From positions 1 through 64,000 of the forward strand of contig OMIV01000059.1 of assembly GCA_900299185.1 (NCBI GenBank): DNA of 64,000 nucleotides, in the 5' to 3' direction. The notes below the pieces were generated by a model. That model was given only the letters and a program-made list of their open reading frames with translations. It did not search any database and had not been told where the DNA came from. How positions within the stretch are numbered: the stretch's first letter is position 1; every line of letters starts with the position of its first letter. Below are positions 1-64,000 of this stretch, one piece after another. The DNA comes from Planctomycetaceae bacterium (GTDB lineage: Bacteria > Planctomycetota > Planctomycetia > Planctomycetales > Planctomycetaceae). The position numbers were made by a program, and so were the translations under genes.

Positions 1-108
1 AACAAGATCAAACTCCTCCAACGCCGAGCTTACGGCTACCGCAACCGCAATCACTTCATCCTGAGAATCGAAACACTTCACACCACCAAAGTCAGACTCG
101 TCGGCTGA
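1..108 (+). CDS. C-terminal end of an ISL3-like transposase (partial)
   Basis: An open frame enters from the left edge and stops at a TGA, giving about 35 residues. It contains NKIKLLQRRAYGYRNRNHF, which resembles the conserved tail of ISL3-family (DDE_Tnp_ISL3) transposases, where N-K-I-K is followed by an aromatic- and Arg-rich YGYRN segment. Only the last part of the protein is present, so the DDE residues cannot be checked and it is not known whether the element is complete outside the window. The region just downstream looks like an IS terminus. ISL3 is the best guess; another DDE transposase with a similar tail is possible. Confidence 0.55.
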   Translation, partial: NKIKLLQRRAYGYRNRNHFILRIETLHTTKVRLVG

Positions 109-109
109 T

Positions 110-140
110 ACCAGTTACCCCGACTGTTTTGCGATGAGCC
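110..140. mobile_element. Candidate right end of the ISL3-like element
   Basis: Immediately after the transposase stop, the sequence TTACCCCGACTGTTTTGCG followed by ATGAGCC reads, on the other strand, GGCTCATCGCAAAACAG then TCGGGGTAA. This has the shape of ISL3-family terminal inverted repeats, which often begin GGCTCTTC or GGCTCATC and end in a GGGTA-type motif. The other terminus and the target duplication lie outside the window, so this rests on resemblance only. Confidence 0.4.
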
Positions 141-149
141 GAAATTCCG

Positions 150-223
150 CTCTCCGCGTTCTCTGCTGCTCTGCGGGGAGGAATTCTTTCACCACAGAGA
201 ATCAGAGAACGCAGAGAAGAGAC
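150..223. repeat. Dispersed palindromic repeat, family A (copy 1)
   Basis: Two arms rich in CTCTGCG and CGCAGAG face each other (around 150-176 and 193-222) across a loop holding GAATTCTTTCACC. The reverse strand of the loop, GTGAAAGAATTC, recurs in the copy at 55418-55467. Further relatives lie near 2200, 12561, 21240 and 48939, always between genes. It could form a hairpin in RNA or DNA; its function is unknown. Confidence 0.6.
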
Positions 224-393
224 ATGTAGGCCGCAATCGACGCCCAACTCGGCAACGCCCTTTACATCCCAAGATAATGAATGGCGGAGAGCCGACTTTT
301 TGAAATTCTCCAAATCGCTGTCGATTCGAAATCGTCTCGATCGACTACTCCGTGAAGCTCACTTTTCGGTTTGCCTAGAAAGAGATCTGCTCC

Positions 394-921
394 ATGTGGT
401 TGAACGTGTTAATGGCCTTGGGTGGTTTGTTCGTGCTGCTCTTAATCGTGGTTTCGATGCAGGCCACGGACTTCAGCGTCAGCCGTTCGATGGCGATGAA
501 GACATCTCCCGAAAAGGCGTTTGGGCAAATCAATGACCTGCATCTGATGAATGCCTGGAATCCGTGGCTCAAGCTCGACCCGAACGTGAAGCAGACTTAC
601 TCGGGAGCACCAGCCGGAGTCGGTGCGATCTATAAATGGGACGGCAACAACAACGTCGGAGCCGGACGGCAAACGATTACTGAAACTCGCCCGTTCGAAC
701 TGGTCCGCATGAAGTTGGAATTCTTCCGCCCCTTTGTCGGCACAAACGATGTGTGGTTCACGTTCGAGCCCGAGGGCGATCAGACCGTCGTCTCTTGGAA
801 CATGTCGGGCCAACGTAACTTCATCATGAAGGCCATGAACCTGTGCCTGAGCATGGAGAAGATGTGCGGCGACAGCTTCATCAAAGGGCTGACCGACATG
901 AAGGCGATTGTCGAAGCGTAG
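394..921 (+). CDS. SRPBCC (polyketide cyclase-like) protein with an N-terminal membrane anchor
   Basis: A 175-residue protein. Residues 5-23 form one hydrophobic segment, followed by a START/SRPBCC-type fold: an amphipathic start with SPEKAFGQINDLHLMNAWNPW, a typical SRPBCC opening, then alternating strands, WFTFEPEGDQTVVSWNM, and a C-terminal helix with MEKMCGDSFIKGL. SRPBCC domains enclose a hydrophobic ligand pocket; the ligand here is unknown. The anchor suggests the domain is held at the cytoplasmic membrane. The ATG was chosen because it opens directly into the hydrophobic segment and has a purine-rich stretch (AGAAAGAGA) upstream. It is the first gene of the small-protein cluster running to 6.3 kb, whose members often co-occur in soil and aquatic bacteria. 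Confidence 0.8.
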   Translation: MWLNVLMALGGLFVLLLIVVSMQATDFSVSRSMAMKTSPEKAFGQINDLHLMNAWNPWLKLDPNVKQTYSGAPAGVGAIYKWDGNNNVGAGRQTITETRPFELVRMKLEFFRPFVGTNDVWFTFEPEGDQTVVSWNMSGQRNFIMKAMNLCLSMEKMCGDSFIKGLTDMKAIVEA

Positions 922-989
922 CGGCGCGTCAGGCCGTGAAGCTGAGAGTTGAGGGAGGACGACGCGAGCGATTGGAGCTTGTTCGTCGT

Positions 990-1034
990 AGCCCCTCACC
1001 GCCAACCCCTCTCCCCATTGGGGCGAGGGGAGAA
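990..1034. repeat. Dispersed repeat, family D (CCCCTCACC...CCCCTCTCCCC type)
   Basis: The sequence GCCCCTCACCGCCAACCCC then TCTCCCCATTGGGGCGAGGGG lies between the SRPBCC gene and the broken DUF1579 gene. The right half is an inverted repeat (CCCCTCTCCCCA against TGGGGCGAGGGG). Sequences of this style are widespread as intergenic repeats in many bacterial genomes. Only one copy occurs in the window. It might also act as a weak terminator, but it lacks a T tract. Confidence 0.5.
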
Positions 1035-1138
1035 ATGAAGACACGTCACTTCAATGATGGCACAACGAAGTGACTGACCTAGCTGAATGACGCCTTGGCC
1101 TTCTTGAGTCTCACCAACCTTATTCGGAAAGAATCACC

Positions 1139-1630
1139 ATGCAGTTTCCTGAACCCCGACAAGAACATCATTGGTTGCATCGCCTGATTGGAGATTGGAC
1201 CTACGAGCATGAATGCCAGATGGGGCCGGATCAGCCGCCGATGAAGTCGTCTGGGAGTCAGTCGGTCCGTTAATTAGGCGGGCTGTGGATTCTGACGGAG
1301 ATCGTCGGACTCACGCCCGGTGGCACCGAAGCTCGGTCACTCATTCAATTGGGATATGACCCCAAGAAGCAACGCTTCGTCGGTTCGTTCATCTCGTCCT
1401 GCATGACACATCTTTGGCCGTACTGCGGGACGCTCGATGCCGACCAGAAGGTCTTAACGCTCGACTCCGAAGGCCCGTGCTTCACGGATGAAAACGCCAG
1501 CGCAAAGTACCAAGACATCATCGAGATCATCGACGACGACCATCACACGATGACCTCGCAATTACTCACGCCGGACGGCCAGTGGGTTCGATTCATGACC
1601 GGTCACTATCGCCGTGTCGCCGCGAAGTAA
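1139..1630 (+). pseudogene. DUF1579-family gene interrupted by an in-frame TAA
   Basis: Reading from ATG 1139 gives MQFPEPRQEHHWLHRLIGDW, then a TAA at 1271-1273, then the same frame continues uninterrupted to 1630 with LGGLWILTEIVGLTPGG, QLGYDPKKQRFVGSF, PYCGTLDADQ and WVRFMTGHYRRV. The two pieces together make about 163 residues, the length and motif order expected for a DUF1579 protein (LHRLIGDW start, GGLW, GYDP, GT(V)IGS-like). The stop falls exactly where intact relatives carry a Ser-Leu-Gly-Gly stretch, so a single base change is the simplest explanation. The 3' half could start at the TTG at 1349, but that would lack the N-terminal half of the fold. Apart from the stop there is no visible decay, which suggests recent loss or a sequencing error. 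Confidence 0.75.
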
Positions 1631-1709
1631 CTCTGCGAGCAACACGACTCATTCACCAACGCTCGCGTCATCACTCCTCATCGCCTCATTGATTCCCAAG
1701 GAACCGACC

Positions 1710-2177
1710 ATGTCAGAGTCTGCTTCACCATCCACTAGCATCACACCACATCTCGTTTGTGCGGACGCTTTGAAGGCCATCGAGTTCTACAAGCAAGCTT
1801 TTAATGCCGTAGAGGAAATGAAGTTGCTGGGGCCAACCGGCAAGTTGGTACATGGTTCGATGAGCATCGCCGGAGCTCGTTTCATGTTGGCAGAAGAGAT
1901 GCCCGATTGGGGCAGCCTCGGACCAAACGCGCTCAAAGGTTCGCCCGTCGTGATTCATCTGATCGTGCCCGATGTGGATGCCACCATTGCTCAAGCGATT
2001 GCTGCTGGCGCCACACTCGTGATGCCCGCCGCCGACATGTTCTGGGGCGATCGCTATGGGCAAATCAAAGACCCCTTCGGGCATCGGTGGTCGATCGCAA
2101 CACCCAAGCAATCACTGACTCCCGCCCAGATGCAAGCCGCGATGGAGAAAGCATTCGGTAGCGGCGGTCCGTGCTGA
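1710..2177 (+). CDS. VOC-superfamily protein (PhnB-like glyoxalase fold)
   Basis: A 155-residue protein. After a short Ser/Thr-rich start comes TPHLVCADALKAIEFYKQAF, the standard opening of PhnB/glyoxalase-like proteins, then HGSMSIAGARFMLAEE, VPDVDATIAQAIAAGAT, WGDRYGQIKDPFGHRWSIAT and a C-terminal helix. The D-x-F-G-H-R-W segment is the usual VOC C-terminal strand and loop. The reading frame is open further upstream, but ATG 1710 is preferred: it follows AAGGA with good spacing and leads straight into the conserved domain. VOC proteins bind a metal and small substrates, but this subgroup is mostly uncharacterised and no reaction can be assigned. It sits 79 bases after the broken DUF1579 gene on the same strand. 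Confidence 0.85.
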   Translation: MSESASPSTSITPHLVCADALKAIEFYKQAFNAVEEMKLLGPTGKLVHGSMSIAGARFMLAEEMPDWGSLGPNALKGSPVVIHLIVPDVDATIAQAIAAGATLVMPAADMFWGDRYGQIKDPFGHRWSIATPKQSLTPAQMQAAMEKAFGSGGPC

Positions 2178-2197
2178 ACCTGCCGGGGTATGGAAAC

Positions 2198-2292
2198 GCA
2201 AAGGACGCGGCATTCGCAGAGATCAGGCATGACGATCATGAGATTGCCGCCTCTCTTATCTCCGCGTACTCGGCACTCTCTGCGTTTCAGAC
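2198..2292. repeat. Possible family A repeat (copy 2, degenerate)
   Basis: Between two VOC genes lie GGACGCGGCATTCGCAGAG (from about 2201) and, facing it, CTCTCTTATCTCCGCG then TACTCGGCACTCTCTGCG. The arms share the CGCAGAG/CTCTGCG and CGCGG elements of the family A repeats but are more diverged than the other copies. Confidence 0.35.
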
Positions 2293-2348
2293 TCTTGTCT
2301 TTCTACTGATACAGAGACCTCAATCGTTTGCAGCTCAAAGGGCCGAAG

Positions 2349-2828
2349 ATGACTCCTCAAAAGATCAAGACATTTCTGTGGTACGACGGTGCTGCGGAAG
2401 AGGCGGCGACGTTTTATTGCTCGCTGTTTAAGGACTCTGAAATCCTCAACGTCTCGCGCTATCCCGCTGGTGGACCGGCTCCCGCAGGATCGGTGATGAC
2501 GGTGGCCTTTAAGCTCGCGGGCATCGAGTTCATCGCACTCAATGGTGGTCCGATCTTCAAATTCACCGAAGCCATCTCGCTGAGTGTCGACTGCGAGGAC
2601 CAAGCCGAGTTCGACTTCCTGTGGGACAAGCTGACGAGTGATGGTGGCACACCTTCGCAATGCGGTTGGCTCAAGGACAAGTGGGGCCTGTCTTGGCAGA
2701 TCACTCCGCGAGCGTTGCCACGACTACTGTCGTCATCGAAGCCCGGTGTCGCTCAACGAGTGATGGCGGCGATGATGCAGATGACGAAGATCGACATCGC
2801 GGCACTCGAACAAGCGGCGCGAGATTAG
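2349..2828 (+). CDS. VOC-superfamily protein (3-demethylubiquinone methyltransferase-like PhnB type)
   Basis: A 159-residue protein with the opening KIKTFLWYDGAAEEAATFYC and the signatures FKLAGIEFIALNGGP and FKFTEAISLSVDCEDQAEFD, then WDKLTSDGG, CGWLKDKWGLSWQITP and a C-terminal MAAMMQMTKIDI helix. This is the PhnB-fold family often annotated 3-demethylubiquinone-9 3-methyltransferase. That label comes from similarity only; the members have no SAM site and their role is unknown. ATG 2349 is preferred over a TTG 21 bases upstream because it starts the conserved domain. The stop is 10 bases before the double YCII gene, so the two are very probably cotranscribed. Confidence 0.85.
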   Translation: MTPQKIKTFLWYDGAAEEAATFYCSLFKDSEILNVSRYPAGGPAPAGSVMTVAFKLAGIEFIALNGGPIFKFTEAISLSVDCEDQAEFDFLWDKLTSDGGTPSQCGWLKDKWGLSWQITPRALPRLLSSSKPGVAQRVMAAMMQMTKIDIAALEQAARD

Positions 2829-2838
2829 GAACTTACTC

Positions 2839-3609
2839 ATGAAGTACATGCTGTTGGTCTACAGTCCCGAAGCGGCTTGGACCCCAGACGAATGGACGGC
2901 TTGCACCGTCGAGTCCACAGCGGTCTGCCACGACATCCAAGCCAAGGGTCAGTTCATTTCCGCATCGCCGCTGCATCCCATCGCGACGGCGGCCAGTGTG
3001 AAAGTTCGCAACGGCAAGGCACTCGTGACGACTGGTCCATTTGCCGAGACCACCGAACAACTCGGCAGCTTCTTCTTGATCGACGTTCCGAATCTCGATG
3101 AAGCCATTGCTATCGCAAGCCGTTTGCCAGCGGCCAAGAAAGGCACCGTCGAAGTCCGACCAATCTTCACTCTCGATGGTCTGCCGCCAGAGATCTTCGC
3201 TGCCAAGCAACCCAGCGCGGAGTGGAACGGTTCGCAATACATGCTGCTGTGTTACGACGACGAGCAAGCGTGGAACGACGCCGGTCCAGAAGCATTGCGA
3301 GCTGCGATGCAGGAAGCCGTGCAGCTCTGTCATCAGCTCGACGCACGAGGTCAGTTCATCAGTGCGTCGCCGTTGCATCCCGTGTCGATGGCGACGAGCG
3401 TTCGAATTCGAGACGGCAAACGCTTAGTGACCGACGGTCCCTTCGCAGAGACTCGCGAGTTCCTCGGCGGCTACTACTTGCTGCTCGCGAAAGATCTCAA
3501 CGAAGCCATCTCCATCGCTGCTCAACACTCCGGAGCACGCGTCGGCACAGTCGAAGTTCGGCGTGTGTTTGAATTGCCAAACATGGTGAATGCCACAAGA
3601 CCGGAGTAG
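2839..3609 (+). CDS. Tandem YCII/DGPF double-domain protein
   Basis: A 256-residue protein made of two YCII-related (DGPF) domains in a row. Domain 1 (about 1-115) starts MKYMLLVYSPEAAW and has KALVTTGPFAETTEQLGSFF and GTVEVRPIF. Domain 2 (about 130-250) starts QYMLLCYDDEQAW and has KRLVTDGPFAETREFLGGYY and GTVEVRRVF. Most relatives have one such domain of about 120 residues, so this is an internal duplication or fusion. Domain 1 has TGPF in place of the canonical DGPF. The fold is ferredoxin-like with a conserved pocket whose ligand is unknown. DGPF genes are commonly linked to ECF sigma factors of the ECF42 group; none is visible here. It ends 8 bases before the next gene. Confidence 0.85.
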   Translation: MKYMLLVYSPEAAWTPDEWTACTVESTAVCHDIQAKGQFISASPLHPIATAASVKVRNGKALVTTGPFAETTEQLGSFFLIDVPNLDEAIAIASRLPAAKKGTVEVRPIFTLDGLPPEIFAAKQPSAEWNGSQYMLLCYDDEQAWNDAGPEALRAAMQEAVQLCHQLDARGQFISASPLHPVSMATSVRIRDGKRLVTDGPFAETREFLGGYYLLLAKDLNEAISIAAQHSGARVGTVEVRRVFELPNMVNATRPE

Positions 3610-3617
3610 GAAGTGAC

Positions 3618-4811
3618 ATGTTGGGAAACCGCTTGGCCGTCGTAATGGCGTTAATAACTCTGATTGCTGGAGGCACCGCTGCAGCACAGCAACTCGAACC
3701 GACTAAGTCACAACCAAAGTTGGTTCTCGCGCACTACATGCCGTGGTTTGAAGCTAAACCAGTAAGTCCCCATTGGGGCTGGCATTGGACGATGAATGCC
3801 TACGATCCAGAAAAGACCAGCAATGGCAAACGCTCCATTGCATCGCACCTCTACCCGATGATTGGCCCCTATGACTCGGGCGATGACAGAGTGATCGAGT
3901 ATCACATCCTGCTCATGAAGGTCGCAGGTGTCGACGGCGTGATCGTGGATTGGTACGGATTACAGAGCCACAACGATTACGCCCTTCTACACCGCAATAC
4001 GACTCGTTTGGTTGAGCACCTTGATCGCATCGGGCTGAAGTTCGCGATTTGTTATGAGGACCAAACGGTTACGGAGTTAATCAAAGCCGGGCGGTTGCGC
4101 AACGATCAACGAGTAGACCATGTCGTTCGCGAGATTGAATGGTTGCGCGAGAACTGGTTTTCGAAACCAAGTTATGTCCGCGTTGATGGCGCCCCATTGC
4201 TTCTTTCCTTCGGGCAATCTGGCCTGACTGACGCAGAATGGTCCGCCTGTCTGTCCAAGAGCAAATCAAGGATCTCCTACTTCAGCCTACATCATCGTCG
4301 TTCATCCGCTGTAGGAGCCTTTGATTGGCCATTACCCAAGGAAGGCTTCTCGTCGATTCAGCGTTACTACAAAGACGCAGCCAACTGGCAACACGCGATT
4401 CCAGTGGCCTACCCAAGATTTGTTGACGTCTATGTGGATGCCAAAGTTGGAGAGAGTTACGGTCGAGTCGAAGATCAATCCGGAACATTTTTCAGCCGGA
4501 CATTAGAGCTGGCTCTCAAGTCGTCGGCGCAAGTAGTTCAAATTGCGACCTGGAATGATTGGGGAGAAGGCACCGTCATCGAGCCCAGCGTCGAGTACGG
4601 CTATCGCGATCTCGAAACCATCCAAAAGCTCAAGCGACAGCTTGTAGATCCTCGATTCTCGTTCCAATCGGCAGATCTTCGAACGCCGGGGATGTTGCTC
4701 AAAGCTCGGAATCAAGGTGGTGATGCGCTGCGGCTCGACCACGTTCAAAAACTGATTTCTAACGGCCAGGTTGAGGCCGCTAGAGCGGAACTCAAGGCGT
4801 TTGCCGACTGA
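3618..4811 (+). CDS. Secreted GH99/GH71-like glycoside hydrolase-type protein
   Basis: A 397-residue protein. Residues 1-23 look like a Sec signal peptide (hydrophobic core VVMALITLIAGG, cleavage near AAA-QQ). The mature part opens with LVLAHYMPWFEAKP and carries VAGVDGVIVDWYG, VDGAPLLLSFG and, near residue 310, TWNDWGEGTVIEPS-EYG. This is the pattern of the GH71/GH99-like (endo-alpha-mannosidase-like) TIM-barrel domain common in planctomycetes. The substrate cannot be told from sequence, and many relatives are of unproven activity. A C-terminal helical stretch of about 60 residues follows the barrel. It lies 8 bases after the YCII gene and 68 bases before the next, so it may be cotranscribed, although a polysaccharide enzyme is an unexpected member of a DGPF cluster. 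Confidence 0.75.
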   Translation: MLGNRLAVVMALITLIAGGTAAAQQLEPTKSQPKLVLAHYMPWFEAKPVSPHWGWHWTMNAYDPEKTSNGKRSIASHLYPMIGPYDSGDDRVIEYHILLMKVAGVDGVIVDWYGLQSHNDYALLHRNTTRLVEHLDRIGLKFAICYEDQTVTELIKAGRLRNDQRVDHVVREIEWLRENWFSKPSYVRVDGAPLLLSFGQSGLTDAEWSACLSKSKSRISYFSLHHRRSSAVGAFDWPLPKEGFSSIQRYYKDAANWQHAIPVAYPRFVDVYVDAKVGESYGRVEDQSGTFFSRTLELALKSSAQVVQIATWNDWGEGTVIEPSVEYGYRDLETIQKLKRQLVDPRFSFQSADLRTPGMLLKARNQGGDALRLDHVQKLISNGQVEAARAELKAFAD

Positions 4812-4879
4812 TAAGACCGAGTTGTAATTCGAAGGTGCTAACGTTTCGCGCTTTCACTGAAGGGAAAGGAAACCGAAAG

Positions 4880-5767
4880 ATGAAAGTCATGGTCATCGTC
4901 AAAGCTTCAAAGAATTCCGAAGCCGGCGAGATGCCGACCGAGCAACTGCTGACTGAGATGGGGCAATACAACGAAGAGCTGGCGAAGGCTGGCATCATGC
5001 TGGAAGGCGCGGGATTGCATCCGTCTTCCAGAGGCGTGCGAGTGCAGTTCTCGGGCAATAACCGGAACGTGATTGACGGACCATTTGCCGAGACCAAGGA
5101 ACTCATTGCGGGCTTCTGGATGTGGCGAGTGAAGTCGATGGAGGAAGCGATTGAATGGGCGAAGCGTTGCCCGTGTCCTCATCCAGGCTCCGACGATTGT
5201 CACATCGAACTGCGACAAGTTTTCGAAGCCGAAGACTTCGGCGAGTCCTTCACTCCCGAGTTGCGCGAACAAGAAGCCGCTGTCATGGCGATGACACTGG
5301 GGCTGAACTCACCAACGTTTCGAGCCGGTCCCGACATGGTCATTGCCGGCATCAATCGCAGCTACAACGCCGAGACTCGTGCGGCCATTCCCGACCAATG
5401 GCACCACTTCATTCCAATCTTGCAAACATCAGTCGGTCTGGCCACAGGCCCGTGCTTCGGAGTGTGTTGGAACACAAAGTCCGATTGTGAGTTTGATTAC
5501 CTCACCGGAGTAGAAGTGACGACGGGCACTCAGCTCCCGTCAGAGTTCACAACGCTCAATGTCAGTAGTCGCCGCTACGCCGTCTTCGCTCACACGAAGC
5601 ACGTTTCCGCCATCCCCGAAACGCTCGCGGCCATTTGGTCAAAGTGGGCACCGGACTGCGGCTTGAAGGTCGGCGGCGCTCCGTGCTTCGAGCGTTACAC
5701 CGCCGAATTCAATCCCGACACCGGCCTGGGCGGCATGGAGATTTGGATTCCGTTGAGCACCGATTGA
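4880..5767 (+). CDS. YCII/DGPF domain fused to a GyrI-like effector-binding domain
   Basis: A 295-residue protein. The N-terminal domain (about 1-125) starts MKVMVIVKASKNSEAG and has VIDGPFAETKELIAGFWMW and IELRQVFEAEDFGE, a standard DGPF protein. The C-terminal domain (about 145-293) has a GyrI/AraC effector-binding pattern: PDQWHHFIPIL, a central FGVCWNT strand, VSSRRYAVFAHTKHVSAIP, and the closing LEIWIP-like segment GGMEIWIPL. GyrI-like domains bind small, often cationic or amphipathic molecules, so the fusion points to small-molecule sensing or sequestration; no DNA-binding domain is present. ATG 4880 was chosen over a frame opening at 4835 because AAGGAAA precedes it and the domain begins there. 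Confidence 0.85.
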   Translation: MKVMVIVKASKNSEAGEMPTEQLLTEMGQYNEELAKAGIMLEGAGLHPSSRGVRVQFSGNNRNVIDGPFAETKELIAGFWMWRVKSMEEAIEWAKRCPCPHPGSDDCHIELRQVFEAEDFGESFTPELREQEAAVMAMTLGLNSPTFRAGPDMVIAGINRSYNAETRAAIPDQWHHFIPILQTSVGLATGPCFGVCWNTKSDCEFDYLTGVEVTTGTQLPSEFTTLNVSSRRYAVFAHTKHVSAIPETLAAIWSKWAPDCGLKVGGAPCFERYTAEFNPDTGLGGMEIWIPLSTD

Positions 5768-5854
5768 CCCAGAACAAAACTCAAACGGGTCTGCCTCTCA
5801 CGTGCAATTGAAAGTACAGTTCAACCCTCGGTTCTCTAAATCGAAAGCAATCTG

Positions 5855-6256
5855 ATGGCATCAAAGAAACAACGCATCGCAGGTTGGATCGTCAGCGGCA
5901 TCATCGCTCTTCTTTTGATTGGCCCCAGCGCAGGAAGCAAATTTGCCAACTGGGAGGGTAAAGAAGCCGGTTTCGCCAAGCTGGGCTTTACGACAGACCT
6001 CATGTTCAAGATCGGTGTTCTTGAGGTCGTGATCGCCGTGCTCTATCTCATCCCGCGCACCTCGTTCCTGGGAGCCATCTTGCTGACCGGTTACTTGGGC
6101 GGCGCGACGGTCACTCATCTGCGAGTCGACGAGCCGTTCTTTGGTCCGCTCATCATCGGAGTGGTGATGTGGATTGGATGCGCTTTGCGGAAGCCGGAAA
6201 TCTTCCGCTTAGTCACTGGCTCAGGTTGTGATCGCAGCCAAACGCCTGCGGCTTAA
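5855..6256 (+). CDS. DoxX-like small membrane protein
   Basis: A 133-residue protein with four hydrophobic segments (about 8-27, 50-68, 71-90 and 98-113). Motifs are SAGSKFANWEG, LGFTTDLMFKIGVLEVVIAV, LYLIPRTSFLGAILLTGYLGG and THLRVDEPFFGPLIIGVVMW. The LGFTTD..FKIGVLE and GAILLTGYLGGA..THLR patterns are typical of the DoxX-like family found beside YCII and SRPBCC genes. The biochemical role is unknown. It is the last gene of the small-protein cluster; the next gene begins about 190 bases later. Confidence 0.85.
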   Translation: MASKKQRIAGWIVSGIIALLLIGPSAGSKFANWEGKEAGFAKLGFTTDLMFKIGVLEVVIAVLYLIPRTSFLGAILLTGYLGGATVTHLRVDEPFFGPLIIGVVMWIGCALRKPEIFRLVTGSGCDRSQTPAA

Positions 6257-6447
6257 GAGATCGCTCGATGCAAGCAAAGTTATCGAGGCATGTTGTTCGT
6301 GGACTTCGTCTTGGCCAACATCGTGACACTCTCGCTTCGAGCCTTCCTGCCGTCTTGTGAGGGCAGTAACTAGACTCGTCCGAGTCGGCGTCGTATTGCC
6401 GAAGTCCTCATCAAACGCCTGCCCCGCAACACACTTTGGCTGCGCTC

Positions 6448-8559
6448 ATGAATCGTTCTATTGGTCTGCGCGAGTTCGTTGGCATCGTGGTGTTGGCGGT
6501 GTTGCTGACCGGAGCTTTTGCGGGCGAACTGTGGTCAGGCGGATTGGTCGGCGGCGACGTTTACTCGTACTTCCTGCCCCAAAAACAACTGCTGAGTGAG
6601 AGCCTGGCTGCGGGCACGTTGCCGCTGTGGCATCCCCGCACGAGCTTCGGTTACCCGCTTGTTGCTGAGAGCCAGACCGGGGTGTTCTATCCGCCGAACT
6701 GGTTGCTCTATGGTGCGTTCGACGCTCACCGTGCTTATCACGTGTCGCAATTGTTGCACTACGTTGCAGGTGTCATCGGCATGTGGTGGCTCGCACGCGA
6801 ATGCGGTCTCTCGTTTCGAGCAGCGGTACTCGCGGCAGTGATCTTTGTGTTTGGTTGGTTTCCGCCGCGACTGTGCCTGGAGTGGGCCATCATCGGTGGT
6901 TGCTATCTGCCCTACTCGTTGTTGTGCGTTGAGCGCTTCGTGAAGAGCGGTCGCACTTCGAACCTACTGCTGTTGACGATGTTGTTAGGTTTGCAGATGA
7001 CGGCCGGGCATTTTCATCTGGCCTTCATCACTCAATTGATGACGGCGACTTACGCGACGTTGCGACTGTTCGTCCCAAACGCCAACACCGCGAGCAACGC
7101 TGTTCCGACAACTAACGCGCAGCCATCGCCGACCCGTCGGCTGGTGTTGGTCGCCGTGGCGATGCTTGCTGCGTTCACGCTTGCGGCGGTGCAACTCGGA
7201 CCGTCGTGGGAATTGAAGAAGATCAGCCAACGACAGACGACGACCAGTCGCGAGTTTGATCCCGGTTACGGCCACATCCCGCCCATGTATTTGTCGCAAG
7301 TCGTCGCGTCTTGGTGGTGGTGGTACTCCGAAGACATCGATCGAGATCGAGCATTAAGCGAACTCAAAGTCGGCGCGATCTCGTCAGGTACGAATCAAGT
7401 CGAAGCGCATCTCTACTTTGGACTGCTGCCGCTGGGCTTTGTTCTTGTGGCGTTGCTGCGGCCAGATCGTCGCCGATCGTTGCTCGCAGATGGCGGCTGG
7501 ATCTGGCTGCTGTTGGCGATCGCGTCGGTCATCTACGCCACCGGTTGGTTGCTGCCCATCGCTCGTCATCTGCCCGGCTTCAGCTTCTTTCGAGGGCTCG
7601 GCCGCTTCGGGCTGATCACGACACTTTGCATGAGCATGTTGGCTGGTTGCGCCGGTGATCTCTTCCTCAATCGCGCTTCGAAACGGGACTTCGTCGCCTT
7701 CATCGTTGTAATACTCGCGACAGTCGCAGACTTGCATGTGGTGTCGCGGCAAGTGCGATATTCGATCCCGGTCAGCACTCCGCCTTATGCACTCTTGAAG
7801 GATAGCGCGGTCAGAGCCGAATTCAGCAAGTCGAGCGACTTAGTGCGACTTGATGCGCCCGGCGCCAACCTCTGCAACCTGTTGGGCGTCTCGGCGGTGC
7901 CGGAGTACCTCGGACTCGGGCCGATCGAATACTACGAGATTCCAACAGCAGCGCGACTGCTCGATGCCGCTCATCCCGATGCCGCCAACGTGCCGCTAGC
8001 GATTCGACTTCCGCGTTACTTGGAGTGGGCCGAACAGTCCGGCATCACGCACGTTTTACTGTTTGAACCAGTCATAACCGAAGGCTACGAAGATCGCCTG
8101 AAGTTGGTGTTTCGTGGCGTGGATGTCTTCCTCAATCGAGCTTGGGGGCGAGCCCCGCATGAGCCCGTCTTTCTTTATGCGTTGCCCAAGTCACTCGGTC
8201 GAGCGAGCCTGACGGCGAACTCATCGGGCAAAGTCCGCATCGTCGACTATGAGGCCAATCGAGTGAGCCTGGATGTGGAACTCGCTAATGCAGGCACCGT
8301 GGTCCTGCGAGATCTCGATTACCCCGGCTGGCACGTTTCGATTGATGGCCAACCTGCAACGAACAAGCGAGTCGAACCGTACTTTCGAGGCGTCGAAGTG
8401 ACGGCAGGCCAACATCGCATCGAATGGACGTTCCGGCCAACAGGCTTTGCAATTACAGTCGGCCTCAGCCTCGCAACTCTGCTCGGACTAATCGTGCTCG
8501 CGATCGGCGAAGGCAGGAAACGATGTCAATCTTCGCCACACTCGATATCGAGTACTTGA
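6448..8559 (+). CDS. YfhO-family multi-spanning membrane protein
   Basis: About 703 residues with roughly 12 predicted membrane segments and a C-terminal extracytoplasmic domain. The N-terminal loop GGDVYSYFLPQKQLLSESLA and LPLWHPRTSFGYPLVAESQ are typical of YfhO/GT-C-like proteins, where an acidic residue in the first loop is usually catalytic. The C-terminal DLDYPGWHVSIDGQ, YFRGVEVTAGQHRIEWTFRP and a last membrane span match the YfhO C-terminus. The family is thought to transfer or modify sugars at the outer membrane face; the substrate here is unknown. The ATG at 6448 was preferred to a TTG four codons upstream; neither has a clear ribosome-binding site. The last 34 bases overlap the convergent mazF-type gene. 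Confidence 0.8.
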   Translation: MNRSIGLREFVGIVVLAVLLTGAFAGELWSGGLVGGDVYSYFLPQKQLLSESLAAGTLPLWHPRTSFGYPLVAESQTGVFYPPNWLLYGAFDAHRAYHVSQLLHYVAGVIGMWWLARECGLSFRAAVLAAVIFVFGWFPPRLCLEWAIIGGCYLPYSLLCVERFVKSGRTSNLLLLTMLLGLQMTAGHFHLAFITQLMTATYATLRLFVPNANTASNAVPTTNAQPSPTRRLVLVAVAMLAAFTLAAVQLGPSWELKKISQRQTTTSREFDPGYGHIPPMYLSQVVASWWWWYSEDIDRDRALSELKVGAISSGTNQVEAHLYFGLLPLGFVLVALLRPDRRRSLLADGGWIWLLLAIASVIYATGWLLPIARHLPGFSFFRGLGRFGLITTLCMSMLAGCAGDLFLNRASKRDFVAFIVVILATVADLHVVSRQVRYSIPVSTPPYALLKDSAVRAEFSKSSDLVRLDAPGANLCNLLGVSAVPEYLGLGPIEYYEIPTAARLLDAAHPDAANVPLAIRLPRYLEWAEQSGITHVLLFEPVITEGYEDRLKLVFRGVDVFLNRAWGRAPHEPVFLYALPKSLGRASLTANSSGKVRIVDYEANRVSLDVELANAGTVVLRDLDYPGWHVSIDGQPATNKRVEPYFRGVEVTAGQHRIEWTFRPTGFAITVGLSLATLLGLIVLAIGEGRKRCQSSPHSISST

Positions 8560-8870
8560 GTAAGTCGACTAACGAGTTGACTCCAATCGCGATCACTCAA
8601 GCGGCCGACTTTATGTAACACTCGAACGTCAGCAACGGTCGCAATCAGCATGCGGGCTGTTGATGGCTTTAGCAGGTTTGCTTGTTGCCAATCGACTAGC
8701 TCAACATCGAGCGAATTTCGCGATGAGTGCGACGTAATCGCAGCGATGATCAGATCTCCGCGTCGATTGAATTCGCGTCGTGACAGGACAACCGCCGGTC
8801 TGACCGATTCTCGGAGCTGCTCGCGATATGGAAACGGCACAAACACGACGTCGCCAGAATTAAAGTCCAT
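8526..8870 (-). CDS. PemK/MazF-type toxin (probable mRNA endoribonuclease)
   Basis: A 114-residue protein starting MDFNSGDVVFVPFPYREQ, then SVRPAVVLSRREF, DLIIAAITSH and DVELVDWQQANLLKPSTAR, ending with IATVADVRVLHKVGRLSDRD. This is the PemK/MazF fold (GDVV-x-VPFP, RPAVVLS, AAITS). These toxins cut RNA at short sites. The ATG at 8870 was chosen over one at 8921 because the conserved GD-x-V start follows at once and it places the start within the antitoxin stop, as in most TA pairs. The 3' end runs 34 bases into the end of the YfhO gene on the opposite strand. Confidence 0.85.
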   Translation of the reverse strand: MDFNSGDVVFVPFPYREQLRESVRPAVVLSRREFNRRGDLIIAAITSHSSRNSLDVELVDWQQANLLKPSTARMLIATVADVRVLHKVGRLSDRDWSQLVSRLTQVLDIECGED

Positions 8871-9084
8871 AGTGCGATCTCCAGTCGTCGTAGATGGCGT
8901 CGACGGGATTGTCCCAAGCATCTTCCAGACGACTCATCGCAAGTTCGCGAAATTCAGCATCCTCGACATCGCCTGGATTTGGTTTCACACGAACGACGAT
9001 CTCGACTTCGGTCCCATCCGAAATGTCTATCGGCAGATCAAGTTCAACACTCTGTCCGCGATATCGACCGGTTCCTCGAAACAT
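8860..9084 (-). CDS. Antitoxin partner of the MazF-type toxin
   Basis: A 74-residue protein, MFRGTGRYRGQSVELDLPID, followed by ISDGTEVEIVVRV. This short beta-rich N-terminus resembles AbrB-like or related small antitoxins. The acidic C-terminal tail with LEDAWDNPVDAIYDDW probably wraps the toxin. It overlaps the toxin start by 11 bases, the usual arrangement for translational coupling. The family was not identified by name; the assignment rests on size, position and tail. Confidence 0.75.
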   Translation of the reverse strand: MFRGTGRYRGQSVELDLPIDISDGTEVEIVVRVKPNPGDVEDAEFRELAMSRLEDAWDNPVDAIYDDWRSHYGL

Positions 9085-9210
9085 TCTCGTGTCCTCAGTG
9101 AAAGAGTGGGAAAGCCGTCGCAGATTAGTTGGACGTGATGTCGTCGCCGAGACGTCTTTGGCTTCGATCGCAGTTCAACTTCCGACGTTGTACCGAGCTG
9201 CGAATAAGCC

Positions 9211-9260
9211 CGAGTCGCGGAGCGACTCGGCTACGTAGCTCAGGCGCTCTGCGACTGAGA
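9211..9260. repeat. Dispersed double palindrome, family B (copy 1)
   Basis: CGAGTCGCGGAGCGACTCG forms a near-perfect stem, followed by GCTACGTAGCT and a second stem CTCAGGCGCTCTGCGACTGAG. The same plan (stem, TACGTA, stem) recurs at 44779-44836. It sits between the antitoxin start and the end of the polyferredoxin gene. Confidence 0.65.
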
Positions 9261-9302
9261 ATCACCGGCAATGTTCGTCGGCATTTCACGAACGTATCGC
9301 GC

Positions 9303-11102
9303 TCACTTCTGTAAGAAATCTGGCAGGTAACTTTCCTCGTTCTGATTGGTGGGTGATGTCTGATTCGCAGCTCGTGCGGCCTGTTCGGCTTGGCGAAGTT
9401 CGACATACGAGCCGCTCATCAGGCGGTCTTCCTGATTGCCGCCCGCGCGAATGACGATGGCCGACGAGTCTAGCAAGCCCTTTGCGGCAACGTTGATTCC
9501 GTAGCAGCGAGTCTGACACAGACCGCATCCCACACACTTATCCGGCAGCACAACTGGCGCGAGGAATCCCGAGTCCTCGATCGGCTGCCCACTGGAATCG
9601 ACTTCTGTGCCAACACGAGTGAACTCGATGGCGTGGTAACCAGCGTGGTGACATTCATCGACGCAGAGCTGACACGCTTCTCGCCCGGCATACGGCAAGC
9701 ACGTTTGCAGGTTGAGTTCCGCTAAGCCGATCCGACAAACCTGCTTCTCGAACAGTGGCAACGCTCGGATCGCTCCGGTCGGACAGACCTGACCGCAAGC
9801 GTTGCAGCTCGCTTCACATCCCGCCCAATCGGCGACCACGTGCGGAGTCCACAAGCCATCCAAGCCTTGCTGTAAACCCAACGAATGCAGCACATCGTTG
9901 GGACACGCTTTGAAACACTCGCCACAGCGAATGCACATCTGCAAGAACTGAGCTTCGGGCACACTGCCGGGCGGTCGTATCGGACGCCAAGCCTGCGGAT
10001 CAGCCAAGTTCCCGCCGGAAACTTTGGCGACTCCACTTAACCCCAGCCCGCCCATCACTCCTGAAGCGATGCCAACTCCGGCGGCCAGAAAACCTCGACG
10101 ACCAAGGGACGTCTCGTGTGTGGGTGGTTCATTCGGCAGCTTGAGATCGACCAACTCCCAACGGTCCACAAACTTGATGGCCTGTGTCGGACAAACTCCA
10201 CCACACGTCTGACACAGCGTGCAATCAGTGGTGCGTGTGAGGAAGTCGGGCTTGATGGCGTCGAACGGGCAGATCTCCACGCACTTGTTGCAGTGGATGC
10301 ACGAGCTTTCGACTTTGCGTTCGGTGACACGAAACAAGTTGCCCAACGAGAACACCGCACCGCTCGGACAGACATAGCGGCACCAAAAGCGTGGCTTAAG
10401 AAAGCCCAGTCCCAACACCGTGGCAAACAACACCAACGACAGCGCATGACCGGCATGCAGTGGCGGAACGAGATGCCAACCTCGCAACAGTCCGGTCTGC
10501 CACGGCGAGATCGCGAACAACATACCTCTAGTCAGAACAGGAATGGCTGCCACGAAACCAGAGACGAGCACTCCGCAGCACGCAGCGACCAACGTCGTGA
10601 GTAACAAGTAGTACTTGATGTGAACCCACCAGCCATCGTCGCTGACTCGAAAGCGTTTGACGCGTGAGCCGATGGACCAATCAAAGAGATCAATCAAGGT
10701 TCCAAGCGGACACAGATACCCGCAAAAACCTCGGGGGATCACGACGCAGATCAGCAGGATCGCTCCGGCACTGACCAGTGACCACACCCAAGCCCGCGAC
10801 GCGATCACTGTCGATAGACTGACGAGCGGATCGATGATCAGAAACGATTCCGCAGCAAGCTGCTCTTTGCGAGCGAGTTCATCGGCGTAGTGCGACGGCC
10901 ATCCCTCGACGTGCTCGACAGGCCGAGCGGTGTATGGCCAACACACATAGAAGAACAAAACAAGGAACGTCAGAAAGCAGGCCGCTTGCACGACACGTCG
11001 CACCGGAGCTGACAGCCAGCTCGGTCCGAACCGACTCAAGATCCGCCGCACTGCTCCGAACTTGCTCTTCTTGAGGAACGGCAGAAAGTGATGAAGTCGC
11101 AT
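9303..11102 (-). CDS. NapH-NapG-like fused membrane polyferredoxin
   Basis: A 599-residue protein. The N-terminal half is NapH/MauN-like: membrane segments near 39-55, 103-123, 163-187 and 217-235, with CGYLCPLG (127-134) and CRYVCPSG (241-248), then a two-cluster ferredoxin, CIHCNKCVEICP (268-279) and CTLCQTCGGVCP (294-305). After a linker, RRGFLAAGVGIASGVMGG (335-352) looks like an internal Tat-type or membrane segment. It leads into a NapG-like half with CIRCGECFKACP (390), CNACGQVCP (433-441), CLP..GREACQLC..EC (468-484) and CVGCGLCQTRC (523-533). NapH and NapG are separate proteins in nitrate reduction systems and pass quinol electrons outward. The fusion and the FMN-binding neighbour 59 bases upstream suggest an electron conduit; no terminal reductase is nearby. 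Confidence 0.85.
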   Translation of the reverse strand: MRLHHFLPFLKKSKFGAVRRILSRFGPSWLSAPVRRVVQAACFLTFLVLFFYVCWPYTARPVEHVEGWPSHYADELARKEQLAAESFLIIDPLVSLSTVIASRAWVWSLVSAGAILLICVVIPRGFCGYLCPLGTLIDLFDWSIGSRVKRFRVSDDGWWVHIKYYLLLTTLVAACCGVLVSGFVAAIPVLTRGMLFAISPWQTGLLRGWHLVPPLHAGHALSLVLFATVLGLGFLKPRFWCRYVCPSGAVFSLGNLFRVTERKVESSCIHCNKCVEICPFDAIKPDFLTRTTDCTLCQTCGGVCPTQAIKFVDRWELVDLKLPNEPPTHETSLGRRGFLAAGVGIASGVMGGLGLSGVAKVSGGNLADPQAWRPIRPPGSVPEAQFLQMCIRCGECFKACPNDVLHSLGLQQGLDGLWTPHVVADWAGCEASCNACGQVCPTGAIRALPLFEKQVCRIGLAELNLQTCLPYAGREACQLCVDECHHAGYHAIEFTRVGTEVDSSGQPIEDSGFLAPVVLPDKCVGCGLCQTRCYGINVAAKGLLDSSAIVIRAGGNQEDRLMSGSYVELRQAEQAARAANQTSPTNQNEESYLPDFLQK

Positions 11103-11161
11103 GACGGGACCTTAGTCGGCAAGTGATGTTCTCCCTGTGACCCAGAGGCAATTCGTTGCCA

Positions 11162-12223
11162 TCACTTCTTCGCGGTCAACGCTTTGGCTGTCGCGTTCAC
11201 GATGGCCTCTGAAGTCAGTGTCGCATTGCTGGTGGTGTCGATGCCCTTCACCGTTTGCTTCGCGATGATCTTGGCAGTGGTGTCGTTGATCGCCGAGTAG
11301 AACTGCTTCTCGCGATGTTGAGTGACACTAACCGTCTCAATGCGTTGCTTCTTCACGGTAACAGCGACTTCAACCGGCCCTTCGTAACCTTGGCTTGCCG
11401 CCACGTACTTGCCATCCGCAACGGACTTGAGATCGAACAACTCGAACGACTTAATGGCCGCGACGTTGGCTTCGGCTCGATTGCGGTTCTTCAGCAATCG
11501 TCCCGGTGGATTAGAGGCCGGCACCTTGATCGCCAGCACTTTCTGATAGTGACCGATGGCGTCTTCATATCGACCGACCTGACGGCAGATATCGCCTGCC
11601 AACAGCGAGGCATAACCTTGCGGATCATCAGAGGTCTCTTCGAGAGCGATCTTGAGTGCCCGATCGGTCTCGCCCAAATCGGCCAACAGCTTGGCTTGCG
11701 AAAGACTCTGCGACACCTTGTTCAACAGCTTGAAGGCTTCCGTGCGATAGCCCAGTCGCGCATAGCACTCGGCCAAGATCACCGCCGAATGCGAATACTC
11801 TTCAGGGTTCTTTTCGACGCCAGCCGCTCGATACCAAAACGCTGCGCGGGCGTAGTCTGCCAGTAAGTCGTGATACATGTGGCAGAGCGACAACATGGCT
11901 CGCTCGCGTTTCTCGGGATCGTCTTTGTGCAACGTCAGCAAGTGGTGCATCAACCGAGTGCCTTCGCGCCACCGACTTGGATTGGGATTCACAACATCCC
12001 ACACGAACTGCCCGACGTTCTTTTGATTGTCCCAACCTGGAGGCGGCTTCATGGGCCAATCCAAGTCGAGCGTCTTGGGATAGTTCAACGGCGTCGTCTT
12101 GAACCACTCCGGCGGCGTCTTGCCAACCTTCTCGATGAGTGCGTCTAACTCGGCCCGAGTTCCCTCGGCACGAACCGGCACAGACAGCAAACAGAGCATC
12201 GCGACCAGCAACCACCTTCTCAT
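11162..12223 (-). CDS. Secreted TPR protein with a C-terminal FMN-binding domain
   Basis: A 353-residue protein. Residues 1-19 are a Sec signal peptide. Residues about 85-235 contain TPR-like helical repeats (AMLSLCHMYHDLLADYARAA, YARLGYRTEAFKLL, GDICRQVGRYEDAIGHYQKV). Residues about 268-350 match an FMN_bind domain: DGKYVAASQGYEGPVEVAVT, VSVTQHREKQ, and GIDTTSNATLTSEAIVNA, where the T-S-N-A-T segment corresponds to the S/T-G-A-T flavin attachment site of RnfG, NqrC and NosR. It is cotranscribed with the polyferredoxin downstream. FMN on the periplasmic side plus a polyferredoxin is the NosR/RnfG logic, split into two genes with an added TPR region for partner binding. The electron acceptor is unknown. 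Confidence 0.8.
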   Translation of the reverse strand: MRRWLLVAMLCLLSVPVRAEGTRAELDALIEKVGKTPPEWFKTTPLNYPKTLDLDWPMKPPPGWDNQKNVGQFVWDVVNPNPSRWREGTRLMHHLLTLHKDDPEKRERAMLSLCHMYHDLLADYARAAFWYRAAGVEKNPEEYSHSAVILAECYARLGYRTEAFKLLNKVSQSLSQAKLLADLGETDRALKIALEETSDDPQGYASLLAGDICRQVGRYEDAIGHYQKVLAIKVPASNPPGRLLKNRNRAEANVAAIKSFELFDLKSVADGKYVAASQGYEGPVEVAVTVKKQRIETVSVTQHREKQFYSAINDTTAKIIAKQTVKGIDTTSNATLTSEAIVNATAKALTAKK

Positions 12224-12733
12224 GTCCGCCGTCTCCTTGAACTAGATGACTCGGTCGAGCGGCTCGCGCTTCGAGCCTTTCACGAGCGGACGATATATAG
12301 CGATCAGCTTCAGCGTGCAGCACAGTTCGCAATCACGACACGAACAACTGCCACTGCACCGAAGAGTTTTCGAGCAATCAGTTCCAAGTCAGCGTCAAAA
12401 GGTGCAACCGATGCGTTGACCATTTGGAATGATCAAGAACCGTCGAGGAATAACTGCCCGATTGGGCGCCGCTTGGGTTGGACATCTAGCTTCAACAGTG
12501 AAGCAGCACGGCCCTACGCATCTGTGATCGACATCAAAGTCGCAGCCAAGCGAAAGCAAGAGTTCTCACAAGGAGGCACTGGGGTCGCAGAGATGAAGAG
12601 CGACTTTATCAGGTCTTCTCCGAGTTCCCTGCGTCTCTGCGTGAGAACTCTTCCACAGAGGCATCGTCACGGAAGACTGCCTGATGGGCATCCCGTCGAA
12701 CATGACTTACAGCAGCGCGCGAAGGCCGCTGAG
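12224..12733. other. Gene-free region with one family A repeat
   Basis: No convincing gene was found on either strand between the FMN-binding gene start and the ftsK stop. The only structure seen is the palindromic repeat at 12561-12649. The 5' part should hold the promoter of the FMN-binding/polyferredoxin operon, but no clear -10/-35 pair could be picked out. Confidence 0.5.
12561..12649. repeat. Dispersed palindromic repeat, family A (copy 3)
   Basis: The left arm begins AGTTCTCAC and carries GGTCGCAGAGATGAAGA. The right arm is its imperfect complement, with CTTCTCCGAG, CCCTGCGTCTCTGCG and the terminal GTGAGAACT. The 9-base ends are exact inverted repeats, which makes this the clearest bounded copy of the family. 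Confidence 0.65.
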
Positions 12734-15103
12734 TTACGCGTTGACCAGTTCGTCATCGTCCACAGGCACACCACCGCCGCGAAGTTCGGCCCATTGCTCG
12801 GGGGTGTAGAGGACTTCGCGAGCTTGGGCTCCGTTGTAGTCGCCGACGATTCCATCTTCGGCCATGAAATCGACGAGTCTCGCAGCGCGGCCGTAGCCAA
12901 TGCCCAACGCTCGTTGCAGCAACGAGACACTGCCACGACCTTCACGAACCACGACATTGATGGCTTGCTCATATAACTCGTCGCGCTCTTTGAAGTTCGT
13001 GCCCTTCGTGCCACCACCGGCGGTGCTGAGCTTCGCCAACTCGGTGCTGTAGTTGGGCTCGTACTCACCGTAGTAGTCGATCACAGCATTGACTTCGTCG
13101 TCGCTAACAAAGGTGCCTTGAGCACGCGTCAGATTGCTTGTGCCCGGAGCCAGGAACAGCATGTCGCCGTTCCCCAACAACTTGTCCGCGCCGTTCTCAT
13201 CGAGCACGACTCGGCTATCCGTGCGGCTGGCCACTTGGAACGAAACACGAGCCGGCAAGTTCGACTTGATCAGGCCAGTAATGACATCAACGGTCGGCTT
13301 CTGAGTGGCCAATACCAAGTGAATGCCAACGGCTCGCGACTTCTGAGCCAAGCGAATGATGTGACCTTCCACGTCCTTACCCGACGTCATCATCAAGTCA
13401 GCCATTTCGTCAGCCACGATCACGATGTACGGCATGTGCTTGGGCACTTGAGTCGCTTCATCGGAAGCCAGATCGACTCCCATGCGTTCGAGTCGCACGG
13501 CATGATCGAGCTTGTTGTAGCTGTCCAAATGCCGGACCCCGACTCGCGACAAGAGGTCGTAACGCTCCTCCATTTTGTCGACAGCCCAAGCCAAGACTGC
13601 CTCGGCTTTCTTCATGTCGGTGATGACGGGATGCATCAAGTGCGGCACGCGTTTGTACGGACTGAGTTCCACCATTTTGGGGTCGATGAGCAACAGCTTC
13701 ACTTGGTCGGGAGTCCGCGTCAGCAACATCGACAAGATGAGCGTGTTGAGACAGACGCTCTTACCCGTGCCCGTGCGACCCGCGATCAGCAAGTGCGGCA
13801 TCTTACACATGTCGACGACCAAGGGACGGCCACTGACGTCCTTACCCAGGAAGATGGGAATGCGTTTGTCTTCCAGCTCTTTGGGGCAGGCTTCGATCAA
13901 TTCACGCAGCCGCACCATTACTTGCTTGTCGTTGGGAACTTCCACACCGACGGTGTTCTTGCCGGGAATTGGAGCGACGACTCGCACAGCAGGCACTCGT
14001 AGCGCGATCGCCAAGTCATCCGCCAAGGCCGTGACCTTGTTGAGACGCAGACCTGCTTCGAGTTCCAGTTCGAACTGAGTAATGACCGGTCCCGTGTCGA
14101 TCTCGACCACGCGCACGTTGAGCCCGAACTCTTGAAAGGTCTTCTCCAAGGTTACCGCTGCAACACGAGCCTTTTTGGCGAGCAACTCGAACGGGAACTC
14201 TTGCGGATGTTCGAGTAAGTCGAGCGGTGGCAGAGTGAATGGCGGCGCCTCTTCATCCGCGCTTTGGCTCGCTTGTTCCAACTTCGCGACCACCTCGTCC
14301 ACATGCGACTCAGCTGTTACGGGTGGATTGACTCGTATCTCTTTGGAATCCGCAGACTCGACTTCCGGAATAGGGGCGTCGTCCGCCAGTGGGATGCTCT
14401 GCGGGATCGATTCGGACTCGGGCTTCTCGTCCATGGGTGCTGGTTGTTGCTTGGCCGGAGTCTTCTCGTTTTTTTTTGGCGATGACAGTCGACGCGCCAT
14501 CGTGCCGCGCCGATCAATTGGCTCAGCCACTTGCTTCTTGCCAAACGCGATGCGGTTGATGACCAGCACCGGGAAGAAGGCCACCTTGATGGACCAAACC
14601 ACGAACGGCAACTCAGTCGCCAGCAACAGCCCTGCGGCAAAAATTGATCCCAAGAGCAACAGCGTTCCGGTGCCCGCGAAGTGCTCGTCACACAAGATCG
14701 CGCCCCACGCTCCGACATAGCCACCACTGCCCACAATCTGGCCACCGGCCAAACCGGGAACGACCAGATGCAACGAGACACAGATCGCGATGATGATCAG
14801 CGAGCAGCCGACGATCTTCTGCTTCGCGCGTTCGTCCGGGCCGCGTGTCATGAGGCGAGCATCGAAGGCCGCCAGTGCAGCGAGTACCGCCCAGGCTCCC
14901 AATCCAAATGCCGAACGCAGCCCATAGGCCAGCTTGGCGCCGTTCTCTCCGCACCAGTTACTGGGCTCGGTGCGCATTGGGAACATCAGCCGAGCCGGAG
15001 GATCGGCAGGGTTGAAGCTCAACAAACTCAGCCCGATGAAAACCGTTGCCGCGAACAGCACCAGTCCAGTGACATCGGTCCTTAGTCGTCTCAGATCCCA
15101 CAT
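12734..15103 (-). CDS. ftsK: FtsK/SpoIIIE-family DNA translocase
   Basis: A 789-residue protein. There are about four membrane segments in the first 170 residues, then a charged Pro/Glu/Lys-rich linker (about 195-290). The alpha/beta motor follows, with Walker A GRTGTGKSVC near residue 440, Walker B KLLLIDPKM near 468, ADEMADLMM and IHLVLATQKPTVDVITG. A C-terminal gamma winged helix (about 720-780, SVSLLQRALGIGYGRAARLV) reads KOPS-type DNA motifs in known FtsK. The protein pumps DNA at the division septum to complete chromosome segregation. Start: ATG 15103 begins the first hydrophobic stretch; an in-frame extension to 15199 has no support. Oddity: the linker codes through a run of nine A residues (14469-14477), a possible slippage site. 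Planctomycetes lack FtsZ yet keep FtsK. Confidence 0.93.
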   Translation of the reverse strand: MWDLRRLRTDVTGLVLFAATVFIGLSLLSFNPADPPARLMFPMRTEPSNWCGENGAKLAYGLRSAFGLGAWAVLAALAAFDARLMTRGPDERAKQKIVGCSLIIIAICVSLHLVVPGLAGGQIVGSGGYVGAWGAILCDEHFAGTGTLLLLGSIFAAGLLLATELPFVVWSIKVAFFPVLVINRIAFGKKQVAEPIDRRGTMARRLSSPKKNEKTPAKQQPAPMDEKPESESIPQSIPLADDAPIPEVESADSKEIRVNPPVTAESHVDEVVAKLEQASQSADEEAPPFTLPPLDLLEHPQEFPFELLAKKARVAAVTLEKTFQEFGLNVRVVEIDTGPVITQFELELEAGLRLNKVTALADDLAIALRVPAVRVVAPIPGKNTVGVEVPNDKQVMVRLRELIEACPKELEDKRIPIFLGKDVSGRPLVVDMCKMPHLLIAGRTGTGKSVCLNTLILSMLLTRTPDQVKLLLIDPKMVELSPYKRVPHLMHPVITDMKKAEAVLAWAVDKMEERYDLLSRVGVRHLDSYNKLDHAVRLERMGVDLASDEATQVPKHMPYIVIVADEMADLMMTSGKDVEGHIIRLAQKSRAVGIHLVLATQKPTVDVITGLIKSNLPARVSFQVASRTDSRVVLDENGADKLLGNGDMLFLAPGTSNLTRAQGTFVSDDEVNAVIDYYGEYEPNYSTELAKLSTAGGGTKGTNFKERDELYEQAINVVVREGRGSVSLLQRALGIGYGRAARLVDFMAEDGIVGDYNGAQAREVLYTPEQWAELRGGGVPVDDDELVNA

Positions 15104-15315
15104 GGTCGACACTGGGTTTGAGGGAGGTGGCCAGGTCGTGAAAACAGAAGACCGGCGCGAGATGGAGGGACTCCGTGCCCACACTCTCAAACCTATCACG
15201 CTGAAGCGGGGCTGACAGTAAATGTCGAAGAGCCGCTCAGACCTTGTTGGCAGTTGCGTCCGCTTATGGCGATTAGCGCGACGGCGTCTCTTCGGGCCAT
15301 CTTATCGCTGATAAC

Positions 15316-15351
15316 GAAAAAGCCCCGGCGAGCATTCGCTAACCGGGGCCT
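15316..15351 (-). terminator. Rho-independent terminator of the DUF1559 gene
   Basis: On the minus strand, GAGGCCCCGG and CCGGGGC form a stem of at least seven G/C pairs around a 14-base loop, followed by CTTTTTCG. It begins 29 bases beyond the DUF1559 stop codon. Confidence 0.85.
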
Positions 15352-15379
15352 CTTGTTCTCGGACTGGCTGAGCAGTTCG

Positions 15380-16441
15380 TTAGTAATCTTCGATACCGCT
15401 GACCGATTGGCCGAAGCGCTGGCCGTTGGAGGTCAGCAACCGACAGTAAACGTCGGCACTAAGTCCGTCGGCGATTTGCTTGGCCGAACCATCGGCGAAG
15501 CCGTAGATCGAAGTTCCCAGGTGATTGGACGACGGACGCGGTGCATTACCGATTGCCGCATTGAAGTTATTACCCGGCAACGATCGCCAAGGATTACTCG
15601 TTGTCGAGGTATTCAGGCCGGTGCCATAAGACAGTGGCGAGCCAGTGACGGTCTTGAAATCGGTGCCTTGTGCCATTCGCAACGCGAAGGCGAAGTTCCA
15701 CAGATGAGGGGCATAGTTCCAAGTCGTAGACTGCACGTTCTCCGCGAACATGATCGTGTTGGATTGACCGTCGCCCGACGAAATGAAGTCGAGGCTCGTG
15801 CCAGAACGTGCGTCGTAAGTTCCGTTCGAATACGGCTGGAAAAAGACGCCGGTTGATCGAGTGATGCGAATATCGGCAGCAGCAACTCCAGTTGTCGCAT
15901 CCCAGTCGTAGGAGTTATCGCTCGGCGCGGTAGCGACGGCGCCAATGACATTCGATGCCGTATCCCAGTGAGTAGTCGAGACGTAGCCGGCATTAACCGC
16001 GTAACTCAAACCACCAACAACCGCGAAGTTGTTCGAATCGACGGGACATTGGAAAGCTTTCAACGAAATGTTGGTGATTTGATCGCTGGCATTGTCGTGC
16101 TCATCAACAGTTCGCTTGATTTGCGCGTTATCCATGTCGGCCAAAAGAGCCACCGTCCAAGGTCGGTTGATCGTGCTCGGTGAAGCAATCGATGTTTGAA
16201 GCGGATATCGCTGCCAAGCGGTGGGCAGTCGACCGTTCGATCGTGAAGCCAGGTTCAACGTCGCAGTGACGAGCTGCTTCATGTTGTTTTGACACTCGAC
16301 TCGACGAGCGGCAGCACGAGCTTGCTGCACTGCGGGCAGAATCAATGCTGCCAGAGTGGCGATGATCGAAATCACCACCAGCAACTCGATCAGCGTAAAT
16401 CCCTGCCGTTGGGATGCCTTCCGATTGTTGATTCGCTTCAT
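15380..16441 (-). CDS. DUF1559 protein with a type II/IV prepilin-like N-terminus
   Basis: A 353-residue protein. Residues 14-40 contain [20 protein letters not shown] then [15 protein letters not shown], a textbook prepilin cleavage and methylation motif (G/FTLIE) with a hydrophobic pilin helix. The body carries the planctomycete DUF1559 features: [36 protein letters not shown] and a C-terminal [14 protein letters not shown]-like segment (here [14 protein letters not shown]). Such proteins are strongly expanded in planctomycetes and may form pseudopili or surface structures; their role is unproven. ATG 16441 was preferred to an upstream frame extension because TAGGAGT lies 7 bases ahead. It is monocistronic, with a clear terminator. 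Confidence 0.92.
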
Positions 16442-16831
16442 TGGATTACTCCTACCAGACAAGACGTGAAGAAGAACGCTGACCCGAACATGATTTAGTA
16501 CCACACGTACCGACTTTCAGAAGGATCTGTATTTGATTGCTCACAGACAAATCCACAAGTCGCGGCGGCCATTGTGAAACGAAAACGATTGCGAGCCAAC
16601 AACAGCCTGTTGAACTTTCTCTGAGAATTCTGAGTCGACAGCTGCCATGTCGTTCAACGTGACGGTTGAGGTTGAAATCTCAGTCCGATTCATGCGAACT
16701 GATTCGGACGAGTTTTGGGGATTAGTCCAGAAGAATGAAGAGCCGAAATGCTTTCCAGCAGGGGTCGCACGCATTCGCGGGAGTGCTCGTCGCGGTTGCT
16801 CAGCGAAAGCCATGACGAGCGGTCGGCAGGC
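16442..16831. other. Gene-free region between the DUF1559 and serine hydrolase genes
   Basis: No convincing gene was seen. The first 100 bases upstream of the DUF1559 start should hold its promoter, but no confident hexamers were recognised. Short open frames on both strands lack coding character and recognisable motifs. Confidence 0.45.
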
Positions 16832-17950
16832 TTATTGGGATTGTTCCCTCAATGCCTTTTGAATGGCCGCCGTCAGAGCACTCGATTCTGCAAAACCACA
16901 ATTGCAAAGCACGACCACTCCCCAACCGGAGTCAGGGGCGATCTCTAGCCTCGTCCGAGTTTCAGTCTGCTTGCCGTTGTGAGACACGATCAGGCCGTGA
17001 TCACTTTCAACCGTAAAGCCCAACCCCTTCGCCGTTGCTTCGCCGGTCGAAGTCTTCTGAATGGTCCACATCGAGTCGTAGGTTGAACGACAGAGCAAAT
17101 CGCGACGGATGAGAGCCCGAGCCCATTTGGCAAAGTCACGCACGTTGGACTTAAAGCCCCCCGCTCCATGCTTCCAATAGTGAGCACTTTCAGGAGCCAA
17201 GATCACGTCGCCATTCGGGTTCTTGGTGTAACCCTTCGCCCAATGAGCCTGACCTGTCGTTTCCAGATCGAGCTGAAACGAATCCATCCCCACCGGCTGC
17301 ACGATGTTTCGGCAGACGTACCGCGTGAAGTCCTCGCCAGCAGCTCGCTGCACGACAGCGCTCAGCAACACGTAAGCGTAAGACGAGTACTCACTCTTTG
17401 TGCCAGGCTTGTAGATGAGTGGCGACAAGTTGAAGGTGTCGAGCGAGAGCACCGGGTCCAAATAAGGTCGCTCGCAGCCATACGCCCGCTCGGTCGACAC
17501 GATGCGACCATTCTCGTAGTGAGGGATGCCGCTTTGATGGCAGAGCAACTGCCGAGTCGTAATGACTCCGTCTTTCTCAGGAAACTCGGGGACATACCGA
17601 CGAACGTCGGCGTCGAGATCCAGTTGGCAACGCTCGGCCAATTGCATCGCAGCAACGGCAGCCACCGGTTTCGAGTTCGAAGCCCAATTGATAACGGTGT
17701 CGATCGTAGTCGGAGTCTTGGCTTCACGATTGGCAAGTCCGTATCCGGCGAGGTACACGATCTCGCGGTCTTGAATGATCCCGATCGAAACTCCGACGAG
17801 CTGCTGCTTCTCCATTTCTCGTCGGACTGCAGCATCAACAGCACCCGACGCACGCGTATCCAAAGTTCCTTCACCCGCGAGGGACGAAACAGCGAACGCG
17901 CCCAACACGACGAACGTCATCCAGCAACGTAGCCAAGAGCGAGCCACCAT
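16832..17950 (-). CDS. Secreted serine hydrolase, class C beta-lactamase-like
   Basis: A 372-residue protein. Residues 1-25 are a signal peptide. The domain follows with VGVSIGIIQDREIVYLAGYG, then WASNSKPVAAVAA, giving the S-x-x-K nucleophile motif SNSK (Ser91, Lys94). Later come LLCHQSGIP, KSEYSSYAYVLL and SHNGKQTET (the H-x-G-type third motif). This is the PF00144 family of esterases, DD-peptidases and class C beta-lactamases. The second motif is Y-S-S where Y-x-N is usual, so the activity may differ; an esterase or peptidase role is as likely as beta-lactam hydrolysis. ATG 17950 was preferred to one 33 bases upstream because AAGGA precedes it and a good signal peptide starts there. Confidence 0.85.
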   Translation of the reverse strand: MVARSWLRCWMTFVVLGAFAVSSLAGEGTLDTRASGAVDAAVRREMEKQQLVGVSIGIIQDREIVYLAGYGLANREAKTPTTIDTVINWASNSKPVAAVAAMQLAERCQLDLDADVRRYVPEFPEKDGVITTRQLLCHQSGIPHYENGRIVSTERAYGCERPYLDPVLSLDTFNLSPLIYKPGTKSEYSSYAYVLLSAVVQRAAGEDFTRYVCRNIVQPVGMDSFQLDLETTGQAHWAKGYTKNPNGDVILAPESAHYWKHGAGGFKSNVRDFAKWARALIRRDLLCRSTYDSMWTIQKTSTGEATAKGLGFTVESDHGLIVSHNGKQTETRTRLEIAPDSGWGVVVLCNCGFAESSALTAAIQKALREQSQ

Positions 17951-18085
17951 GCGCGGTTCCTTGATCTCAGGTGAAAATGCCAAACCGCGACCATTCGAGG
18001 AACAGTGCTCGGTTACGAACGAGTTCTATCGCCGTACCGAGTTCCTCAAAGAGTCGCGGTTCTGATTCAAGAGTAGTGGTTTGGG

Positions 18086-18310
18086 TTATCGAGTCCCCAC
18101 CGTTCGCTTGCGGCTGCATTCGCGGGCGAGATACGCCAATCGCACCAACGTGGGACGGTCGTAGAGCGGCAGACGCTGAGCCACATCAGGTCCCATATGT
18201 GGCATGTCAGCGCGACGAATGACATCAGCCAAGGCCTGATGTTCTAGGGCCTCAATGGCGTCGTTCGTCAGACCGACTGGCAGTTCGATTTTGGGAGTTG
18301 CCATCTTCAT
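18086..18310 (-). CDS. Small unknown protein (about 74 residues)
   Basis: Starts MKMATPKIELPVGLTNDAIE, then ALADVIRRADMPHMGPDVAQ and RPTLVRLAYLARECSR. It is mostly helical, charged and without membrane segments. AGTGAGG lies 7 bases before ATG 18310. The composition and clear start suggest a real gene, but no family was recognised. It stands alone between the serine hydrolase and flagellin genes on the same strand. Confidence 0.45.
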   Translation of the reverse strand: MKMATPKIELPVGLTNDAIEALEHQALADVIRRADMPHMGPDVAQRLPLYDRPTLVRLAYLARECSRKRTVGTR

Positions 18311-18596
18311 GAAGAGCCTCACTGGATTGAGCGTGACATGAACTCAAGCGATGCGTGCCGACTTGATGGTGTCGGATCACGGCGATGAGGAGTGATCGCT
18401 TATCTCAAACCTAGATGAAGATTGGCTATCAGCGGCGATGAAGTCCGAGTGTTTCCCAAACGCAACACGAGCCGCTCGTTCAAAACGCTCGTCATGACGA
18501 TTGAACGGCGCGACGCCGAACGACCCGAGTTTTCGCTGCAACAGCTTCAATTAGACCACTACCAAACGTCGAAGCACACAATGAGCAAGTCGGCCA

Positions 18597-18641
18597 TAAA
18601 AAACGAGAGCGGCGTCTCGGTGTTGTCCGAGACGCCGCTTC
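18597..18641 (-). terminator. Rho-independent terminator of the flagellin gene
   Basis: On the minus strand, AGCGGCGTCTCGG and CCGAGACGCCGCT form a perfect 13-base-pair stem around a 6-base loop, followed by CTCGTTTTTTAT. It lies 30 bases after the flagellin stop. It is the strongest terminator in the window and fits a highly expressed gene. Confidence 0.92.
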
Positions 18642-18670
18642 GTTGTTGAGATTCAAGACTTCAAACCGAG

Positions 18671-20446
18671 TTACCTCAGCAAGGACAGAACTTGCTGCGG
18701 ACCTTGGTTCGCAATCGACAAGACCGAGATACTTGCTTGGGAGAGAATCTGGGACTTGGTGAGGTTGGCCGACTCCTGTGCGAAGTCCGTATCAGCGATA
18801 TCGCTACGGGCTTCAGACAGGTTCTCAAGAGCAACGCCCAGTGCGGACACGTTGGTCTCGATGACGTTCTTCTGAAGAGCACCCAACCGACCTCGCAGTG
18901 TCGAGACTCGTTCGAGCGACTCGTCCACAATCTTGACGAGGTCTGCACCCGACACTGATTGGCCGACGTCTTTCAAGCTCTTGCCACCACCCGTTCCGAG
19001 TTCGAAGAGCTTACCCGTCACACCACCCAGACGAGCAGTGTTCACGGCTTCGATACCGACGTTGAGCTGGCCGTTCGAAGACACTTGGTCGTTGATTTGG
19101 AACAACGCACCGCCACCGGTCACGTTCACCGTGGTAGTCGTACCAACGGAGTTCGCAGATTCGGTGAAGGTCAGCGAGGCATCCAAAGCAGCGGTCTTCA
19201 CCGAAGCCTTCAAGCCCTTACCAACCGCCGTGTTACCGTTGATACTGGCGATGATGTCGCTGCCTGCATCACGGCTGACTGCCGAACCAGCCGAGTTCTT
19301 TGTCGCGAAGGTGCCGCTCAAGGTCTTGAATTCCACGAAGGAATCAGAGCCGAACTCTTCGCTGGTGAAGGTTAGCTTACCTTTGTTCTTACCGGTCGTA
19401 ACCGCGTTCGTACCCGCAGCAAAGGCATCGCCCGCGGTGCCAGACTTCGCAACAGTGACGAGCGAACTCGCGTCAGTGCTATTCGCGATCGCGTTGACGA
19501 TGTCATCGTTCGTAGCTGTTGAGCCAGCACCGGCATCGCCGAGTTCAATCGTGATTGTCGCGGTACCAGTACCAACACCAGTCACACTGGTAACCGAAGT
19601 TCCAGAGCTTGCGGTGCTATCCGCGAACACGATGCTGATGTCGTCACCGGTCGCACGTCGTTCGGTGAAGGTCAGGGTATCGGTGCCAGCACTCGCGACC
19701 GAAGCTGTGCCCTTAACCGCTGCCGTTGTGACTTCGGCTTTCACGCCGGTGGCATCGGAGATGGAGTTCACAGCGTCAGCGATGTCGTCGATCTCAGCGT
19801 TCTTATCGAAGAACAGCACTTGGCTTCCGCGTTTACCTGCAACTTCGAAGTTCAGGTCAGAGGTTGGAGCACCTTCGGCGTAGGTCAAAGTGCCCTTCTT
19901 CGCCGCCGTCACAACGCTCGCACTGACAGCGATCGAGTTGCTCGTACCGAAGAACGCTTCGTTGACTTGGTAGTCGCTGAGTTCAGCGGCGTCGCCCGAA
20001 GTCAACTGAGTGGTGAAGGACTTCGAACCATCGATCAGCTTGTCGCCATTGAACGTGGTGTTCTGCGAGATGCGATTGATGGCTGACAGAGCGGTGTCGA
20101 TCTGAGATTGATTGGCTTCAATTTCCGAATCGGACAACGCACCAGAGTTCAAGCCTTCCTGAACCAGTCCGCGAACCTGATTCAACAGTCCGCCGATTTC
20201 ACCAAGAGCACCATCAGCCGTCGCAATCACGTTGCTGGCTCGGTTGCTGTTCTTGATCGACTGGTCGATCGCCGTGATCTGCATCCGCAAACCTTCGCTG
20301 GCGATGATGCCTGCGGGTGCGTCTTTACCTCGGTTGATCTTGCTACCGGTCGAGAGCCGCTCGAGCGTCGTGTTCAACGACTTCGACGCTTGGTTCAAGT
20401 AGCGAAGGCCTCGAGTGGAAGCGGTATTCGTAGCAATTCGTGTCAT
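18671..20446 (-). CDS. Flagellin
   Basis: A 591-residue protein with the conserved flagellin N-terminus MTRIATNTASTRGLRYLNQA, LERLSTGSKINRGKDAPAG and IASEGLRMQITAIDQSIKNS, and the conserved C-terminus RGRLGALQKNVIETNVSAL, ENLSEARSDIADTDFAQE and QGPQQVLSLLR. These coiled ends form the D0/D1 core of the filament. The centre (about 160-480) is a Ser/Thr/Ala/Gly-rich variable region. It contains a Flagellin_IN-like motif (GSQVLFFDKNAEIDDIADAV) and repeated sheet-forming LTFTE/LTFTS segments. AGGAAAGG precedes the ATG. The long gene-free region upstream and strong terminator suggest a single-gene unit. At 591 residues it is longer than the 280-500 typical of many flagellins. Confidence 0.95.
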   Translation of the reverse strand: MTRIATNTASTRGLRYLNQASKSLNTTLERLSTGSKINRGKDAPAGIIASEGLRMQITAIDQSIKNSNRASNVIATADGALGEIGGLLNQVRGLVQEGLNSGALSDSEIEANQSQIDTALSAINRISQNTTFNGDKLIDGSKSFTTQLTSGDAAELSDYQVNEAFFGTSNSIAVSASVVTAAKKGTLTYAEGAPTSDLNFEVAGKRGSQVLFFDKNAEIDDIADAVNSISDATGVKAEVTTAAVKGTASVASAGTDTLTFTERRATGDDISIVFADSTASSGTSVTSVTGVGTGTATITIELGDAGAGSTATNDDIVNAIANSTDASSLVTVAKSGTAGDAFAAGTNAVTTGKNKGKLTFTSEEFGSDSFVEFKTLSGTFATKNSAGSAVSRDAGSDIIASINGNTAVGKGLKASVKTAALDASLTFTESANSVGTTTTVNVTGGGALFQINDQVSSNGQLNVGIEAVNTARLGGVTGKLFELGTGGGKSLKDVGQSVSGADLVKIVDESLERVSTLRGRLGALQKNVIETNVSALGVALENLSEARSDIADTDFAQESANLTKSQILSQASISVLSIANQGPQQVLSLLR

Positions 20447-21413
20447 GGGGAAAAGCCTTTCCTAAGGTTACCTGGTCGTGCCCTGGGTCCTCAGGAACCT
20501 CCGAAAAACGACCGCTTGGCGGCGGTCCGAACAACGTTCGCGTGAGGTGCCGTATGACGTTACTCGCCGCCGGCGGTGGTTCCGTAGGGCCTCGGAAGGA
20601 TGAATCTCAACAGTTCTCCGATCACTCTCCCGAGACATCCATTGCCTCGTTTGATCTTCCCGATGAACTCGCGTTCTTGGTTTCGCGTCGTCCTGTAACC
20701 GGTCACAAGACTCGCGATCTGATCGAACCACACACTCCCGGCAGCTTGCATCATGCTCGCTACTTCGAACCGTGATTCAGCCAACCAATGAATGCGATGT
20801 CGCATCTGGAATCGGCCATCGCAGGAAATATCGGTCATGTTTCGACCAACCAGGGATGCGAGGACGGGCCGGTTTGGCGTTTTAGATAGGATTACGCCTA
20901 ACGCCTGAAAGCCTGGGGCAAACGCCTTAGCGAGCGGCGCGATGAGCCCGCTACAAGCGGCACGACCAGTCCACCCTCGCGGCGACAAGAGACGTGCCGG
21001 GCACCGTCAAAGGGAGAAACGCGCGGCTCCATCAACTTTGTCTGTCATTTAAACGACAGTTGAAAGTGAGCATCTCGCAAAGACCAACGCGGACCACTTC
21101 GGCTCTCGCTCAGCCTGCGAACAGGTGCTCGTGCATTCGACGGCGAGCTGATTCGGTTGCGGTCTCAACCGGCATTGGCCACGGCACGCTCTTGAAGCGC
21201 ATCTCTATGGCGAATCATTAACGAAGCACGGAAAACGGGACTCACACAGAGGCGCGGAGAACACAGAGAAGAATGAGTCCTAAAACTCTCCAAACTCTGC
21301 GTCCCCTGCTACTCTGCGAGAGGCATTCCCAGCCAGATCGCGTCGTGATCGACACGCACGGGAAGAAGCTGTGACTTGGAACTGACGAAATCGGCCAGCG
21401 CAACACAATCGAC
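20447..21413. other. Nearly 1 kb without a convincing gene, upstream of flagellin
   Basis: The region should hold the flagellin promoter. Several CCGAT-like -10 fragments of the sigma-28 type occur on the minus strand around 20800-20850, but none has a TAAA box at the right distance. A minus-strand frame from 20838 to 20560 (MTDISCDGRFQMRHRIHWLA start) has fairly normal codons and might be a small gene, but nothing in it was recognised. A family A repeat lies at 21240-21322. Confidence 0.4.
21240..21322. repeat. Dispersed palindromic repeat, family A (copy 4)
   Basis: The left arm ACTCACACAGAGGCGCGGAG continues with AACACAGAGAAGAATGAG. The right arm has CTCTCCAAACTCTGCGTCCC then CTGCTACTCTGCGAGAG. 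The arms are imperfect complements built on the same CAGAGGCG/CTCTGCG units as the other copies. Confidence 0.6.
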
Positions 21414-22757
21414 CTACGCCAACTCCCAGCCTTTGCGGTACTCGCGGCGGATGAAGCGGTCGGCTTCGGGAGCGTTCGGGCATCGCAAGTTGGCGGCGTC
21501 CCATGCCAGTTTCTTGCCGACTCGATAGGCCACGTTCCCTAGGTGATTGGCTTCGGTCAGCCAGCCGGAGTACTCGAAGTCGCAGCTTGCGGGCTTACCG
21601 GCCTTGATGGCCTGTAACCATTCTTGCTGCTGACCGGGAGACGCGGGCAAGAACGGCTCGGGACGTTTGAAGTCCTTGAACTTGTCCTCGGGCAAGAGCA
21701 CGTGCTTGCCATAGTCGGACAGCAACATGCCGTTATCACCGATGAAGAGCACCGCACTGTCCCACTTCGGAATGCCTCCGTTGGTCCAGATCTCGGGCTT
21801 GTTCGTGCCCTGGTACCACGTGAGTTTCACCGGCGGCATATCTCCGCGAGCACCGTACTCGTAAGTGGCCTGCATCGAGGCTGGAGCCAAGTCGGGATGA
21901 GCAGGCGGCCCCGAGGCTTCGATCGCCAGCGGAGCTTGCAGCTTCAGCGCCCAGAACGGCAGATCGTTCCAATGGCTGCCCAAGTCCGACATCGTGCCGC
22001 TGCCCCATTCCCACCACCGATACCACTTCGGACCGGGGAAGTAGACGTTGTGAAACGCTCGCTCGGGAGCAGGCCCCAGCCACAGATCCCAATGCAAACC
22101 TGGCGGCACAGGAGATGAGTCCTTTGGTCGGTCTTGCGCGAAGACAATGTCTCGATGCTGCTTGGCGATCTCTTCGGAAGGCTGCCACCCCCAAGCTCGC
22201 GAGACCCACACATGAGCTTCTCGAACCGGTCCGATCGCGCCGGTCTGAATGAGTTCCACAACCCGGCGATAATTGGCACCAGAGTGAATCTGGATGCCCA
22301 TCTGAGTTGTGACGTTTGCCTTCTTCGCAGCTTCGCGGATGACCCGAGCTTCCCAGACGTTGTGAGTCAGCGGCTTCTCACAATAGACGTGCTTACCAGC
22401 TTTCAACGCAGCCAGAGTCGCAAAGGCATGCGTGTGCTCGCAGGTGCTAACTGTCACCGCGTCGAACTCTTCGGGCTTCGCAAACATCTCGCGGAAGTCG
22501 ACGAACTTCTTGGCTTGAGGATGCGCCATAGCCGCGCGATCCAGATTGGGTTCATAGACATCGCACAGAGCCACGATGTTTTCTGTCGCGGCGCAAGCCC
22601 CCAGGTTTGAACCGCCGCGACCTCCCGAACCAATCACCGCGATGTTGAGCTTCGAATTGAGATCGCGACCACGCAAGATCGCTGGAGCTGCAAACGTGGC
22701 TGCGGCGGCAGCGGACGTCTGCAAGAACCAGCGACGATTCAGAGAACTCGAACGCAT
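21414..22757 (-). CDS. Secreted Gfo/Idh/MocA-family oxidoreductase
   Basis: A 447-residue protein. The leader [20 protein letters not shown] (7-26) is Tat-like. The Rossmann domain has [15 protein letters not shown] (38-51) for NAD(P), [20 protein letters not shown] and [15 protein letters not shown], with the family Glu-Lys-Pro at 127-129. The C-terminal domain has [20 protein letters not shown] and W-D-L-W-L-G, typical of the planctomycete subfamily. These enzymes oxidise or reduce sugars and related alcohols. A periplasmic location implies that the folded protein is exported with bound cofactor. AGGAG precedes ATG 22757. The gene is divergent from the alpha/beta hydrolase-like gene, with 144 bases between their starts. 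Confidence 0.9.
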
Positions 22758-22901
22758 GCAATGTCTCCTGAGGCGAGTGATGAAATGCGGGGCTGGGTTT
22801 GTGGCGAGTCAGGAGTTCGACTCGCAAGAGTTAGCCCGACTCGTTCTCTACACTCCGCCGCACTTGCTTGGTCGACAGCCTTCTCTCGATTGAACGCCCT
22901 C

Positions 22902-23795
22902 ATGGAATCATCCGAGTCTTCTTCAGCTTCAAGCCCTCTGAATCTCGCCCCGCCGGCACCGTCTTGTCCGCCGCCGCTGGCGTGGACTCAGGTGTTAGAA
23001 CAATTCCGCGCTGCAGCCGTCCCCTTCGAAGTGGCTGGAGATGGCGAGCCCATTCGCGGATTGACTTTCGGCTCGGGGCAGCCGTTGTATGTGCTCAACG
23101 CTTGGAGCGGCACGTCGGAAGTCTTCTGCTTGATGGCGTGGCTCTTGCGCGAGCAGTTCCGTTTGGTGCTGATCGACTATCCGCAGTCAGCTCGTAATTG
23201 GGACACCTTCAAAGATTGCCCTGCTCGCGTGGCGACGTTTCTAGGAGACGAGCATTACGACCTACTGGCAACGGGCTTTGGCAGCGTGCCCGCATTGCTG
23301 CAAGCGCTGACTCCAGCCACGGGACTACGACGGCTCGTGCTGCAAAGTTCCATCGTGAGCTATCGCTTGTCATGGTTGGAACGAGCCGGCGCGGCTGTGT
23401 TCTCCGTCTTGCCGGCGAGCATTCGCAACGCCTTCTTCCGCACGCGATTGCTCTACAGCCAACACCGGTTGTGGTTCCCGCCGATTGATGAGACGCGCTG
23501 GCAGTTCCTCGCCGCCAACTGTTTGCAGACTCCGCTGAAGGTGGTGGCGCAGCGGTTCCGTCTGCTGCATGGATTAGATCTTACAAGCCGCCTGAAGGAT
23601 GTGCGTCAGCCGGTGCTGCTCGTCGATTGCGAAGGCGAACCTCAGCGCAACAAGCAGGCCAACCAAGTACTCGGCAGAGAACTCCCGGATGCGACTTACG
23701 AAGCCGTCCCGAATTGCGGACAAGTCCCGCATGTAACTCACCCACATCGCTTAGCCGGGTTGTTGAAGAAGTTCTTGTTGCCTCAAGAGTCTTGA
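22902..23795 (+). CDS. Alpha/beta-hydrolase-like protein lacking a normal nucleophile elbow
   Basis: A 297-residue protein. After a Ser/Pro-rich start, the fold shows GQPLYVLNAWSGTSEVFCLM, FRLVLIDYPQSAR, YDLLATGFGSVPALLQAL, RRLVLQSSIVSYRLSW, RQPVLLVDCEGEPQ and HVTHPHRLAGLLKKFL. This is the order of an alpha/beta hydrolase. At the nucleophile elbow the sequence is G-F-G-S-V in place of G-x-S-x-G, so the protein is probably not a standard hydrolase; it could be a binding protein such as maspardin-like members of the fold. The start is uncertain: ATG 22902 has no strong ribosome-binding site, and an open frame extends upstream into the neighbouring gene. Confidence 0.65.
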   Translation: MESSESSSASSPLNLAPPAPSCPPPLAWTQVLEQFRAAAVPFEVAGDGEPIRGLTFGSGQPLYVLNAWSGTSEVFCLMAWLLREQFRLVLIDYPQSARNWDTFKDCPARVATFLGDEHYDLLATGFGSVPALLQALTPATGLRRLVLQSSIVSYRLSWLERAGAAVFSVLPASIRNAFFRTRLLYSQHRLWFPPIDETRWQFLAANCLQTPLKVVAQRFRLLHGLDLTSRLKDVRQPVLLVDCEGEPQRNKQANQVLGRELPDATYEAVPNCGQVPHVTHPHRLAGLLKKFLLPQES

Positions 23796-23829
23796 GTGAC
23801 GTTTCCGACAAGAGTGGCGTTTCACCGTG

Positions 23830-23890
23830 GGGCAGGTTTCCAACCTGGCTGTTTCGTAGCAGTTTCGCAGGTTGAAAACCTACGCCACGA
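23830..23890. repeat. Dispersed inverted repeat, family C (GTAGGTTTTCAACCTG type)
   Basis: GGCAGGTTTCCAACCTGGC is followed about 20 bases later by GCAGGTTGAAAACCTACGCC. Each half is itself a small palindrome around AGGTT..AACCT. A related sequence, CGTGGCGTAGGTTTCTAACC, is cut off by the right edge of the window. It lies between the convergent hydrolase-like and DUF1501 genes. Confidence 0.55.
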
Positions 23891-23951
23891 ACATTCGTCG
23901 GCAACGTGTTAAGTGCGTTTCAACACGGACCTCTCTCACTGACCATCGTTC

Positions 23952-25370
23952 TCACGCCATGAGTTTGTCGATGACTTCGCCGCCAAACTGACTGAGCTGC
24001 TTAAAACGGCCGGCGTGGTAATAGGTCAGCTTGTCATCATCGAGCCCCATCAAGCGTAGCAGCGTCACATGTAAGTCGCGGATGTGATGCTCGTCTTCGA
24101 CCGCAGTCATACCCAGCTCATCCGTCGCACCAACGGTGTGACCGGCGTTACAGCCGCCTCCGGCAAACCACATGGTCATGGCATTGGGATTGTGATCGCG
24201 ACCGTACGCAATGCCGCCACGCACTCCGTTGTCGGGAGTCCGGCCAAACTCACCACACCACACGATGAGCGTGCTCTCTAAGAGTCCTCGTTGCTTCAGG
24301 TCCGCAATCAACGCGGCAATTGGTTGATCGACTCCGCGCACGAGATTGCCATGCGCTCGCTCGATGTAGTCATGACTGTCCCAAGATCCGTTGTAGAGCT
24401 GCACGAACCGCACGCCCTTCTCGATCAGCTTTCGAGCCAGCAAACACTTTCGCCCGAAGGCATCCGTCGCATCTTGGCCGATGCCGTACTGAGCTTGGGT
24501 CTGAGCGGTCTCATTCGACAGATCAAGCAACTCGGGCACCTGCATCTGCATGCGAAACGCCAACTCATAGTTGGTCATCCGAGCTTCTAGCTCTGGCTGC
24601 GATGGATGCTCGACCGCGTGAGCTTCATTGAGCTTGGCGAGCAGATCGAGGTTCTTGCGTTGTTGCTCGCGGGTGACTCCCGGCGGCGGCATGAGATCCA
24701 AAATCGGAGACCCTTTGGGTCGCAGCGGAGTCCCTTGAAAGTGAGCCGGTAGGTAACCGTTACTCCAATTGGCGGCCCCGCCTTGCGGATAACTGACCTC
24801 GGGCAAGACGACGAATCCCGGCAGGTTTTGGTTGAGCGATCCCAGGCCATAAGTCACCCAAGCACCAAGCCCTGGATCTCCTCCAAATCGATTGCCGCAG
24901 TTGAGCTGATACATCGCGGTCGGATGATTGACGCTGTCGACCTGACAGCCGCGATAGAAGCAGATCTCGTCAGCGACCTTGGCGAGGTGCGACCAATTGC
25001 TGGCCATGTCCGCGCCGCTCTCGCCCGCCTTGATGAATTGAAACGGACTTTTGACGTAGTACCGCTTGCCGCTCTCCATCGCCGACTTCTGTTTGCCCTC
25101 GCGCACGAACTCTTGGAGATGCACTTTTTCGAGCGTCGTTTTTGGATCGAACGTGTCTAAGGCCGAAGGTCCTCCTTCCATCAGCAGGAACACAATGTTG
25201 CGAGCCTTTGCCGTCAGATGAGCCTTCCTCGGCGCCAACGGCGAACTCGATTCGGCAGCACGGGCGTCATCAGCCAGCAACCGACTTAAGGCCACACTGC
25301 CGCACGAGGCACCGAGGCCGAACAGAAAGTCCCGACGATCACAGCCGCTGAAAGTGATCTCATTCGACAT
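23952..25370 (-). CDS. DUF1501 protein (alkaline phosphatase/sulfatase-like fold), unit 1
   Basis: A 472-residue protein. The leader CDRRDFLFGLGASCGSVALS is Tat-like (RRDF), indicating export. The body has LLMEGGPSALDTFDPK, NHPTAMYQLNCGN, GAWVTYGLGS, GVRFVQLYNGSWDSHDY, TLIVWCGEFGRTPDNG, GRDHNPNAMTMWFAGGG and a C-terminal LLRLMGLDDDKLTYYHAGR. The GGPS-x-x-D, GEFGRTP and GRDHNP motifs carry the metal ligands of the alkaline phosphatase superfamily; the substrate is unknown, and carbohydrate sulfates or phosphates are plausible. The start overlaps the stop of the PSD1 gene by 11 bases, so the two are translationally coupled. An upstream frame extension to 25529 is rejected because it runs inside the PSD1 gene. 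Confidence 0.92.
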   Translation of the reverse strand: MSNEITFSGCDRRDFLFGLGASCGSVALSRLLADDARAAESSSPLAPRKAHLTAKARNIVFLLMEGGPSALDTFDPKTTLEKVHLQEFVREGKQKSAMESGKRYYVKSPFQFIKAGESGADMASNWSHLAKVADEICFYRGCQVDSVNHPTAMYQLNCGNRFGGDPGLGAWVTYGLGSLNQNLPGFVVLPEVSYPQGGAANWSNGYLPAHFQGTPLRPKGSPILDLMPPPGVTREQQRKNLDLLAKLNEAHAVEHPSQPELEARMTNYELAFRMQMQVPELLDLSNETAQTQAQYGIGQDATDAFGRKCLLARKLIEKGVRFVQLYNGSWDSHDYIERAHGNLVRGVDQPIAALIADLKQRGLLESTLIVWCGEFGRTPDNGVRGGIAYGRDHNPNAMTMWFAGGGCNAGHTVGATDELGMTAVEDEHHIRDLHVTLLRLMGLDDDKLTYYHAGRFKQLSQFGGEVIDKLMA

Positions 25371-27834
25371 AGCAAAACTCATTGGAGTTAAAGAGCACGA
25401 GGCACACGTCGGCGAGGGCTCGCAGGCGAGCGTCGCAGTCACTGGGCTGGAGGTCGGGAACGAAGTCGGCGTTGGAGTGGAGCTTCTCTTGGAACGAGAA
25501 TTTCTCGCCGGTGTTCTCTTCAACGGCATCTCGGCGAACGACTAACGGAGGCTTGATCGAGGTCGGCTGAGACTTCGCCTGCAACGTCTGCATGTCGCGC
25601 CAATGATTCTTACACATTGCGAGTTCCGCGTCCGTCCCCTTCCGTCCGAGGACTAACCGAAAGCTGCGATCGATCGCCCAGTCATCTCGACTCTGCGGAG
25701 AAGCATCGGCAGCAGCCATCTGATCCAGATCCTTGAGAACCCGCGCGGCCATCGCCAACGCGCGAGCATGCGTGCCTTGCCCATTAAAGAGCGCGAAGAC
25801 TTGAGGCGTGACCGTCGTGGCTTCGCGTCGCTCGCACGAGAAGTCCGGTGCCGGTGCATTGAAGACTTCCAGCAACGGATCGCTGAGTCCTCTCAACTTC
25901 AGGGCGTACAACGATCGACGATGGCGTTGTGCGGGCCATGGATTAGGAACCCACGCAGCCGCAAACGTGCCCATTACCTGACGTGGCTGTAACGCGGCTT
26001 CCACATTGATTTCCGGTCGGTTCGGAATACCGCCAATCTCTCGATTGAGTTCACCCGTCGCAGCCAGCATCGCGTCTCGCAACTCTTCGGCACTGAGTCG
26101 GCGCGGCTTGAACGACGCATACGGCACGGACTGCTCGGGACTGCGGGCACTTGAGCCATCGCCGTCGTTGCTGAGCCGTGATGCTCGTCGATACGCGGCA
26201 CTCAACATGATCTGCCGATGCAGGCTTTTGATGGACCAGCCGTCTTCCACGAAGGTCGCGGCCAGCCAATCGAGAAGCTCGGGATGAGTCGGCTTCTTGC
26301 CCGTGCTCCCAAAGTTGTTGGGGTTGCCAGCCAGCGGTTCGCCGAAGTGCCACATCCAAACGCGATTGACGATCGCTCGCGTTGTCAGCGGGTTCTTGGT
26401 GGATGCCACCCACTCAGCGAAGGCCAACCGACGACCATCGAGTTGCTCGACCATTCGCGGTTGAGGCACATCCTTGAGCACCGACAGCACGCCGGGCTGA
26501 ACCTTCTTGCCCATCGCGAATGGATCACCGCCCGCGAGGATGTGCGTCTCTTCCAATTCACCCACCGACGCACGATTGGCCGGCAATCGGAGCGGCGCGT
26601 TGACGGACCTAAGCTCAGGCGTGCGACCGGAATAGACCGCCAACGCCACGGGCTCGTAACGATCAAGCTCCCAATTCAAACGCTCGAGGCCCTTACGAGC
26701 GACTCGCTCACGACCGAACTGCTCGGGAGTAAAACCAACCAGCTTCGGCGGAAACTCGCTTTCGGGAACTCGCTGAGCCGTCAATGAATTGCGAGCTGCC
26801 GTGAAGACATCCGGTCGACGAGTCTCTTGATTCGCACGATTGCGAACGACTCTCACAGCTTCGTACCAGCGCGCCGGATCTTTCTTCTGCTCGGCAAACC
26901 AACGCTCGGCGTTCTGCAACAAGAGCGCGTCCAACTCAGCGAGTTCGGCGAGGTACTCCGCGCGTCGTTGCTCCAGATAGCGTCGCTCTTCGAAGCCCTT
27001 CGTGTTTTCGACCGACATGAATGGAGCCGGTCGCTCGACCAACTGAGTCGTCGCGAAGACCGCTTGAATGGAGTAGTAGTCGCGCGTCGGCACGGGATCG
27101 AACTTGTGATCGTGACAGCGAGCACATTGCAGCGAGTGCGCCAGGAACGTCTCGCCGACGCTGTTGGTCACATCGTCCAAGAACCGCTGCCGCGCCACTT
27201 TGGCGACTTCCATGCCCGTCAATTCCCACGGCCCCATTCGCAAGAAGCCGGTCGCGATCAGCAAGTCCGACGATCGTTTGTCATCAGCAAGTGACTCATA
27301 GATTTCGTCGCCTGCAAGCTGCTCGCGAATGAATTGATCAAATGGCTTATCGGCATTGAAGGACCGCACGACATAGTCCCGATAGCGCCACGCGTTGCCG
27401 CGTTCATAGTCATTCGCAAACCCGCTGCTGTCGGCGTACCTCGTCACGTCGAGCCAATGTTGAGCCATCCGCTCGCCATAGTGCGGACTGCTCAGCAGAT
27501 GCTCGACAAGCCCGCGCACTGCGGCATCGGCATCCTTATTGAACGATGCTTCGAACTCGGCGATCTCTGTGGGAGTCGGCGGCAAACCGAGTAAGTCAAA
27601 CGTCGCTCGCCGAATGAAAGTACGAGCGGTCGCATCCGGAGCCAGCTTGCTGCCTGCTGGCATGTGCTTCATCAGCAACGAGTCGATGGCCGCGGAACCT
27701 CGCTTCTCCAGCGTGGGTTTCACGACGGGCCGATAAGCCCACATGCCATCAGATGTGTCGCGCGATGATTCCTCGGCAGAGACGGATGAACCGATCCCGA
27801 GCACCAAGAAGGTCACGACATTGAGAAGCTTCAT
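25360..27834 (-). CDS. PSCyt2/PSD1 protein (DUF1549-DUF1553), unit 1, without the N-terminal cytochrome domain
   Basis: An 824-residue protein with a signal peptide (MKLLNVVTFLVLGIGSSVSA). The DUF1549 domain carries FIRRATFDLLGLPPTPTEIA, HYGERMAQHWLDVTRYADS and KPFDQFIREQLAGDE, then SLQCARCHDHKFDPVPTRDY, a CxxCH site that may bind haem. DUF1553 has RAIVNRVWMWHFGEPL, GSTGKKPTHPELLDWLA and FSLRRLSAEELRDAML-like segments, and the end is SNEFCYVE. Unlike its two paralogs here it lacks the PSCyt1 CxxCHG domain. These proteins are planctomycete-specific and always paired with DUF1501; their function is unproven. ATG 27834 starts the signal peptide. Confidence 0.9.
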   Translation of the reverse strand: MKLLNVVTFLVLGIGSSVSAEESSRDTSDGMWAYRPVVKPTLEKRGSAAIDSLLMKHMPAGSKLAPDATARTFIRRATFDLLGLPPTPTEIAEFEASFNKDADAAVRGLVEHLLSSPHYGERMAQHWLDVTRYADSSGFANDYERGNAWRYRDYVVRSFNADKPFDQFIREQLAGDEIYESLADDKRSSDLLIATGFLRMGPWELTGMEVAKVARQRFLDDVTNSVGETFLAHSLQCARCHDHKFDPVPTRDYYSIQAVFATTQLVERPAPFMSVENTKGFEERRYLEQRRAEYLAELAELDALLLQNAERWFAEQKKDPARWYEAVRVVRNRANQETRRPDVFTAARNSLTAQRVPESEFPPKLVGFTPEQFGRERVARKGLERLNWELDRYEPVALAVYSGRTPELRSVNAPLRLPANRASVGELEETHILAGGDPFAMGKKVQPGVLSVLKDVPQPRMVEQLDGRRLAFAEWVASTKNPLTTRAIVNRVWMWHFGEPLAGNPNNFGSTGKKPTHPELLDWLAATFVEDGWSIKSLHRQIMLSAAYRRASRLSNDGDGSSARSPEQSVPYASFKPRRLSAEELRDAMLAATGELNREIGGIPNRPEINVEAALQPRQVMGTFAAAWVPNPWPAQRHRRSLYALKLRGLSDPLLEVFNAPAPDFSCERREATTVTPQVFALFNGQGTHARALAMAARVLKDLDQMAAADASPQSRDDWAIDRSFRLVLGRKGTDAELAMCKNHWRDMQTLQAKSQPTSIKPPLVVRRDAVEENTGEKFSFQEKLHSNADFVPDLQPSDCDARLRALADVCLVLFNSNEFCYVE

Positions 27835-27967
27835 GAAGCACTCTGCTTGTGAGCGAACGATGTTCGAAACGAGAAGCCGACTCACATGAGAAAGCATGGT
27901 TCTCGCGGGTTTCTATCTGGTCGCCGATGCAAACCAAGCGAGCGTTACGGAGCCGTCAGGCTGCTGA

Positions 27968-30817
27968 TCAACTGCCGTCCGTGCGATTGCGAGCGCGGTC
28001 CTTGGCCTTGGCAAAGATGGATGCCGCCGTGTTGGAAGTCACTTGCGCGTCCGCCGTTTTGGCTTCAGGCGTATCCGAGACAGAGGCTGCGGCAGTTGTC
28101 GCAGCAGTCGTTGTTGAAGACTTCGACTTCGCTCGTCGAGAGAACCAGCTTCGCCAAGTTCGCGCGGGCCTGCGAGCCGCTTGCGTCGCCGCCAAGACGG
28201 CAGCGACTTCAGGTGGCTGTGTGAGTTCTTCCAGCTTCTCCCACAACGACAATCGGCGACCGGCGATCTCCAACAGCAACAACGAGACGGCGGCGATCAT
28301 CAACGGACCAAGCAACGACACGGTGCGCGTTGATCGCGGCGGGTCTTGGAACAGTTCGAGCACATCGGTTCGCAGCTTGCCGCCACTGATCTCGGCGACC
28401 TGCTTCAACACGTCTGCTCCTTCTGGCATCCCGATCCTCGGCGCGAACTCGGGCGAGTACGGCAGCGCGACAGCCGGGCCTCGACTGAATTGCGTCGGTC
28501 CCGTCTTCACCAACGTGCGATATGCCCCGATCCGATCCATGCGGAAGCGAGCTTCCAAGGTATGCGGCCCGGTCCAAACAAATTCGGGCTCGATCACTTT
28601 CTCACGCTCACTGCCCGGCGGAATCACGACCAACTTCGGTGGTTGTGACTCATCTTGATGTGGTCGATCGGGATCAAGTTCGATCGACATCAAAGCGTCT
28701 TGCCCAGACTGCTCGATCTTCACAAAGACCTGCTCAGGACTGGTGTTGCCTAGCAGCCATCGCGCATGAGTCACCAAGAAGTCTTCGTAGTTTTCCCAAC
28801 GACTCAGAGCGCCGCTGAATGGACCGTCAACTTCGACAGTCAGCGCGGCAACTCGACCTAATCCTCGATGCCACGCCGACACCAACGGAGCTTTGTTTTC
28901 ATCGGTCGTGATCACGGCGGCTGTGGCGTCGGGCTTGAGATAGCTCAGGTTGTAGCCATCGACCTTGGGAAAGTTCCCCACGTCGAGATCACCAATGAGC
29001 CGCGCGTCAGGCACGATCTTCGAAGGAATGCCAGTCGGGTCGACATCGTCCTTCGTGATGAAGGTGTTGCGAGCGATGCTCATAGTGTCTTGAGTGAAGA
29101 GTCTCGGCAGCTCTTGAGCATCCGCCGTAAACATGATGTTGCCATGCCCCAACTTGGCGATGTCTTCCAGCAAGCTGGCATGAATGTCGGTCTTCGTCCC
29201 CAAGCCAATCACGCTGACCGTGATGTTGGAAGCCTCAAACTTCTTCAGCAGCTTCTTGTAGTCGCCAGGTTCTTCGGAATCGCACGCGTCCGAGAACAAG
29301 ATGATGTGCCGCGTCGAATAGCCATCGGCTTTGGCCAACTCTTTGCCCGCAGCAACGAGAGCCTCGTAGACGAAGATGCCTCCGCCTTCGCTCTGGATCT
29401 TCAAGACCTTGCGAGTAATCGCACCCGGATCATCCACGTTCGCTAGCGGCTGAACGGTGTGCGGCGAGCTATCAACGGCAATCACAGAAACCATGTCTTG
29501 AGCCGAAAGCATCTTCACGCACTCGGCAGTGCCTAGATTGGCGAGGTCCATCTTCACCTTACCGCCGGCCACGGGGGCCATCATGCTGCCCGAGCGATCG
29601 AGCGCGACCGCAATCGCCACTCGGACTTTGCGATGCTCTTCACGCAGCTCCATCGAAACCGGCAACACATCATCCAGCGGGCTTTTGAAATAGCCGCCGG
29701 TACCAAAGCTGTTCTTGCCGCCGGTCAGCATCAAGCCGCCGCCCAAGTCTTCAACAAACTGTCCGAGCCGTTCCATCTTCAATCGACCGAGATGGTCAGC
29801 CGGAACATTTTCGACGATCACCGCGCGGTATCGATCGAGTGAGTCTTGAGTCACCGGATGTTGCTTCGCAGCAGCCACATCAACCGGAATCCGAGCCGCT
29901 TCCAATGCTCGCACCAAGTTGCCCTTCTGCCCATCGGCATTCAGCACCAGCAATCTCGGCCCCGCTTCAACACGCACCACTCCCGCGCCTGTGTTGTTCT
30001 CCTTCAGCGGATCACCCTCGGTAATCAGCTCCACCGCGTAGTTGTAGAAGCCGCTGTCTTCGAGCAGGTCTCGAAAGAGCAAGCGATTCATGCCGCGTGT
30101 GAAGTCCCGCTTCTGTTCCGCAATCGCTCGACCTTCACGCAGCACGCGGACGACACCGTGCGTGTCACGATCGGAATGCACCCAGACCGAATACTGAAAT
30201 GGCTCGCGAGGTACGACCGACTCTGGCAACTGCACGGATTCAACAGCCGTGTCGCCAACTTTGAGTCGCTCAAACACACGGCAATCGACTGGCACTCCCT
30301 CTTCACGAGCACGCCGCGCGGCACTCAACGGATCGCGGCCATTCGCCTCTCCGTCTGACAGCACCAAGATCCGCGCCGGACGATTGGGATTCACTCGATC
30401 CAGCGCCGTAAGAATTGCTCCATTCAAGTCGCTGCCATCGGGATTGATCTCGCGTGAAAAGTCCGTGAGCCGGTTCTGATCAGATAGCTCGAATTCCACG
30501 GTCGCTTCAGAACCAAACGTGACCAAAGCCATGCGATCGCCCGAGCTACTGCGAACATGGTTCTGCATGTTGGAGAGCAGCTCGCGGATATTGGTCTGAG
30601 CATCGGCTGCCAGAGACCGTGAACGATCCGCAACAACGATGACATCAATGCCGCGACCGCTGAGATTGAGTCGCGGCCCGGTCAGCGTCACCAGCAAAAG
30701 AACCAGCAAACTGATCCGCAGCGCCGCCGTCATACCTCGAACTTGCCCCCACCGGCGATACAGCAACCACAGCGGTACCGAGAGTAAGAAAAGTTCTGGG
30801 TATTGAAACTGAATCAT
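27968..30817 (-). CDS. Membrane protein with two VWA domains flanking a GATase1-like domain
   Basis: A 949-residue protein. The N-terminus has two membrane segments (about 8-20 and 32-48). VWA domain 1 (about 57-195) holds ADRSRSLAAD, giving the D-x-S-x-S metal site at 64-68. A beta-rich region follows, then a GATase1-like domain (about 288-385, GPRLLVLNADGQKGNLVRAL and FVEDLGGGLMLTGGKNSFGTG). VWA domain 2 has ALDRSGSMMAP and IILFSDACDSEEPGDY. A C-terminal segment around 845-865 spans the membrane, followed by an Ala/Thr/Lys-rich tail. This architecture is common in planctomycetes next to BatA- or DUF1501-type genes. It is a probable periplasmic protein-interaction or assembly factor. It sits between two PSD1/DUF1501 units in the same direction; AAGGA precedes the ATG. 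Confidence 0.85.
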   Translation of the reverse strand: MIQFQYPELFLLSVPLWLLYRRWGQVRGMTAALRISLLVLLLVTLTGPRLNLSGRGIDVIVVADRSRSLAADAQTNIRELLSNMQNHVRSSSGDRMALVTFGSEATVEFELSDQNRLTDFSREINPDGSDLNGAILTALDRVNPNRPARILVLSDGEANGRDPLSAARRAREEGVPVDCRVFERLKVGDTAVESVQLPESVVPREPFQYSVWVHSDRDTHGVVRVLREGRAIAEQKRDFTRGMNRLLFRDLLEDSGFYNYAVELITEGDPLKENNTGAGVVRVEAGPRLLVLNADGQKGNLVRALEAARIPVDVAAAKQHPVTQDSLDRYRAVIVENVPADHLGRLKMERLGQFVEDLGGGLMLTGGKNSFGTGGYFKSPLDDVLPVSMELREEHRKVRVAIAVALDRSGSMMAPVAGGKVKMDLANLGTAECVKMLSAQDMVSVIAVDSSPHTVQPLANVDDPGAITRKVLKIQSEGGGIFVYEALVAAGKELAKADGYSTRHIILFSDACDSEEPGDYKKLLKKFEASNITVSVIGLGTKTDIHASLLEDIAKLGHGNIMFTADAQELPRLFTQDTMSIARNTFITKDDVDPTGIPSKIVPDARLIGDLDVGNFPKVDGYNLSYLKPDATAAVITTDENKAPLVSAWHRGLGRVAALTVEVDGPFSGALSRWENYEDFLVTHARWLLGNTSPEQVFVKIEQSGQDALMSIELDPDRPHQDESQPPKLVVIPPGSEREKVIEPEFVWTGPHTLEARFRMDRIGAYRTLVKTGPTQFSRGPAVALPYSPEFAPRIGMPEGADVLKQVAEISGGKLRTDVLELFQDPPRSTRTVSLLGPLMIAAVSLLLLEIAGRRLSLWEKLEELTQPPEVAAVLAATQAARRPARTWRSWFSRRAKSKSSTTTAATTAAASVSDTPEAKTADAQVTSNTAASIFAKAKDRARNRTDGS

Positions 30818-30900
30818 GCGGCGGTCCTTGAGTCATCGCTCCACGCAGCGAAAGGCGCGTCGAACAGTACGCTCGATTCAACGAGCTTCGATCAGCACGC

Positions 30901-32394
30901 CTAAGCGATGATGTCCTTGATGACATGCCCACCCACGTCCGTTAGTCGGAACTGCCGACCGTTGTATTTGTAGGTCAGCTTCTCGTGATTCAAACCGAGC
31001 AAGTGCAGGATTGTGGCATGCAGGTCGTTGATATGGACTTTGTTCTCATGAGCTTTGAAGCCCACATCGTCCGACGAGCCATAAGTCGTGCCGCCCTTCA
31101 CGCCGCCACCAGCCATCCAAGCCGTGAAGCAATGTGGGTTGTGATCTCGTCCAGGCTTGCCACCTGTTTGAGCGATCGGCAATCGACCGAACTCGCCACA
31201 CCACACGATCAATGTGCTGTCGAGAAGCCCGCGTTGAGCTAAGTCGGTGATCAACGCCGCGATCGGCTTTTCGGTCTCGCCCGCGAACTGACGATGATTG
31301 CCTTCGATGTCGTTGTGGCCGTCCCACGAACGCTGATTCTCCATGCCACCCGAGTAGATCTGGATGAATCGCACGCCTCGTTCAAGCAACCGCCGCGTCT
31401 GCAAACACTGGCGAGCAAAGTGATCGCACGAGTCTTCGCCGATGCCATACATGTCTTGAATGTGCTTGGGCTCGGACTCGATCGCAATCGCTTCCGGAGC
31501 CGCGACCTGCATGCGATACGCGAGTTCGAAGCTCTCAATGCGAGCCGCCAATTCGGTGTCGGCTTCATGCTCTTGGAAGTGGAACTGATTGAGTTCCTTC
31601 AGCAGGTCCAACTGGCTGCGTTGACTGGCGTCGGTCAGGCCAGACGGCCGGACCAGATTGTCAATCGGCTGCCCTTGCGGCTTGAGATGTGTGCCTTGAA
31701 ATACACCGGGTAAGAAGCCCGCGCTCCAGTTAGCCGCGTGGCCCTTGGGCAGACCTCGCCCCTTGGGATCACTCATCACGACAAAACCCGGCAAGTTCGC
31801 ACTCTCGCTGCCGAGTCCGTAAGTCACCCACGAACCGACGCAGGGGAAGCCCATCCGCGCGAAGCCCGTATTCATGGCGAACAGCGCCGGCGAATGGTTG
31901 TTCGACTCGGTATGACCCGAATGAATGAAGGCCATCTTGTCGGCGTGCTCGCCGAGATGGGGGAAGATTTCTGACACCATCTTCCCGCACTTGCCACGCG
32001 GCGTGAACTTGAACGGTGACTGCATCAAGTTGCCGACCGCGTCCTTAAAGAAGCCCGTGGTGTTCTTGAACTCCGAGTCGAATTCCTTGATCGACTTGCC
32101 GTTCCAACGAGTGAGCTCGGGACGGTAATCCCAGGTGTCAACGTGCGATGGTCCTCCGTTAATAAATAGCCACACGACCCGAGTTGCCTTCGCTTCGAAA
32201 TGCGATTTCTGTGGAGCCAACGGGTTCAACGAGCGGTTGCCTAAACCGTCGGCCCGAGCCGTTTGTTCCAGCATTCCTTGCTGCTGCAGCATGCCAGCCA
32301 GTCCCAACATCCCGAACCCGCAACCCGTGCGAGCCAACATCTCGCGCCGTGAGACATCCGAAGACAGCAAGCGATTGAGAAGAGCAGAACTCAT
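30901..32394 (-). CDS. DUF1501 protein, unit 2
   Basis: A 497-residue protein. The leader SRREMLARTGCGFGMLGLAG is Tat-like. Motifs are WLFINGGPSHVDTWDYRPEL, ESNNHSPALFAMNTG, GSWVTYGLGSESANLPGFVV, GVRFIQIYSGG, RSWDGHNDIEGNHR, TLIVWCGEFGRLPIAQ and KPGRDHNPHCFTAWMAGGGV. The full set of presumed metal-binding positions is kept. It is cotranscribed with the PSCyt/PSD1 gene upstream (106 bases) and the VWA gene downstream (83 bases). Confidence 0.92.
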   Translation of the reverse strand: MSSALLNRLLSSDVSRREMLARTGCGFGMLGLAGMLQQQGMLEQTARADGLGNRSLNPLAPQKSHFEAKATRVVWLFINGGPSHVDTWDYRPELTRWNGKSIKEFDSEFKNTTGFFKDAVGNLMQSPFKFTPRGKCGKMVSEIFPHLGEHADKMAFIHSGHTESNNHSPALFAMNTGFARMGFPCVGSWVTYGLGSESANLPGFVVMSDPKGRGLPKGHAANWSAGFLPGVFQGTHLKPQGQPIDNLVRPSGLTDASQRSQLDLLKELNQFHFQEHEADTELAARIESFELAYRMQVAAPEAIAIESEPKHIQDMYGIGEDSCDHFARQCLQTRRLLERGVRFIQIYSGGMENQRSWDGHNDIEGNHRQFAGETEKPIAALITDLAQRGLLDSTLIVWCGEFGRLPIAQTGGKPGRDHNPHCFTAWMAGGGVKGGTTYGSSDDVGFKAHENKVHINDLHATILHLLGLNHEKLTYKYNGRQFRLTDVGGHVIKDIIA

Positions 32395-32500
32395 GATGAA
32401 CCTTGCTTATGAATTAGTAATGGCGGGTTGGTGTTTCTTATCTGCAAGCGATCTCGGTCGTGGAGCTGAAGTTACTCAGGCGGTAAATTCCTGCGACCAC

Positions 32501-35500
32501 TCAATCCACATAGACGAACTCATTCATGCCCATGATCGCTTGGCACAAATCAACGCGGGCCAGTTGCGAACCATCCTGGCGACCGTCGGCTTTGTATTTC
32601 GCTTCCTGTTGAGTCAAGAACGCGATGGAAGCCGCTTGCTCCTTCGCACTGGGCTGGCGACCGAAAGCCAATCGGAAGACGGTCCTTGCGGCGTCCTCAT
32701 TCGAAGTTGTCGTCAGCCGCTTGGCGAATGCGTCGGCATAGACTCGACCTTGCGGACTATTCATGAACATCAATGCCTGCGGAGCGATGGTCGTCGTCCC
32801 GCGTTGGCCGATGCTCACGAGATGCTCGGGCCAATCAAACAACATCATCATGGGGATTAACCCACTGCGCTTGATGAAGAAGTAGACGCTGCGGCGCTTC
32901 ATGTTTTGGTCGAGTGTGCCTGGACCAAACATGGTGCCATCAAGCTGGCCCGACACCGCGAGCATCGAGTCTCGAATGGCTTCTGCTTCGAGTCGTCGAG
33001 GAGCCCGGCGCCAGATCAATTGGTTCTCCCGATCGATCTTGGCGCGACCTTCATCGAAGTCGCCTGACTGCTGATAGACCATGCTCAGCATGATGAGCTT
33101 ATGCAGCCGCTTGAGCTTCCAGCCGTTGGCAACAAGATCATTCGCCAGCCACTCCAGAAGCTCGGGATGAGTCGGGTTGTCGCCCTTCAAACCGAAGTCG
33201 TTCGGGCTCGCGACAATGCCGCGACCGAAGTGATGCTGCCACAGGCGATTGACCATCACGCGAGCAGCCAGAGGTCCCGCTCCGTCTTTCACGTCCGTGA
33301 TCCACTTGGACAAGGTTGCTCGGCGGAACGATGTGCGAGACGAGTCATTGGGAGCCGAAATTTTCCAGTCATCAGTCTTGGCAGTCGCCGGCATCAGCAC
33401 CTGTAAGAATCCTTGCTGAGCCTCATCGCCCTTTTGATTCACGTCGCCGCGTTTGAGTTGGAACGTCTTCGGATAGAAGTGCGGAAAGCCTCGACCATCC
33501 GCGTGATGCGGCAAGTGCGGCAACCCTTCGCTAGTGACCAGCACCTTGCTCATCGCAAGTTGCGGCCCTTTGGCCTTTAGCATTTGCAGCATGTCGTTGA
33601 GTGCAGACCACTCTTTGTCCAACTTAGCGAACCAGTCGATGGCGATCTTCCACTGCGGCGCGGCTTCGTCAGGTTTCGCTTTCATCGCTGCCAAAGCCGC
33701 GACAACAGCAGCTTCGGGTCCGCTGTTTCCGACCTCCGGCTGAGCATTACTGCGTCCGGTCAGCGATAGCCGGAAACGACCAAGAGCATGCTTGGGGTTT
33801 GAGTGATTGCAGACGATCGTCACTGTCAGTCTTGCTCCACCATCAAACGCGATCGGCGTTTGAGCGTCGAACACGGCAGCGTTGTCTTTCCCAATGCCGC
33901 CCATATCCACGGCCCAACCGGACTGCGCATGGTCGTCGTCTAACGACGACGCAACCGACAGCGAGTTCGTGTTCTGCTGATGTGTCGCTCGAGCATTCGT
34001 CAGCGGCACATTGACCGGTTTGGTTCCCGTCGGAGAGTTCAACGCCGTAGCTTCGACTGTAATATTGCTGACAACGAAATTGCCATTGGGTGCTCGACCA
34101 GGCCCCTTCGACGGCAACGAGTCATGAGCCAATGCTTCGAGTCGAAGCGACTTCACATCGCTGTTAATCGTTTCCAGCACGACCGTGATCGTCTCCTTAT
34201 TGGGAGCACCACCGGTCGCGAGCCAAGAACCATCGGGCTGTTCGACATACTTCGTCTTGGCCGAACCCGTGACCGAGACAACCTTCGGCTGTTCCCACGC
34301 ACCCAATTGAGCAGCGGTCGGGTCGTAAGTCTTCAACCACTCTCGCAACTTGCCGGGCAGTTTGTCCTCCTTGAAGTCGCTGACTTGCGTGGCGAGTTCC
34401 GCCACTTGAGCGTCGAAAGCTTCTTGGCGTTTCTTGTTGCCGACGGGATCGAGATCGAGAGTGACCTCGCTGCGAATGGCCGTCGTGAATGAAGCCATCA
34501 AGTTGTAGTAGTCCTTAGCGGGCACCGGATCGAACTTGTGGTCATGGCAACGAGCACAGCCGAGCGATAGTCCCAAGATCCCGACGCCGGTCGTTGTGAC
34601 CATGTCATCGAGTTCGTCGTAGCGAGCCGATTCAAACTCTGCTTCGGTCAACTGAGTGGGGAACGCACCCGCTCCCAAAAAGCCGGTGGCCATCATGGCC
34701 AATGGATTGTCCGGCGCGAGTTCATCGCCAGCGAGTTGCCATTGGACGAACTGGTCGTAAGGCATGTCTTGATTCAGTGCTTTGATCAAGAAGTCGCGAT
34801 AGTGATAGGCCGTTGGACGGTCATAGTCCTGCTCGTAGCCATGCGACTCAGCAAACCGCGCAATGTCGAGCCAGTGCCGCGCCCAGCGTTCTCCGTACTG
34901 AGGCGACTCCAACAACTTGTCGATCAACTTCGGCCAGGCATCGGGATCCGTGCTATTAACGAACGCATCGACGTCCTCGGGCGACGGCGGCAAACCAATC
35001 AGGTCAAAGTACGCTCGCCGCAGCAGCGATCGCTTGGCCGCGATCCCGTTGGGCTTGAGCCCCGCAGCCTCATGCTTCGCGGCAATGAAGCGATCAATCG
35101 GAGTGCGGCACCACGCTTCGTTCTTAACCGCAGGCACGGTCGGCTGCTGCAAGCGACGGAACGACCAGAACTCACGGTCCTTGTCCGAGACTTCCAACGG
35201 CCCCTTGGCCTTCACCGGTTTGTCGACCAGCGGCTTGTCATACGGAGCCCCCAGATCAATCCATTGCTTGATGTGATTGATCGTCGCATCAGGCAGCTTC
35301 GGTGCCTTGAGCGGCATGTGCGGTTCTTCGGAATGAGTAATTAACTTTACAAGCTGGCTCTCGGCAGCCGTCTTCCCGACGAAGCCGGACTCCATGAGCT
35401 TCTCGCGGCTCGACAAATCAAAGTCGCCCTTCAGCGACTTGCCGCCGTGACATTCGAGGCACGCCTTTTCGAGAATCTCGCGGACATGCGACTTAAAGAG

Positions 35501-35626
35501 CGCGGTCCCCTTCTTGACGCGCTCCACATGATCCGGCGGAACTGGTTGAGACTTGTCTTCCGCAGGTAATCCAGAAGCCACAAGCCCAGTCACAAATAGA
35601 GTGAATGCGAATGCTCGCAAAATCAT
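32501..35626 (-). CDS. PSCyt1-PSCyt2-PSD1 protein, unit 2
   Basis: A 1041-residue protein. It has a signal peptide (MILRAFAFTLFVTGLVASGL), then a PSCyt1 domain with CLECHGGKSLKGDFDL and MPLKAPKLPDATI. DUF1549 follows (LLRRAYFDLIGLPPSPEDVD, QYGERWARHWLDIARFAESH, CARCHDHKFDPVPAKDY). A long insert (about 450-680) between the two main domains has a carbohydrate-binding-like strand pattern (SVASSLDDDHAQSGWAVD). DUF1553 completes the protein (RVMVNRLWQHHFGRGIVASP, DNPTHPELLEWLA, RRAPRRLEAEAIRDSML) and the end is MNEFVYVD. There are two CxxCH sites. ATG 35626, after AGGGAG, is preferred to an upstream frame extension. Confidence 0.92.
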   Translation of the reverse strand: MILRAFAFTLFVTGLVASGLPAEDKSQPVPPDHVERVKKGTALFKSHVREILEKACLECHGGKSLKGDFDLSSREKLMESGFVGKTAAESQLVKLITHSEEPHMPLKAPKLPDATINHIKQWIDLGAPYDKPLVDKPVKAKGPLEVSDKDREFWSFRRLQQPTVPAVKNEAWCRTPIDRFIAAKHEAAGLKPNGIAAKRSLLRRAYFDLIGLPPSPEDVDAFVNSTDPDAWPKLIDKLLESPQYGERWARHWLDIARFAESHGYEQDYDRPTAYHYRDFLIKALNQDMPYDQFVQWQLAGDELAPDNPLAMMATGFLGAGAFPTQLTEAEFESARYDELDDMVTTTGVGILGLSLGCARCHDHKFDPVPAKDYYNLMASFTTAIRSEVTLDLDPVGNKKRQEAFDAQVAELATQVSDFKEDKLPGKLREWLKTYDPTAAQLGAWEQPKVVSVTGSAKTKYVEQPDGSWLATGGAPNKETITVVLETINSDVKSLRLEALAHDSLPSKGPGRAPNGNFVVSNITVEATALNSPTGTKPVNVPLTNARATHQQNTNSLSVASSLDDDHAQSGWAVDMGGIGKDNAAVFDAQTPIAFDGGARLTVTIVCNHSNPKHALGRFRLSLTGRSNAQPEVGNSGPEAAVVAALAAMKAKPDEAAPQWKIAIDWFAKLDKEWSALNDMLQMLKAKGPQLAMSKVLVTSEGLPHLPHHADGRGFPHFYPKTFQLKRGDVNQKGDEAQQGFLQVLMPATAKTDDWKISAPNDSSRTSFRRATLSKWITDVKDGAGPLAARVMVNRLWQHHFGRGIVASPNDFGLKGDNPTHPELLEWLANDLVANGWKLKRLHKLIMLSMVYQQSGDFDEGRAKIDRENQLIWRRAPRRLEAEAIRDSMLAVSGQLDGTMFGPGTLDQNMKRRSVYFFIKRSGLIPMMMLFDWPEHLVSIGQRGTTTIAPQALMFMNSPQGRVYADAFAKRLTTTSNEDAARTVFRLAFGRQPSAKEQAASIAFLTQQEAKYKADGRQDGSQLARVDLCQAIMGMNEFVYVD

Positions 35627-35771
35627 CGGGAGCTCCCTGTTAGGAAATGAAAACGAGGCGGGAGTGTTAGGTGAGAGCTGCATTCCACCGTTTCGCACGT
35701 CATCTGTGTAGCGAAGCGCTGGGCGGCATCACGATCAAGGTCGAAACAACATCGGTAGCTATGCCATCGAG

Positions 35772-37205
35772 TTAGCGCAGTAACTCATGCACCACGCGAG
35801 CTGGCGCGTTGTTGGTCAGTTTGAAGTCGCGTCCGTTCGACCGATACGACAGCTTGGCGTGATCAAGCCCCAGCAGATGCAACACTGTCGCTTGGTAGTC
35901 GTTCGGAGTCATGATGTCTTTGGCTGCACGATGTCCGACTTCATCGGTCTCACCGAAGGCCATGCCGCCCTTGAAGCCGCCCCCAGCGACCCATATCGAA
36001 AAGCCCTGACCGTTATGGTCGCGACCGCAGCTCGCATCGAGCGTACCTTCACTGACGGGCAATCGCCCGATCTCGCCGCCCCAATGCACGATCGTCGTAT
36101 TGAGCAGCCCACGCTGCTTGAGATCCGTCACAAGAGCTGCCGCCGGCTTGTCGGTGCGTCGGCAAATATCAGGAAGGGCTCCTCGCAAATTCTGATGATT
36201 GTCCCACGGTTGCCCACCGAGGAAGAGTTGCACGAAGCGCACGCCGCGCTCGACCAACCGCCGCGCGATCAAGCATCTGGTTCCATACTCGCGCGTGGGA
36301 TCTTGGTCTAAGCCATAGAGCTTCTGAATGTGCTCTGGTTCTTGGCTGATATCGAGAGCCTCTTTGGCCGCTGTCTGCATCGCGGCCGCGAGTTCATAAC
36401 TTTGAATGCGCGTCTCTAAGTCGGCCTCACCGGGCCGCGCTGCGAGATGTCGCGCGTTGAGCTGTCTCAGGAAGTCGAGGTTTTGTTGCTGCACAACACC
36501 TCTGAGTTGAGCCGGTGCGTCGAGATTCAAAATGCGAGGCTCTTGAGCTCGCAAGACCGTCCCTTGATAGAGCGGCGGCATGAAACCGCTCGACCAATTG
36601 TGAGTGCCATCAACGGGATGCCCTGCGGGATCAGACAACACCATGTAAGCGGGCAGGTTGTCCGCTGACGTACCAAGCGCATAACTGACCCAACTGCCGA
36701 GCGTAGGTCGACCGGTCACTCCCGCAATGCCGCCGTGAAAGTAGCGAATCGAAACTTCGTGCCCGTTGTGGCCGGTGTGCATCGATCTCAGCACAGAAAT
36801 GTCGTCGACGATCGACCCGATATGCGGCAGCAACTCAGAGACGTTGGTCCCGCAATCGCCTTGCTGACGAAACTTCCAAGGGCTGCCCAGCAATCGCTTA
36901 TTCGCGCGGTTCACGAAGCTGTAAACGACCTCGCCCGAGTACTCGGATCCGTGGTGCTTCGTCAGTTCCTTCTTTTCATCCGGCAAGTCCACATGCGACG
37001 GACCTCCGTGCATAAACAACGAGATCAGAGCATTGGCCCGAGGCTGATAATGCGGTGCTCGCTCTTGGAGGTTGAGAGGCAAGTTCTCCGGCGGCTTGTT
37101 GGATGTCTCCGCCAGCAAGCCATCGCGTTGCATCAAGTGAGCCAACGCAAACGCCCCGATGCCGTAAGCCGAAGTCGAAAGAAAGTCGCGGCGAGAGATG
37201 GTCAT
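35772..37205 (-). CDS. DUF1501 protein, unit 3
   Basis: A 477-residue protein. The leader ISRRDFLSTSAYGIGAFALA is Tat-like. Motifs are SLFMHGGPSHVDLPDEK, GHNGHEVSIRYFHGGIAG, GSWVSYALGTSADNLPAYMV, GVRFVQLFLGGQPWDNHQNL, TIVHWGGEIGRLPVSEG and CGRDHNGQGFSIWVAGGGF. The usual G-E-F-G-R is G-E-I-G-R here, and H-N-P is H-N-G, so it is the most diverged of the four copies at these sites. ATG 37205, directly before the twin-Arg leader, is preferred to an upstream start at 37274. It follows the unit 3 PSD1 gene after 87 bases. Confidence 0.9.
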   Translation of the reverse strand: MTISRRDFLSTSAYGIGAFALAHLMQRDGLLAETSNKPPENLPLNLQERAPHYQPRANALISLFMHGGPSHVDLPDEKKELTKHHGSEYSGEVVYSFVNRANKRLLGSPWKFRQQGDCGTNVSELLPHIGSIVDDISVLRSMHTGHNGHEVSIRYFHGGIAGVTGRPTLGSWVSYALGTSADNLPAYMVLSDPAGHPVDGTHNWSSGFMPPLYQGTVLRAQEPRILNLDAPAQLRGVVQQQNLDFLRQLNARHLAARPGEADLETRIQSYELAAAMQTAAKEALDISQEPEHIQKLYGLDQDPTREYGTRCLIARRLVERGVRFVQLFLGGQPWDNHQNLRGALPDICRRTDKPAAALVTDLKQRGLLNTTIVHWGGEIGRLPVSEGTLDASCGRDHNGQGFSIWVAGGGFKGGMAFGETDEVGHRAAKDIMTPNDYQATVLHLLGLDHAKLSYRSNGRDFKLTNNAPARVVHELLR

Positions 37206-37292
37206 GTTTGGTCTTTCAGATGCGAACTGCGGAGATTCAATAAGTTGGCTGTGTGTGAGTGCTGCAAACATCACGAATGGCGGTTGAGGACT

Positions 37293-40200
37293 TCAATCCA
37301 CATACAAGAACTCGTTCGAGATCAGTAACTGCTGACACAGATTGGTCAGTGCCAACAACTCATGCTCGCCACTGGCCCCGGTCGCTCTGAGGTGCGCGAA
37401 CTGTCGACTTAGGAACTCGCAGGCCAGAGTCAGTTCTTCATCAGTGGCCTGACGTTGGTAAGCCATGCGCCAGGCTTGAGCGACCAATCGTGGCAACGCT
37501 GCGTTGAGCGGCCCGTGGAAGTCCTTCTCTGAATCCCAGACCCCGACCGACTTGCCGGTCGAGTCGGTCATGGACAGCTTCACGGTCCAACCGAATGAAT
37601 CGCTCGTCACGGTCTCGAAGCAGTCGGTCGCGAAGTCGAGCGTCTCTCCAGCAACCACTTCGATGCGTGCCACGTTGGTCGCGGCATCCGACTTCTTGGC
37701 TCGCCATTCACCCCGCAAACCAGAGCGATTGGAGATGACTCGACTGCGAACGCCGTCACCGTTTTCGGAGGGATGATGCAACTTACCGGCGACAGTCACG
37801 ATGCCGTCTCGAGGTGCGGTCCAACGTCGAATCGTGGCGTGCTGCAAGTCGTTGCCCGTGTGTCCTCCGCCCGCATGCACGATGACAAATCCAACTTGCG
37901 GATCGGGCACACCTGCACCGCCCTGCCATGACGAGCCGGTCCAATGCCCGAGCGGCGTGAAGCCCGTGGTGTGCTTCGTCGCGGCATCGAAGCCGCCGTA
38001 ACCAAACTGCCATTCGCCACCAGCACGAGGATATTGAATGGCCAATCGATCGATGAGTGGTCGTTGTTCGGGAGTTGCTTCTGGCAAAGGTTCGGTGCGA
38101 ACCCGCGCTGCAAACGCTCCCGCTTGAGCCACGATGAAATCGCTGTTCATGAGCATCAACGACTGCGGCGCCGAGGTGCTTGCGATCCGTCGCTCGCAAT
38201 TCACGGCCATGACCGGTGCATCAAATGTCGTGAGCAACGAAACCGGCTTTGACCGACGCACCTGCACGTAGACGCTGCGCCGAGTTGAGTCTTTCTCTGG
38301 CAAGACCTGCCCCACAAAGTCTTCTACAACCGGAACCGCCGGACCGAACTGAGTGCGATCGAGCTTGCCGCTAATGCTCAGCACGCTGTCTCGCAGAGCT
38401 TCTGCATCCAATCGACGCAGCGGAAACTTGGCGTAGCGCGTAGGGTCGGATGAATCCGTGTCATCTAGCCGTCGGCTGCTTTGTCGATACACCGTCGAAG
38501 TCATGATGAGCCGATGCATGCTCTTCAGACTCCAGTTCTGCCGTGCGAATTCGAGTGCCAACCAATCCAACAACTCGGGATGGGTGGGCTTCGTTCCCAG
38601 CATGCCAAAGTCACCGGCGGTCTCGACAATGCCACGACCAAAGTGCTGCATCCACACTCGATTCATCAGCACGCGACCCACCAACGGATGCCGACCATTC
38701 ATCAGATGCTTCGCTAGCGCCAATCGTCGACCCGACGTTGACAGTTGGGCGTCTTTGTCTGCGATCTCGATGCGAGCACCTTCAGCCGCCGCAATGGTGA
38801 GATCTCCGGGCTTCACTTCGTTCTTCGGCTGTCGATAGTCGCCACGATGAAAGATGCGTGTTGGAGTAATGACTCCAGGAATCTCAGCCAGCACGCTGAC
38901 GAAATCTTCAACCGGCTTTTCAGCACGCTTCGCCGCGATCTTCTCTCCATCCTTCTTCAGCTCATCCGCCGCTGCGGCGTCGTACTGATAGAGCACGCCG
39001 GGGTTGATGTTGAGATTCGGATGAGACGCCAGCAGCTTCTTCTGTTCGTCGCTGCGTTTGTCTCCCGGAGTGTCGAGTGCAGCTTTAAGTACAGCCCGTT
39101 CGGCTTCCGGGAACTTCATGAGTTCCTTCTGCAGCGCGGCCGCCACGTACATGCTCGACTTCATATTCAAGTCGGCCTGCATCTTCTGAGCTTCGGCTTC
39201 AATCGCCGCCGACTTAGCTCGGTCAGCATCGGTGAAGAGTGACACCAAGCGTTGGCCCGGACGTCTCCAATGAGCTGTTTCAAATGCCGGTTCGAAGACG
39301 GCTCGCAAACGGAAGTAGTCAGCTTGAGGAATCGGGTCATAGCGATGGTCGTGACACTGAGCACAACCGATCGTCAGCCCATAGAGCGACGTACCCAACA
39401 CTTTGAGAGAGTCTGCCACAACCTGATTCGCTGCTGCGGGCTCGTCAGCTCCGCCGGTTGCAGTGCCATCCACCACGCTTCGCAAGAAGCCGGTCGCGAC
39501 AAGCTTCTCGATCTTGTCCGGTGCGTTCGAAATGTCCTTCCAAGGTTGCGGCACAAGCTCATCACCAGCGAGCTGCTCGATGATGAATTGATCGAAGGGC
39601 TTGTCCGCATTCAACGACCGAATGACGTAGTCCCGATACTTGTAGGCATAAGGCCGTAACGAATCCTCGGTGCCATTGCCTTCCGAGTCCGCATAGCCAG
39701 CCACATCCAGCCAATGCCGCGCCCAACGCTCTCCGTAATGAGGCGACTCGAGCAGCTTGTTGAGTATCGTTTCGTAAGCGTGCTCGCTGCTATCAGCGAG
39801 ATATGCATCGATGTCGGCCTGAGTTGGCGGCAGCCCAATAAGATCAAACGCAGCTCGTCGAATGAGCGTGAGTTTGTCGGAGTCGGGTGCAAATCCCATC
39901 GCCAAATTGTCTGCCCGCCGATCTCCGTTTTTGGACTCTCGTTGCTTCGCGAGAATCAGCGCATCAACGGCAGTCCGAGATCGATCACTCGACTGAGTGC
40001 CGGGAACAGAGACGTCTTTCAGCGGCTGAAAGAACCAGAAGGCTCGCTCTTCGGGAGTGATATCAAACCCGCGCGGAAGCGCTTCGGGCTCGTCCCGTTT
40101 GGTGACAGCCCCGCTCGCAATCCAACGTTCAATGATCGCGATCTGCTCGGGCGAAACCTTCTTCTCGGATGGTGGCATCTCACCCGACTTCATCCGCTTG

Positions 40201-40445
40201 ATCAGCAAACTCTCGGCAGGCTTACCAAGCACGATGCCTGCGCCGCTCTCGCCCCCTTTAAGTGCGAACCGCCGTAGCCTCAGATCGAGCTTGCCCTGCA
40301 ACTCATCCCCGCCGCCATGACAGTCGAGGCAGAAGGCTTTCAGAATCGGTCGCACATCCTTCTCAAACGTCGGTGGCTCTTCAGCCCGCACGATGGAAGA
40401 ACTACCACACAACACAGCCAGAGCAAGAGGCAGAAGTCGACTCAT
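37293..40445 (-). CDS. PSCyt1-PSCyt2-PSD1 protein, unit 3
   Basis: A 1050-residue protein with a signal peptide (MSRLLPLALAVLCGSSSIVR). The PSCyt1 domain has FCLDCHGGGDELQGKLDL and MPPSEKKVSPEQIAI. DUF1549 has LIRRAAFDLIGLPPTQADID, HYGERWARHWLDVAGYADSE and IGCAQCHDHRYDPIPQADY. DUF1553 has RVLMNRVWMQHFGRGIVETA, TKPTHPELLDWLALEF and FPLRRLDAEALRDSVL. An insert near 800-960 holds GGEWQFGYGGFDAATKHTTG and HAGGGHTGNDLQHATIRRW, a beta-rich carbohydrate-binding-like module. The protein ends SNEFLYVD. It is the first gene of the long minus-strand run and follows the toxin remnant by 83 bases. Confidence 0.92.
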   Translation of the reverse strand: MSRLLPLALAVLCGSSSIVRAEEPPTFEKDVRPILKAFCLDCHGGGDELQGKLDLRLRRFALKGGESGAGIVLGKPAESLLIKRMKSGEMPPSEKKVSPEQIAIIERWIASGAVTKRDEPEALPRGFDITPEERAFWFFQPLKDVSVPGTQSSDRSRTAVDALILAKQRESKNGDRRADNLAMGFAPDSDKLTLIRRAAFDLIGLPPTQADIDAYLADSSEHAYETILNKLLESPHYGERWARHWLDVAGYADSEGNGTEDSLRPYAYKYRDYVIRSLNADKPFDQFIIEQLAGDELVPQPWKDISNAPDKIEKLVATGFLRSVVDGTATGGADEPAAANQVVADSLKVLGTSLYGLTIGCAQCHDHRYDPIPQADYFRLRAVFEPAFETAHWRRPGQRLVSLFTDADRAKSAAIEAEAQKMQADLNMKSSMYVAAALQKELMKFPEAERAVLKAALDTPGDKRSDEQKKLLASHPNLNINPGVLYQYDAAAADELKKDGEKIAAKRAEKPVEDFVSVLAEIPGVITPTRIFHRGDYRQPKNEVKPGDLTIAAAEGARIEIADKDAQLSTSGRRLALAKHLMNGRHPLVGRVLMNRVWMQHFGRGIVETAGDFGMLGTKPTHPELLDWLALEFARQNWSLKSMHRLIMTSTVYRQSSRRLDDTDSSDPTRYAKFPLRRLDAEALRDSVLSISGKLDRTQFGPAVPVVEDFVGQVLPEKDSTRRSVYVQVRRSKPVSLLTTFDAPVMAVNCERRIASTSAPQSLMLMNSDFIVAQAGAFAARVRTEPLPEATPEQRPLIDRLAIQYPRAGGEWQFGYGGFDAATKHTTGFTPLGHWTGSSWQGGAGVPDPQVGFVIVHAGGGHTGNDLQHATIRRWTAPRDGIVTVAGKLHHPSENGDGVRSRVISNRSGLRGEWRAKKSDAATNVARIEVVAGETLDFATDCFETVTSDSFGWTVKLSMTDSTGKSVGVWDSEKDFHGPLNAALPRLVAQAWRMAYQRQATDEELTLACEFLSRQFAHLRATGASGEHELLALTNLCQQLLISNEFLYVD

Positions 40446-40528
40446 CAGGAATCTCGATAAGAGTGAGCAAGTAGCGCGGATTGAATTCGTATTGAGACTG
40501 ACGATCGCTGGAGAGGCAATTCAATCGG

Positions 40529-40794
40529 TCAGCCAGGCCATGTCATTTGGTCTGGCGGGATCAGATCTTGTCGCGGACCTCGAATGTGCAAGATCCAGCA
40601 CTGGCTGCCGCGAAGGACGAACACGGCTCGATAAGACAGCCCTTTTAGCGTTTGAAAGATCACCTGCCGAAATCAGGCTCCACTTTTGATACCAAGCTTC
40701 CGCGCCTCGTTCGGAAGACTTCGCAATCCGCCGAATGATTGCTCGCGAATTGCGTTCGGCGTCTCAGTCACGAAGACGGCATACTTCATTTGGA
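40529..40794 (-). pseudogene. Degraded RelE/ParE-type toxin gene
   Basis: From ATG 40794 the frame reads MKYAVFVTETPN and meets a TGA at 40673-40675. The same frame then continues to a TGA at 40529 with FRQVIFQTLKGLSYRAVFVL, RGSQCWILHIRGPRQDLIPP and DQMTWPG, a typical ParE C-terminus. The middle is readable only in another frame, as AIIRRIAKSSERGAEAWYQK, the usual ParE helix. So the gene carries a frameshift near 40750 and a frame-restoring loss around 40690; the total of about 88 codons is shorter than the usual 95-105. The antitoxin upstream is intact and its end overlaps the start of this remnant. Confidence 0.75.
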
Positions 40795-41021
40795 AGAGAA
40801 CCCGAATCGCGTCCGAGTCGCTCAGCAACTTCAGTAGCCGGCGCGTATCGGCCTTCAGCGACATCTGCGAGACCGCATTTGATCTCCTCATTCACGTTGG
40901 ACCGATCACTTAACGCGCTCCATTGAAGGTAGAGATCTTCAAAGGAAGAGACCGCACCACTTCCCACTCGATCCGTGGCGAACCGATGAAACTGATCGAT
41001 CTCATCGAGTGAAATGGGCAT
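40764..41021 (-). CDS. Antitoxin-like protein of the ParE-type pair
   Basis: An 85-residue protein, MPISLDEIDQFHRFATDRVG, then FEDLYLQWSALSDRSNVNEE and IKCGLADVAEGRYAPATEVA. The pattern of an acidic helical region followed by I-x-x-(G/S)-x-x-D-x-x-x-G-R-x-x-P-x-x-E-V is typical of small antitoxins paired with ParE/RelE toxins in planctomycetes and cyanobacteria. CGGAGAG precedes ATG 41021. It overlaps the degraded toxin by 31 bases. With the toxin dead it would be an orphan, possibly still protecting against related toxins elsewhere. Confidence 0.7.
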   Translation of the reverse strand: MPISLDEIDQFHRFATDRVGSGAVSSFEDLYLQWSALSDRSNVNEEIKCGLADVAEGRYAPATEVAERLGRDSGSLPNEVCRLRD

Positions 41022-41071
41022 CAATGCTCTCCGAGTACGAACGTGATTTGAGGTCACAAGACCGTTGACTG

Positions 41072-42454
41072 CTACAACAGCTCGGTGATGGCATCTTGAT
41101 CTTCGAGGATCTTATTGGGCCGTCCATTGTGATCGATGATTTGCAGCGTCGGGTCGATACCCAGGCAGTGATAGATCGTCGAATGGATGTGAGTCGGGCG
41201 AACCGGACGGTTGTGAGGTCGCTCACCCTTCGCGTCGGTCGAGCCCACGATTTGGCCGCCCTTCACACCACCGCCGCCCAGCAAGCAGAACATGGCGTTG
41301 CCCCAGTGATCGCGACCGGGTTGCCCCATGCTCAGAGGTGGCCCACCGTTGCCGCCGTCGTTCATGCGCGGCGTTCGACTGAACTCTCCGCAAAGAATGA
41401 CCAGCGTCGAATCCAGCAGACCGCGTTGGTCGAGGTCGCTGAAGAGTGCTGACACTGCGCTGTCGACCATCGGCAAGTAACGCTCCATGCCGGGCTTCAA
41501 ATCCCAGTGATGATCCCAACCACCGAAGTGAACCGTCACGAAGGTCGAGCCCGCTTCCACCAACCGCCGCGCCAACAACGTGCTCTGCCCCCAGCTATTG
41601 CGACCATACGAATCGCGCGTGCGAGGATCTTCCAGATTGATGTCGAAGGCTCGACGCGCTTGAGAACCGGTCACGAAGTTGAAGGCTTCTTGGTCAAAGC
41701 GATCCATCGCTTGGAACACTCCGTCTTTGTCGGCATCGCGACGAATGCGATCAAAGTGCTGCAACAGCGAGCGACGATCTTCGAGCCGATTGACCGTCAG
41801 ACCTTGAGCCAGATTCAAGTTCTGAACTTGGAAGTTGGAAGCGTTCGGATCGCCGTGAGTTTCGAAGGGGTCGTATTCGACACCCATGAAGTTCGCCCCA
41901 AAGTAGCCAGGACGCAGGCCGATGCTCATCGCGTAAGGAATGCCGACATAAGCCGGCATACCGGGAACTCGGGCTCCGCGTTCGCGAGCAATCACAGACC
42001 CGAGCGAGGGAAAGCGACCGGCCGTCAACGCGCCGCTCACATTCATGTCTTTGGTCGTCAGCATCCGATGTCCGCCCGCGAAATGGTCGCCGGTGTCATG
42101 ATGCAACGAACGCACGATCGAGAACTTGTCCGCAAGCATGGCCTGCTTCGGCAGTAGCTCGCCGATATCAAAGCCCGGCACGTTGGTCGCGATCGGATTC
42201 CAGAATCCTCGGTACTCCTGAGGCGCCTTTGGCTTCAAATCGTAGAGGTCCATATGCGATGGTCCTCCATCTAACCACAGGAGGATCGCGGACGTGTTCT
42301 TCACCCCTCGTCCAGCTTCTGCGGCTTGAGCCTTCTGCCGGAACATCCCCGACAAACCCATGCTGGCCAGCCCCGCAGCACCCAGTTGGACGAAGCTACG
42401 GCGATTCAAACCATCGCAATAACGCGGAGAAAGTCCGGCATCGACTCGGAACAT
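41072..42454 (-). CDS. DUF1501 protein, solo copy
   Basis: A 460-residue protein. The leader LNRRSFVQLGAAGLASMGLS is Tat-like. Motifs are ILLWLDGGPSHMDLYDLKP, HDTGDHFAGGHRML, GSVIARERGARVPGMPAYVG, FVTVHFGGWDHHWDL, TLVILCGEFSRTPRMNDG, GRDHWGNAMFCLLGGGGVKG and HIHSTIYHCLGIDP. It has no PSD1 partner beside it and belongs to a different DUF1501 subgroup (the D-H-H-W and G-E-F-S-R-T-P-R-M-N signature). GAGG precedes the ATG. It lies upstream of the toxin-antitoxin remnant on the same strand. Confidence 0.92.
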   Translation of the reverse strand: MFRVDAGLSPRYCDGLNRRSFVQLGAAGLASMGLSGMFRQKAQAAEAGRGVKNTSAILLWLDGGPSHMDLYDLKPKAPQEYRGFWNPIATNVPGFDIGELLPKQAMLADKFSIVRSLHHDTGDHFAGGHRMLTTKDMNVSGALTAGRFPSLGSVIARERGARVPGMPAYVGIPYAMSIGLRPGYFGANFMGVEYDPFETHGDPNASNFQVQNLNLAQGLTVNRLEDRRSLLQHFDRIRRDADKDGVFQAMDRFDQEAFNFVTGSQARRAFDINLEDPRTRDSYGRNSWGQSTLLARRLVEAGSTFVTVHFGGWDHHWDLKPGMERYLPMVDSAVSALFSDLDQRGLLDSTLVILCGEFSRTPRMNDGGNGGPPLSMGQPGRDHWGNAMFCLLGGGGVKGGQIVGSTDAKGERPHNRPVRPTHIHSTIYHCLGIDPTLQIIDHNGRPNKILEDQDAITELL

Positions 42455-42664
42455 GGCGACCTCGCAGTGGCAGGCAAGAAGGATGGAATCAGGCAGGTGG
42501 CAACATCAATTGGCGGGAGATTGATTCTGCCTCGCTGATATGTCGGCAGCAAGACCGGGAGCAAGTTGAGGCAAAGGTCCGCGAGCGAGTTGCCGGGAGA
42601 TTCCGGTTTGATCGATTGAATGCACTGTCCACAGGAGGTCACGAGCCACTCATCGCCAGATGGC

Positions 42665-43951
42665 TTAAGCGGCTCCCACGTAGTTTGGTCCCCAATCAGA
42701 TGGAGGAACGACTTCACCCATCGCAGCGAAGATGTCTCCGACCTCGGGCCGATAGACGTCACCAACCAAGATGTCGGTCACGTTGGAGCGGAATTGCGGA
42801 TGCTCCTTCAAGAACATGCCAAAGCTGAAGTCCGGGGCATAGAAGGCATACACGAGCTTTCGGAACATCTCGATGCCCGCTCGATGAGTGGCCTCCCAAG
42901 TCCCCAATGTCGCGGCAGAAAAGTCGTTTTGCTTAAACGCCGCGATGATGGCGTCAGCAGCGAACTCACCGGACTTCAGAGCCAAAAAGACACCCGACGA
43001 ATAGATCGGGTCGATGAATCCGAACGCGTCGCCGACCAAGACCCAACCATCACCAGCCGCTCGCTTCGTCGAGTAACTGAAGTCTTTCGTCGTGTAGTAA
43101 TCACGCACCCGAGTCGACTCTGTCAGACGCTCGCGCATCGCCGGACAACGATCCAACTCGCGTTCAAAGACCGCTTCGGGAGTAGCCCCAGGTTGGAACA
43201 TGTAAGGCATCGCACCCGTGCAACCGATGCTCGTCACGTTGTCCAACAACGGAATGAACCAGAACCACGACTTCTTATCGGCGGTTTGCATGATGAGCGT
43301 AGCGCCGTTGTCCCGAGGATCAGGGTCGCGTCGCGCGTTGTGGAAATAACTCCACACCGTGCCTTTGCGGAGCGCCGGATCAGGAGACTTCAAGTTCAAC
43401 CGATTGGCGATAAACGATGACTGACCGGTCGCGTCGACAATCACCTTGGCCGAGATCGTTCGAGACGTGTTCGCGCCGTCGTCACTCGGCAAACGAACGC
43501 GTACTCCAGTCGCTCGCTCGCCTTCGAAGATGACCTCCGTCACATGCGCGTGCATGACGACTGTCGCACCTTTGTCGCGACAGTTCTCGACAAGCTTCAC
43601 ATCAAACGCATCGCGCCATACCTGCCACGTCTGCGAACTGTCACACATCTTGTAAGCATCGAAATAGAATGGAGCCGTAGGCCGGATGCCTTCGCTGAAG
43701 AACTGCACGCTGAACTTCTTCGGGTAGGCACTCTCCTTCAGCCACGGAATCAAACCCAAGCGTTCCAGCGGCCAATAGGTCTCGGGAATCAGGGACTCGC
43801 CGATGTGGAATCGCGGAAAGCTTTCTCGCTCCAGCACAAGGACGCTGCGGCCCTGCTCGGCCACCAGCGCGGCGACGGTCGTCCCGGCTGGACCACCACC
43901 AATCACAATCACGTCGTATGCGTCGCGAACTAAAGCCGGAGAAGTTGTCAT
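42665..43951 (-). CDS. Flavin-dependent halogenase-like FAD monooxygenase
   Basis: A 428-residue protein. The FAD-binding site is YDVIVIGGGPAGTTVAALVA (12-31). It also has PRFHIGESLIPETYWPLERL, VIVDATGQSSF, and DGWVLVGDAFGFIDPIYSSG, the second FAD contact. Residues 229-234 read WFWFIP, matching the W-x-W-x-I-P signature that separates flavin-dependent halogenases from hydroxylases. A Lys pair at 78-79 lies where the catalytic lysine of tryptophan halogenases is found. Halogenases use FADH2, O2 and halide to chlorinate or brominate aromatics; the geranylgeranyl-reductase-like alternative is less likely given W-x-W-x-I-P. The start at 43951 has GAAGGA upstream. The next gene upstream encodes a chorismate lyase-like protein, a plausible source of the aromatic substrate. 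Confidence 0.8.
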   Translation of the reverse strand: MTTSPALVRDAYDVIVIGGGPAGTTVAALVAEQGRSVLVLERESFPRFHIGESLIPETYWPLERLGLIPWLKESAYPKKFSVQFFSEGIRPTAPFYFDAYKMCDSSQTWQVWRDAFDVKLVENCRDKGATVVMHAHVTEVIFEGERATGVRVRLPSDDGANTSRTISAKVIVDATGQSSFIANRLNLKSPDPALRKGTVWSYFHNARRDPDPRDNGATLIMQTADKKSWFWFIPLLDNVTSIGCTGAMPYMFQPGATPEAVFERELDRCPAMRERLTESTRVRDYYTTKDFSYSTKRAAGDGWVLVGDAFGFIDPIYSSGVFLALKSGEFAADAIIAAFKQNDFSAATLGTWEATHRAGIEMFRKLVYAFYAPDFSFGMFLKEHPQFRSNVTDILVGDVYRPEVGDIFAAMGEVVPPSDWGPNYVGAA

Positions 43952-44102
43952 GGTGTCATCCTTCAAGAGCAGTGCGTATCGACGTTGGTGAAACGGCCAA
44001 GAATGTCAGCCGTCGCGCGTCGTCAAATGGCAAATAGCGGTGGATAGAGGGGCCAAGGTCAAACGCCAATGTGAGACCGATTCACTGGTCTTCCAGAGGC
44101 GT

Positions 44103-44654
44103 TTACTCAGGAGCAGGTGGTTCGAATGGGGCAGTGATTTCGAGCAGATCAATCGCCGGACGAAGGTTGCAGAAAATTGTCGCGAGCCGACCGTAAGTGG
44201 TCTCGCCAGTTTTCATCGGCAAGAGCTGAGCCAATCCCGGACCTGCCACAATCCGCAACATCGCCCCCAGATTAACTTCGCGAAGAACGTTGTGTTCGAT
44301 GAGCACTCGGCCCAGCGGGGTCTTCTCGGCCAAGATCTCGTCCCGCACAGCCAGTGTCACATAAGCGAGATTCAACCGCACAATGCCGAACATCACGACC
44401 TGCTCTGTTCCGTGCTTCAGCAGGATGATTTTGCGCGAGTAGATGTCGCCTTCGAGCCGTCGATCGACAACTCGCACATCGACCGGAGCTCCCAGGTACG
44501 ACTCCAGCGACAACGTCATGTGATGATCGTGAGCCAGTAAGGTCTTATGCGGTTCTGGGGTCTGCGACGCTGGAATGTGGTCCGCTCTCGCGATCAACGC
44601 TTCCGGTTCGGAGAACAAACTGGTGAGAGCGTGGAGTTCATCTTGAGGATTCAT
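44103..44654 (-). CDS. Chorismate pyruvate-lyase-like protein (DUF98/UbiC-related)
   Basis: A 183-residue protein with LLAHDHHMTLSLESYLGAPV, DVRVVDRRLEGDIYSRKIIL, VVMFGIVRLNLAYVTLAVRD and KTPLGRVLIEHNVLREV. The H-H-M-T, Y-S-R-K, G-I-V-R-L-N and P-L-G-R-V-L-I-E-H motifs are those of the DUF98 branch of chorismate lyases, which make 4-hydroxybenzoate from chorismate with release of pyruvate. No signal peptide. It is upstream of and on the same strand as the halogenase-like gene, 151 bases apart. That pairing recalls marine phenol-brominating loci, where a chorismate lyase supplies the ring to a flavin halogenase. Confidence 0.75.
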   Translation of the reverse strand: MNPQDELHALTSLFSEPEALIARADHIPASQTPEPHKTLLAHDHHMTLSLESYLGAPVDVRVVDRRLEGDIYSRKIILLKHGTEQVVMFGIVRLNLAYVTLAVRDEILAEKTPLGRVLIEHNVLREVNLGAMLRIVAGPGLAQLLPMKTGETTYGRLATIFCNLRPAIDLLEITAPFEPPAPE

Positions 44655-44778
44655 GGCTGGTCACGCAGAAGTTGAAAGGAAGCTCGCCGAGCATGGTCTC
44701 GATGTCATTCGTCTCATCGGCCTTGAGAAACGGTTCAAGGCCAACGATGGGTTTTGAAGAGCATCTTTATCGGTGCTT

Positions 44779-44836
44779 CTCAGTCGCGGAGCGACTGAGC
44801 TACGTAGCCGAGTCGCTCCGCGACTCGGTCTTTTTT
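44779..44836 (+). repeat. Dispersed double palindrome, family B (copy 2), also a terminator-like hairpin
   Basis: TCAGTCGCGGAGCGACTGA, then GCTACGTAG, then CCGAGTCGCTCCGCGACTCGG followed by TCTTTTTTAG. The last stem is perfect and, with its T tract, would work as a rho-independent terminator in the + direction. No + strand gene is read through it, so it is primarily a member of the family seen at 9211-9260. Confidence 0.7.
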
Positions 44837-44906
44837 AGGTCGGCCCTAAGCGTCTCTTAGAAAACGTCGCGGTCGTAAGGCTGACGTTTTTCATACATCC
44901 CCGGCC

Positions 44907-46217
44907 TCAGGTGTAACGCACCTGCCGATGCTCTGGTTCGAAGTACTCAGTCAGCAAGCTGTCGACTTGCAACAGACCTTTGCGAGTCAATCGGACTTCG
45001 TCGCCGTCCACTTCGAGATACCCGGCAGCCTCTTGATTGCGAAACGCTTGGCCGAACTCGTCCACGATGTTGACTCCGAACTTCTCTTCGAAGGCCATCA
45101 CCGAGATATGACCTTCCTTCAGTTGCAGCACGACCTCGCGAATCAACCGCTGATGAGCAGTCGGCCGCAGAGCGCGATTGAGCGGCAACGAACCGCTTTG
45201 CAGCGCCGCTTGATAGTCCTCGATCTTGTCGAAGTTCTGGTAATGCACGCCTTGCAAATGACCGAACGACGAAACGCCGGCAGCCAACAGATCAGCCCCG
45301 CGCCAGACGTTGTCGCGATAGACGAAGTGGTCGGTATCGAGGTCGCGTACCAGTTCATTGCCGCTTGAAATCTGATAGCCAACAGAGGTCAAACGATTGA
45401 ACGATTCGTTGACCCAACGTCGCTTGGTCGCCCAATCCGCCACTGGTGACTCGATGCCTTGCTCACGCATCTCTTTCGAGATCAGCGTGTTGAAGGGCAA
45501 TTCCATCTGGTAGATCGTGATGTTGTCCGGTTCGAGCGCGATCGTCTTTTCGATGTTGCGCTGCCAGTTCTCATCGGTCTCGCCAATCATGCCCGCGATG
45601 AGATCGATGTTGACCTGCGGAAAACCGACCTGCCGAAGCCAGCCGTAGGCTCGTTCAATTTCCGGCGACAAGTGAGCTCGGCCGTTCTCTTCCAAAATCT
45701 TGTCGCTGAAGTTTTCAACGCCCAGCGAGACACGGGTAATGCCGATTTCACGCAGCGTCTCAACCTTCTCCAAGCTGAGCGTTCCGGGTTCACACTCAAA
45801 CGTGACTTCGTCAGCGGTGTCCCACGAAACATGCTCTTGAAGCTTGTCGCGCAAGAAGCGGAGTTGCTTAGAACTCAGATAACTCGGAGTCCCTCCACCA
45901 AAGTAAACGAACTTCAGATTCCGCCCTTGGACCGCCGGCTTCTGGCTCAGCAATTCAATCTCGCGAGCCAGGCACTCCACATAGTCTTCGATCGCGCGTG
46001 CGTTCTGATTCGTGTAGACCCGGAAGTAACAAAACTTGCACCGCTTGCGACAGAACGGAATGTGAATGTAGAGACCCAGCGGCGCTTCGGTTGCTGGCGG
46101 CGAATCAAAGGCTCGCTGGATCTCGGGAAGATTCTCGCGAGTCCACAAAGAAAACGGCGGGTAGTTCGAGATGAAGTAACTACCCACTTCCGTGGTGCTG
46201 CTAGTGTCTATGGCCAT
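44907..46217 (-). CDS. Coproporphyrinogen III oxidase-like radical SAM protein (HemN/HemW family)
   Basis: A 436-residue protein. [19 protein letters not shown] (about 49-67) carries the radical SAM C-x-x-x-C-x-x-C. It is followed by [57 protein letters not shown] and [20 protein letters not shown], all HemN/HemW features. The C-terminal part has [19 protein letters not shown] and a winged-helix-like end. The usual HemN C-x-C after the cluster is replaced by C-Y-F, as in HemW-type members, which traffic haem or act on unknown substrates. True anaerobic haem synthesis is therefore unproven. It lies upstream of the halogenase-like and chorismate lyase-like genes, about 250 bases away with a palindrome between. 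Confidence 0.85.
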
Positions 46218-46805
46218 GAGCGGGCGCCGTTACATGAGGAAGGATGCCTGAGCGGATGCAGTGGCGGGAGACGGAGAGGACTCTGTCGAAAACTTGATGA
46301 GCCACGCCGTTGCGAGTCGCAGAGTTCGACCGACAACGCTGCGCTGCAAAGTAGCCGCCCGGCTGAGCATTGTCAGCCAGTCGCAAGCCTGCGAGAGACA
46401 GAAGTGTCACCACACTTTGAACTGTTTACCGTCGCTGCTGCCGCACTCGATCACTCGTTTACCGACCAGCGGCAGTCGCTCATCGAGATTTGTTTGAGCA
46501 GCTCGTCGTGCCGCTGTGAACCTACGACCGTTCGTCCTTCGCGAAGTAATCCCGCTGCGATTGATCGTTATGAGCCGCAGAGTCGAAGCGTGAAACTCCT
46601 ATCAATCGTGCCCATCCAATACTACCACCTGAGTAAGTTAGGCGAGTTTGTCAGGTCGAGCCCGGCGGTTTGTGGTCAGGATTCAGTTTGGCTCAATGCG
46701 ACGATTGCAGCCGCGAAGATCGCTGCCGTAGCTTGAGTTACTTGATCTTGTTTTGTTGGCGTTCATGGACGTGCTTCCGTTGGAATTCGTGTCAGAGGAA
46801 TCGTC
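46218..46805. other. Gene-free region between the radical SAM and glycosyltransferase genes
   Basis: This 0.6 kb region separates divergent genes and must hold both promoters. No gene, repeat of the main families or clear promoter was recognised. A + strand open frame crosses it but is continuous with antisense sequence of the radical SAM gene and is not credible. Confidence 0.45.
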
Positions 46806-47525
46806 ATGTCTCCCCGCGTGCTGACCGCTTTGCCTGTCTATAACGAAGAGTCGCACCTCGTCCCGGTCTTGGCCGAAGTTCGAAAGTACGCCTCGGATGT
46901 GCTCGTCGTGAATGACGGATCGAAGGACGGAACCGCGCGAGTCCTCTCCGGCATTGATGGCATCACAGTCGTAACTCACGAAGTCAATCAGGGCTATGGA
47001 GCGGCGTTACGCACGGCATTTCGATACGCGATCGAACATCAATACGACGTGCTGGTAACGATCGACTGCGACGGGCAGCACGAACCCAGTTTGATTCCCG
47101 CAATGGCCGCAGCGGTTTATCCCGATGATGACGAGCCTTACGACATCGTCTCGGGCAGCCGGTATCTTAAGCGGTTCGAAGGAGACAGCGTCCCGCCGGA
47201 AGAGCGACGCCGCATCAACATGCAGATCACGAACATGCTCAACGAGTCGTTAGGTCTCAACCTGACCGACGGCTTCTGCGGCTTTAAGGCGTATCGCACG
47301 TTGCCTCTGGAGAACCTCGACATCAAGGAACTCGGCTACGCGATGCCGCTGCAACTCTGGGTGCAAGCCGTGCATCACGGCTTCCGCATCAAGGAGTTCG
47401 CCGTCCCACTGGTTTATCTCGACGAGAAGCGATCGTTCGGAGGATCGCTCGATGACTCGGCGCGACGTTTGGCCTACTACCGAGAAGTCATGGATCGCGA
47501 ATTAGCGATCTGCGCCGCTCACTAA
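46806..47525 (+). CDS. Family 2 glycosyltransferase (dolichyl-phosphate-mannose-synthase-like)
   Basis: A 239-residue protein with RVLTALPVYNEESHLVPVLA, VLVVNDGSKDGTARVL, VVTHEVNQGYGAALRTAF and DVLVTIDCDGQHEPSLIPAM. The nucleotide-sugar and metal site D-x-D-G-Q-H is intact. DIVSGSRYL and NLTDGFCGFKAY follow the DPM1-like pattern. There are no C-terminal membrane segments, so it probably acts at the cytoplasmic membrane face on a lipid-phosphate or short glycan. AGAGGA precedes the ATG. The next gene, a family 4 glycosyltransferase, follows after 212 bases in the same direction. Confidence 0.9.
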   Translation: MSPRVLTALPVYNEESHLVPVLAEVRKYASDVLVVNDGSKDGTARVLSGIDGITVVTHEVNQGYGAALRTAFRYAIEHQYDVLVTIDCDGQHEPSLIPAMAAAVYPDDDEPYDIVSGSRYLKRFEGDSVPPEERRRINMQITNMLNESLGLNLTDGFCGFKAYRTLPLENLDIKELGYAMPLQLWVQAVHHGFRIKEFAVPLVYLDEKRSFGGSLDDSARRLAYYREVMDRELAICAAH

Positions 47526-47737
47526 GACGAAGTCCGTCTGATTGATCTTCGAGCAACTACGACTCCAACGAACTTCGCAGCCTCGTCTCCGCGATCGCCC
47601 CGAGTTCTCCGCATTCGATCGCGAGCTTACGACCATCTCTCGAGCCCGAGTCGCCATTCGCCAATTCGCGGCGGTCGATATAGTCGCCGCTCTGTGTTGG
47701 ATAACCCCGCTGACTTATCTCGCTCGAAGACCACTCT

Positions 47738-48868
47738 GTGATTCGCATCCTCTTCTTGATTCCGACTCTCGATCGTTCGGGAGCGGAGAAGCAACTCATG
47801 CTGTTAGCGTCGCGATTGCCGCGCGATGAATTCTCGGTGGAAGTCGTCGCGCTGACTCGCAGTGGACCGTATGCCGACGAACTGCAACGACACGGCATCC
47901 CAGTGACAGTGATTGGCAAGCGTTGGAAGTTCGATCCGTTTGCACTGCGACGACTGAAGCAATTGCTGGCTGATCGCTCGCCCGACATCCTGCATACGTG
48001 GCTGTTCGCGGCGAACGCTTACGGTCGCATGGCTATCGAGCCTTCGTCGCGCACAGCGGTCATCGTGTCGGAGCGTTGCGTCGATTCTTGGAAGAGTGGC
48101 TGGCAACTGTGGCTCGACCGCAAGTTCATCCCCCAGACCACCAAGATGGTCGGGAACTCGCAAGCCGTCGCAGACTTCTATGCCGAGCTGGGCATGCCTC
48201 GCGAACGGCTGACCGTGATCCCCAACGGCATTGATGCTCCGTCGCCGCCAACGCGATCGCGCGAGCAAGTGCTCGATGAGTTCCGCATTCCGCGCGACGC
48301 TCAGGTCATCACATTCATTGGCCGTTTGGCACCTCAGAAGCGAGTCGATGATTTGTTGTGGGCGTTTGCGCTGCTGAGAAACATCAACGAACGCAACGTA
48401 CATTTCATCATTGCGGGCGACGGACCTTCGCGAGCGACCTTGGAAATCTTCAGTCAGAAGATTGGCTATCACGAGTGGGTGCGGTTTGTCGGACATCGCA
48501 CGGACACGCGCGACATCTTGGCCGCATCAGATGCCTTTTGGTTGGCCAGCAGTTTCGAAGGTCAGTCCAACAGTTTGATGGAAGCCATGAGTGCCGGAGT
48601 GCCCGTGGCCGTCAGCGACATTGCACCGAATCGAGAACTCGTCACGCACTTAGAAACAGGCTTCGTCGTGCCGCTAGGTGACCGACCGCGGTTTACTCAT
48701 GCTGCTCAGCGACTGTTGTCTGAACCCGACTTCGCGAGGCCACTGGCAGAGAATGCTCGCGCTCGAATGACCTCTGACTTCAGTGTCGAACACATGGTGT
48801 CCGAATACGCGAAGCTCTACCGAGAAGTCGCGTCTCAAGCACCGTCCGCCGTGCGAGGCAACGAGTAA
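47738..48868 (+). CDS. Family 4 glycosyltransferase (GT-B fold)
   Basis: A 376-residue protein beginning VIRILFLIPTLDRSGAEKQL, with the glycine-rich nucleotide loop G-A-E-K-Q. It continues with DILHTWLFAANAYGRMA, VIPNGIDAPSPPTRSREQVL, VITFIGRLAPQKRVDDLLWA, FIIAGDGPSRATLE and FWLASSFEGQSNSLMEAMSA. The E-x(7)-E region (FEGQSNSLMEA) is the GT4 donor-sugar motif. It probably adds a sugar to a cell-surface or lipid-linked glycan. The start is GTG 47738; there is no strong Shine-Dalgarno sequence. It pairs with the GT2 gene just upstream. Confidence 0.9.
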   Translation: MIRILFLIPTLDRSGAEKQLMLLASRLPRDEFSVEVVALTRSGPYADELQRHGIPVTVIGKRWKFDPFALRRLKQLLADRSPDILHTWLFAANAYGRMAIEPSSRTAVIVSERCVDSWKSGWQLWLDRKFIPQTTKMVGNSQAVADFYAELGMPRERLTVIPNGIDAPSPPTRSREQVLDEFRIPRDAQVITFIGRLAPQKRVDDLLWAFALLRNINERNVHFIIAGDGPSRATLEIFSQKIGYHEWVRFVGHRTDTRDILAASDAFWLASSFEGQSNSLMEAMSAGVPVAVSDIAPNRELVTHLETGFVVPLGDRPRFTHAAQRLLSEPDFARPLAENARARMTSDFSVEHMVSEYAKLYREVASQAPSAVRGNE

Positions 48869-48938
48869 CCAACACGCGGCATGCTTTGAGGAAGAACGAT
48901 TACAGACACGAGTTCGGTCGATCCAGTCGAGGGATAAA

Positions 48939-49005
48939 GATCTCTCGCAGAGGCGCGGGGATCGCGGAGAAGAGATCAAAGTCTTGCCGCGCCTCTGCGT
49001 GAGGC
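48939..49005. repeat. Dispersed palindromic repeat, family A (copy 5)
   Basis: ATCTCTCGCAGAGGCGCGGG on the left faces GCCGCGCCTCTGCGTGAGGC on the right, with GATCGCGGAGAAGAGATCAA between. The arms pair over about 12 G/C-rich bases. It lies between the convergent GT4 and DUF2339 genes and could double as a transcription stop. Confidence 0.65.
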
Positions 49006-49065
49006 TTCGTCTGATCGAACTCGATCACACACGCTTGCCTCTCAGCCTCGACCAAAGTTTGACGA

Positions 49066-51759
49066 TTAAGCCTCGTCACCTTCGTTGAGTTTGTTGGGTT
49101 CGTCCTTCTTGTCGGTCGAGAAGTTGCTGCGGTACTTCAGATACAGAGCCGAGCCGCAGAGCACTAACACGCCCAGCAAGATGAAGGCCACAATGCGATA
49201 GATCTGGTCGAGTCGTTCCAAGTCCACAATGAAGATCTTGCCGGCCACGATCAGGAACAATCCCAAGCCCACCAGTCGCATGGACCTGAGGTTCTTGCGG
49301 ATGCCGGTCAGGATCAGAGACAGCGCGAAGAGCGTCCACAGAATTGAGATACCGCCGGCCCTCAGCCCCGGCACGAAGTGATACAGGAACGTGTTGAGTT
49401 CCAGCGTCGTGAAGATGAACAACATCGACACGCTCGCCCATCCGAAGATCTTGCGAAGCTCGACCCCAGTCGCACTGCCCTTCAACCACACGAAGGCCAC
49501 CGCGAAGAACGCCACGATTGCTCCGAAGTCCAACAAGCGGAACGCGGCATCTCCAAAGACGTACTCGGGACCTTCATAGATCCAGCGACCGGTCAGGCCC
49601 CACGACATCACGTCGAACACAAACAACTTCAGCAACGTGCCGATCGTGAACATCACCAGCAACGCTTGCAGCAAGACATGGGAGCTGCGTCGAACTTGAG
49701 TCAGCAACGCGACGCACATGCCCAACCATAGCATGGTCATCATCGGCAAACGCAGTGGGTCGTAGAGGAAGCCGAACGTGCGGCTGAATTCCAGATTGAG
49801 ATAGATGAAGCCCATGCCAAACGCGGCAGCAACCAACGCCTTGATCGCCAGGTTGTCACCGATGAATCCGCCGATGTCGTTGCCTGCTCCAAAGGTGACT
49901 GAGCCACTCGGGCTGTGTTGCTTGAGCAAGCGGAACGCGCCGGCCAATGACCCGACCGGCACGCCGAACATGATCACTCGCTCGATCAGCAGCGGCAGAT
50001 AATCCGCCAACGCCATGTCCGCCGTCGTGCCATGACCGTACTGCGAACCAAGGTCCAAGATGCCAAACCGGAACAGCACCAATGCGTAGACCACATACGC
50101 CGCATGTCGCAGGAACTTGCTGTCGAGCTTCAGCGCGATCCACAGCAGGATCAACGCCTGCACTGACCAGCTCACCGTGATCCATTCGCGAGACAACAGC
50201 AACGGAATGGTGACAGTCAGGAAGAACGCCGCGAGCCCCGTGAAGGTCAGCATCAGCTCGCGATCAAGGACCTTCTTCGCCAAGCAGTAGTAGAGGTGAG
50301 CCGTGTAGAAGGCTGTCAAAGACAACGTCACCGCAGCCACCCACTTGGATGAGTAAGTCTGTTCGATGACGCCATAGCTGATGCCGAAGAAGATCGCGGC
50401 ATTCAGGAACAACACGATTACATCGAGCAGGTTGGACTTCGTTTGGTTTCTCAAGTTGAAGATGAAGACCATCGTCGAGAACAGCACGAAGAACACCGCC
50501 AAGAACGGCATGACCTCGTTGAAGTACTCGGGCTTGAAGTCATTCAACGAAGCCAGAGTCAGCAACCAGTTGCAAATGAAGGCCAAGTAATTGAGCAGCG
50601 GCCATTGCTTGCGACTGCAGACCCACAGCACGCCCACACCAAGGACCGTCATGTAGCCATAGAGTCCAAAGAAGTTGACGGCCCCCGTCGACAGCATGAT
50701 CGGCGTGCCGTACCCACCCAGCACTCCCAATACGGCCACCAACTTGGTGCGGAAGCGGATCGCTAAGCCACCGGCCAGAGCGGTCACGGCCGACATCAAG
50801 CCAAAGGCGGCTTCCGCCGGGATGAGTTTGTAGAAGGCTGCCGCTGCAAAGACGCTGAAGTAGAGCGCCGACAAACCGGCACCCATCAAACCATGTCCGA
50901 GCAATTGGAACTTGCCGCCGAGCATCCTCACGCCGCCGATCAACAGCCCCAGACCAGTCGCTGCGGCTAGTCCCACGCGAGCCGTTTCGCTGAGGTATTG
51001 ATGCTCGATCGAGTACTTCAAGAAGAAGCCGATACCCACCACCAACAACAGCACGCCGATGCGCAGCAACCACTGACTGGCCACCGCGTACTCAACCGAG
51101 ACGCCCGTCGGAATGTGCTCTTCGCCAACGATGATCCAGTTCCAAATCTTGCGGAGCACTTCAGCCGCAGCCGCTTCAAAGCGACTGGGTTCTTTGACTT
51201 TCTTGACCGGCATTGGTTCGACGGACTTCTTCGCGTAAGCACCTTCAGTCTTGGAAGAAGCGGAACCCGATGCCTGACGCACGAACTCGCTGGCATGACT
51301 TTGGAGCTTGTAAGACTCGGGCTCGGCTTCGAAGACTTCGACCAATTCCACCGAGTCGTCATCAGAGGCCAGCGGTTTCGTCGTCGCTGCGATCGGAACG
51401 ACGGTCGGTTTCGAAATCGGCTCGACCTTCACTGGCGAGACAGTTGGTTCGACCGGCGCTACCGAGCGGCTGACTTCCGGCGGCACGGCGACTGGCGCCG
51501 GCACGGGTGCTTGAGGTTTGATCTCTTGCGGCAGGTTCGCATCGCTCAGCTTGCGTTCTAAGCCATCGATACTTGCCTGTAGCGCGGTGAGTTGTTTGGC
51601 GAGCTTCGCCGAGTCTCGCTGCTGATCGGTTCTCAAAGTACTGAAGTGCTGAAGTACGTCGTTCCGCAATGAACTCAATTGGAACAACGCTGCAATTGGT
51701 CCGAACACGACCACCAGCAGAGCGATCAGGCCCATGCAGAAAAAGATTCCCTCGTCCAT
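49066..51759 (-). CDS. DUF2339 multi-spanning membrane protein
   Basis: An 897-residue protein. An N-terminal membrane segment (about 5-27) is followed by a coiled coil (about 30-75, [17 protein letters not shown]), a Pro/Val-rich linker to about 180, and then more than 20 hydrophobic segments. Characteristic pieces are [52 protein letters not shown] and [20 protein letters not shown]. This matches DUF2339 (PF10101). Members of the family are large inner-membrane proteins of unknown function, possibly acting in envelope maintenance or transport. It stands alone, convergent with the GT4 gene. Confidence 0.88.
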
Positions 51760-52003
51760 TGCAGTCTCACTGTTTGATGGGGACTCGCGATGCCGCTTCT
51801 CGACTGAATCGCCAGGTCTTGATTCAGATCATGTCACTCACCGAGCCAAAGCGAACTTTGCCGGAACTTATAACGCGACATTCTCGCAACATGCTCTTAA
51901 CGCAGTTCGACAAACCTGTCGCACACGAAATCAAGTATCGAGCGTGCGTAACAGCGACTCCGTTCGCAGGTCGTGGAACCTTCTGCTCCAAATACCTCAC
52001 CAA

Positions 52004-52040
52004 ACAAAAAGGCCGAGCTGCTGAGCAACTCGGCCTTTTC
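52004..52040 (-). terminator. Rho-independent terminator of pgi
   Basis: On the minus strand, AAAAGGCCGAG and CTCGGCCTTTTT form a stem with at least seven G/C-rich pairs around an 11-base loop, followed by a run of T. It lies about 33 bases after the glucose-6-phosphate isomerase stop. Confidence 0.88.
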
Positions 52041-52073
52041 GCGATGAAGCACGTTCTGAAGACGGTCCGACAC

Positions 52074-53477
52074 TTAGCCCTTCAGCAATCGCATGGTCGC
52101 CTTCTTGTAGGCTTCCACACCGGGCTGACCGTAGGGATTGATGCCCAGCAAGCGGCCTTCGACCACCGTGGCCAACATCAGCATTTGGAACACCTGGCCG
52201 AGGCTGTATTCACTCAACTTCGGCAACACCAAGTCCGTCGTGGGTCGACGGTCTGCCGCGTAGGCTTCGTTGGTGCCTTGGATCGCCGCCGACAGCACGT
52301 TGGAGACGGTCTTCTTTTGGTACTGATTCAGATCGTCATGATCGGTCGCGAAGGCCGGAATGCCGACAGCGGGAAGAGCATGCTGCTCGACGATCACATT
52401 CGTAATGAGCTTGTCTCGGCAACCCTCTTGATGCTGCTGGCCTCGACTGTGGAGGTCGCGTGTGTTGACGACGGTAATGGGCGTCGCACCGCGGCCGTCT
52501 TTGCCGATGCTCTCTGACAGCAGTTGGTCATACCAGAAGCCGACGGACTCCAACTTCTTGCCCCACGTCGACAACAACCGAATGTGCTGCCCAGTCATCT
52601 CATAAAGATGCCCGATGCCGGTGTAGTCCAGAACTGGATTCTGACCGGTTGGTGCCGTGAAGAACGACTGCGTCATGTCGGCAGCACCTTGCAGCAATTG
52701 GACGATGTCCAGCCCCATGATGGCTGCCGGAAGCAAGCCCACTGCCGTCAGGATCGAGAAGCGACCTCCAATGCCATCGGGGATCGGAAACACCGACTGA
52801 TAGCCTTGCTCGTTGGTGACGTTGCGAAGCTTGCCCGTCTCGCCGGTGATCGACGCGATGGCTTGCTTCAGATCTGCCGAGCCCGCTCCGAAATAGTCTT
52901 CAGCCGCCTTGCGAAACACTCGGAATGCGATGGCCGTTTCGAGCGTGCCACCAGACTTACTGATGACGACAGTCGCCCAGCGATCGTTCACGGTCTTCGG
53001 AGCCGATGCCGATTGCGGCAGCATTTCGACAAGCGCTCGCAACGCATCGCTGTCGAGGTTGTTGCCTTCGAAGTAGATGCGTGGCACGCCACGCCGAGCA
53101 TCGCGTGAGAGTTCGTTATGGAACGGATGGCAGAGCGCATCAAACAGCGCCTTGGCTCCCATGTACGAACCGCCGATACCCAGCAGGACAACTCGGTCGA
53201 AGTTCTCGCGCAGGCGTTTGGCGGCGATCTGAATCTGGCCGAGCTGGCTAGCATCGCCCTTGGCTTTCAATTCATCCAGCAGCCGTTGCGGCCATTCAAT
53301 GAAGCCGGAATCGAGCGGCTGCATGTGAGCCGGAATTGAGGCCTTGGAATTGTAGAGCTGCACCTCGTCGCGCACGGCTTGGCGAGCGTTCTCCAGCAGT
53401 GGGCAAACCGAGTCCCACGCCACTGGCGACAAATACTTATGAGCGGCGGATGGGTCGTAGCGAAGCGTATCGGGCAT
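52074..53477 (-). CDS. pgi: Glucose-6-phosphate isomerase
   Basis: A 467-residue protein that interconverts glucose-6-phosphate and fructose-6-phosphate in glycolysis and gluconeogenesis. VVLLGIGGSYMGAKALFDAL holds the phosphate-binding GIGGS. VVISKSGGTLETAIAFRVF holds SKSG-T-x-E-T. DGIGGRFSILTAVGLLPAAI matches PGI signature 1, and LLGINPYGQPGVEAYKKATM matches signature 2. QHALPAVGIPAFATDH carries the His region. It is of the short bacterial type (about 450 residues) and not the 550-residue E. coli type. AAGGAGA precedes the ATG. The gene is monocistronic with its own terminator. Confidence 0.96.
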   Translation of the reverse strand: MPDTLRYDPSAAHKYLSPVAWDSVCPLLENARQAVRDEVQLYNSKASIPAHMQPLDSGFIEWPQRLLDELKAKGDASQLGQIQIAAKRLRENFDRVVLLGIGGSYMGAKALFDALCHPFHNELSRDARRGVPRIYFEGNNLDSDALRALVEMLPQSASAPKTVNDRWATVVISKSGGTLETAIAFRVFRKAAEDYFGAGSADLKQAIASITGETGKLRNVTNEQGYQSVFPIPDGIGGRFSILTAVGLLPAAIMGLDIVQLLQGAADMTQSFFTAPTGQNPVLDYTGIGHLYEMTGQHIRLLSTWGKKLESVGFWYDQLLSESIGKDGRGATPITVVNTRDLHSRGQQHQEGCRDKLITNVIVEQHALPAVGIPAFATDHDDLNQYQKKTVSNVLSAAIQGTNEAYAADRRPTTDLVLPKLSEYSLGQVFQMLMLATVVEGRLLGINPYGQPGVEAYKKATMRLLKG

Positions 53478-53738
53478 GTCTGCGTTCTCCTTGCTGTATT
53501 GCCAGAGACTTCATCTCTCGGCATGTGCGTCATGGCGGTCACTGAGCGTCATGGGCTTGAGATCCATTCTGACCGAAAAGCCTCCATACTTCCCTCCTGC
53601 CGTGCGAGTCTACATCGAGTGAGTCAGAACTCCGTCAATCTGTCGACTGAGTGGTTCACCGGTCGAGTTCATAGAGATGATCCGTCGAGTCCCTTTGCTG
53701 TATTAACGCGCTCATGCGTCATCCAGAGGACGAACCAA

Positions 53739-54242
53739 ATGCTTCCGACTAATTCGACAGCAACGACTCTAACGATCCCATCAAATGCTCCGTCACGTCC
53801 TCCGTTTGACGAGTCGCTATTCGCCAATCTGGCGGAACTCGATCGCCTACTTGAATCGGCTGGCGACTTAGATCGTGAAACCGACGAGTACTTCCTAGGG
53901 ACGACCGAAAACAACCGTCGCCAAGATTGCCGCCAGCCCTTCTTGGCCGAGCTGGTTGTCGTGCTTGTTACACCACCCAACGAATTGCACCAATCATTTC
54001 AGTTCGTCCGAGGCTGGACCCGAAACCTCTCGCCAGGAGGAGTGGGCTTTGTGGTCTCTCAGAAGCTGCCGCCGGGGCGTCACATGATGCTGATTCGCCA
54101 TCCTGACTTTCAGGGGCTTAAGCACTTCTTCATCGGGACCATTCTGTGGGAACAGCAATCTGGATCCGATTGGGAATACGGCGCCGCGATCCGACCGTCA
54201 TTCAGCATTCATGATGAACTCGACTTCCTCAGCGGCACTTAG
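53739..54242 (+). CDS. PilZ-domain protein
   Basis: A 167-residue protein. After a Ser/Thr/Pro-rich start and an acidic helix (LAELDRLLESAGDLDRETDE) comes RRQDCRQPF, containing the R-x-x-x-R of PilZ. TRNLSPGGVGFVVSQKLPPG follows, containing N-x-S-x-x-G, a known variant of the D/N-x-S-x-x-G half of the c-di-GMP site. YGAAIRPSF is in the last strand. PilZ domains bind cyclic di-GMP and act as effectors of motility or polysaccharide production. No cyclase or phosphodiesterase gene is nearby. ATG 53739 is preferred; the frame is open upstream but runs antisense to pgi. Confidence 0.75.
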   Translation: MLPTNSTATTLTIPSNAPSRPPFDESLFANLAELDRLLESAGDLDRETDEYFLGTTENNRRQDCRQPFLAELVVVLVTPPNELHQSFQFVRGWTRNLSPGGVGFVVSQKLPPGRHMMLIRHPDFQGLKHFFIGTILWEQQSGSDWEYGAAIRPSFSIHDELDFLSGT

Positions 54243-54448
54243 CAGCGAAGCGATGTCGGCAGCCATAAAGAGTCTGACTCGGTTGAGCGAACGAGCGCAT
54301 CTCAAGCTCGTTCTCGACAGTGACTCTGCATTGCGGGTCCCTCGAATTCATGGCGAACTCGCTCCTGCCTTGGAGTGGTTGTGGTTCATCGGCCAGACTC
54401 TGCTTGAGTGCCTGGCTGACGAATCACACTTCTTGCAGGAGTCCGCTG

Positions 54449-55396
54449 ATGAATGCTTTCTCGCGTCGTGAGTTCTTGGCTGCGTCAGTTGCTGCCGGAG
54501 CAATCTCTTTCCTGAAAGACTTGCCGGCCGCTGAACCTGCCGCCGAACCGATCATCGACATCCATCAGCACACGAACTATCGCGACCGCACTGTCGCGCA
54601 ATTGGTGGCTCATCAGAAGACGATGGGAGTCACTCAAACAATCCTGCTGCCCGCAGGCACTCCGGTTGATCGACCATCGACGGGCGGGGGCAAGCACAAC
54701 TATCTCGGCGGCGTGGGAGCGGGCGGCAACGAGTCTGTCTTGGCCATGTCGCGGCAATACCCGAAGGAGTTCTTCTTCGGAGCCAACGACGTCACCGACT
54801 TGCCTGAAGCTCGCGGCGAAGTCGCCAAGTATCTGGACCTCGGCGGCATCATCATTGGCGAGCAAAAGTTCGGAGTGGAGTTGGACTCAGCCGAAAGTCA
54901 GACGCTCTACAAACTCGCTGCCGAGCATCGCGTGCCCATCCTATTGCACTTGCAGCACGGGACTTACAACCTCGGCTTCGAGCGGTTGCACAAGATGTTG
55001 GAGAAGTACCCACAGACCACCTTCATCGGCCACGCTCAAACATGGTGGGCCAACATCGACAAGAACCACACCGATCAGCGAGTGCTCTATCCCAAGGGCA
55101 AGGTCACGCCCGGCGGACTGACTGACCGCTACTTGGCCGACTATCCCAACATGTTCGCGGATATGTCTGCGGGATCGGGATTAAACGCTCTCACGCGCGA
55201 CGAAGACCACACGAGAGGATTCTTAGATCGTCATCAAGACAAGATCCTCTACGGCAGCGACTGCGATGACCGAGTCGGCTCCGGCCCGGCGTGCTCGGGC
55301 TCACAGACGATTGCCGCCATTCGCAAGCTCGCCCCCCACAAAGCCGCCGAGCGAAAGATCCTTTACGAGAACGCCAAGAAGTTGTTCCGCCTCTAG
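54449..55396 (+). CDS. Secreted amidohydrolase-family (PF04909-like) metal-dependent hydrolase
   Basis: A 315-residue protein. The leader MNAFSRREFLAASVAAGAIS is a good Tat signal (S-R-R-E-F-L). EPIIDIHQHTNYRDRTVAQL carries the H-x-H metal site. RVPILLHLQHGTYNLGF, TTFIGHAQTWWANIDKNH and DKILYGSDCDD supply the further His and the catalytic Asp. This is the amidohydrolase_2 TIM-barrel family (decarboxylases, lactonases and hydrolases); the substrate is unknown. AGGAG lies 8 bases before the ATG. It is the second + strand gene of a pair with the PilZ protein, but 206 bases separate them. Confidence 0.88.
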   Translation: MNAFSRREFLAASVAAGAISFLKDLPAAEPAAEPIIDIHQHTNYRDRTVAQLVAHQKTMGVTQTILLPAGTPVDRPSTGGGKHNYLGGVGAGGNESVLAMSRQYPKEFFFGANDVTDLPEARGEVAKYLDLGGIIIGEQKFGVELDSAESQTLYKLAAEHRVPILLHLQHGTYNLGFERLHKMLEKYPQTTFIGHAQTWWANIDKNHTDQRVLYPKGKVTPGGLTDRYLADYPNMFADMSAGSGLNALTRDEDHTRGFLDRHQDKILYGSDCDDRVGSGPACSGSQTIAAIRKLAPHKAAERKILYENAKKLFRL

Positions 55397-55417
55397 AGCT
55401 TGATCAGTTCTCGGCGT

Positions 55418-55467
55418 GCTCTGCTTCACTGCGGTGAAAGAATTCTTACCGCGGAGAAGCAGAGAGC
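55418..55467. repeat. Dispersed palindromic repeat, family A (copy 6)
   Basis: GCTCTGCTTCACTGCGGTGA then AAGAATTCTTACCGCGG and AGAAGCAGAGAGC. The outer arms GCTCTGCTTC and GAAGCAGAGAGC pair, and the inner CTGCGGT faces ACCGCGG. The loop GTGAAAGAATTC is shared with copy 1 at 150-223. It lies between convergent genes. Confidence 0.65.
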
Positions 55468-55528
55468 TGTTGCCGAGTCGTGCCATAGAGACAGCCTTGC
55501 CGCACAAGATCGAATCGTCTGGCTTCGC

Positions 55529-57118
55529 TTATCGAGCTTCGCGCTTCATGACGCGCCACCAACTGAAGTCCGCACCGGGGTGATCGGCAGGACCATCGAA
55601 GACTCGGGAATAGACCACTCCCATGAGCACTCCGGCGACGCACGGAACAGCGATGGCCCATTGCGGTGAGAGGTCGAAGTTCGCTGCCTGGAACGCATAG
55701 AGCTGTCGGTAGTAGCTCCAGTTGATCGACAGGAACAACGCCGCCGACGCCGATACCAACGCCGTCGTTCCACGTGCTCGCGGCACAAACATGCCGATCA
55801 AGAACAGAGACGCCAACGGACCGAGGAACATGTTGAACGCTCGCGGCATCAGATCGACGATGTTCTGTCCCGAGTTCCTCGACAACACCGCAATCAACAC
55901 CGCGAACAACGTCGCCAGAGTTCCCAGCACCAGCGTCAAGATGCGTGCGAGCTTGAGCTGCTCACGCTCCGTGCGCGGCTTGCCGTCGATTCTCTGGACC
56001 AAGTCATTCGAAGCCACCGCGGTAATGCTGTTAACTCCCGAAACCAACGTTTGCATGGCATCGCACAAGAAGTTGGCGAGCACCAAACCTCCGCATCCAA
56101 TCGGCAATTGATGGGCGTAGAAGTACGGCATGATCTTGTCGCCGTTGTCCGTTGGCTTCAGGTCATTCGCGAGATACGTCGGGTGTTGCAGATAGAAGAA
56201 CAACAGAGCAAAGCCCGCGAAGCCCAGCAGGATTCCGACCGACAGCGCCGACAGCATGTTGACGATGTAGCTGTTGCGAGCGGACGCCAACGACGTGGTG
56301 GAGAAGTACCGCTGCAACACGACTTGATCAGAAGCGTGCGTGCAAATCTGCCAGAAGAACCCATTGATCACGACCCAGCCGATCGACATCCGCACGGACG
56401 GATTAAGGCTGAAGAGCGGCGGACTCGTATGAGCTTTGAAGCCCTCTGAGTTCGACACCACCTGCCACCAATCAGACGGCCCAGCGCCGGTCGTCGCCCA
56501 CACATAGACCACGATGACCGCTGCTCCGCCGAGCAACATCACGGCTTGCAACACGTCGGTCCAAACGACAGCCGTCAGGCCACCCAAGCACGTATAGATC
56601 GTCGCCGCGATGCCCATCACCGTGATGACCGTGAAGAGATCGATCTCGGCCATACTCGCGATTGCCGTCGACCCGGCGAACATCACCATCGCGATCCAAC
56701 CCAGCCTCAAGCAGAAGAACATGACGCTCGCCATCAATCGCACGCGGTAGTCGAAACGATGTTCGAGGTACTCGTAGGCACTCGTCATCTTCAGCCGCAT
56801 GAAGAACGGGATGAAGAAGGGAATGACGATGAACATCGCGAGCGGGAATGCCAGATACATCCACAAGATCGCGACGCCATGCTTGATCATCTCTCCGGGT
56901 ATGCCGAGGTAGCTGATGGTCGACAAGAGCGTCGCCATGATGCTCAGCCCGACCGCGAACCACGGCAGCCGACGCCCGCCCAAGAAGAAATCGTCCGCGT
57001 CCTTCTGATGCCTCGACGTGTACCAGACGATGCCCGCAGTGATGAGCAAGTAGCCGAAGACCATCAGGTAATCGAGCCAGGCCATAGAGGCATGCGGAGG
57101 CGGTGCGGTCTGAAACAC
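55529..57118 (-). CDS. Sodium:solute symporter (SSS family)
   Basis: A 529-residue protein with about 13 membrane segments. Conserved SSS features are DADDFFLGGRRLPWFAVGLS near the N-terminus, STISYLGIPGEMIKHGVAIL, TCLGGLTAVVWTDVLQAVML (the G-G-L-x-A-V-x-x-T-D-x-x-Q signature), and ASDQVVLQRYFSTTSLASAR. SSS transporters import sugars, amino acids, vitamins or organic acids with Na+; the substrate cannot be read from sequence. The start is GTG 57118 with a strong AGGAG 6 bases upstream. It stands alone, convergent with the amidohydrolase. Confidence 0.93.
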   Translation of the reverse strand: MFQTAPPPHASMAWLDYLMVFGYLLITAGIVWYTSRHQKDADDFFLGGRRLPWFAVGLSIMATLLSTISYLGIPGEMIKHGVAILWMYLAFPLAMFIVIPFFIPFFMRLKMTSAYEYLEHRFDYRVRLMASVMFFCLRLGWIAMVMFAGSTAIASMAEIDLFTVITVMGIAATIYTCLGGLTAVVWTDVLQAVMLLGGAAVIVVYVWATTGAGPSDWWQVVSNSEGFKAHTSPPLFSLNPSVRMSIGWVVINGFFWQICTHASDQVVLQRYFSTTSLASARNSYIVNMLSALSVGILLGFAGFALLFFYLQHPTYLANDLKPTDNGDKIMPYFYAHQLPIGCGGLVLANFLCDAMQTLVSGVNSITAVASNDLVQRIDGKPRTEREQLKLARILTLVLGTLATLFAVLIAVLSRNSGQNIVDLMPRAFNMFLGPLASLFLIGMFVPRARGTTALVSASAALFLSINWSYYRQLYAFQAANFDLSPQWAIAVPCVAGVLMGVVYSRVFDGPADHPGADFSWWRVMKREAR

Positions 57119-57463
57119 AGTGGCTCCTGTCGGTGAGTCGAATCAGCGGCCAGCATCATTCTAGCAGCCGCGGCACGCGACCTGTTGTCGTTCACAGTTC
57201 GCCGCAACCAGAACTCGATACCAGCCAGCCAGACGAGAATCATTCGCATTCAACAAATCGGCTGGCAGCGTACCGTGCCAGGGCGTCGTCACAACTCGAC
57301 GTGTGGAGAACTCTCGAAACGCCAGCCCCTTTGAAACGAAGCCGCAATTGCTTTCCAAAGCGGGTGCCACGTCCTGAGTACTCGAAGGGCGTGTGCTCAC
57401 ATCGCTCGACCACGCCCTTCCCGTTGGTCAGAGCGTGCCACCCAAGTCGGGGTGCAATTACGG
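57119..57463. repeat. Gene-free region with a large imperfect palindrome, family F (57361-57446)
   Basis: The right part holds GGGTGCCACGTCCTGAG, then GAAGGGCGTG, a short loop, CACGCCCTTC, and GCGTGCCACCC. The inner pair (AAGGGCGTG/CACGCCCTT) is perfect, and the outer pair is close to GGGTGGCACG with its complement. The structure spans about 85 bases. GTACCGTGCCAGGGCG earlier in the gap looks like part of the same type. No gene was found here. Confidence 0.5.
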
Positions 57464-60400
57464 CTACATTCCCGTTTGCTTGGCACCATCACTCAGAATG
57501 AGTCGCCTGAGATAGACCCCCGTGTTGCCAGCGGCGACTGGCACGCAGGTCACAACGATCTCGGTCGTTTTGCCAGCCAGTGGAGCCAGACTGACTCGCG
57601 CGTCTTGCCAACCCGAGGATGCGGTTTCGTCGTTGATGATCGACCGATGCAAGCGCTGCGAGCCGGCGTCGATGATGAGTTCCCAACTGCGACCGGCATC
57701 ATGACCGACTCGCAATTCAATGGCGGCATCGGCATTTGAGCCGACTGAAACCTGCCTCATGAAACGCACGGCGTCGAGCGGCACGTCAGGGAACTTCAGG
57801 TTCTGTTCGATCTGTTGCGCGCTGACCGTGATGGGAACCGCCAGCACTTGCTGCTCACCTCGAAACTCGGCGCGAATTCCCGCATCACGCGACTGAATCG
57901 GTGGCGCTAGCGCCACCCAACCGGCAGCCTGCTTGGCATACGCGTCGCGCCACATCGGAGTCAGCGTGCGTCGCGCGAAGCTCGGCCTCGCGAATGCGTT
58001 GGCGGGGAAACTGCTGCGCTGGAACTCCGAGAACCATCCGGCCCAGAGTGGCTGATCGACAGTAATAACAGCTCCACTCGCGACCGAAGCGCCATCATTG
58101 TTCGGCACGAGTTCGTAGATCTGCCGATCGAAGTCTGCTCGGCCCTTGCCGAAGAACCCGAAGACCTTGTTGTCGCTGATCAGCAACGGCCCGAATCGCG
58201 GCTCTCGGTCCACCAAGGCATCGAGTAACTGATAGCCCACTTCTTGCCCCGAGTTCGTATCGATCCACACCAGCGTCGGCATCTTGCGACCATCGGATCC
58301 ATCCGTGGTGCGCATTGTCACCAGCCTCGCAGGAGAAGCCGAACCACTCGCCGGAATGACGACGGCATCTAGCAAGTCGGCAGCTCGATAGCGCCACTCC
58401 AAGACTCCCGTCGCGACATCACGTGCTTCGATGCCGAACTGTGTTTCCAGCAGCAACCGACCGTCGCTCACACCCAACATGCGCCGCAGTTCGCTCGCCG
58501 ATCGACTCCAACGCACGCGACCACTCGCAACATCCAACGCTTCAATGACCGGCACTCCCGGCTGCGTCACCAACAAGAGTTCGCCTTGCAGCAACAACGG
58601 ATCGAACGCTCGTTGATAGCGGCCCGAGTCCATGACGGGCGGTTGCCATAACTGACGTCGCAACCAAACGGCTTGCCCCTGAGTGTCACAACAACCGACG
58701 ACGCCCGAGTACGCGAAAAAGACCAGCCCATTGCGGACCTCAACCTGACATGTCTGCCCGGCTAACAACGTATCGTCGAACAATCGCACGACCGGCGTTT
58801 CGCTGATGAGCCGCCCGGTTTCAGCCTGCAACGTCAACAGCCGCAACTCACCTGGCCCCGTCGGGCTGAGATCCACAGCGAAGACTTGCAGACGTCCGCG
58901 CGAGATCCACGGATCGGAAACAATGTTCGTCTTCACCGTCGTGCGCCATCGCAACTTGCCCGAAGACTTCTCGAAGCCATGCAACTCCGAGCCCTTCTTT
59001 GTGAGCCGCCGACAAAACACAGACTCGCCCACCACCAACGGTTGCATGGGCACCATGAGCAGTTGCTTGGCCAAACCGCGTTCGTCGCTCAGCGCGTTGT
59101 TCCATTCGATTTGACCGGATTCGAGATTCAGACAGGACACTTGAAAGCGATTGCTCAAGAACGCGTGCGAGTCGCTGACGGTGATCGCGAACTGCCGCGA
59201 GAACCAGTCGATGTCTGGCGCTGCCGAGTCCCCAACTCGATCGGCTTGTTCGCCCGCATATCGCCCGCGAGCTTCCAGTCGATAGCTCCCGAACGACAGC
59301 ACTTGCGCGGATGACACCGTTCTTACAGTCGTTTGAGATCGCTGCGTCGCCACATCTCCCGACCGGACTTCGCCGATGTCCGTTAAGAACTCGCGCGATA
59401 ACTCATCCAACTGCTGCTTCGTCAGCGATTGCTCGCCGAAGGCCACAGTCGAAGTCAGCGTGGCCGACTCTTCCTGCCCCAACATCGCGGCGACGAGCTG
59501 CATGCGAGCGGCCAATTCGAGCGTCGCGGTTGTTTGCACTTGCGAGTTCCTCGCAAAGCCATCTTTCGCTCGTTGGTAGTGTCCCTGAGCTTGAGCAAAG
59601 TCGCCCGCAGCAAAGGCTCGATCACCCAACCAACGCTCGCTCTCAGCGGCGGCCAACGTGCCATAGAACTGAATGGTCGCCGCTTCGAGCACCGGCACGT
59701 CTCCGGCTTCCATCGCTTGCCGCACTCGCAATCGTCCGGTCGCTCCATACTTGTCGTTCATCGCCAACCGCAACTCGGGATGCTCTTCCATCGCCGACGC
59801 AACCGCTCGCGGAAACGACACCAGCAACTGCTGATCGCGCGAGTCCGGCAAGATGCCCAGCATCTGCCCATTCGCGGCGGCTCCAATGATTTGGCATGCA
59901 TCACCAAACGCCTGCCCGCCGATCGCCGCATTGAACTCGGCCATCACGTTGTAAGCTTCCTTACTCAACGGCTGAGCCAACGCATGTCGGATCAAAGGCG
60001 GCGTCGACTTCCAACGACGTGGCAATGTCAGCCGCCGCAATTGAGCTTCGCCATCTAGCCCGCTGTGTGAATTCAATTCGGACCACAAGACGGTGTTGAA
60101 AATGGGATCTGCTGAGGTCCACCAAAACTGCAATGGGTGCGAGTCCGTCACGAAGAACGTCAGCCGATCAATCCAAGCCAGCGTGTCGGCAGATCGCCCG
60201 GCATGCACCAGCGATACCAGCTCGCGACGAGTGGGCTCGAACGGAATCAACTTCATGTGAGTCGCCGAACGCAGCGGCTGTACGAGCAAGGCTTCGAGGA
60301 AGCGTTCGCCGATCACTCGTCGCTGCACTTCACCTTGAGCCAGCGGCAAGCCATCGCTCAGCCCAATCCATTTATCAGCCACCGCCGACCACAACTGAGC

Positions 60401-62587
60401 AAAGCTCGCCCCGTTGTTGTAGTCCGCCAAGTGGTGCAACAACGCGACCTCGCCCAAGAGATGCACGTCATGCAGCAGGCCACGTTCGAGCGCGGCTTCG
60501 TCGGAGATTTGCGATCGCTCATCACCCGACCGACCGCTGCCGAATAAACCTTCATAAGCCAGCCCACTCAACAGAGCCGTCCCCAACGCAGACTGCGTCC
60601 CGACTCGCAGAGACTCCACCGCGCATGCGCGCCGCCAGGCATCGAGCGGGACATCATCAGGCCGAGTCCGAATGACTTGATGCATCCACGAACCCAAGTC
60701 GCGAGTCAGCAATGGTTCGAAGGCCGCGATGTCGATTCGCTGGCACAACGCCGGATCAGCCAATGCCGTGATCGTCGGAAACTCTCGAACTTGGAGATGA
60801 CTGATTTGAATGCGCCGCGCGGCACCGGGCACTGCAAACACTCGAATGGCATCAACTCGTCGCCACTCATTGGGGAAATGATGCTGCCCCAGCCAACTCC
60901 AATCTCGACCATCAGGACTGACCCAAGCCTGCACCGAACCCGCCGAGCCAACCAATCGAAACCACTGAGTCGGCCCCAAAAATGCGAGCGCTGGCGTCGA
61001 AGATTCTTTCGTCAGTTCGACGGGATGCAGCCACGGCAACGGGACGCCCGCGACGACGCGCTGCGACTTCGGCTCCAACAAGAATCCCAGCTTGCTGTAG
61101 GGATTCCCGGTCGTCGCACCAATGCAAACGCCCGTGCCCGCATCCGCATGATCGACTCGAAAGATGACTTCCGATAACCCGGCCTTCGCCACATCGAGCG
61201 ACACCCAAGCGGTCTCTTTCAACGCGGCGGTCGTCTTGAATTCAATCGCGTTGGGGCGAGTGGCTCCGTCCGTTGCGACCTTCTCAAGCGAGGCTGCGGC
61301 ATCAGGCTTGAGTTGCCAATTCAGCTCTGCCGGATTCGACGACGCCAACTGATTGATGCCGTTGGGAACTCGATAAGCATCCAAGTCCTGCAACGGCAAC
61401 GGGTCGCCTCGATACATCCGCAAGTCACGCATGCGAAACTTGCCGTCGATCAACACTTCGGTTGGCAAGCCCTCAAACGGAACTCGCAGCAACGGCACAT
61501 GTCCGCGAGCAATCAGCAAGTGACCATGCTCAACTCGCAATTCAAAGATGCCGAACTTCGTCATCTCCCAGCGCGAGTTATCAGTACCGAGCAACTCGCC
61601 CAGCACCGCTTCGGACTTGGTGTCCGCTTTCGACTTGGGGTCGACCTTCGAGTCACCGGGGAGATCCGTGCGACTCACTCGTTGAGCAATCCACAACGGC
61701 GGTTGCTGGGCTTTGACGAACGACAACTTGATGCCGTCATTGCCTTTCCAAATCGAGAACTCGCAGCGCTCGACATTGAACAGCGCGAGCCGCAACACAG
61801 CGTCCTGGACCCACGGCGCCCGCAGCCGAGCCTGACCTTCGAAGATTGTGAAAACGCGTTTGTCGACTTTGTCTTCCGAGACGTTGAACGGTCGACCTGG
61901 CAAACCACTGAACCACTTGTGGAACACATCGGGAACCAACCCATCGGGCGACAACGCCGCCGTGGGTTGCCACACCGTCTCTTCAACAGCCAGCGGTGGC
62001 TTCTGCAGATCGAGCGGTCCGCTCCAAACTTCATCCGCAGCCACAGGCGTTGGCTGCGAAGCAACTGGCGTCTCGTTCGACTTTGGGCCATCGACCATCG
62101 GATCGTTACCGGCCACAGCGCCCGCTTGATCCGCTGACACCTGCGTCGAGTCTTCGCCAGTCTTAGCTGCTCTGGGTGTAGCCGTTGCGACAGCAGCCTC
62201 GCGGGACTCACGAGCTCCGTCGTCCTGAGTCTCAGCAACAGGCTCTTGCGGCCAGCGACCACGAGTTGCGAACCAACCCACAACTCCGAGCAGAGCCACC
62301 ACAACAACCCAGATGAGAACCGGACGGAACGGCTTCGGATCGCGAACATCACGGCTCGAACTCGTCGTACTCATCGCTGCATCGTTCAGTGCGACATCAT
62401 CACACGCGGACTTCTCAAATTGAGCTTCCCACCAACTTCGCAACGGCGAGTTCTCAATAGCTAGCAGCAAGACTTCCGAGTGTTCGCGACGTTGCCGCAG
62501 CAGTTGAATGGCTTGCGGTTCAATGCCCTCTGCCGACTCTCTGCGACAAAGCTCAAGCAGTTCAGCATCGGTCCAAGGAGCAGCCAT
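57464..62587 (-). CDS. Giant membrane-anchored protein with a lectin-like region, helical repeats and PQQ-like beta-propeller
   Basis: A 1707-residue protein. Residues 1-85 are cytoplasmic and helical (TDAELLELCRRESAEGIEPQ). One membrane segment at 89-106 (VLIWVVVVALLGVVGWFA) is followed by a low-complexity linker to about 190. The rest would be periplasmic. Residues about 440-610 are beta-rich and resemble a DUF1349/concanavalin-like module (GVCIGATTG, QAWVSPDGRDWSWLGQHHFP). A long helical region (about 620-1100) includes a TPR-like piece (ERWLGDRAFAAGDFAQAQGH). About 1150-1500 holds PQQ-like repeats (NLESGQIEWNN, KSSGKLRWRTTV, DVASGRVRWSRSA, DVATGVLEWRY). The last 100 residues are again beta-rich. 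Similar mosaics are common in planctomycetes; the function is unknown and protein-protein scaffolding is plausible. Confidence 0.8.
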   Translation of the reverse strand: MAAPWTDAELLELCRRESAEGIEPQAIQLLRQRREHSEVLLLAIENSPLRSWWEAQFEKSACDDVALNDAAMSTTSSSRDVRDPKPFRPVLIWVVVVALLGVVGWFATRGRWPQEPVAETQDDGARESREAAVATATPRAAKTGEDSTQVSADQAGAVAGNDPMVDGPKSNETPVASQPTPVAADEVWSGPLDLQKPPLAVEETVWQPTAALSPDGLVPDVFHKWFSGLPGRPFNVSEDKVDKRVFTIFEGQARLRAPWVQDAVLRLALFNVERCEFSIWKGNDGIKLSFVKAQQPPLWIAQRVSRTDLPGDSKVDPKSKADTKSEAVLGELLGTDNSRWEMTKFGIFELRVEHGHLLIARGHVPLLRVPFEGLPTEVLIDGKFRMRDLRMYRGDPLPLQDLDAYRVPNGINQLASSNPAELNWQLKPDAAASLEKVATDGATRPNAIEFKTTAALKETAWVSLDVAKAGLSEVIFRVDHADAGTGVCIGATTGNPYSKLGFLLEPKSQRVVAGVPLPWLHPVELTKESSTPALAFLGPTQWFRLVGSAGSVQAWVSPDGRDWSWLGQHHFPNEWRRVDAIRVFAVPGAARRIQISHLQVREFPTITALADPALCQRIDIAAFEPLLTRDLGSWMHQVIRTRPDDVPLDAWRRACAVESLRVGTQSALGTALLSGLAYEGLFGSGRSGDERSQISDEAALERGLLHDVHLLGEVALLHHLADYNNGASFAQLWSAVADKWIGLSDGLPLAQGEVQRRVIGERFLEALLVQPLRSATHMKLIPFEPTRRELVSLVHAGRSADTLAWIDRLTFFVTDSHPLQFWWTSADPIFNTVLWSELNSHSGLDGEAQLRRLTLPRRWKSTPPLIRHALAQPLSKEAYNVMAEFNAAIGGQAFGDACQIIGAAANGQMLGILPDSRDQQLLVSFPRAVASAMEEHPELRLAMNDKYGATGRLRVRQAMEAGDVPVLEAATIQFYGTLAAAESERWLGDRAFAAGDFAQAQGHYQRAKDGFARNSQVQTTATLELAARMQLVAAMLGQEESATLTSTVAFGEQSLTKQQLDELSREFLTDIGEVRSGDVATQRSQTTVRTVSSAQVLSFGSYRLEARGRYAGEQADRVGDSAAPDIDWFSRQFAITVSDSHAFLSNRFQVSCLNLESGQIEWNNALSDERGLAKQLLMVPMQPLVVGESVFCRRLTKKGSELHGFEKSSGKLRWRTTVKTNIVSDPWISRGRLQVFAVDLSPTGPGELRLLTLQAETGRLISETPVVRLFDDTLLAGQTCQVEVRNGLVFFAYSGVVGCCDTQGQAVWLRRQLWQPPVMDSGRYQRAFDPLLLQGELLLVTQPGVPVIEALDVASGRVRWSRSASELRRMLGVSDGRLLLETQFGIEARDVATGVLEWRYRAADLLDAVVIPASGSASPARLVTMRTTDGSDGRKMPTLVWIDTNSGQEVGYQLLDALVDREPRFGPLLISDNKVFGFFGKGRADFDRQIYELVPNNDGASVASGAVITVDQPLWAGWFSEFQRSSFPANAFARPSFARRTLTPMWRDAYAKQAAGWVALAPPIQSRDAGIRAEFRGEQQVLAVPITVSAQQIEQNLKFPDVPLDAVRFMRQVSVGSNADAAIELRVGHDAGRSWELIIDAGSQRLHRSIINDETASSGWQDARVSLAPLAGKTTEIVVTCVPVAAGNTGVYLRRLILSDGAKQTGM

Positions 62588-62832
62588 GAAGGGTCTCGAA
62601 AGCTAGACGCACAACGTCGCCGACATGCTGATTGCACGCCGCGCGGCAGGAGTGTGACTCGCCGCATCAAGATGCGAAACAAACCGGCGTCATGAGTTTC
62701 TGACAGTTGCCTCTCAAGGCGAGGCAATCGTCATTCGATTTGACTTCGTTGTCGCCAGAGCCGTAATGATCCCGCCACGGCAGTCACGTCTGGCTGCCGA
62801 CCGTTCCTCGTTCCCTCACCCGGAGGCCGCTG

Positions 62833-63822
62833 ATGAATCGCCCTGCTCTCTCGTGCTCAGATTGCGAATCGCTGGATCGTCGCGCGTTCTTGAAGTCCGT
62901 TGGTGCGGCCACTGTGGCCGGAATCGCCATGCCGATGTTGGTCGGCCAACCCGGACTGTTTGCGGCTCCCTCTGCCCAAAGCACTGCGGAATCGGCTGTC
63001 GGTCGCTTCTTCGCGACTCTGTCGGAAGATCAAAAGAAGACCATCTGCTTCCCGATCGAGCATGAACTTCGCAAACGCATCAACGCCAACTGGCACATCA
63101 CCAAGCCCACGATCGACAGCAGCTTCTTCTCCAAAGACCAGCAGGCTCTGATTGATGAAGTCATTCGCAATGTCACTTCGAAGGATGGCTACGATCGCTT
63201 CAAGAAGCAGACCGACGATGATTCGGGAGGCTTCGGCAAATACAGCATCGCCGTCTTTGGAGAACCGGGGAACGGTGCCTTCGAGTGGGAGCTGACCGGA
63301 CGGCATCTCACGCTGCGAGCCGATGGCAATAGCGTCGATAAGGCGGCCTTCGGTGGCCCCATCGTCTACGGCCACGGCGATGAAGATCCCAAAGAAAACC
63401 TCTTCAACTATCAAACCAAGCAAGTGAACGAGGTCTTCAAAGCACTCGACAGCAAGCAAGCCGCACAAGCGTTGGTAGCCAAAGCTCCGGGAGAAGCGGC
63501 CGTTGCGTTGCAGGGCGAGACCGGCAAGTTTCCTGGTCTCTCGGTCGGTGCATTAAGTGCCGATCAACAACAACTCGTCACCAAGACGCTGCAAGTGCTG
63601 CTGGCTCCTTATCGCTCTGAAGACGTTGATGAAGTCATGGAGATCATCAAGTCGAGCGGTGGTGTCGAGAAGCTCAACATGGCCTTCTATCAGCAAGGCG
63701 ATTTGGACAACGACAAGGTCTGGGACATCTGGCGCATCGAAGGCCCGTCGCTGGTCTGGCACTTCCGAGGCGCTCCGCACGTGCATGCCTACATCAACAT
63801 CGGCTCGATCAAAGCCAGTTGA
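62833..63822 (+). CDS. Exported DUF3500 protein
   Basis: A 329-residue protein. The leader LDRRAFLKSVGAATVAGIAM is a Tat-type signal. The body has VGRFFATLSEDQKKTICFPI, WHITKPTIDSSFFSKDQQAL, YSIAVFGEPGNGAFEWELTG, RHLTLRADGNSVDKAAFGGP and a C-terminal GPSLVWHFRGAPHVHAYINI. The F-E-W-x-L-T-G-R-H-L-T and GGP-I-x-Y-G-H segments are those of DUF3500. No enzymatic role is known; conserved His residues near both ends could bind metal. GGAGG lies 7 bases before the ATG. It is divergent from the giant PQQ-repeat gene, with about 245 bases between their starts. Confidence 0.88.
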   Translation: MNRPALSCSDCESLDRRAFLKSVGAATVAGIAMPMLVGQPGLFAAPSAQSTAESAVGRFFATLSEDQKKTICFPIEHELRKRINANWHITKPTIDSSFFSKDQQALIDEVIRNVTSKDGYDRFKKQTDDDSGGFGKYSIAVFGEPGNGAFEWELTGRHLTLRADGNSVDKAAFGGPIVYGHGDEDPKENLFNYQTKQVNEVFKALDSKQAAQALVAKAPGEAAVALQGETGKFPGLSVGALSADQQQLVTKTLQVLLAPYRSEDVDEVMEIIKSSGGVEKLNMAFYQQGDLDNDKVWDIWRIEGPSLVWHFRGAPHVHAYINIGSIKAS

Positions 63823-63863
63823 GAATTAGTCTAAGCAGTCAGCATCAGAAGTGCTTTTTCGAC

Positions 63864-63890
63864 GCGTCCCCAAGCTCTGCCTGGGGACGC
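63864..63890 (+). terminator. Hairpin after the DUF3500 gene, terminator or dispersed repeat
   Basis: GCGTCCCCA and TGGGGACGC form a perfect 9-base-pair stem around AGCTCTGCC, followed by TCATCTTT. The T tract is poor, and the loop sequence (AAGCTCTGCCTGGGG) recalls widespread planctomycete intergenic repeats, so it may be a repeat that also stops transcription. Confidence 0.55.
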
Positions 63891-63980
63891 TCATCTTTAG
63901 GCTCTGCCTCATCTTCGTCGGCTCTGGATGAATGACCGAAACCGAGACCGAACGCAGAGCAGACGTTACTGGCATGAGTC

Positions 63981-64000
63981 CGTGGCGTAGGTTTCTAACC
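63981..64000. repeat. Start of a family C repeat at the window edge
   Basis: CGTGGCGTAGGTTTCTAACC matches the complement-style half of the repeat at 23830-23890 (AGGTTTCCAACCTG and GGTTGAAAACCTACGCCACG). It is cut by the window end, so its full extent is unknown. Confidence 0.5.

Follow-up and report, generated by a model that had tools for sequence, protein, structure and literature searches.

A TPR flavoprotein, a NapH-NapG fusion and a matching ApbE as parts of a predicted flavin-tipped electron outlet in planctomycetes

The two genes and their products

The window analysed here, a whole stretch of 64,000 nucleotides with a GC content of 57%, carries two genes in an operon-like arrangement. 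They encode a flavoprotein with TPR repeats and an FMN_bind domain, and a transmembrane polyferredoxin in which NapH-like and NapG-like halves are fused (NapHG). The features are listed below; the last lies outside the window, in the same genome.

11162..12223, minus strand: TPR and FMN_bind flavoprotein gene (ORF of 353 aa; PF04205 and TPR_7 matches, 13-sequence alignment, AF2 model)
12170..12223, minus strand: Sec-type signal peptide, about the first 18 residues (read by eye; hydrophobic N-termini in many homologues)
11438..12016, minus strand: helical TPR-type solenoid, residues ~70-262 (Pfam TPR matches, AF2 helices, TPR matches in the PDB)
11177..11389, minus strand: FMN_bind domain, residues 279-349 (PF04205; fold match to the covalent-FMN domain 8p2b)
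11219..11239, minus strand: predicted flavinylation motif DTTSNAT (D329 to T335), with FMN on Thr335 (homologue conservation; alignment with SGAT of 8p2b)
11103..11161, minus strand: intergenic gap of 59 bases, the genes on both sides being on the same strand
9303..11102, minus strand: NapH-NapG fusion gene (ORF of 599 aa; NapG and NapH model matches, 12-sequence alignment)
10113..11102, minus strand: NapH half with four hydrophobic helices, two CX3CP motifs (Cys 127/131 and 241/245) and two ferredoxin motifs on the cytoplasmic side (Cys 268-304) (model matches, hydropathy)
10020..10100, minus strand: internal twin-arginine RRGFL with hydrophobic segment (fifth helix), residues 335-361 (hydropathy; RRx[FL] conservation)
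9303..10019, minus strand: NapG half with four ferredoxin motifs (Cys 390-440 and 468-533), predicted periplasmic (model matches, alignment)
Contig C223, 3087-4091, minus strand: putative cognate ApbE of the window's genome (identity to operon ApbEs)

The pair shows no sign of a recent foreign origin, as neither its GC nor its third-position GC falls outside the values of the other genes in the window. Upstream of the flavoprotein gene, where relatives have ApbE, the window has an ORF of 821 aa that by eye is FtsK/SpoIIIE-like.

The flavoprotein is probably secreted. In a Pfam profile search its FMN_bind domain scored 43.8 bits (PF04205, E 4.2e-11, cut-off 22) and TPR_7 scored 30.9 bits, above its cut-off. 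The model of the FMN_bind domain, taken from an AF2 model of the flavoprotein with a pLDDT of 83, matches 8p2b (CbFMN4 domain 1; Z 13.5, rmsd 1.6, 81 aligned) and 8p2a (SaFMN3 domain 2; Z 12.4, rmsd 1.7, 83 aligned), two domains for which a passage of PMC10339131 describes FMN covalently attached to a Thr, and the alignment pairs Thr335 of DTTSNAT with the SGAT Thr of 8p2b. Compared with the consensus ApbE-target motif given in PMC12052999, D-x-x-[S/T]-G-A-[S/T], the motif retains Asp, Ser, Ala and Thr and has Asn in place of Gly. Across homologues this position is Gly, Asn, Arg, Ser or Ala, and the Ala-Thr that follows is retained in all those with the segment in frame. A change of Gly to Ala about halves the flavinylation of another protein, according to a passage of the same paper (PMC12052999).

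In the fusion protein, the NapH model covers residues 87-311 (63.2 bits, below its equivalog cut-off of 234) and the NapG model residues 331-548 (97.8 bits, below its equivalog cut-off of 269), while Fer4_5 (PF12801) passes its cut-off of 22 with 43.2 bits. All 26 homologues compared share 28 invariant cysteines, 12 before the twin-arginine and 16 after it, of which 24 fall in six ferredoxin-type motifs and four in the two CX3CP motifs. The set of 26 pairs leaves aside L012, L014 and L018 (short), one locus with a split flavoprotein ORF (L020) and one in which the NapHG ORF enters another frame (L013, included in the 12-sequence NapHG alignment nevertheless), and in the NapHG of L054 one stop within the coordinates used was set to X. 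From the cysteine count the fusion is predicted to hold six clusters, with a seventh should the CX3CP cysteines bind a cluster as well; the latter site is uncertain because iron for two clusters only is reported for NosR in a passage of PMC5928378. Hydropathy has maxima at residues 37-55, 104-122, 171-189, 217-235 and 337-355, the last following Arg335-Arg336, and a further maximum at 82-100 was assigned to a loop by judgement. The RRGFL itself occupies residues 335-339, and an internal RRx[FL] occurs in 25 of the 26 NapHG sequences. An AF2 model of NapHG reached a pLDDT of only 37.5 and was discarded, so that the predicted topology is drawn from hydropathy and homology.

An earlier note on this DNA, made from the sequence alone, had described a secreted protein joining TPR-like repeats to FMN_bind with an attachment-like motif, and a NapH-like and NapG-like fusion with about six clusters and an internal RRGFL. 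The profile scores, the presence of DTTSNAT, the signal read by eye, the two sub-equivalog model matches, the predicted cluster count and the position of the RRGFL all agree with that description.

Conservation of the pair and its flavin transferase

A close-relative protein search of genome contigs returned 14 loci, the source records being those of planctomycetes except for two with 'bacterium' as their sole title. In all 12 named planctomycete loci of these 14 that could be assessed, L012 and L014 being left out at contig ends, the flavoprotein and NapHG genes adjoin on one strand. Because the pair is conserved across planctomycete genomes, chance is excluded as its source, and the two genes are a real unit. 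The window's pair is 67-82% identical to those of four relatives (L008-L011), which have the same motif Asn and an adjoining ApbE. The distance matrices of flavoprotein and NapHG are correlated (r 0.79, with 0 of 5000 permutations as high); shared ancestry inflates this value, and the permutation test is itself dependent on the species tree. Gene calling was rough in high-GC loci, some of which have antisense ORFs called over the pair, and missed genes were placed by tblastn.

The genome-scale search covered Planctomycetota, in addition to one scan of genome contigs with a close-relative query. In a phylum sample of 294 genomes, the flavoprotein profile matched 15 and the NapHG profile 20, and G056 is a sixteenth flavoprotein genome, with a TPR-FMN_bind gene of diverged sequence adjoining its NapHG. 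Among these 16 genomes, NapHG touches the flavoprotein gene or nearly so in 12 and lies within about 3 kb in three (G110, G141 and G145); the NapHG profile found no match in the remaining one (G017). In one genome (G171) the pair occurs twice in tandem, the two copies having diverged, with a single ApbE. None of the 16 other sampled genomes of the window's family has the pair, which is thus rare and patchy among the 294 sampled Planctomycetota. Distant planctomycete NapHG genes (L092, L093 and L094) adjoin DUF362 instead.

The recurring neighbour of the pair, overlooked in the earlier note, is ApbE. It lies directly upstream of the flavoprotein gene in nine of 12 assessable named loci (identified by Pfam in three and by clustering in the rest; L015 and L021 were left out at contig ends). 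The window's genome (G000) has four ApbEs. That of contig C223 shares 50-65% identity with eight operon ApbEs, the ninth (L013) being outside the comparison, whereas the other three share 25-35% identity with them. At E<=1e-60, homologues of the C223 ApbE occur in eight of the 294 genomes, and all eight are among the 16 flavoprotein genomes. The gene is in or near the cluster in six of the eight and on a separate contig in G000 and G130. The chance of such co-occurrence is 1e-11, or 2e-10 without G000, figures that ignore kinship and whose true weight is smaller, as five of the eight genomes belong to one family, although four families are represented. This co-occurrence is the strongest evidence for flavinylation of the flavoprotein, and it marks ApbE as the third partner of the pair, a predicted dedicated transferase. 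As the matching ApbE tracks the genomes that carry the pair, covalent attachment of FMN at Thr335, predicted from the motif and this ApbE together, is very likely.

Relation to known systems and the search for an acceptor

Both ingredients of the arrangement have already been published, as passages on flavinylated NapH-like systems and on dual Sec-Tat NapH-NapG polyferredoxins make clear. Meheust et al. (2021, PMC8238504), in their passages on NapH-like systems, count 539 clusters with FMN_bind as a separate gene and describe the reactions of most such systems as unknown. The pair shares with these systems the NapH-type Fer4_5 membrane protein, the FMN_bind protein and ApbE, and it has what their definition names, a Fer4_5 protein beside an FMN_bind gene, with ApbE adjoining in relatives. 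In contrast to the systems in those passages, its NapG is fused to NapH, its flavoprotein contains TPR repeats, and it has no linked terminal enzyme. The words 'planctomycet', 'TPR' and 'tetratricopeptide' do not occur in the main text of that paper (PMC8238504).

Dual Sec-Tat polyferredoxins that are NapH-NapG fusions, e.g., Q1NSB0 of MLMS-1, are treated in passages of Tooke et al. (2017, PMC5449189), where they have five helices, the last of them preceded by a twin-arginine, with three clusters on the inner side and four on the outer. For the MLMS-1 protein, the same passages report Sec-inserted helices and demonstrate Tat-dependent export of the C-terminal half. The window fusion has the same layout of helices, twin-arginine and cluster sites: by hydropathy, an even number of helices precedes the twin-arginine and one last helix, and by cysteine count there are three cytoplasmic and four extracytoplasmic sites, the CX3CP cluster being putative. 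It differs from the polyferredoxin of those passages in its partner, a flavoprotein that contains TPR repeats and has an ApbE of its own; the term FMN does not occur in the text of PMC5449189. Neither the combination of NapH-NapG, TPR flavoprotein and dedicated ApbE nor its contrast to the distant NapHG genes beside DUF362 was found in the literature searched, which lay outside subscription papers and supplements.

Despite the match of both halves to the NapH and NapG models, the protein also differs from the NapG/NapH quinol dehydrogenase of periplasmic nitrate reductase, as it is a single chain with sub-equivalog scores, an extra flavin terminus and no linked NapA. With RnfG/NqrC the flavoprotein shares the FMN_bind fold (RnfG model, E 4.8e-5). 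However, the sole linked partner of its gene is NapHG, and membership of RnfG was rejected at 23.5 bits against a subfamily cut-off of 102. The pair resembles NosR and PceC/RdhC in combining FMN_bind and a NapH-type membrane module with an extracytoplasmic flavin, as passages on PceC describe, but its FMN_bind domain is carried by a separate chain, it has a NapG half in addition, and NosZ- and PceA-type enzymes are absent from the pair genomes. Membership of NosR was rejected as well, as the model scored 28.1 bits against a cut-off of 1000, FMN_bind and the membrane module are in separate genes, and NosZ is absent. The earlier label of a split NosR-like conduit therefore holds as an analogy of electron route and fails as a class assignment, the partner being a NapH-NapG fusion.

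No terminal reductase is linked to the pair at the loci scanned. Among the ORFs read around it in the window (a profile scan covered some of the window's ORFs), no nitrate, nitrite or N2O reductase was seen, as had been noted before. Within 5 kb, 154 neighbours were listed in 32 loci; the 91 that were scanned include no recurring reductase and no family with more than four members, which speaks against a routine accessory that is always next to a known reductase. NosZ is rejected as a general partner, as it occurs in 13 of 294 genomes and in none of the 15 matched by the flavoprotein profile against 0.66 expected, a result that indicates absence rather than avoidance; a genome search likewise found no NosZ propeller in G000. 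Reductive dehalogenases of the PceA type, with two weak matches in 294 genomes and none in pair genomes, are also rejected. NrfA does not track the pair, being clear in two of 16 genomes (G290 and G121) with weaker matches in three more. Molybdopterin-enzyme matches occur in 14 of the 16 flavoprotein genomes. Fourteen such places were retrieved, and ten of them were typed: one is NapA (in G000), four are formate dehydrogenase alpha over the cut-off, one is of the FdhF/YdeP type over the cut-off, and four are over no cut-off. The view of the earlier note that this is an FMN-terminated conduit of NapH/NapG type whose acceptor is open is well supported, with no known reductase recurring among the scanned neighbours.

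A proposed outlet and its alternatives

On the basis of the observed parts, the gene linkage, the link to ApbE, and the conservation of cysteines and motif, we consider it probable that the two genes and the C223 ApbE form one extracytoplasmic electron outlet. Sec would probably insert the first four helices of NapHG, after which Tat would move the NapG half across the membrane, by analogy with the MLMS-1 protein. The NapH membrane part would oxidise quinol, and electrons would pass from its clusters to the four periplasmic clusters of the NapG half and from there to the FMN tied by ApbE to Thr335 of the secreted flavoprotein, whose TPR solenoid probably docks it to NapG and/or a client. The acceptor may be non-dedicated or not yet recognised. 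As no acceptor is linked to the pair, we can only infer the outward direction, and an oxidase-coupled reverse route is possible.

In the window's genome, the conduit could instead be a quinol-to-nitrate-reductase donor that feeds a NapA on contig C353 (5191-7692), as NapGH does elsewhere. This NapA is over its cut-off, the genes flanking it encode a multihaem and a small CxxCH protein, no NapGH is seen beside it, the G000 genome has no match to the NapC/NirT family, and a passage of PMC5928378 presents NapGH as a known alternative donor to NapA. Nevertheless, we regard this role as possible but unlikely. NapA lies on another contig than the pair, and of the 24 genomes among 294 that have it at E<=1e-200, G000 alone has the pair, so that NapA is found in one of the 15 genomes positive for the flavoprotein profile against 1.2 expected. 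In the 14 named-locus genomes, it is present in three at this level and in five at a laxer one. Moreover, a genome of the same family (G152) encodes NapA but lacks the pair as well as any NapC match.

Inward flow, with the flavoprotein taking electrons from periplasmic sugar or alcohol oxidation to quinone, appears rather improbable. It would suit the gluconolactonase-like, Vgb-lyase, GH62, GH97 or GH123 genes that lie beside or between the pair genes at some loci, but planctomycetes are rich in genes of this kind, the commonest such family, SGL, makes up four of the 91 scanned neighbours, and the 25 commonest of 116 neighbour families include no dehydrogenase. NapGH homologues carry electrons outward, which also counts against it. 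In its favour, flavinylated NapH-like systems with a linked alcohol oxidase are described in passages of PMC8238504. That the pair is a degenerate relic, its flavoprotein devoid of FMN and its ApbE moved away, might be read from SNAT in place of SGAT and from the unlinked ApbE of this genome. We consider this highly improbable, as both ORFs are intact and close to those of relatives that share the Asn and keep an adjoining ApbE, all 28 cysteines and the acceptor Thr are retained, and the matching ApbE is still present in the genome.

Beyond the outlet as such, we tentatively propose a broader scheme, which is possible and which we hold with much less confidence. The outlet would be a self-contained, flavin-tipped periplasmic device that has a private ApbE but lacks a dedicated reductase. 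Its TPR flavoprotein would serve as a mobile or docking hub, passing electrons from quinol to a number of clients or a diffusible acceptor. ApbE might have co-evolved with relaxed motifs (SNAT, SRAT and SSAT) that a standard ApbE handles poorly, and in place of the flavoprotein, DUF362 proteins might act as the exit module of the same NapH-NapG wire.

The pair and its ApbE offer a compact three-gene case in which a putatively private transferase tracks its pair even when unlinked, and this tracking turns the question of the partner into a co-purification experiment. The change of Gly to Asn in the motif, together with the matched ApbE, makes the specificity of flavin transferases testable. The comparison also connects TPR-FMN_bind and DUF362, as two possible exit modules, with the dual Sec-Tat polyferredoxins. 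On contig C190, the window's genome encodes a further FMN_bind protein, which has a Fer4_5 module fused to it, and the pair is therefore not the only FMN_bind/NapH-type system of this genome.

The NapA locus and second FMN_bind protein of the genome of the window

Two further loci of this genome, outside the flavoprotein-NapHG pair, deserve description.

Contig C353, 2544-8891: NapA locus L112; NapA matches TIGR01706 above the cut-off
Contig C190, 7043-8800: locus L023, second FMN_bind protein; FMN_bind matched twice

The Nap donor arrangement at L112 is unusual: NapA has as its neighbours a multihaem protein and a protein of 213 aa that carries several CxxCH motifs, and a whole-genome search gave no NapC-family match anywhere. 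In the NosR/PceC-like L023 protein, FMN_bind is fused to a Fer4_5 module; no redox partner was found among the four neighbours scanned.

Distant NapH-NapG fusions with DUF362

Three distant NapH-NapG fusions, at about 30% identity, were located in other genomes of the phylum.

L092 (G223), about 8139-9707, + strand: distant NapH-NapG fusion
L093 (G033), about 3149-4720, - strand: distant NapH-NapG fusion
L094 (G287), about 7936-9675, - strand: distant NapH-NapG fusion

In all three, a DUF362 gene lies immediately upstream of the fusion, and in L092 and L094 it is itself preceded by a DUF6599 gene. DUF362 is perhaps an alternative exit module for the NapH-NapG wire.

Variation in and around the pair

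L050 (G171), 6949-13896: flavin transferase gene apbE with two tandem, diverged flavoprotein-NapHG pairs
L056 (G141), 1664-8672: pair with intervening genes
Window, 8526-8921, - strand: small ORF, putative MazF/PemK type

Only the diverged type of pair is present in G056 (L090), where apbE also adjoins it. In L056, GH62-type and Vgb-lyase-type genes separate the flavoprotein gene from the NapHG gene, and the same stretch of the related L058 (G110) holds members of the two clusters to which these genes belong. NapHG is longer in L015, L016, L017, L019, L020, L021 and L049, where about 100-120 additional residues separate helix 1 from helix 2. An N-terminal extension is present in several of the flavoproteins paired with these longer forms; the window's closest relatives have neither feature. 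Judged by eye, the product of the small ORF near the pair resembles proteins of the MazF/PemK type.
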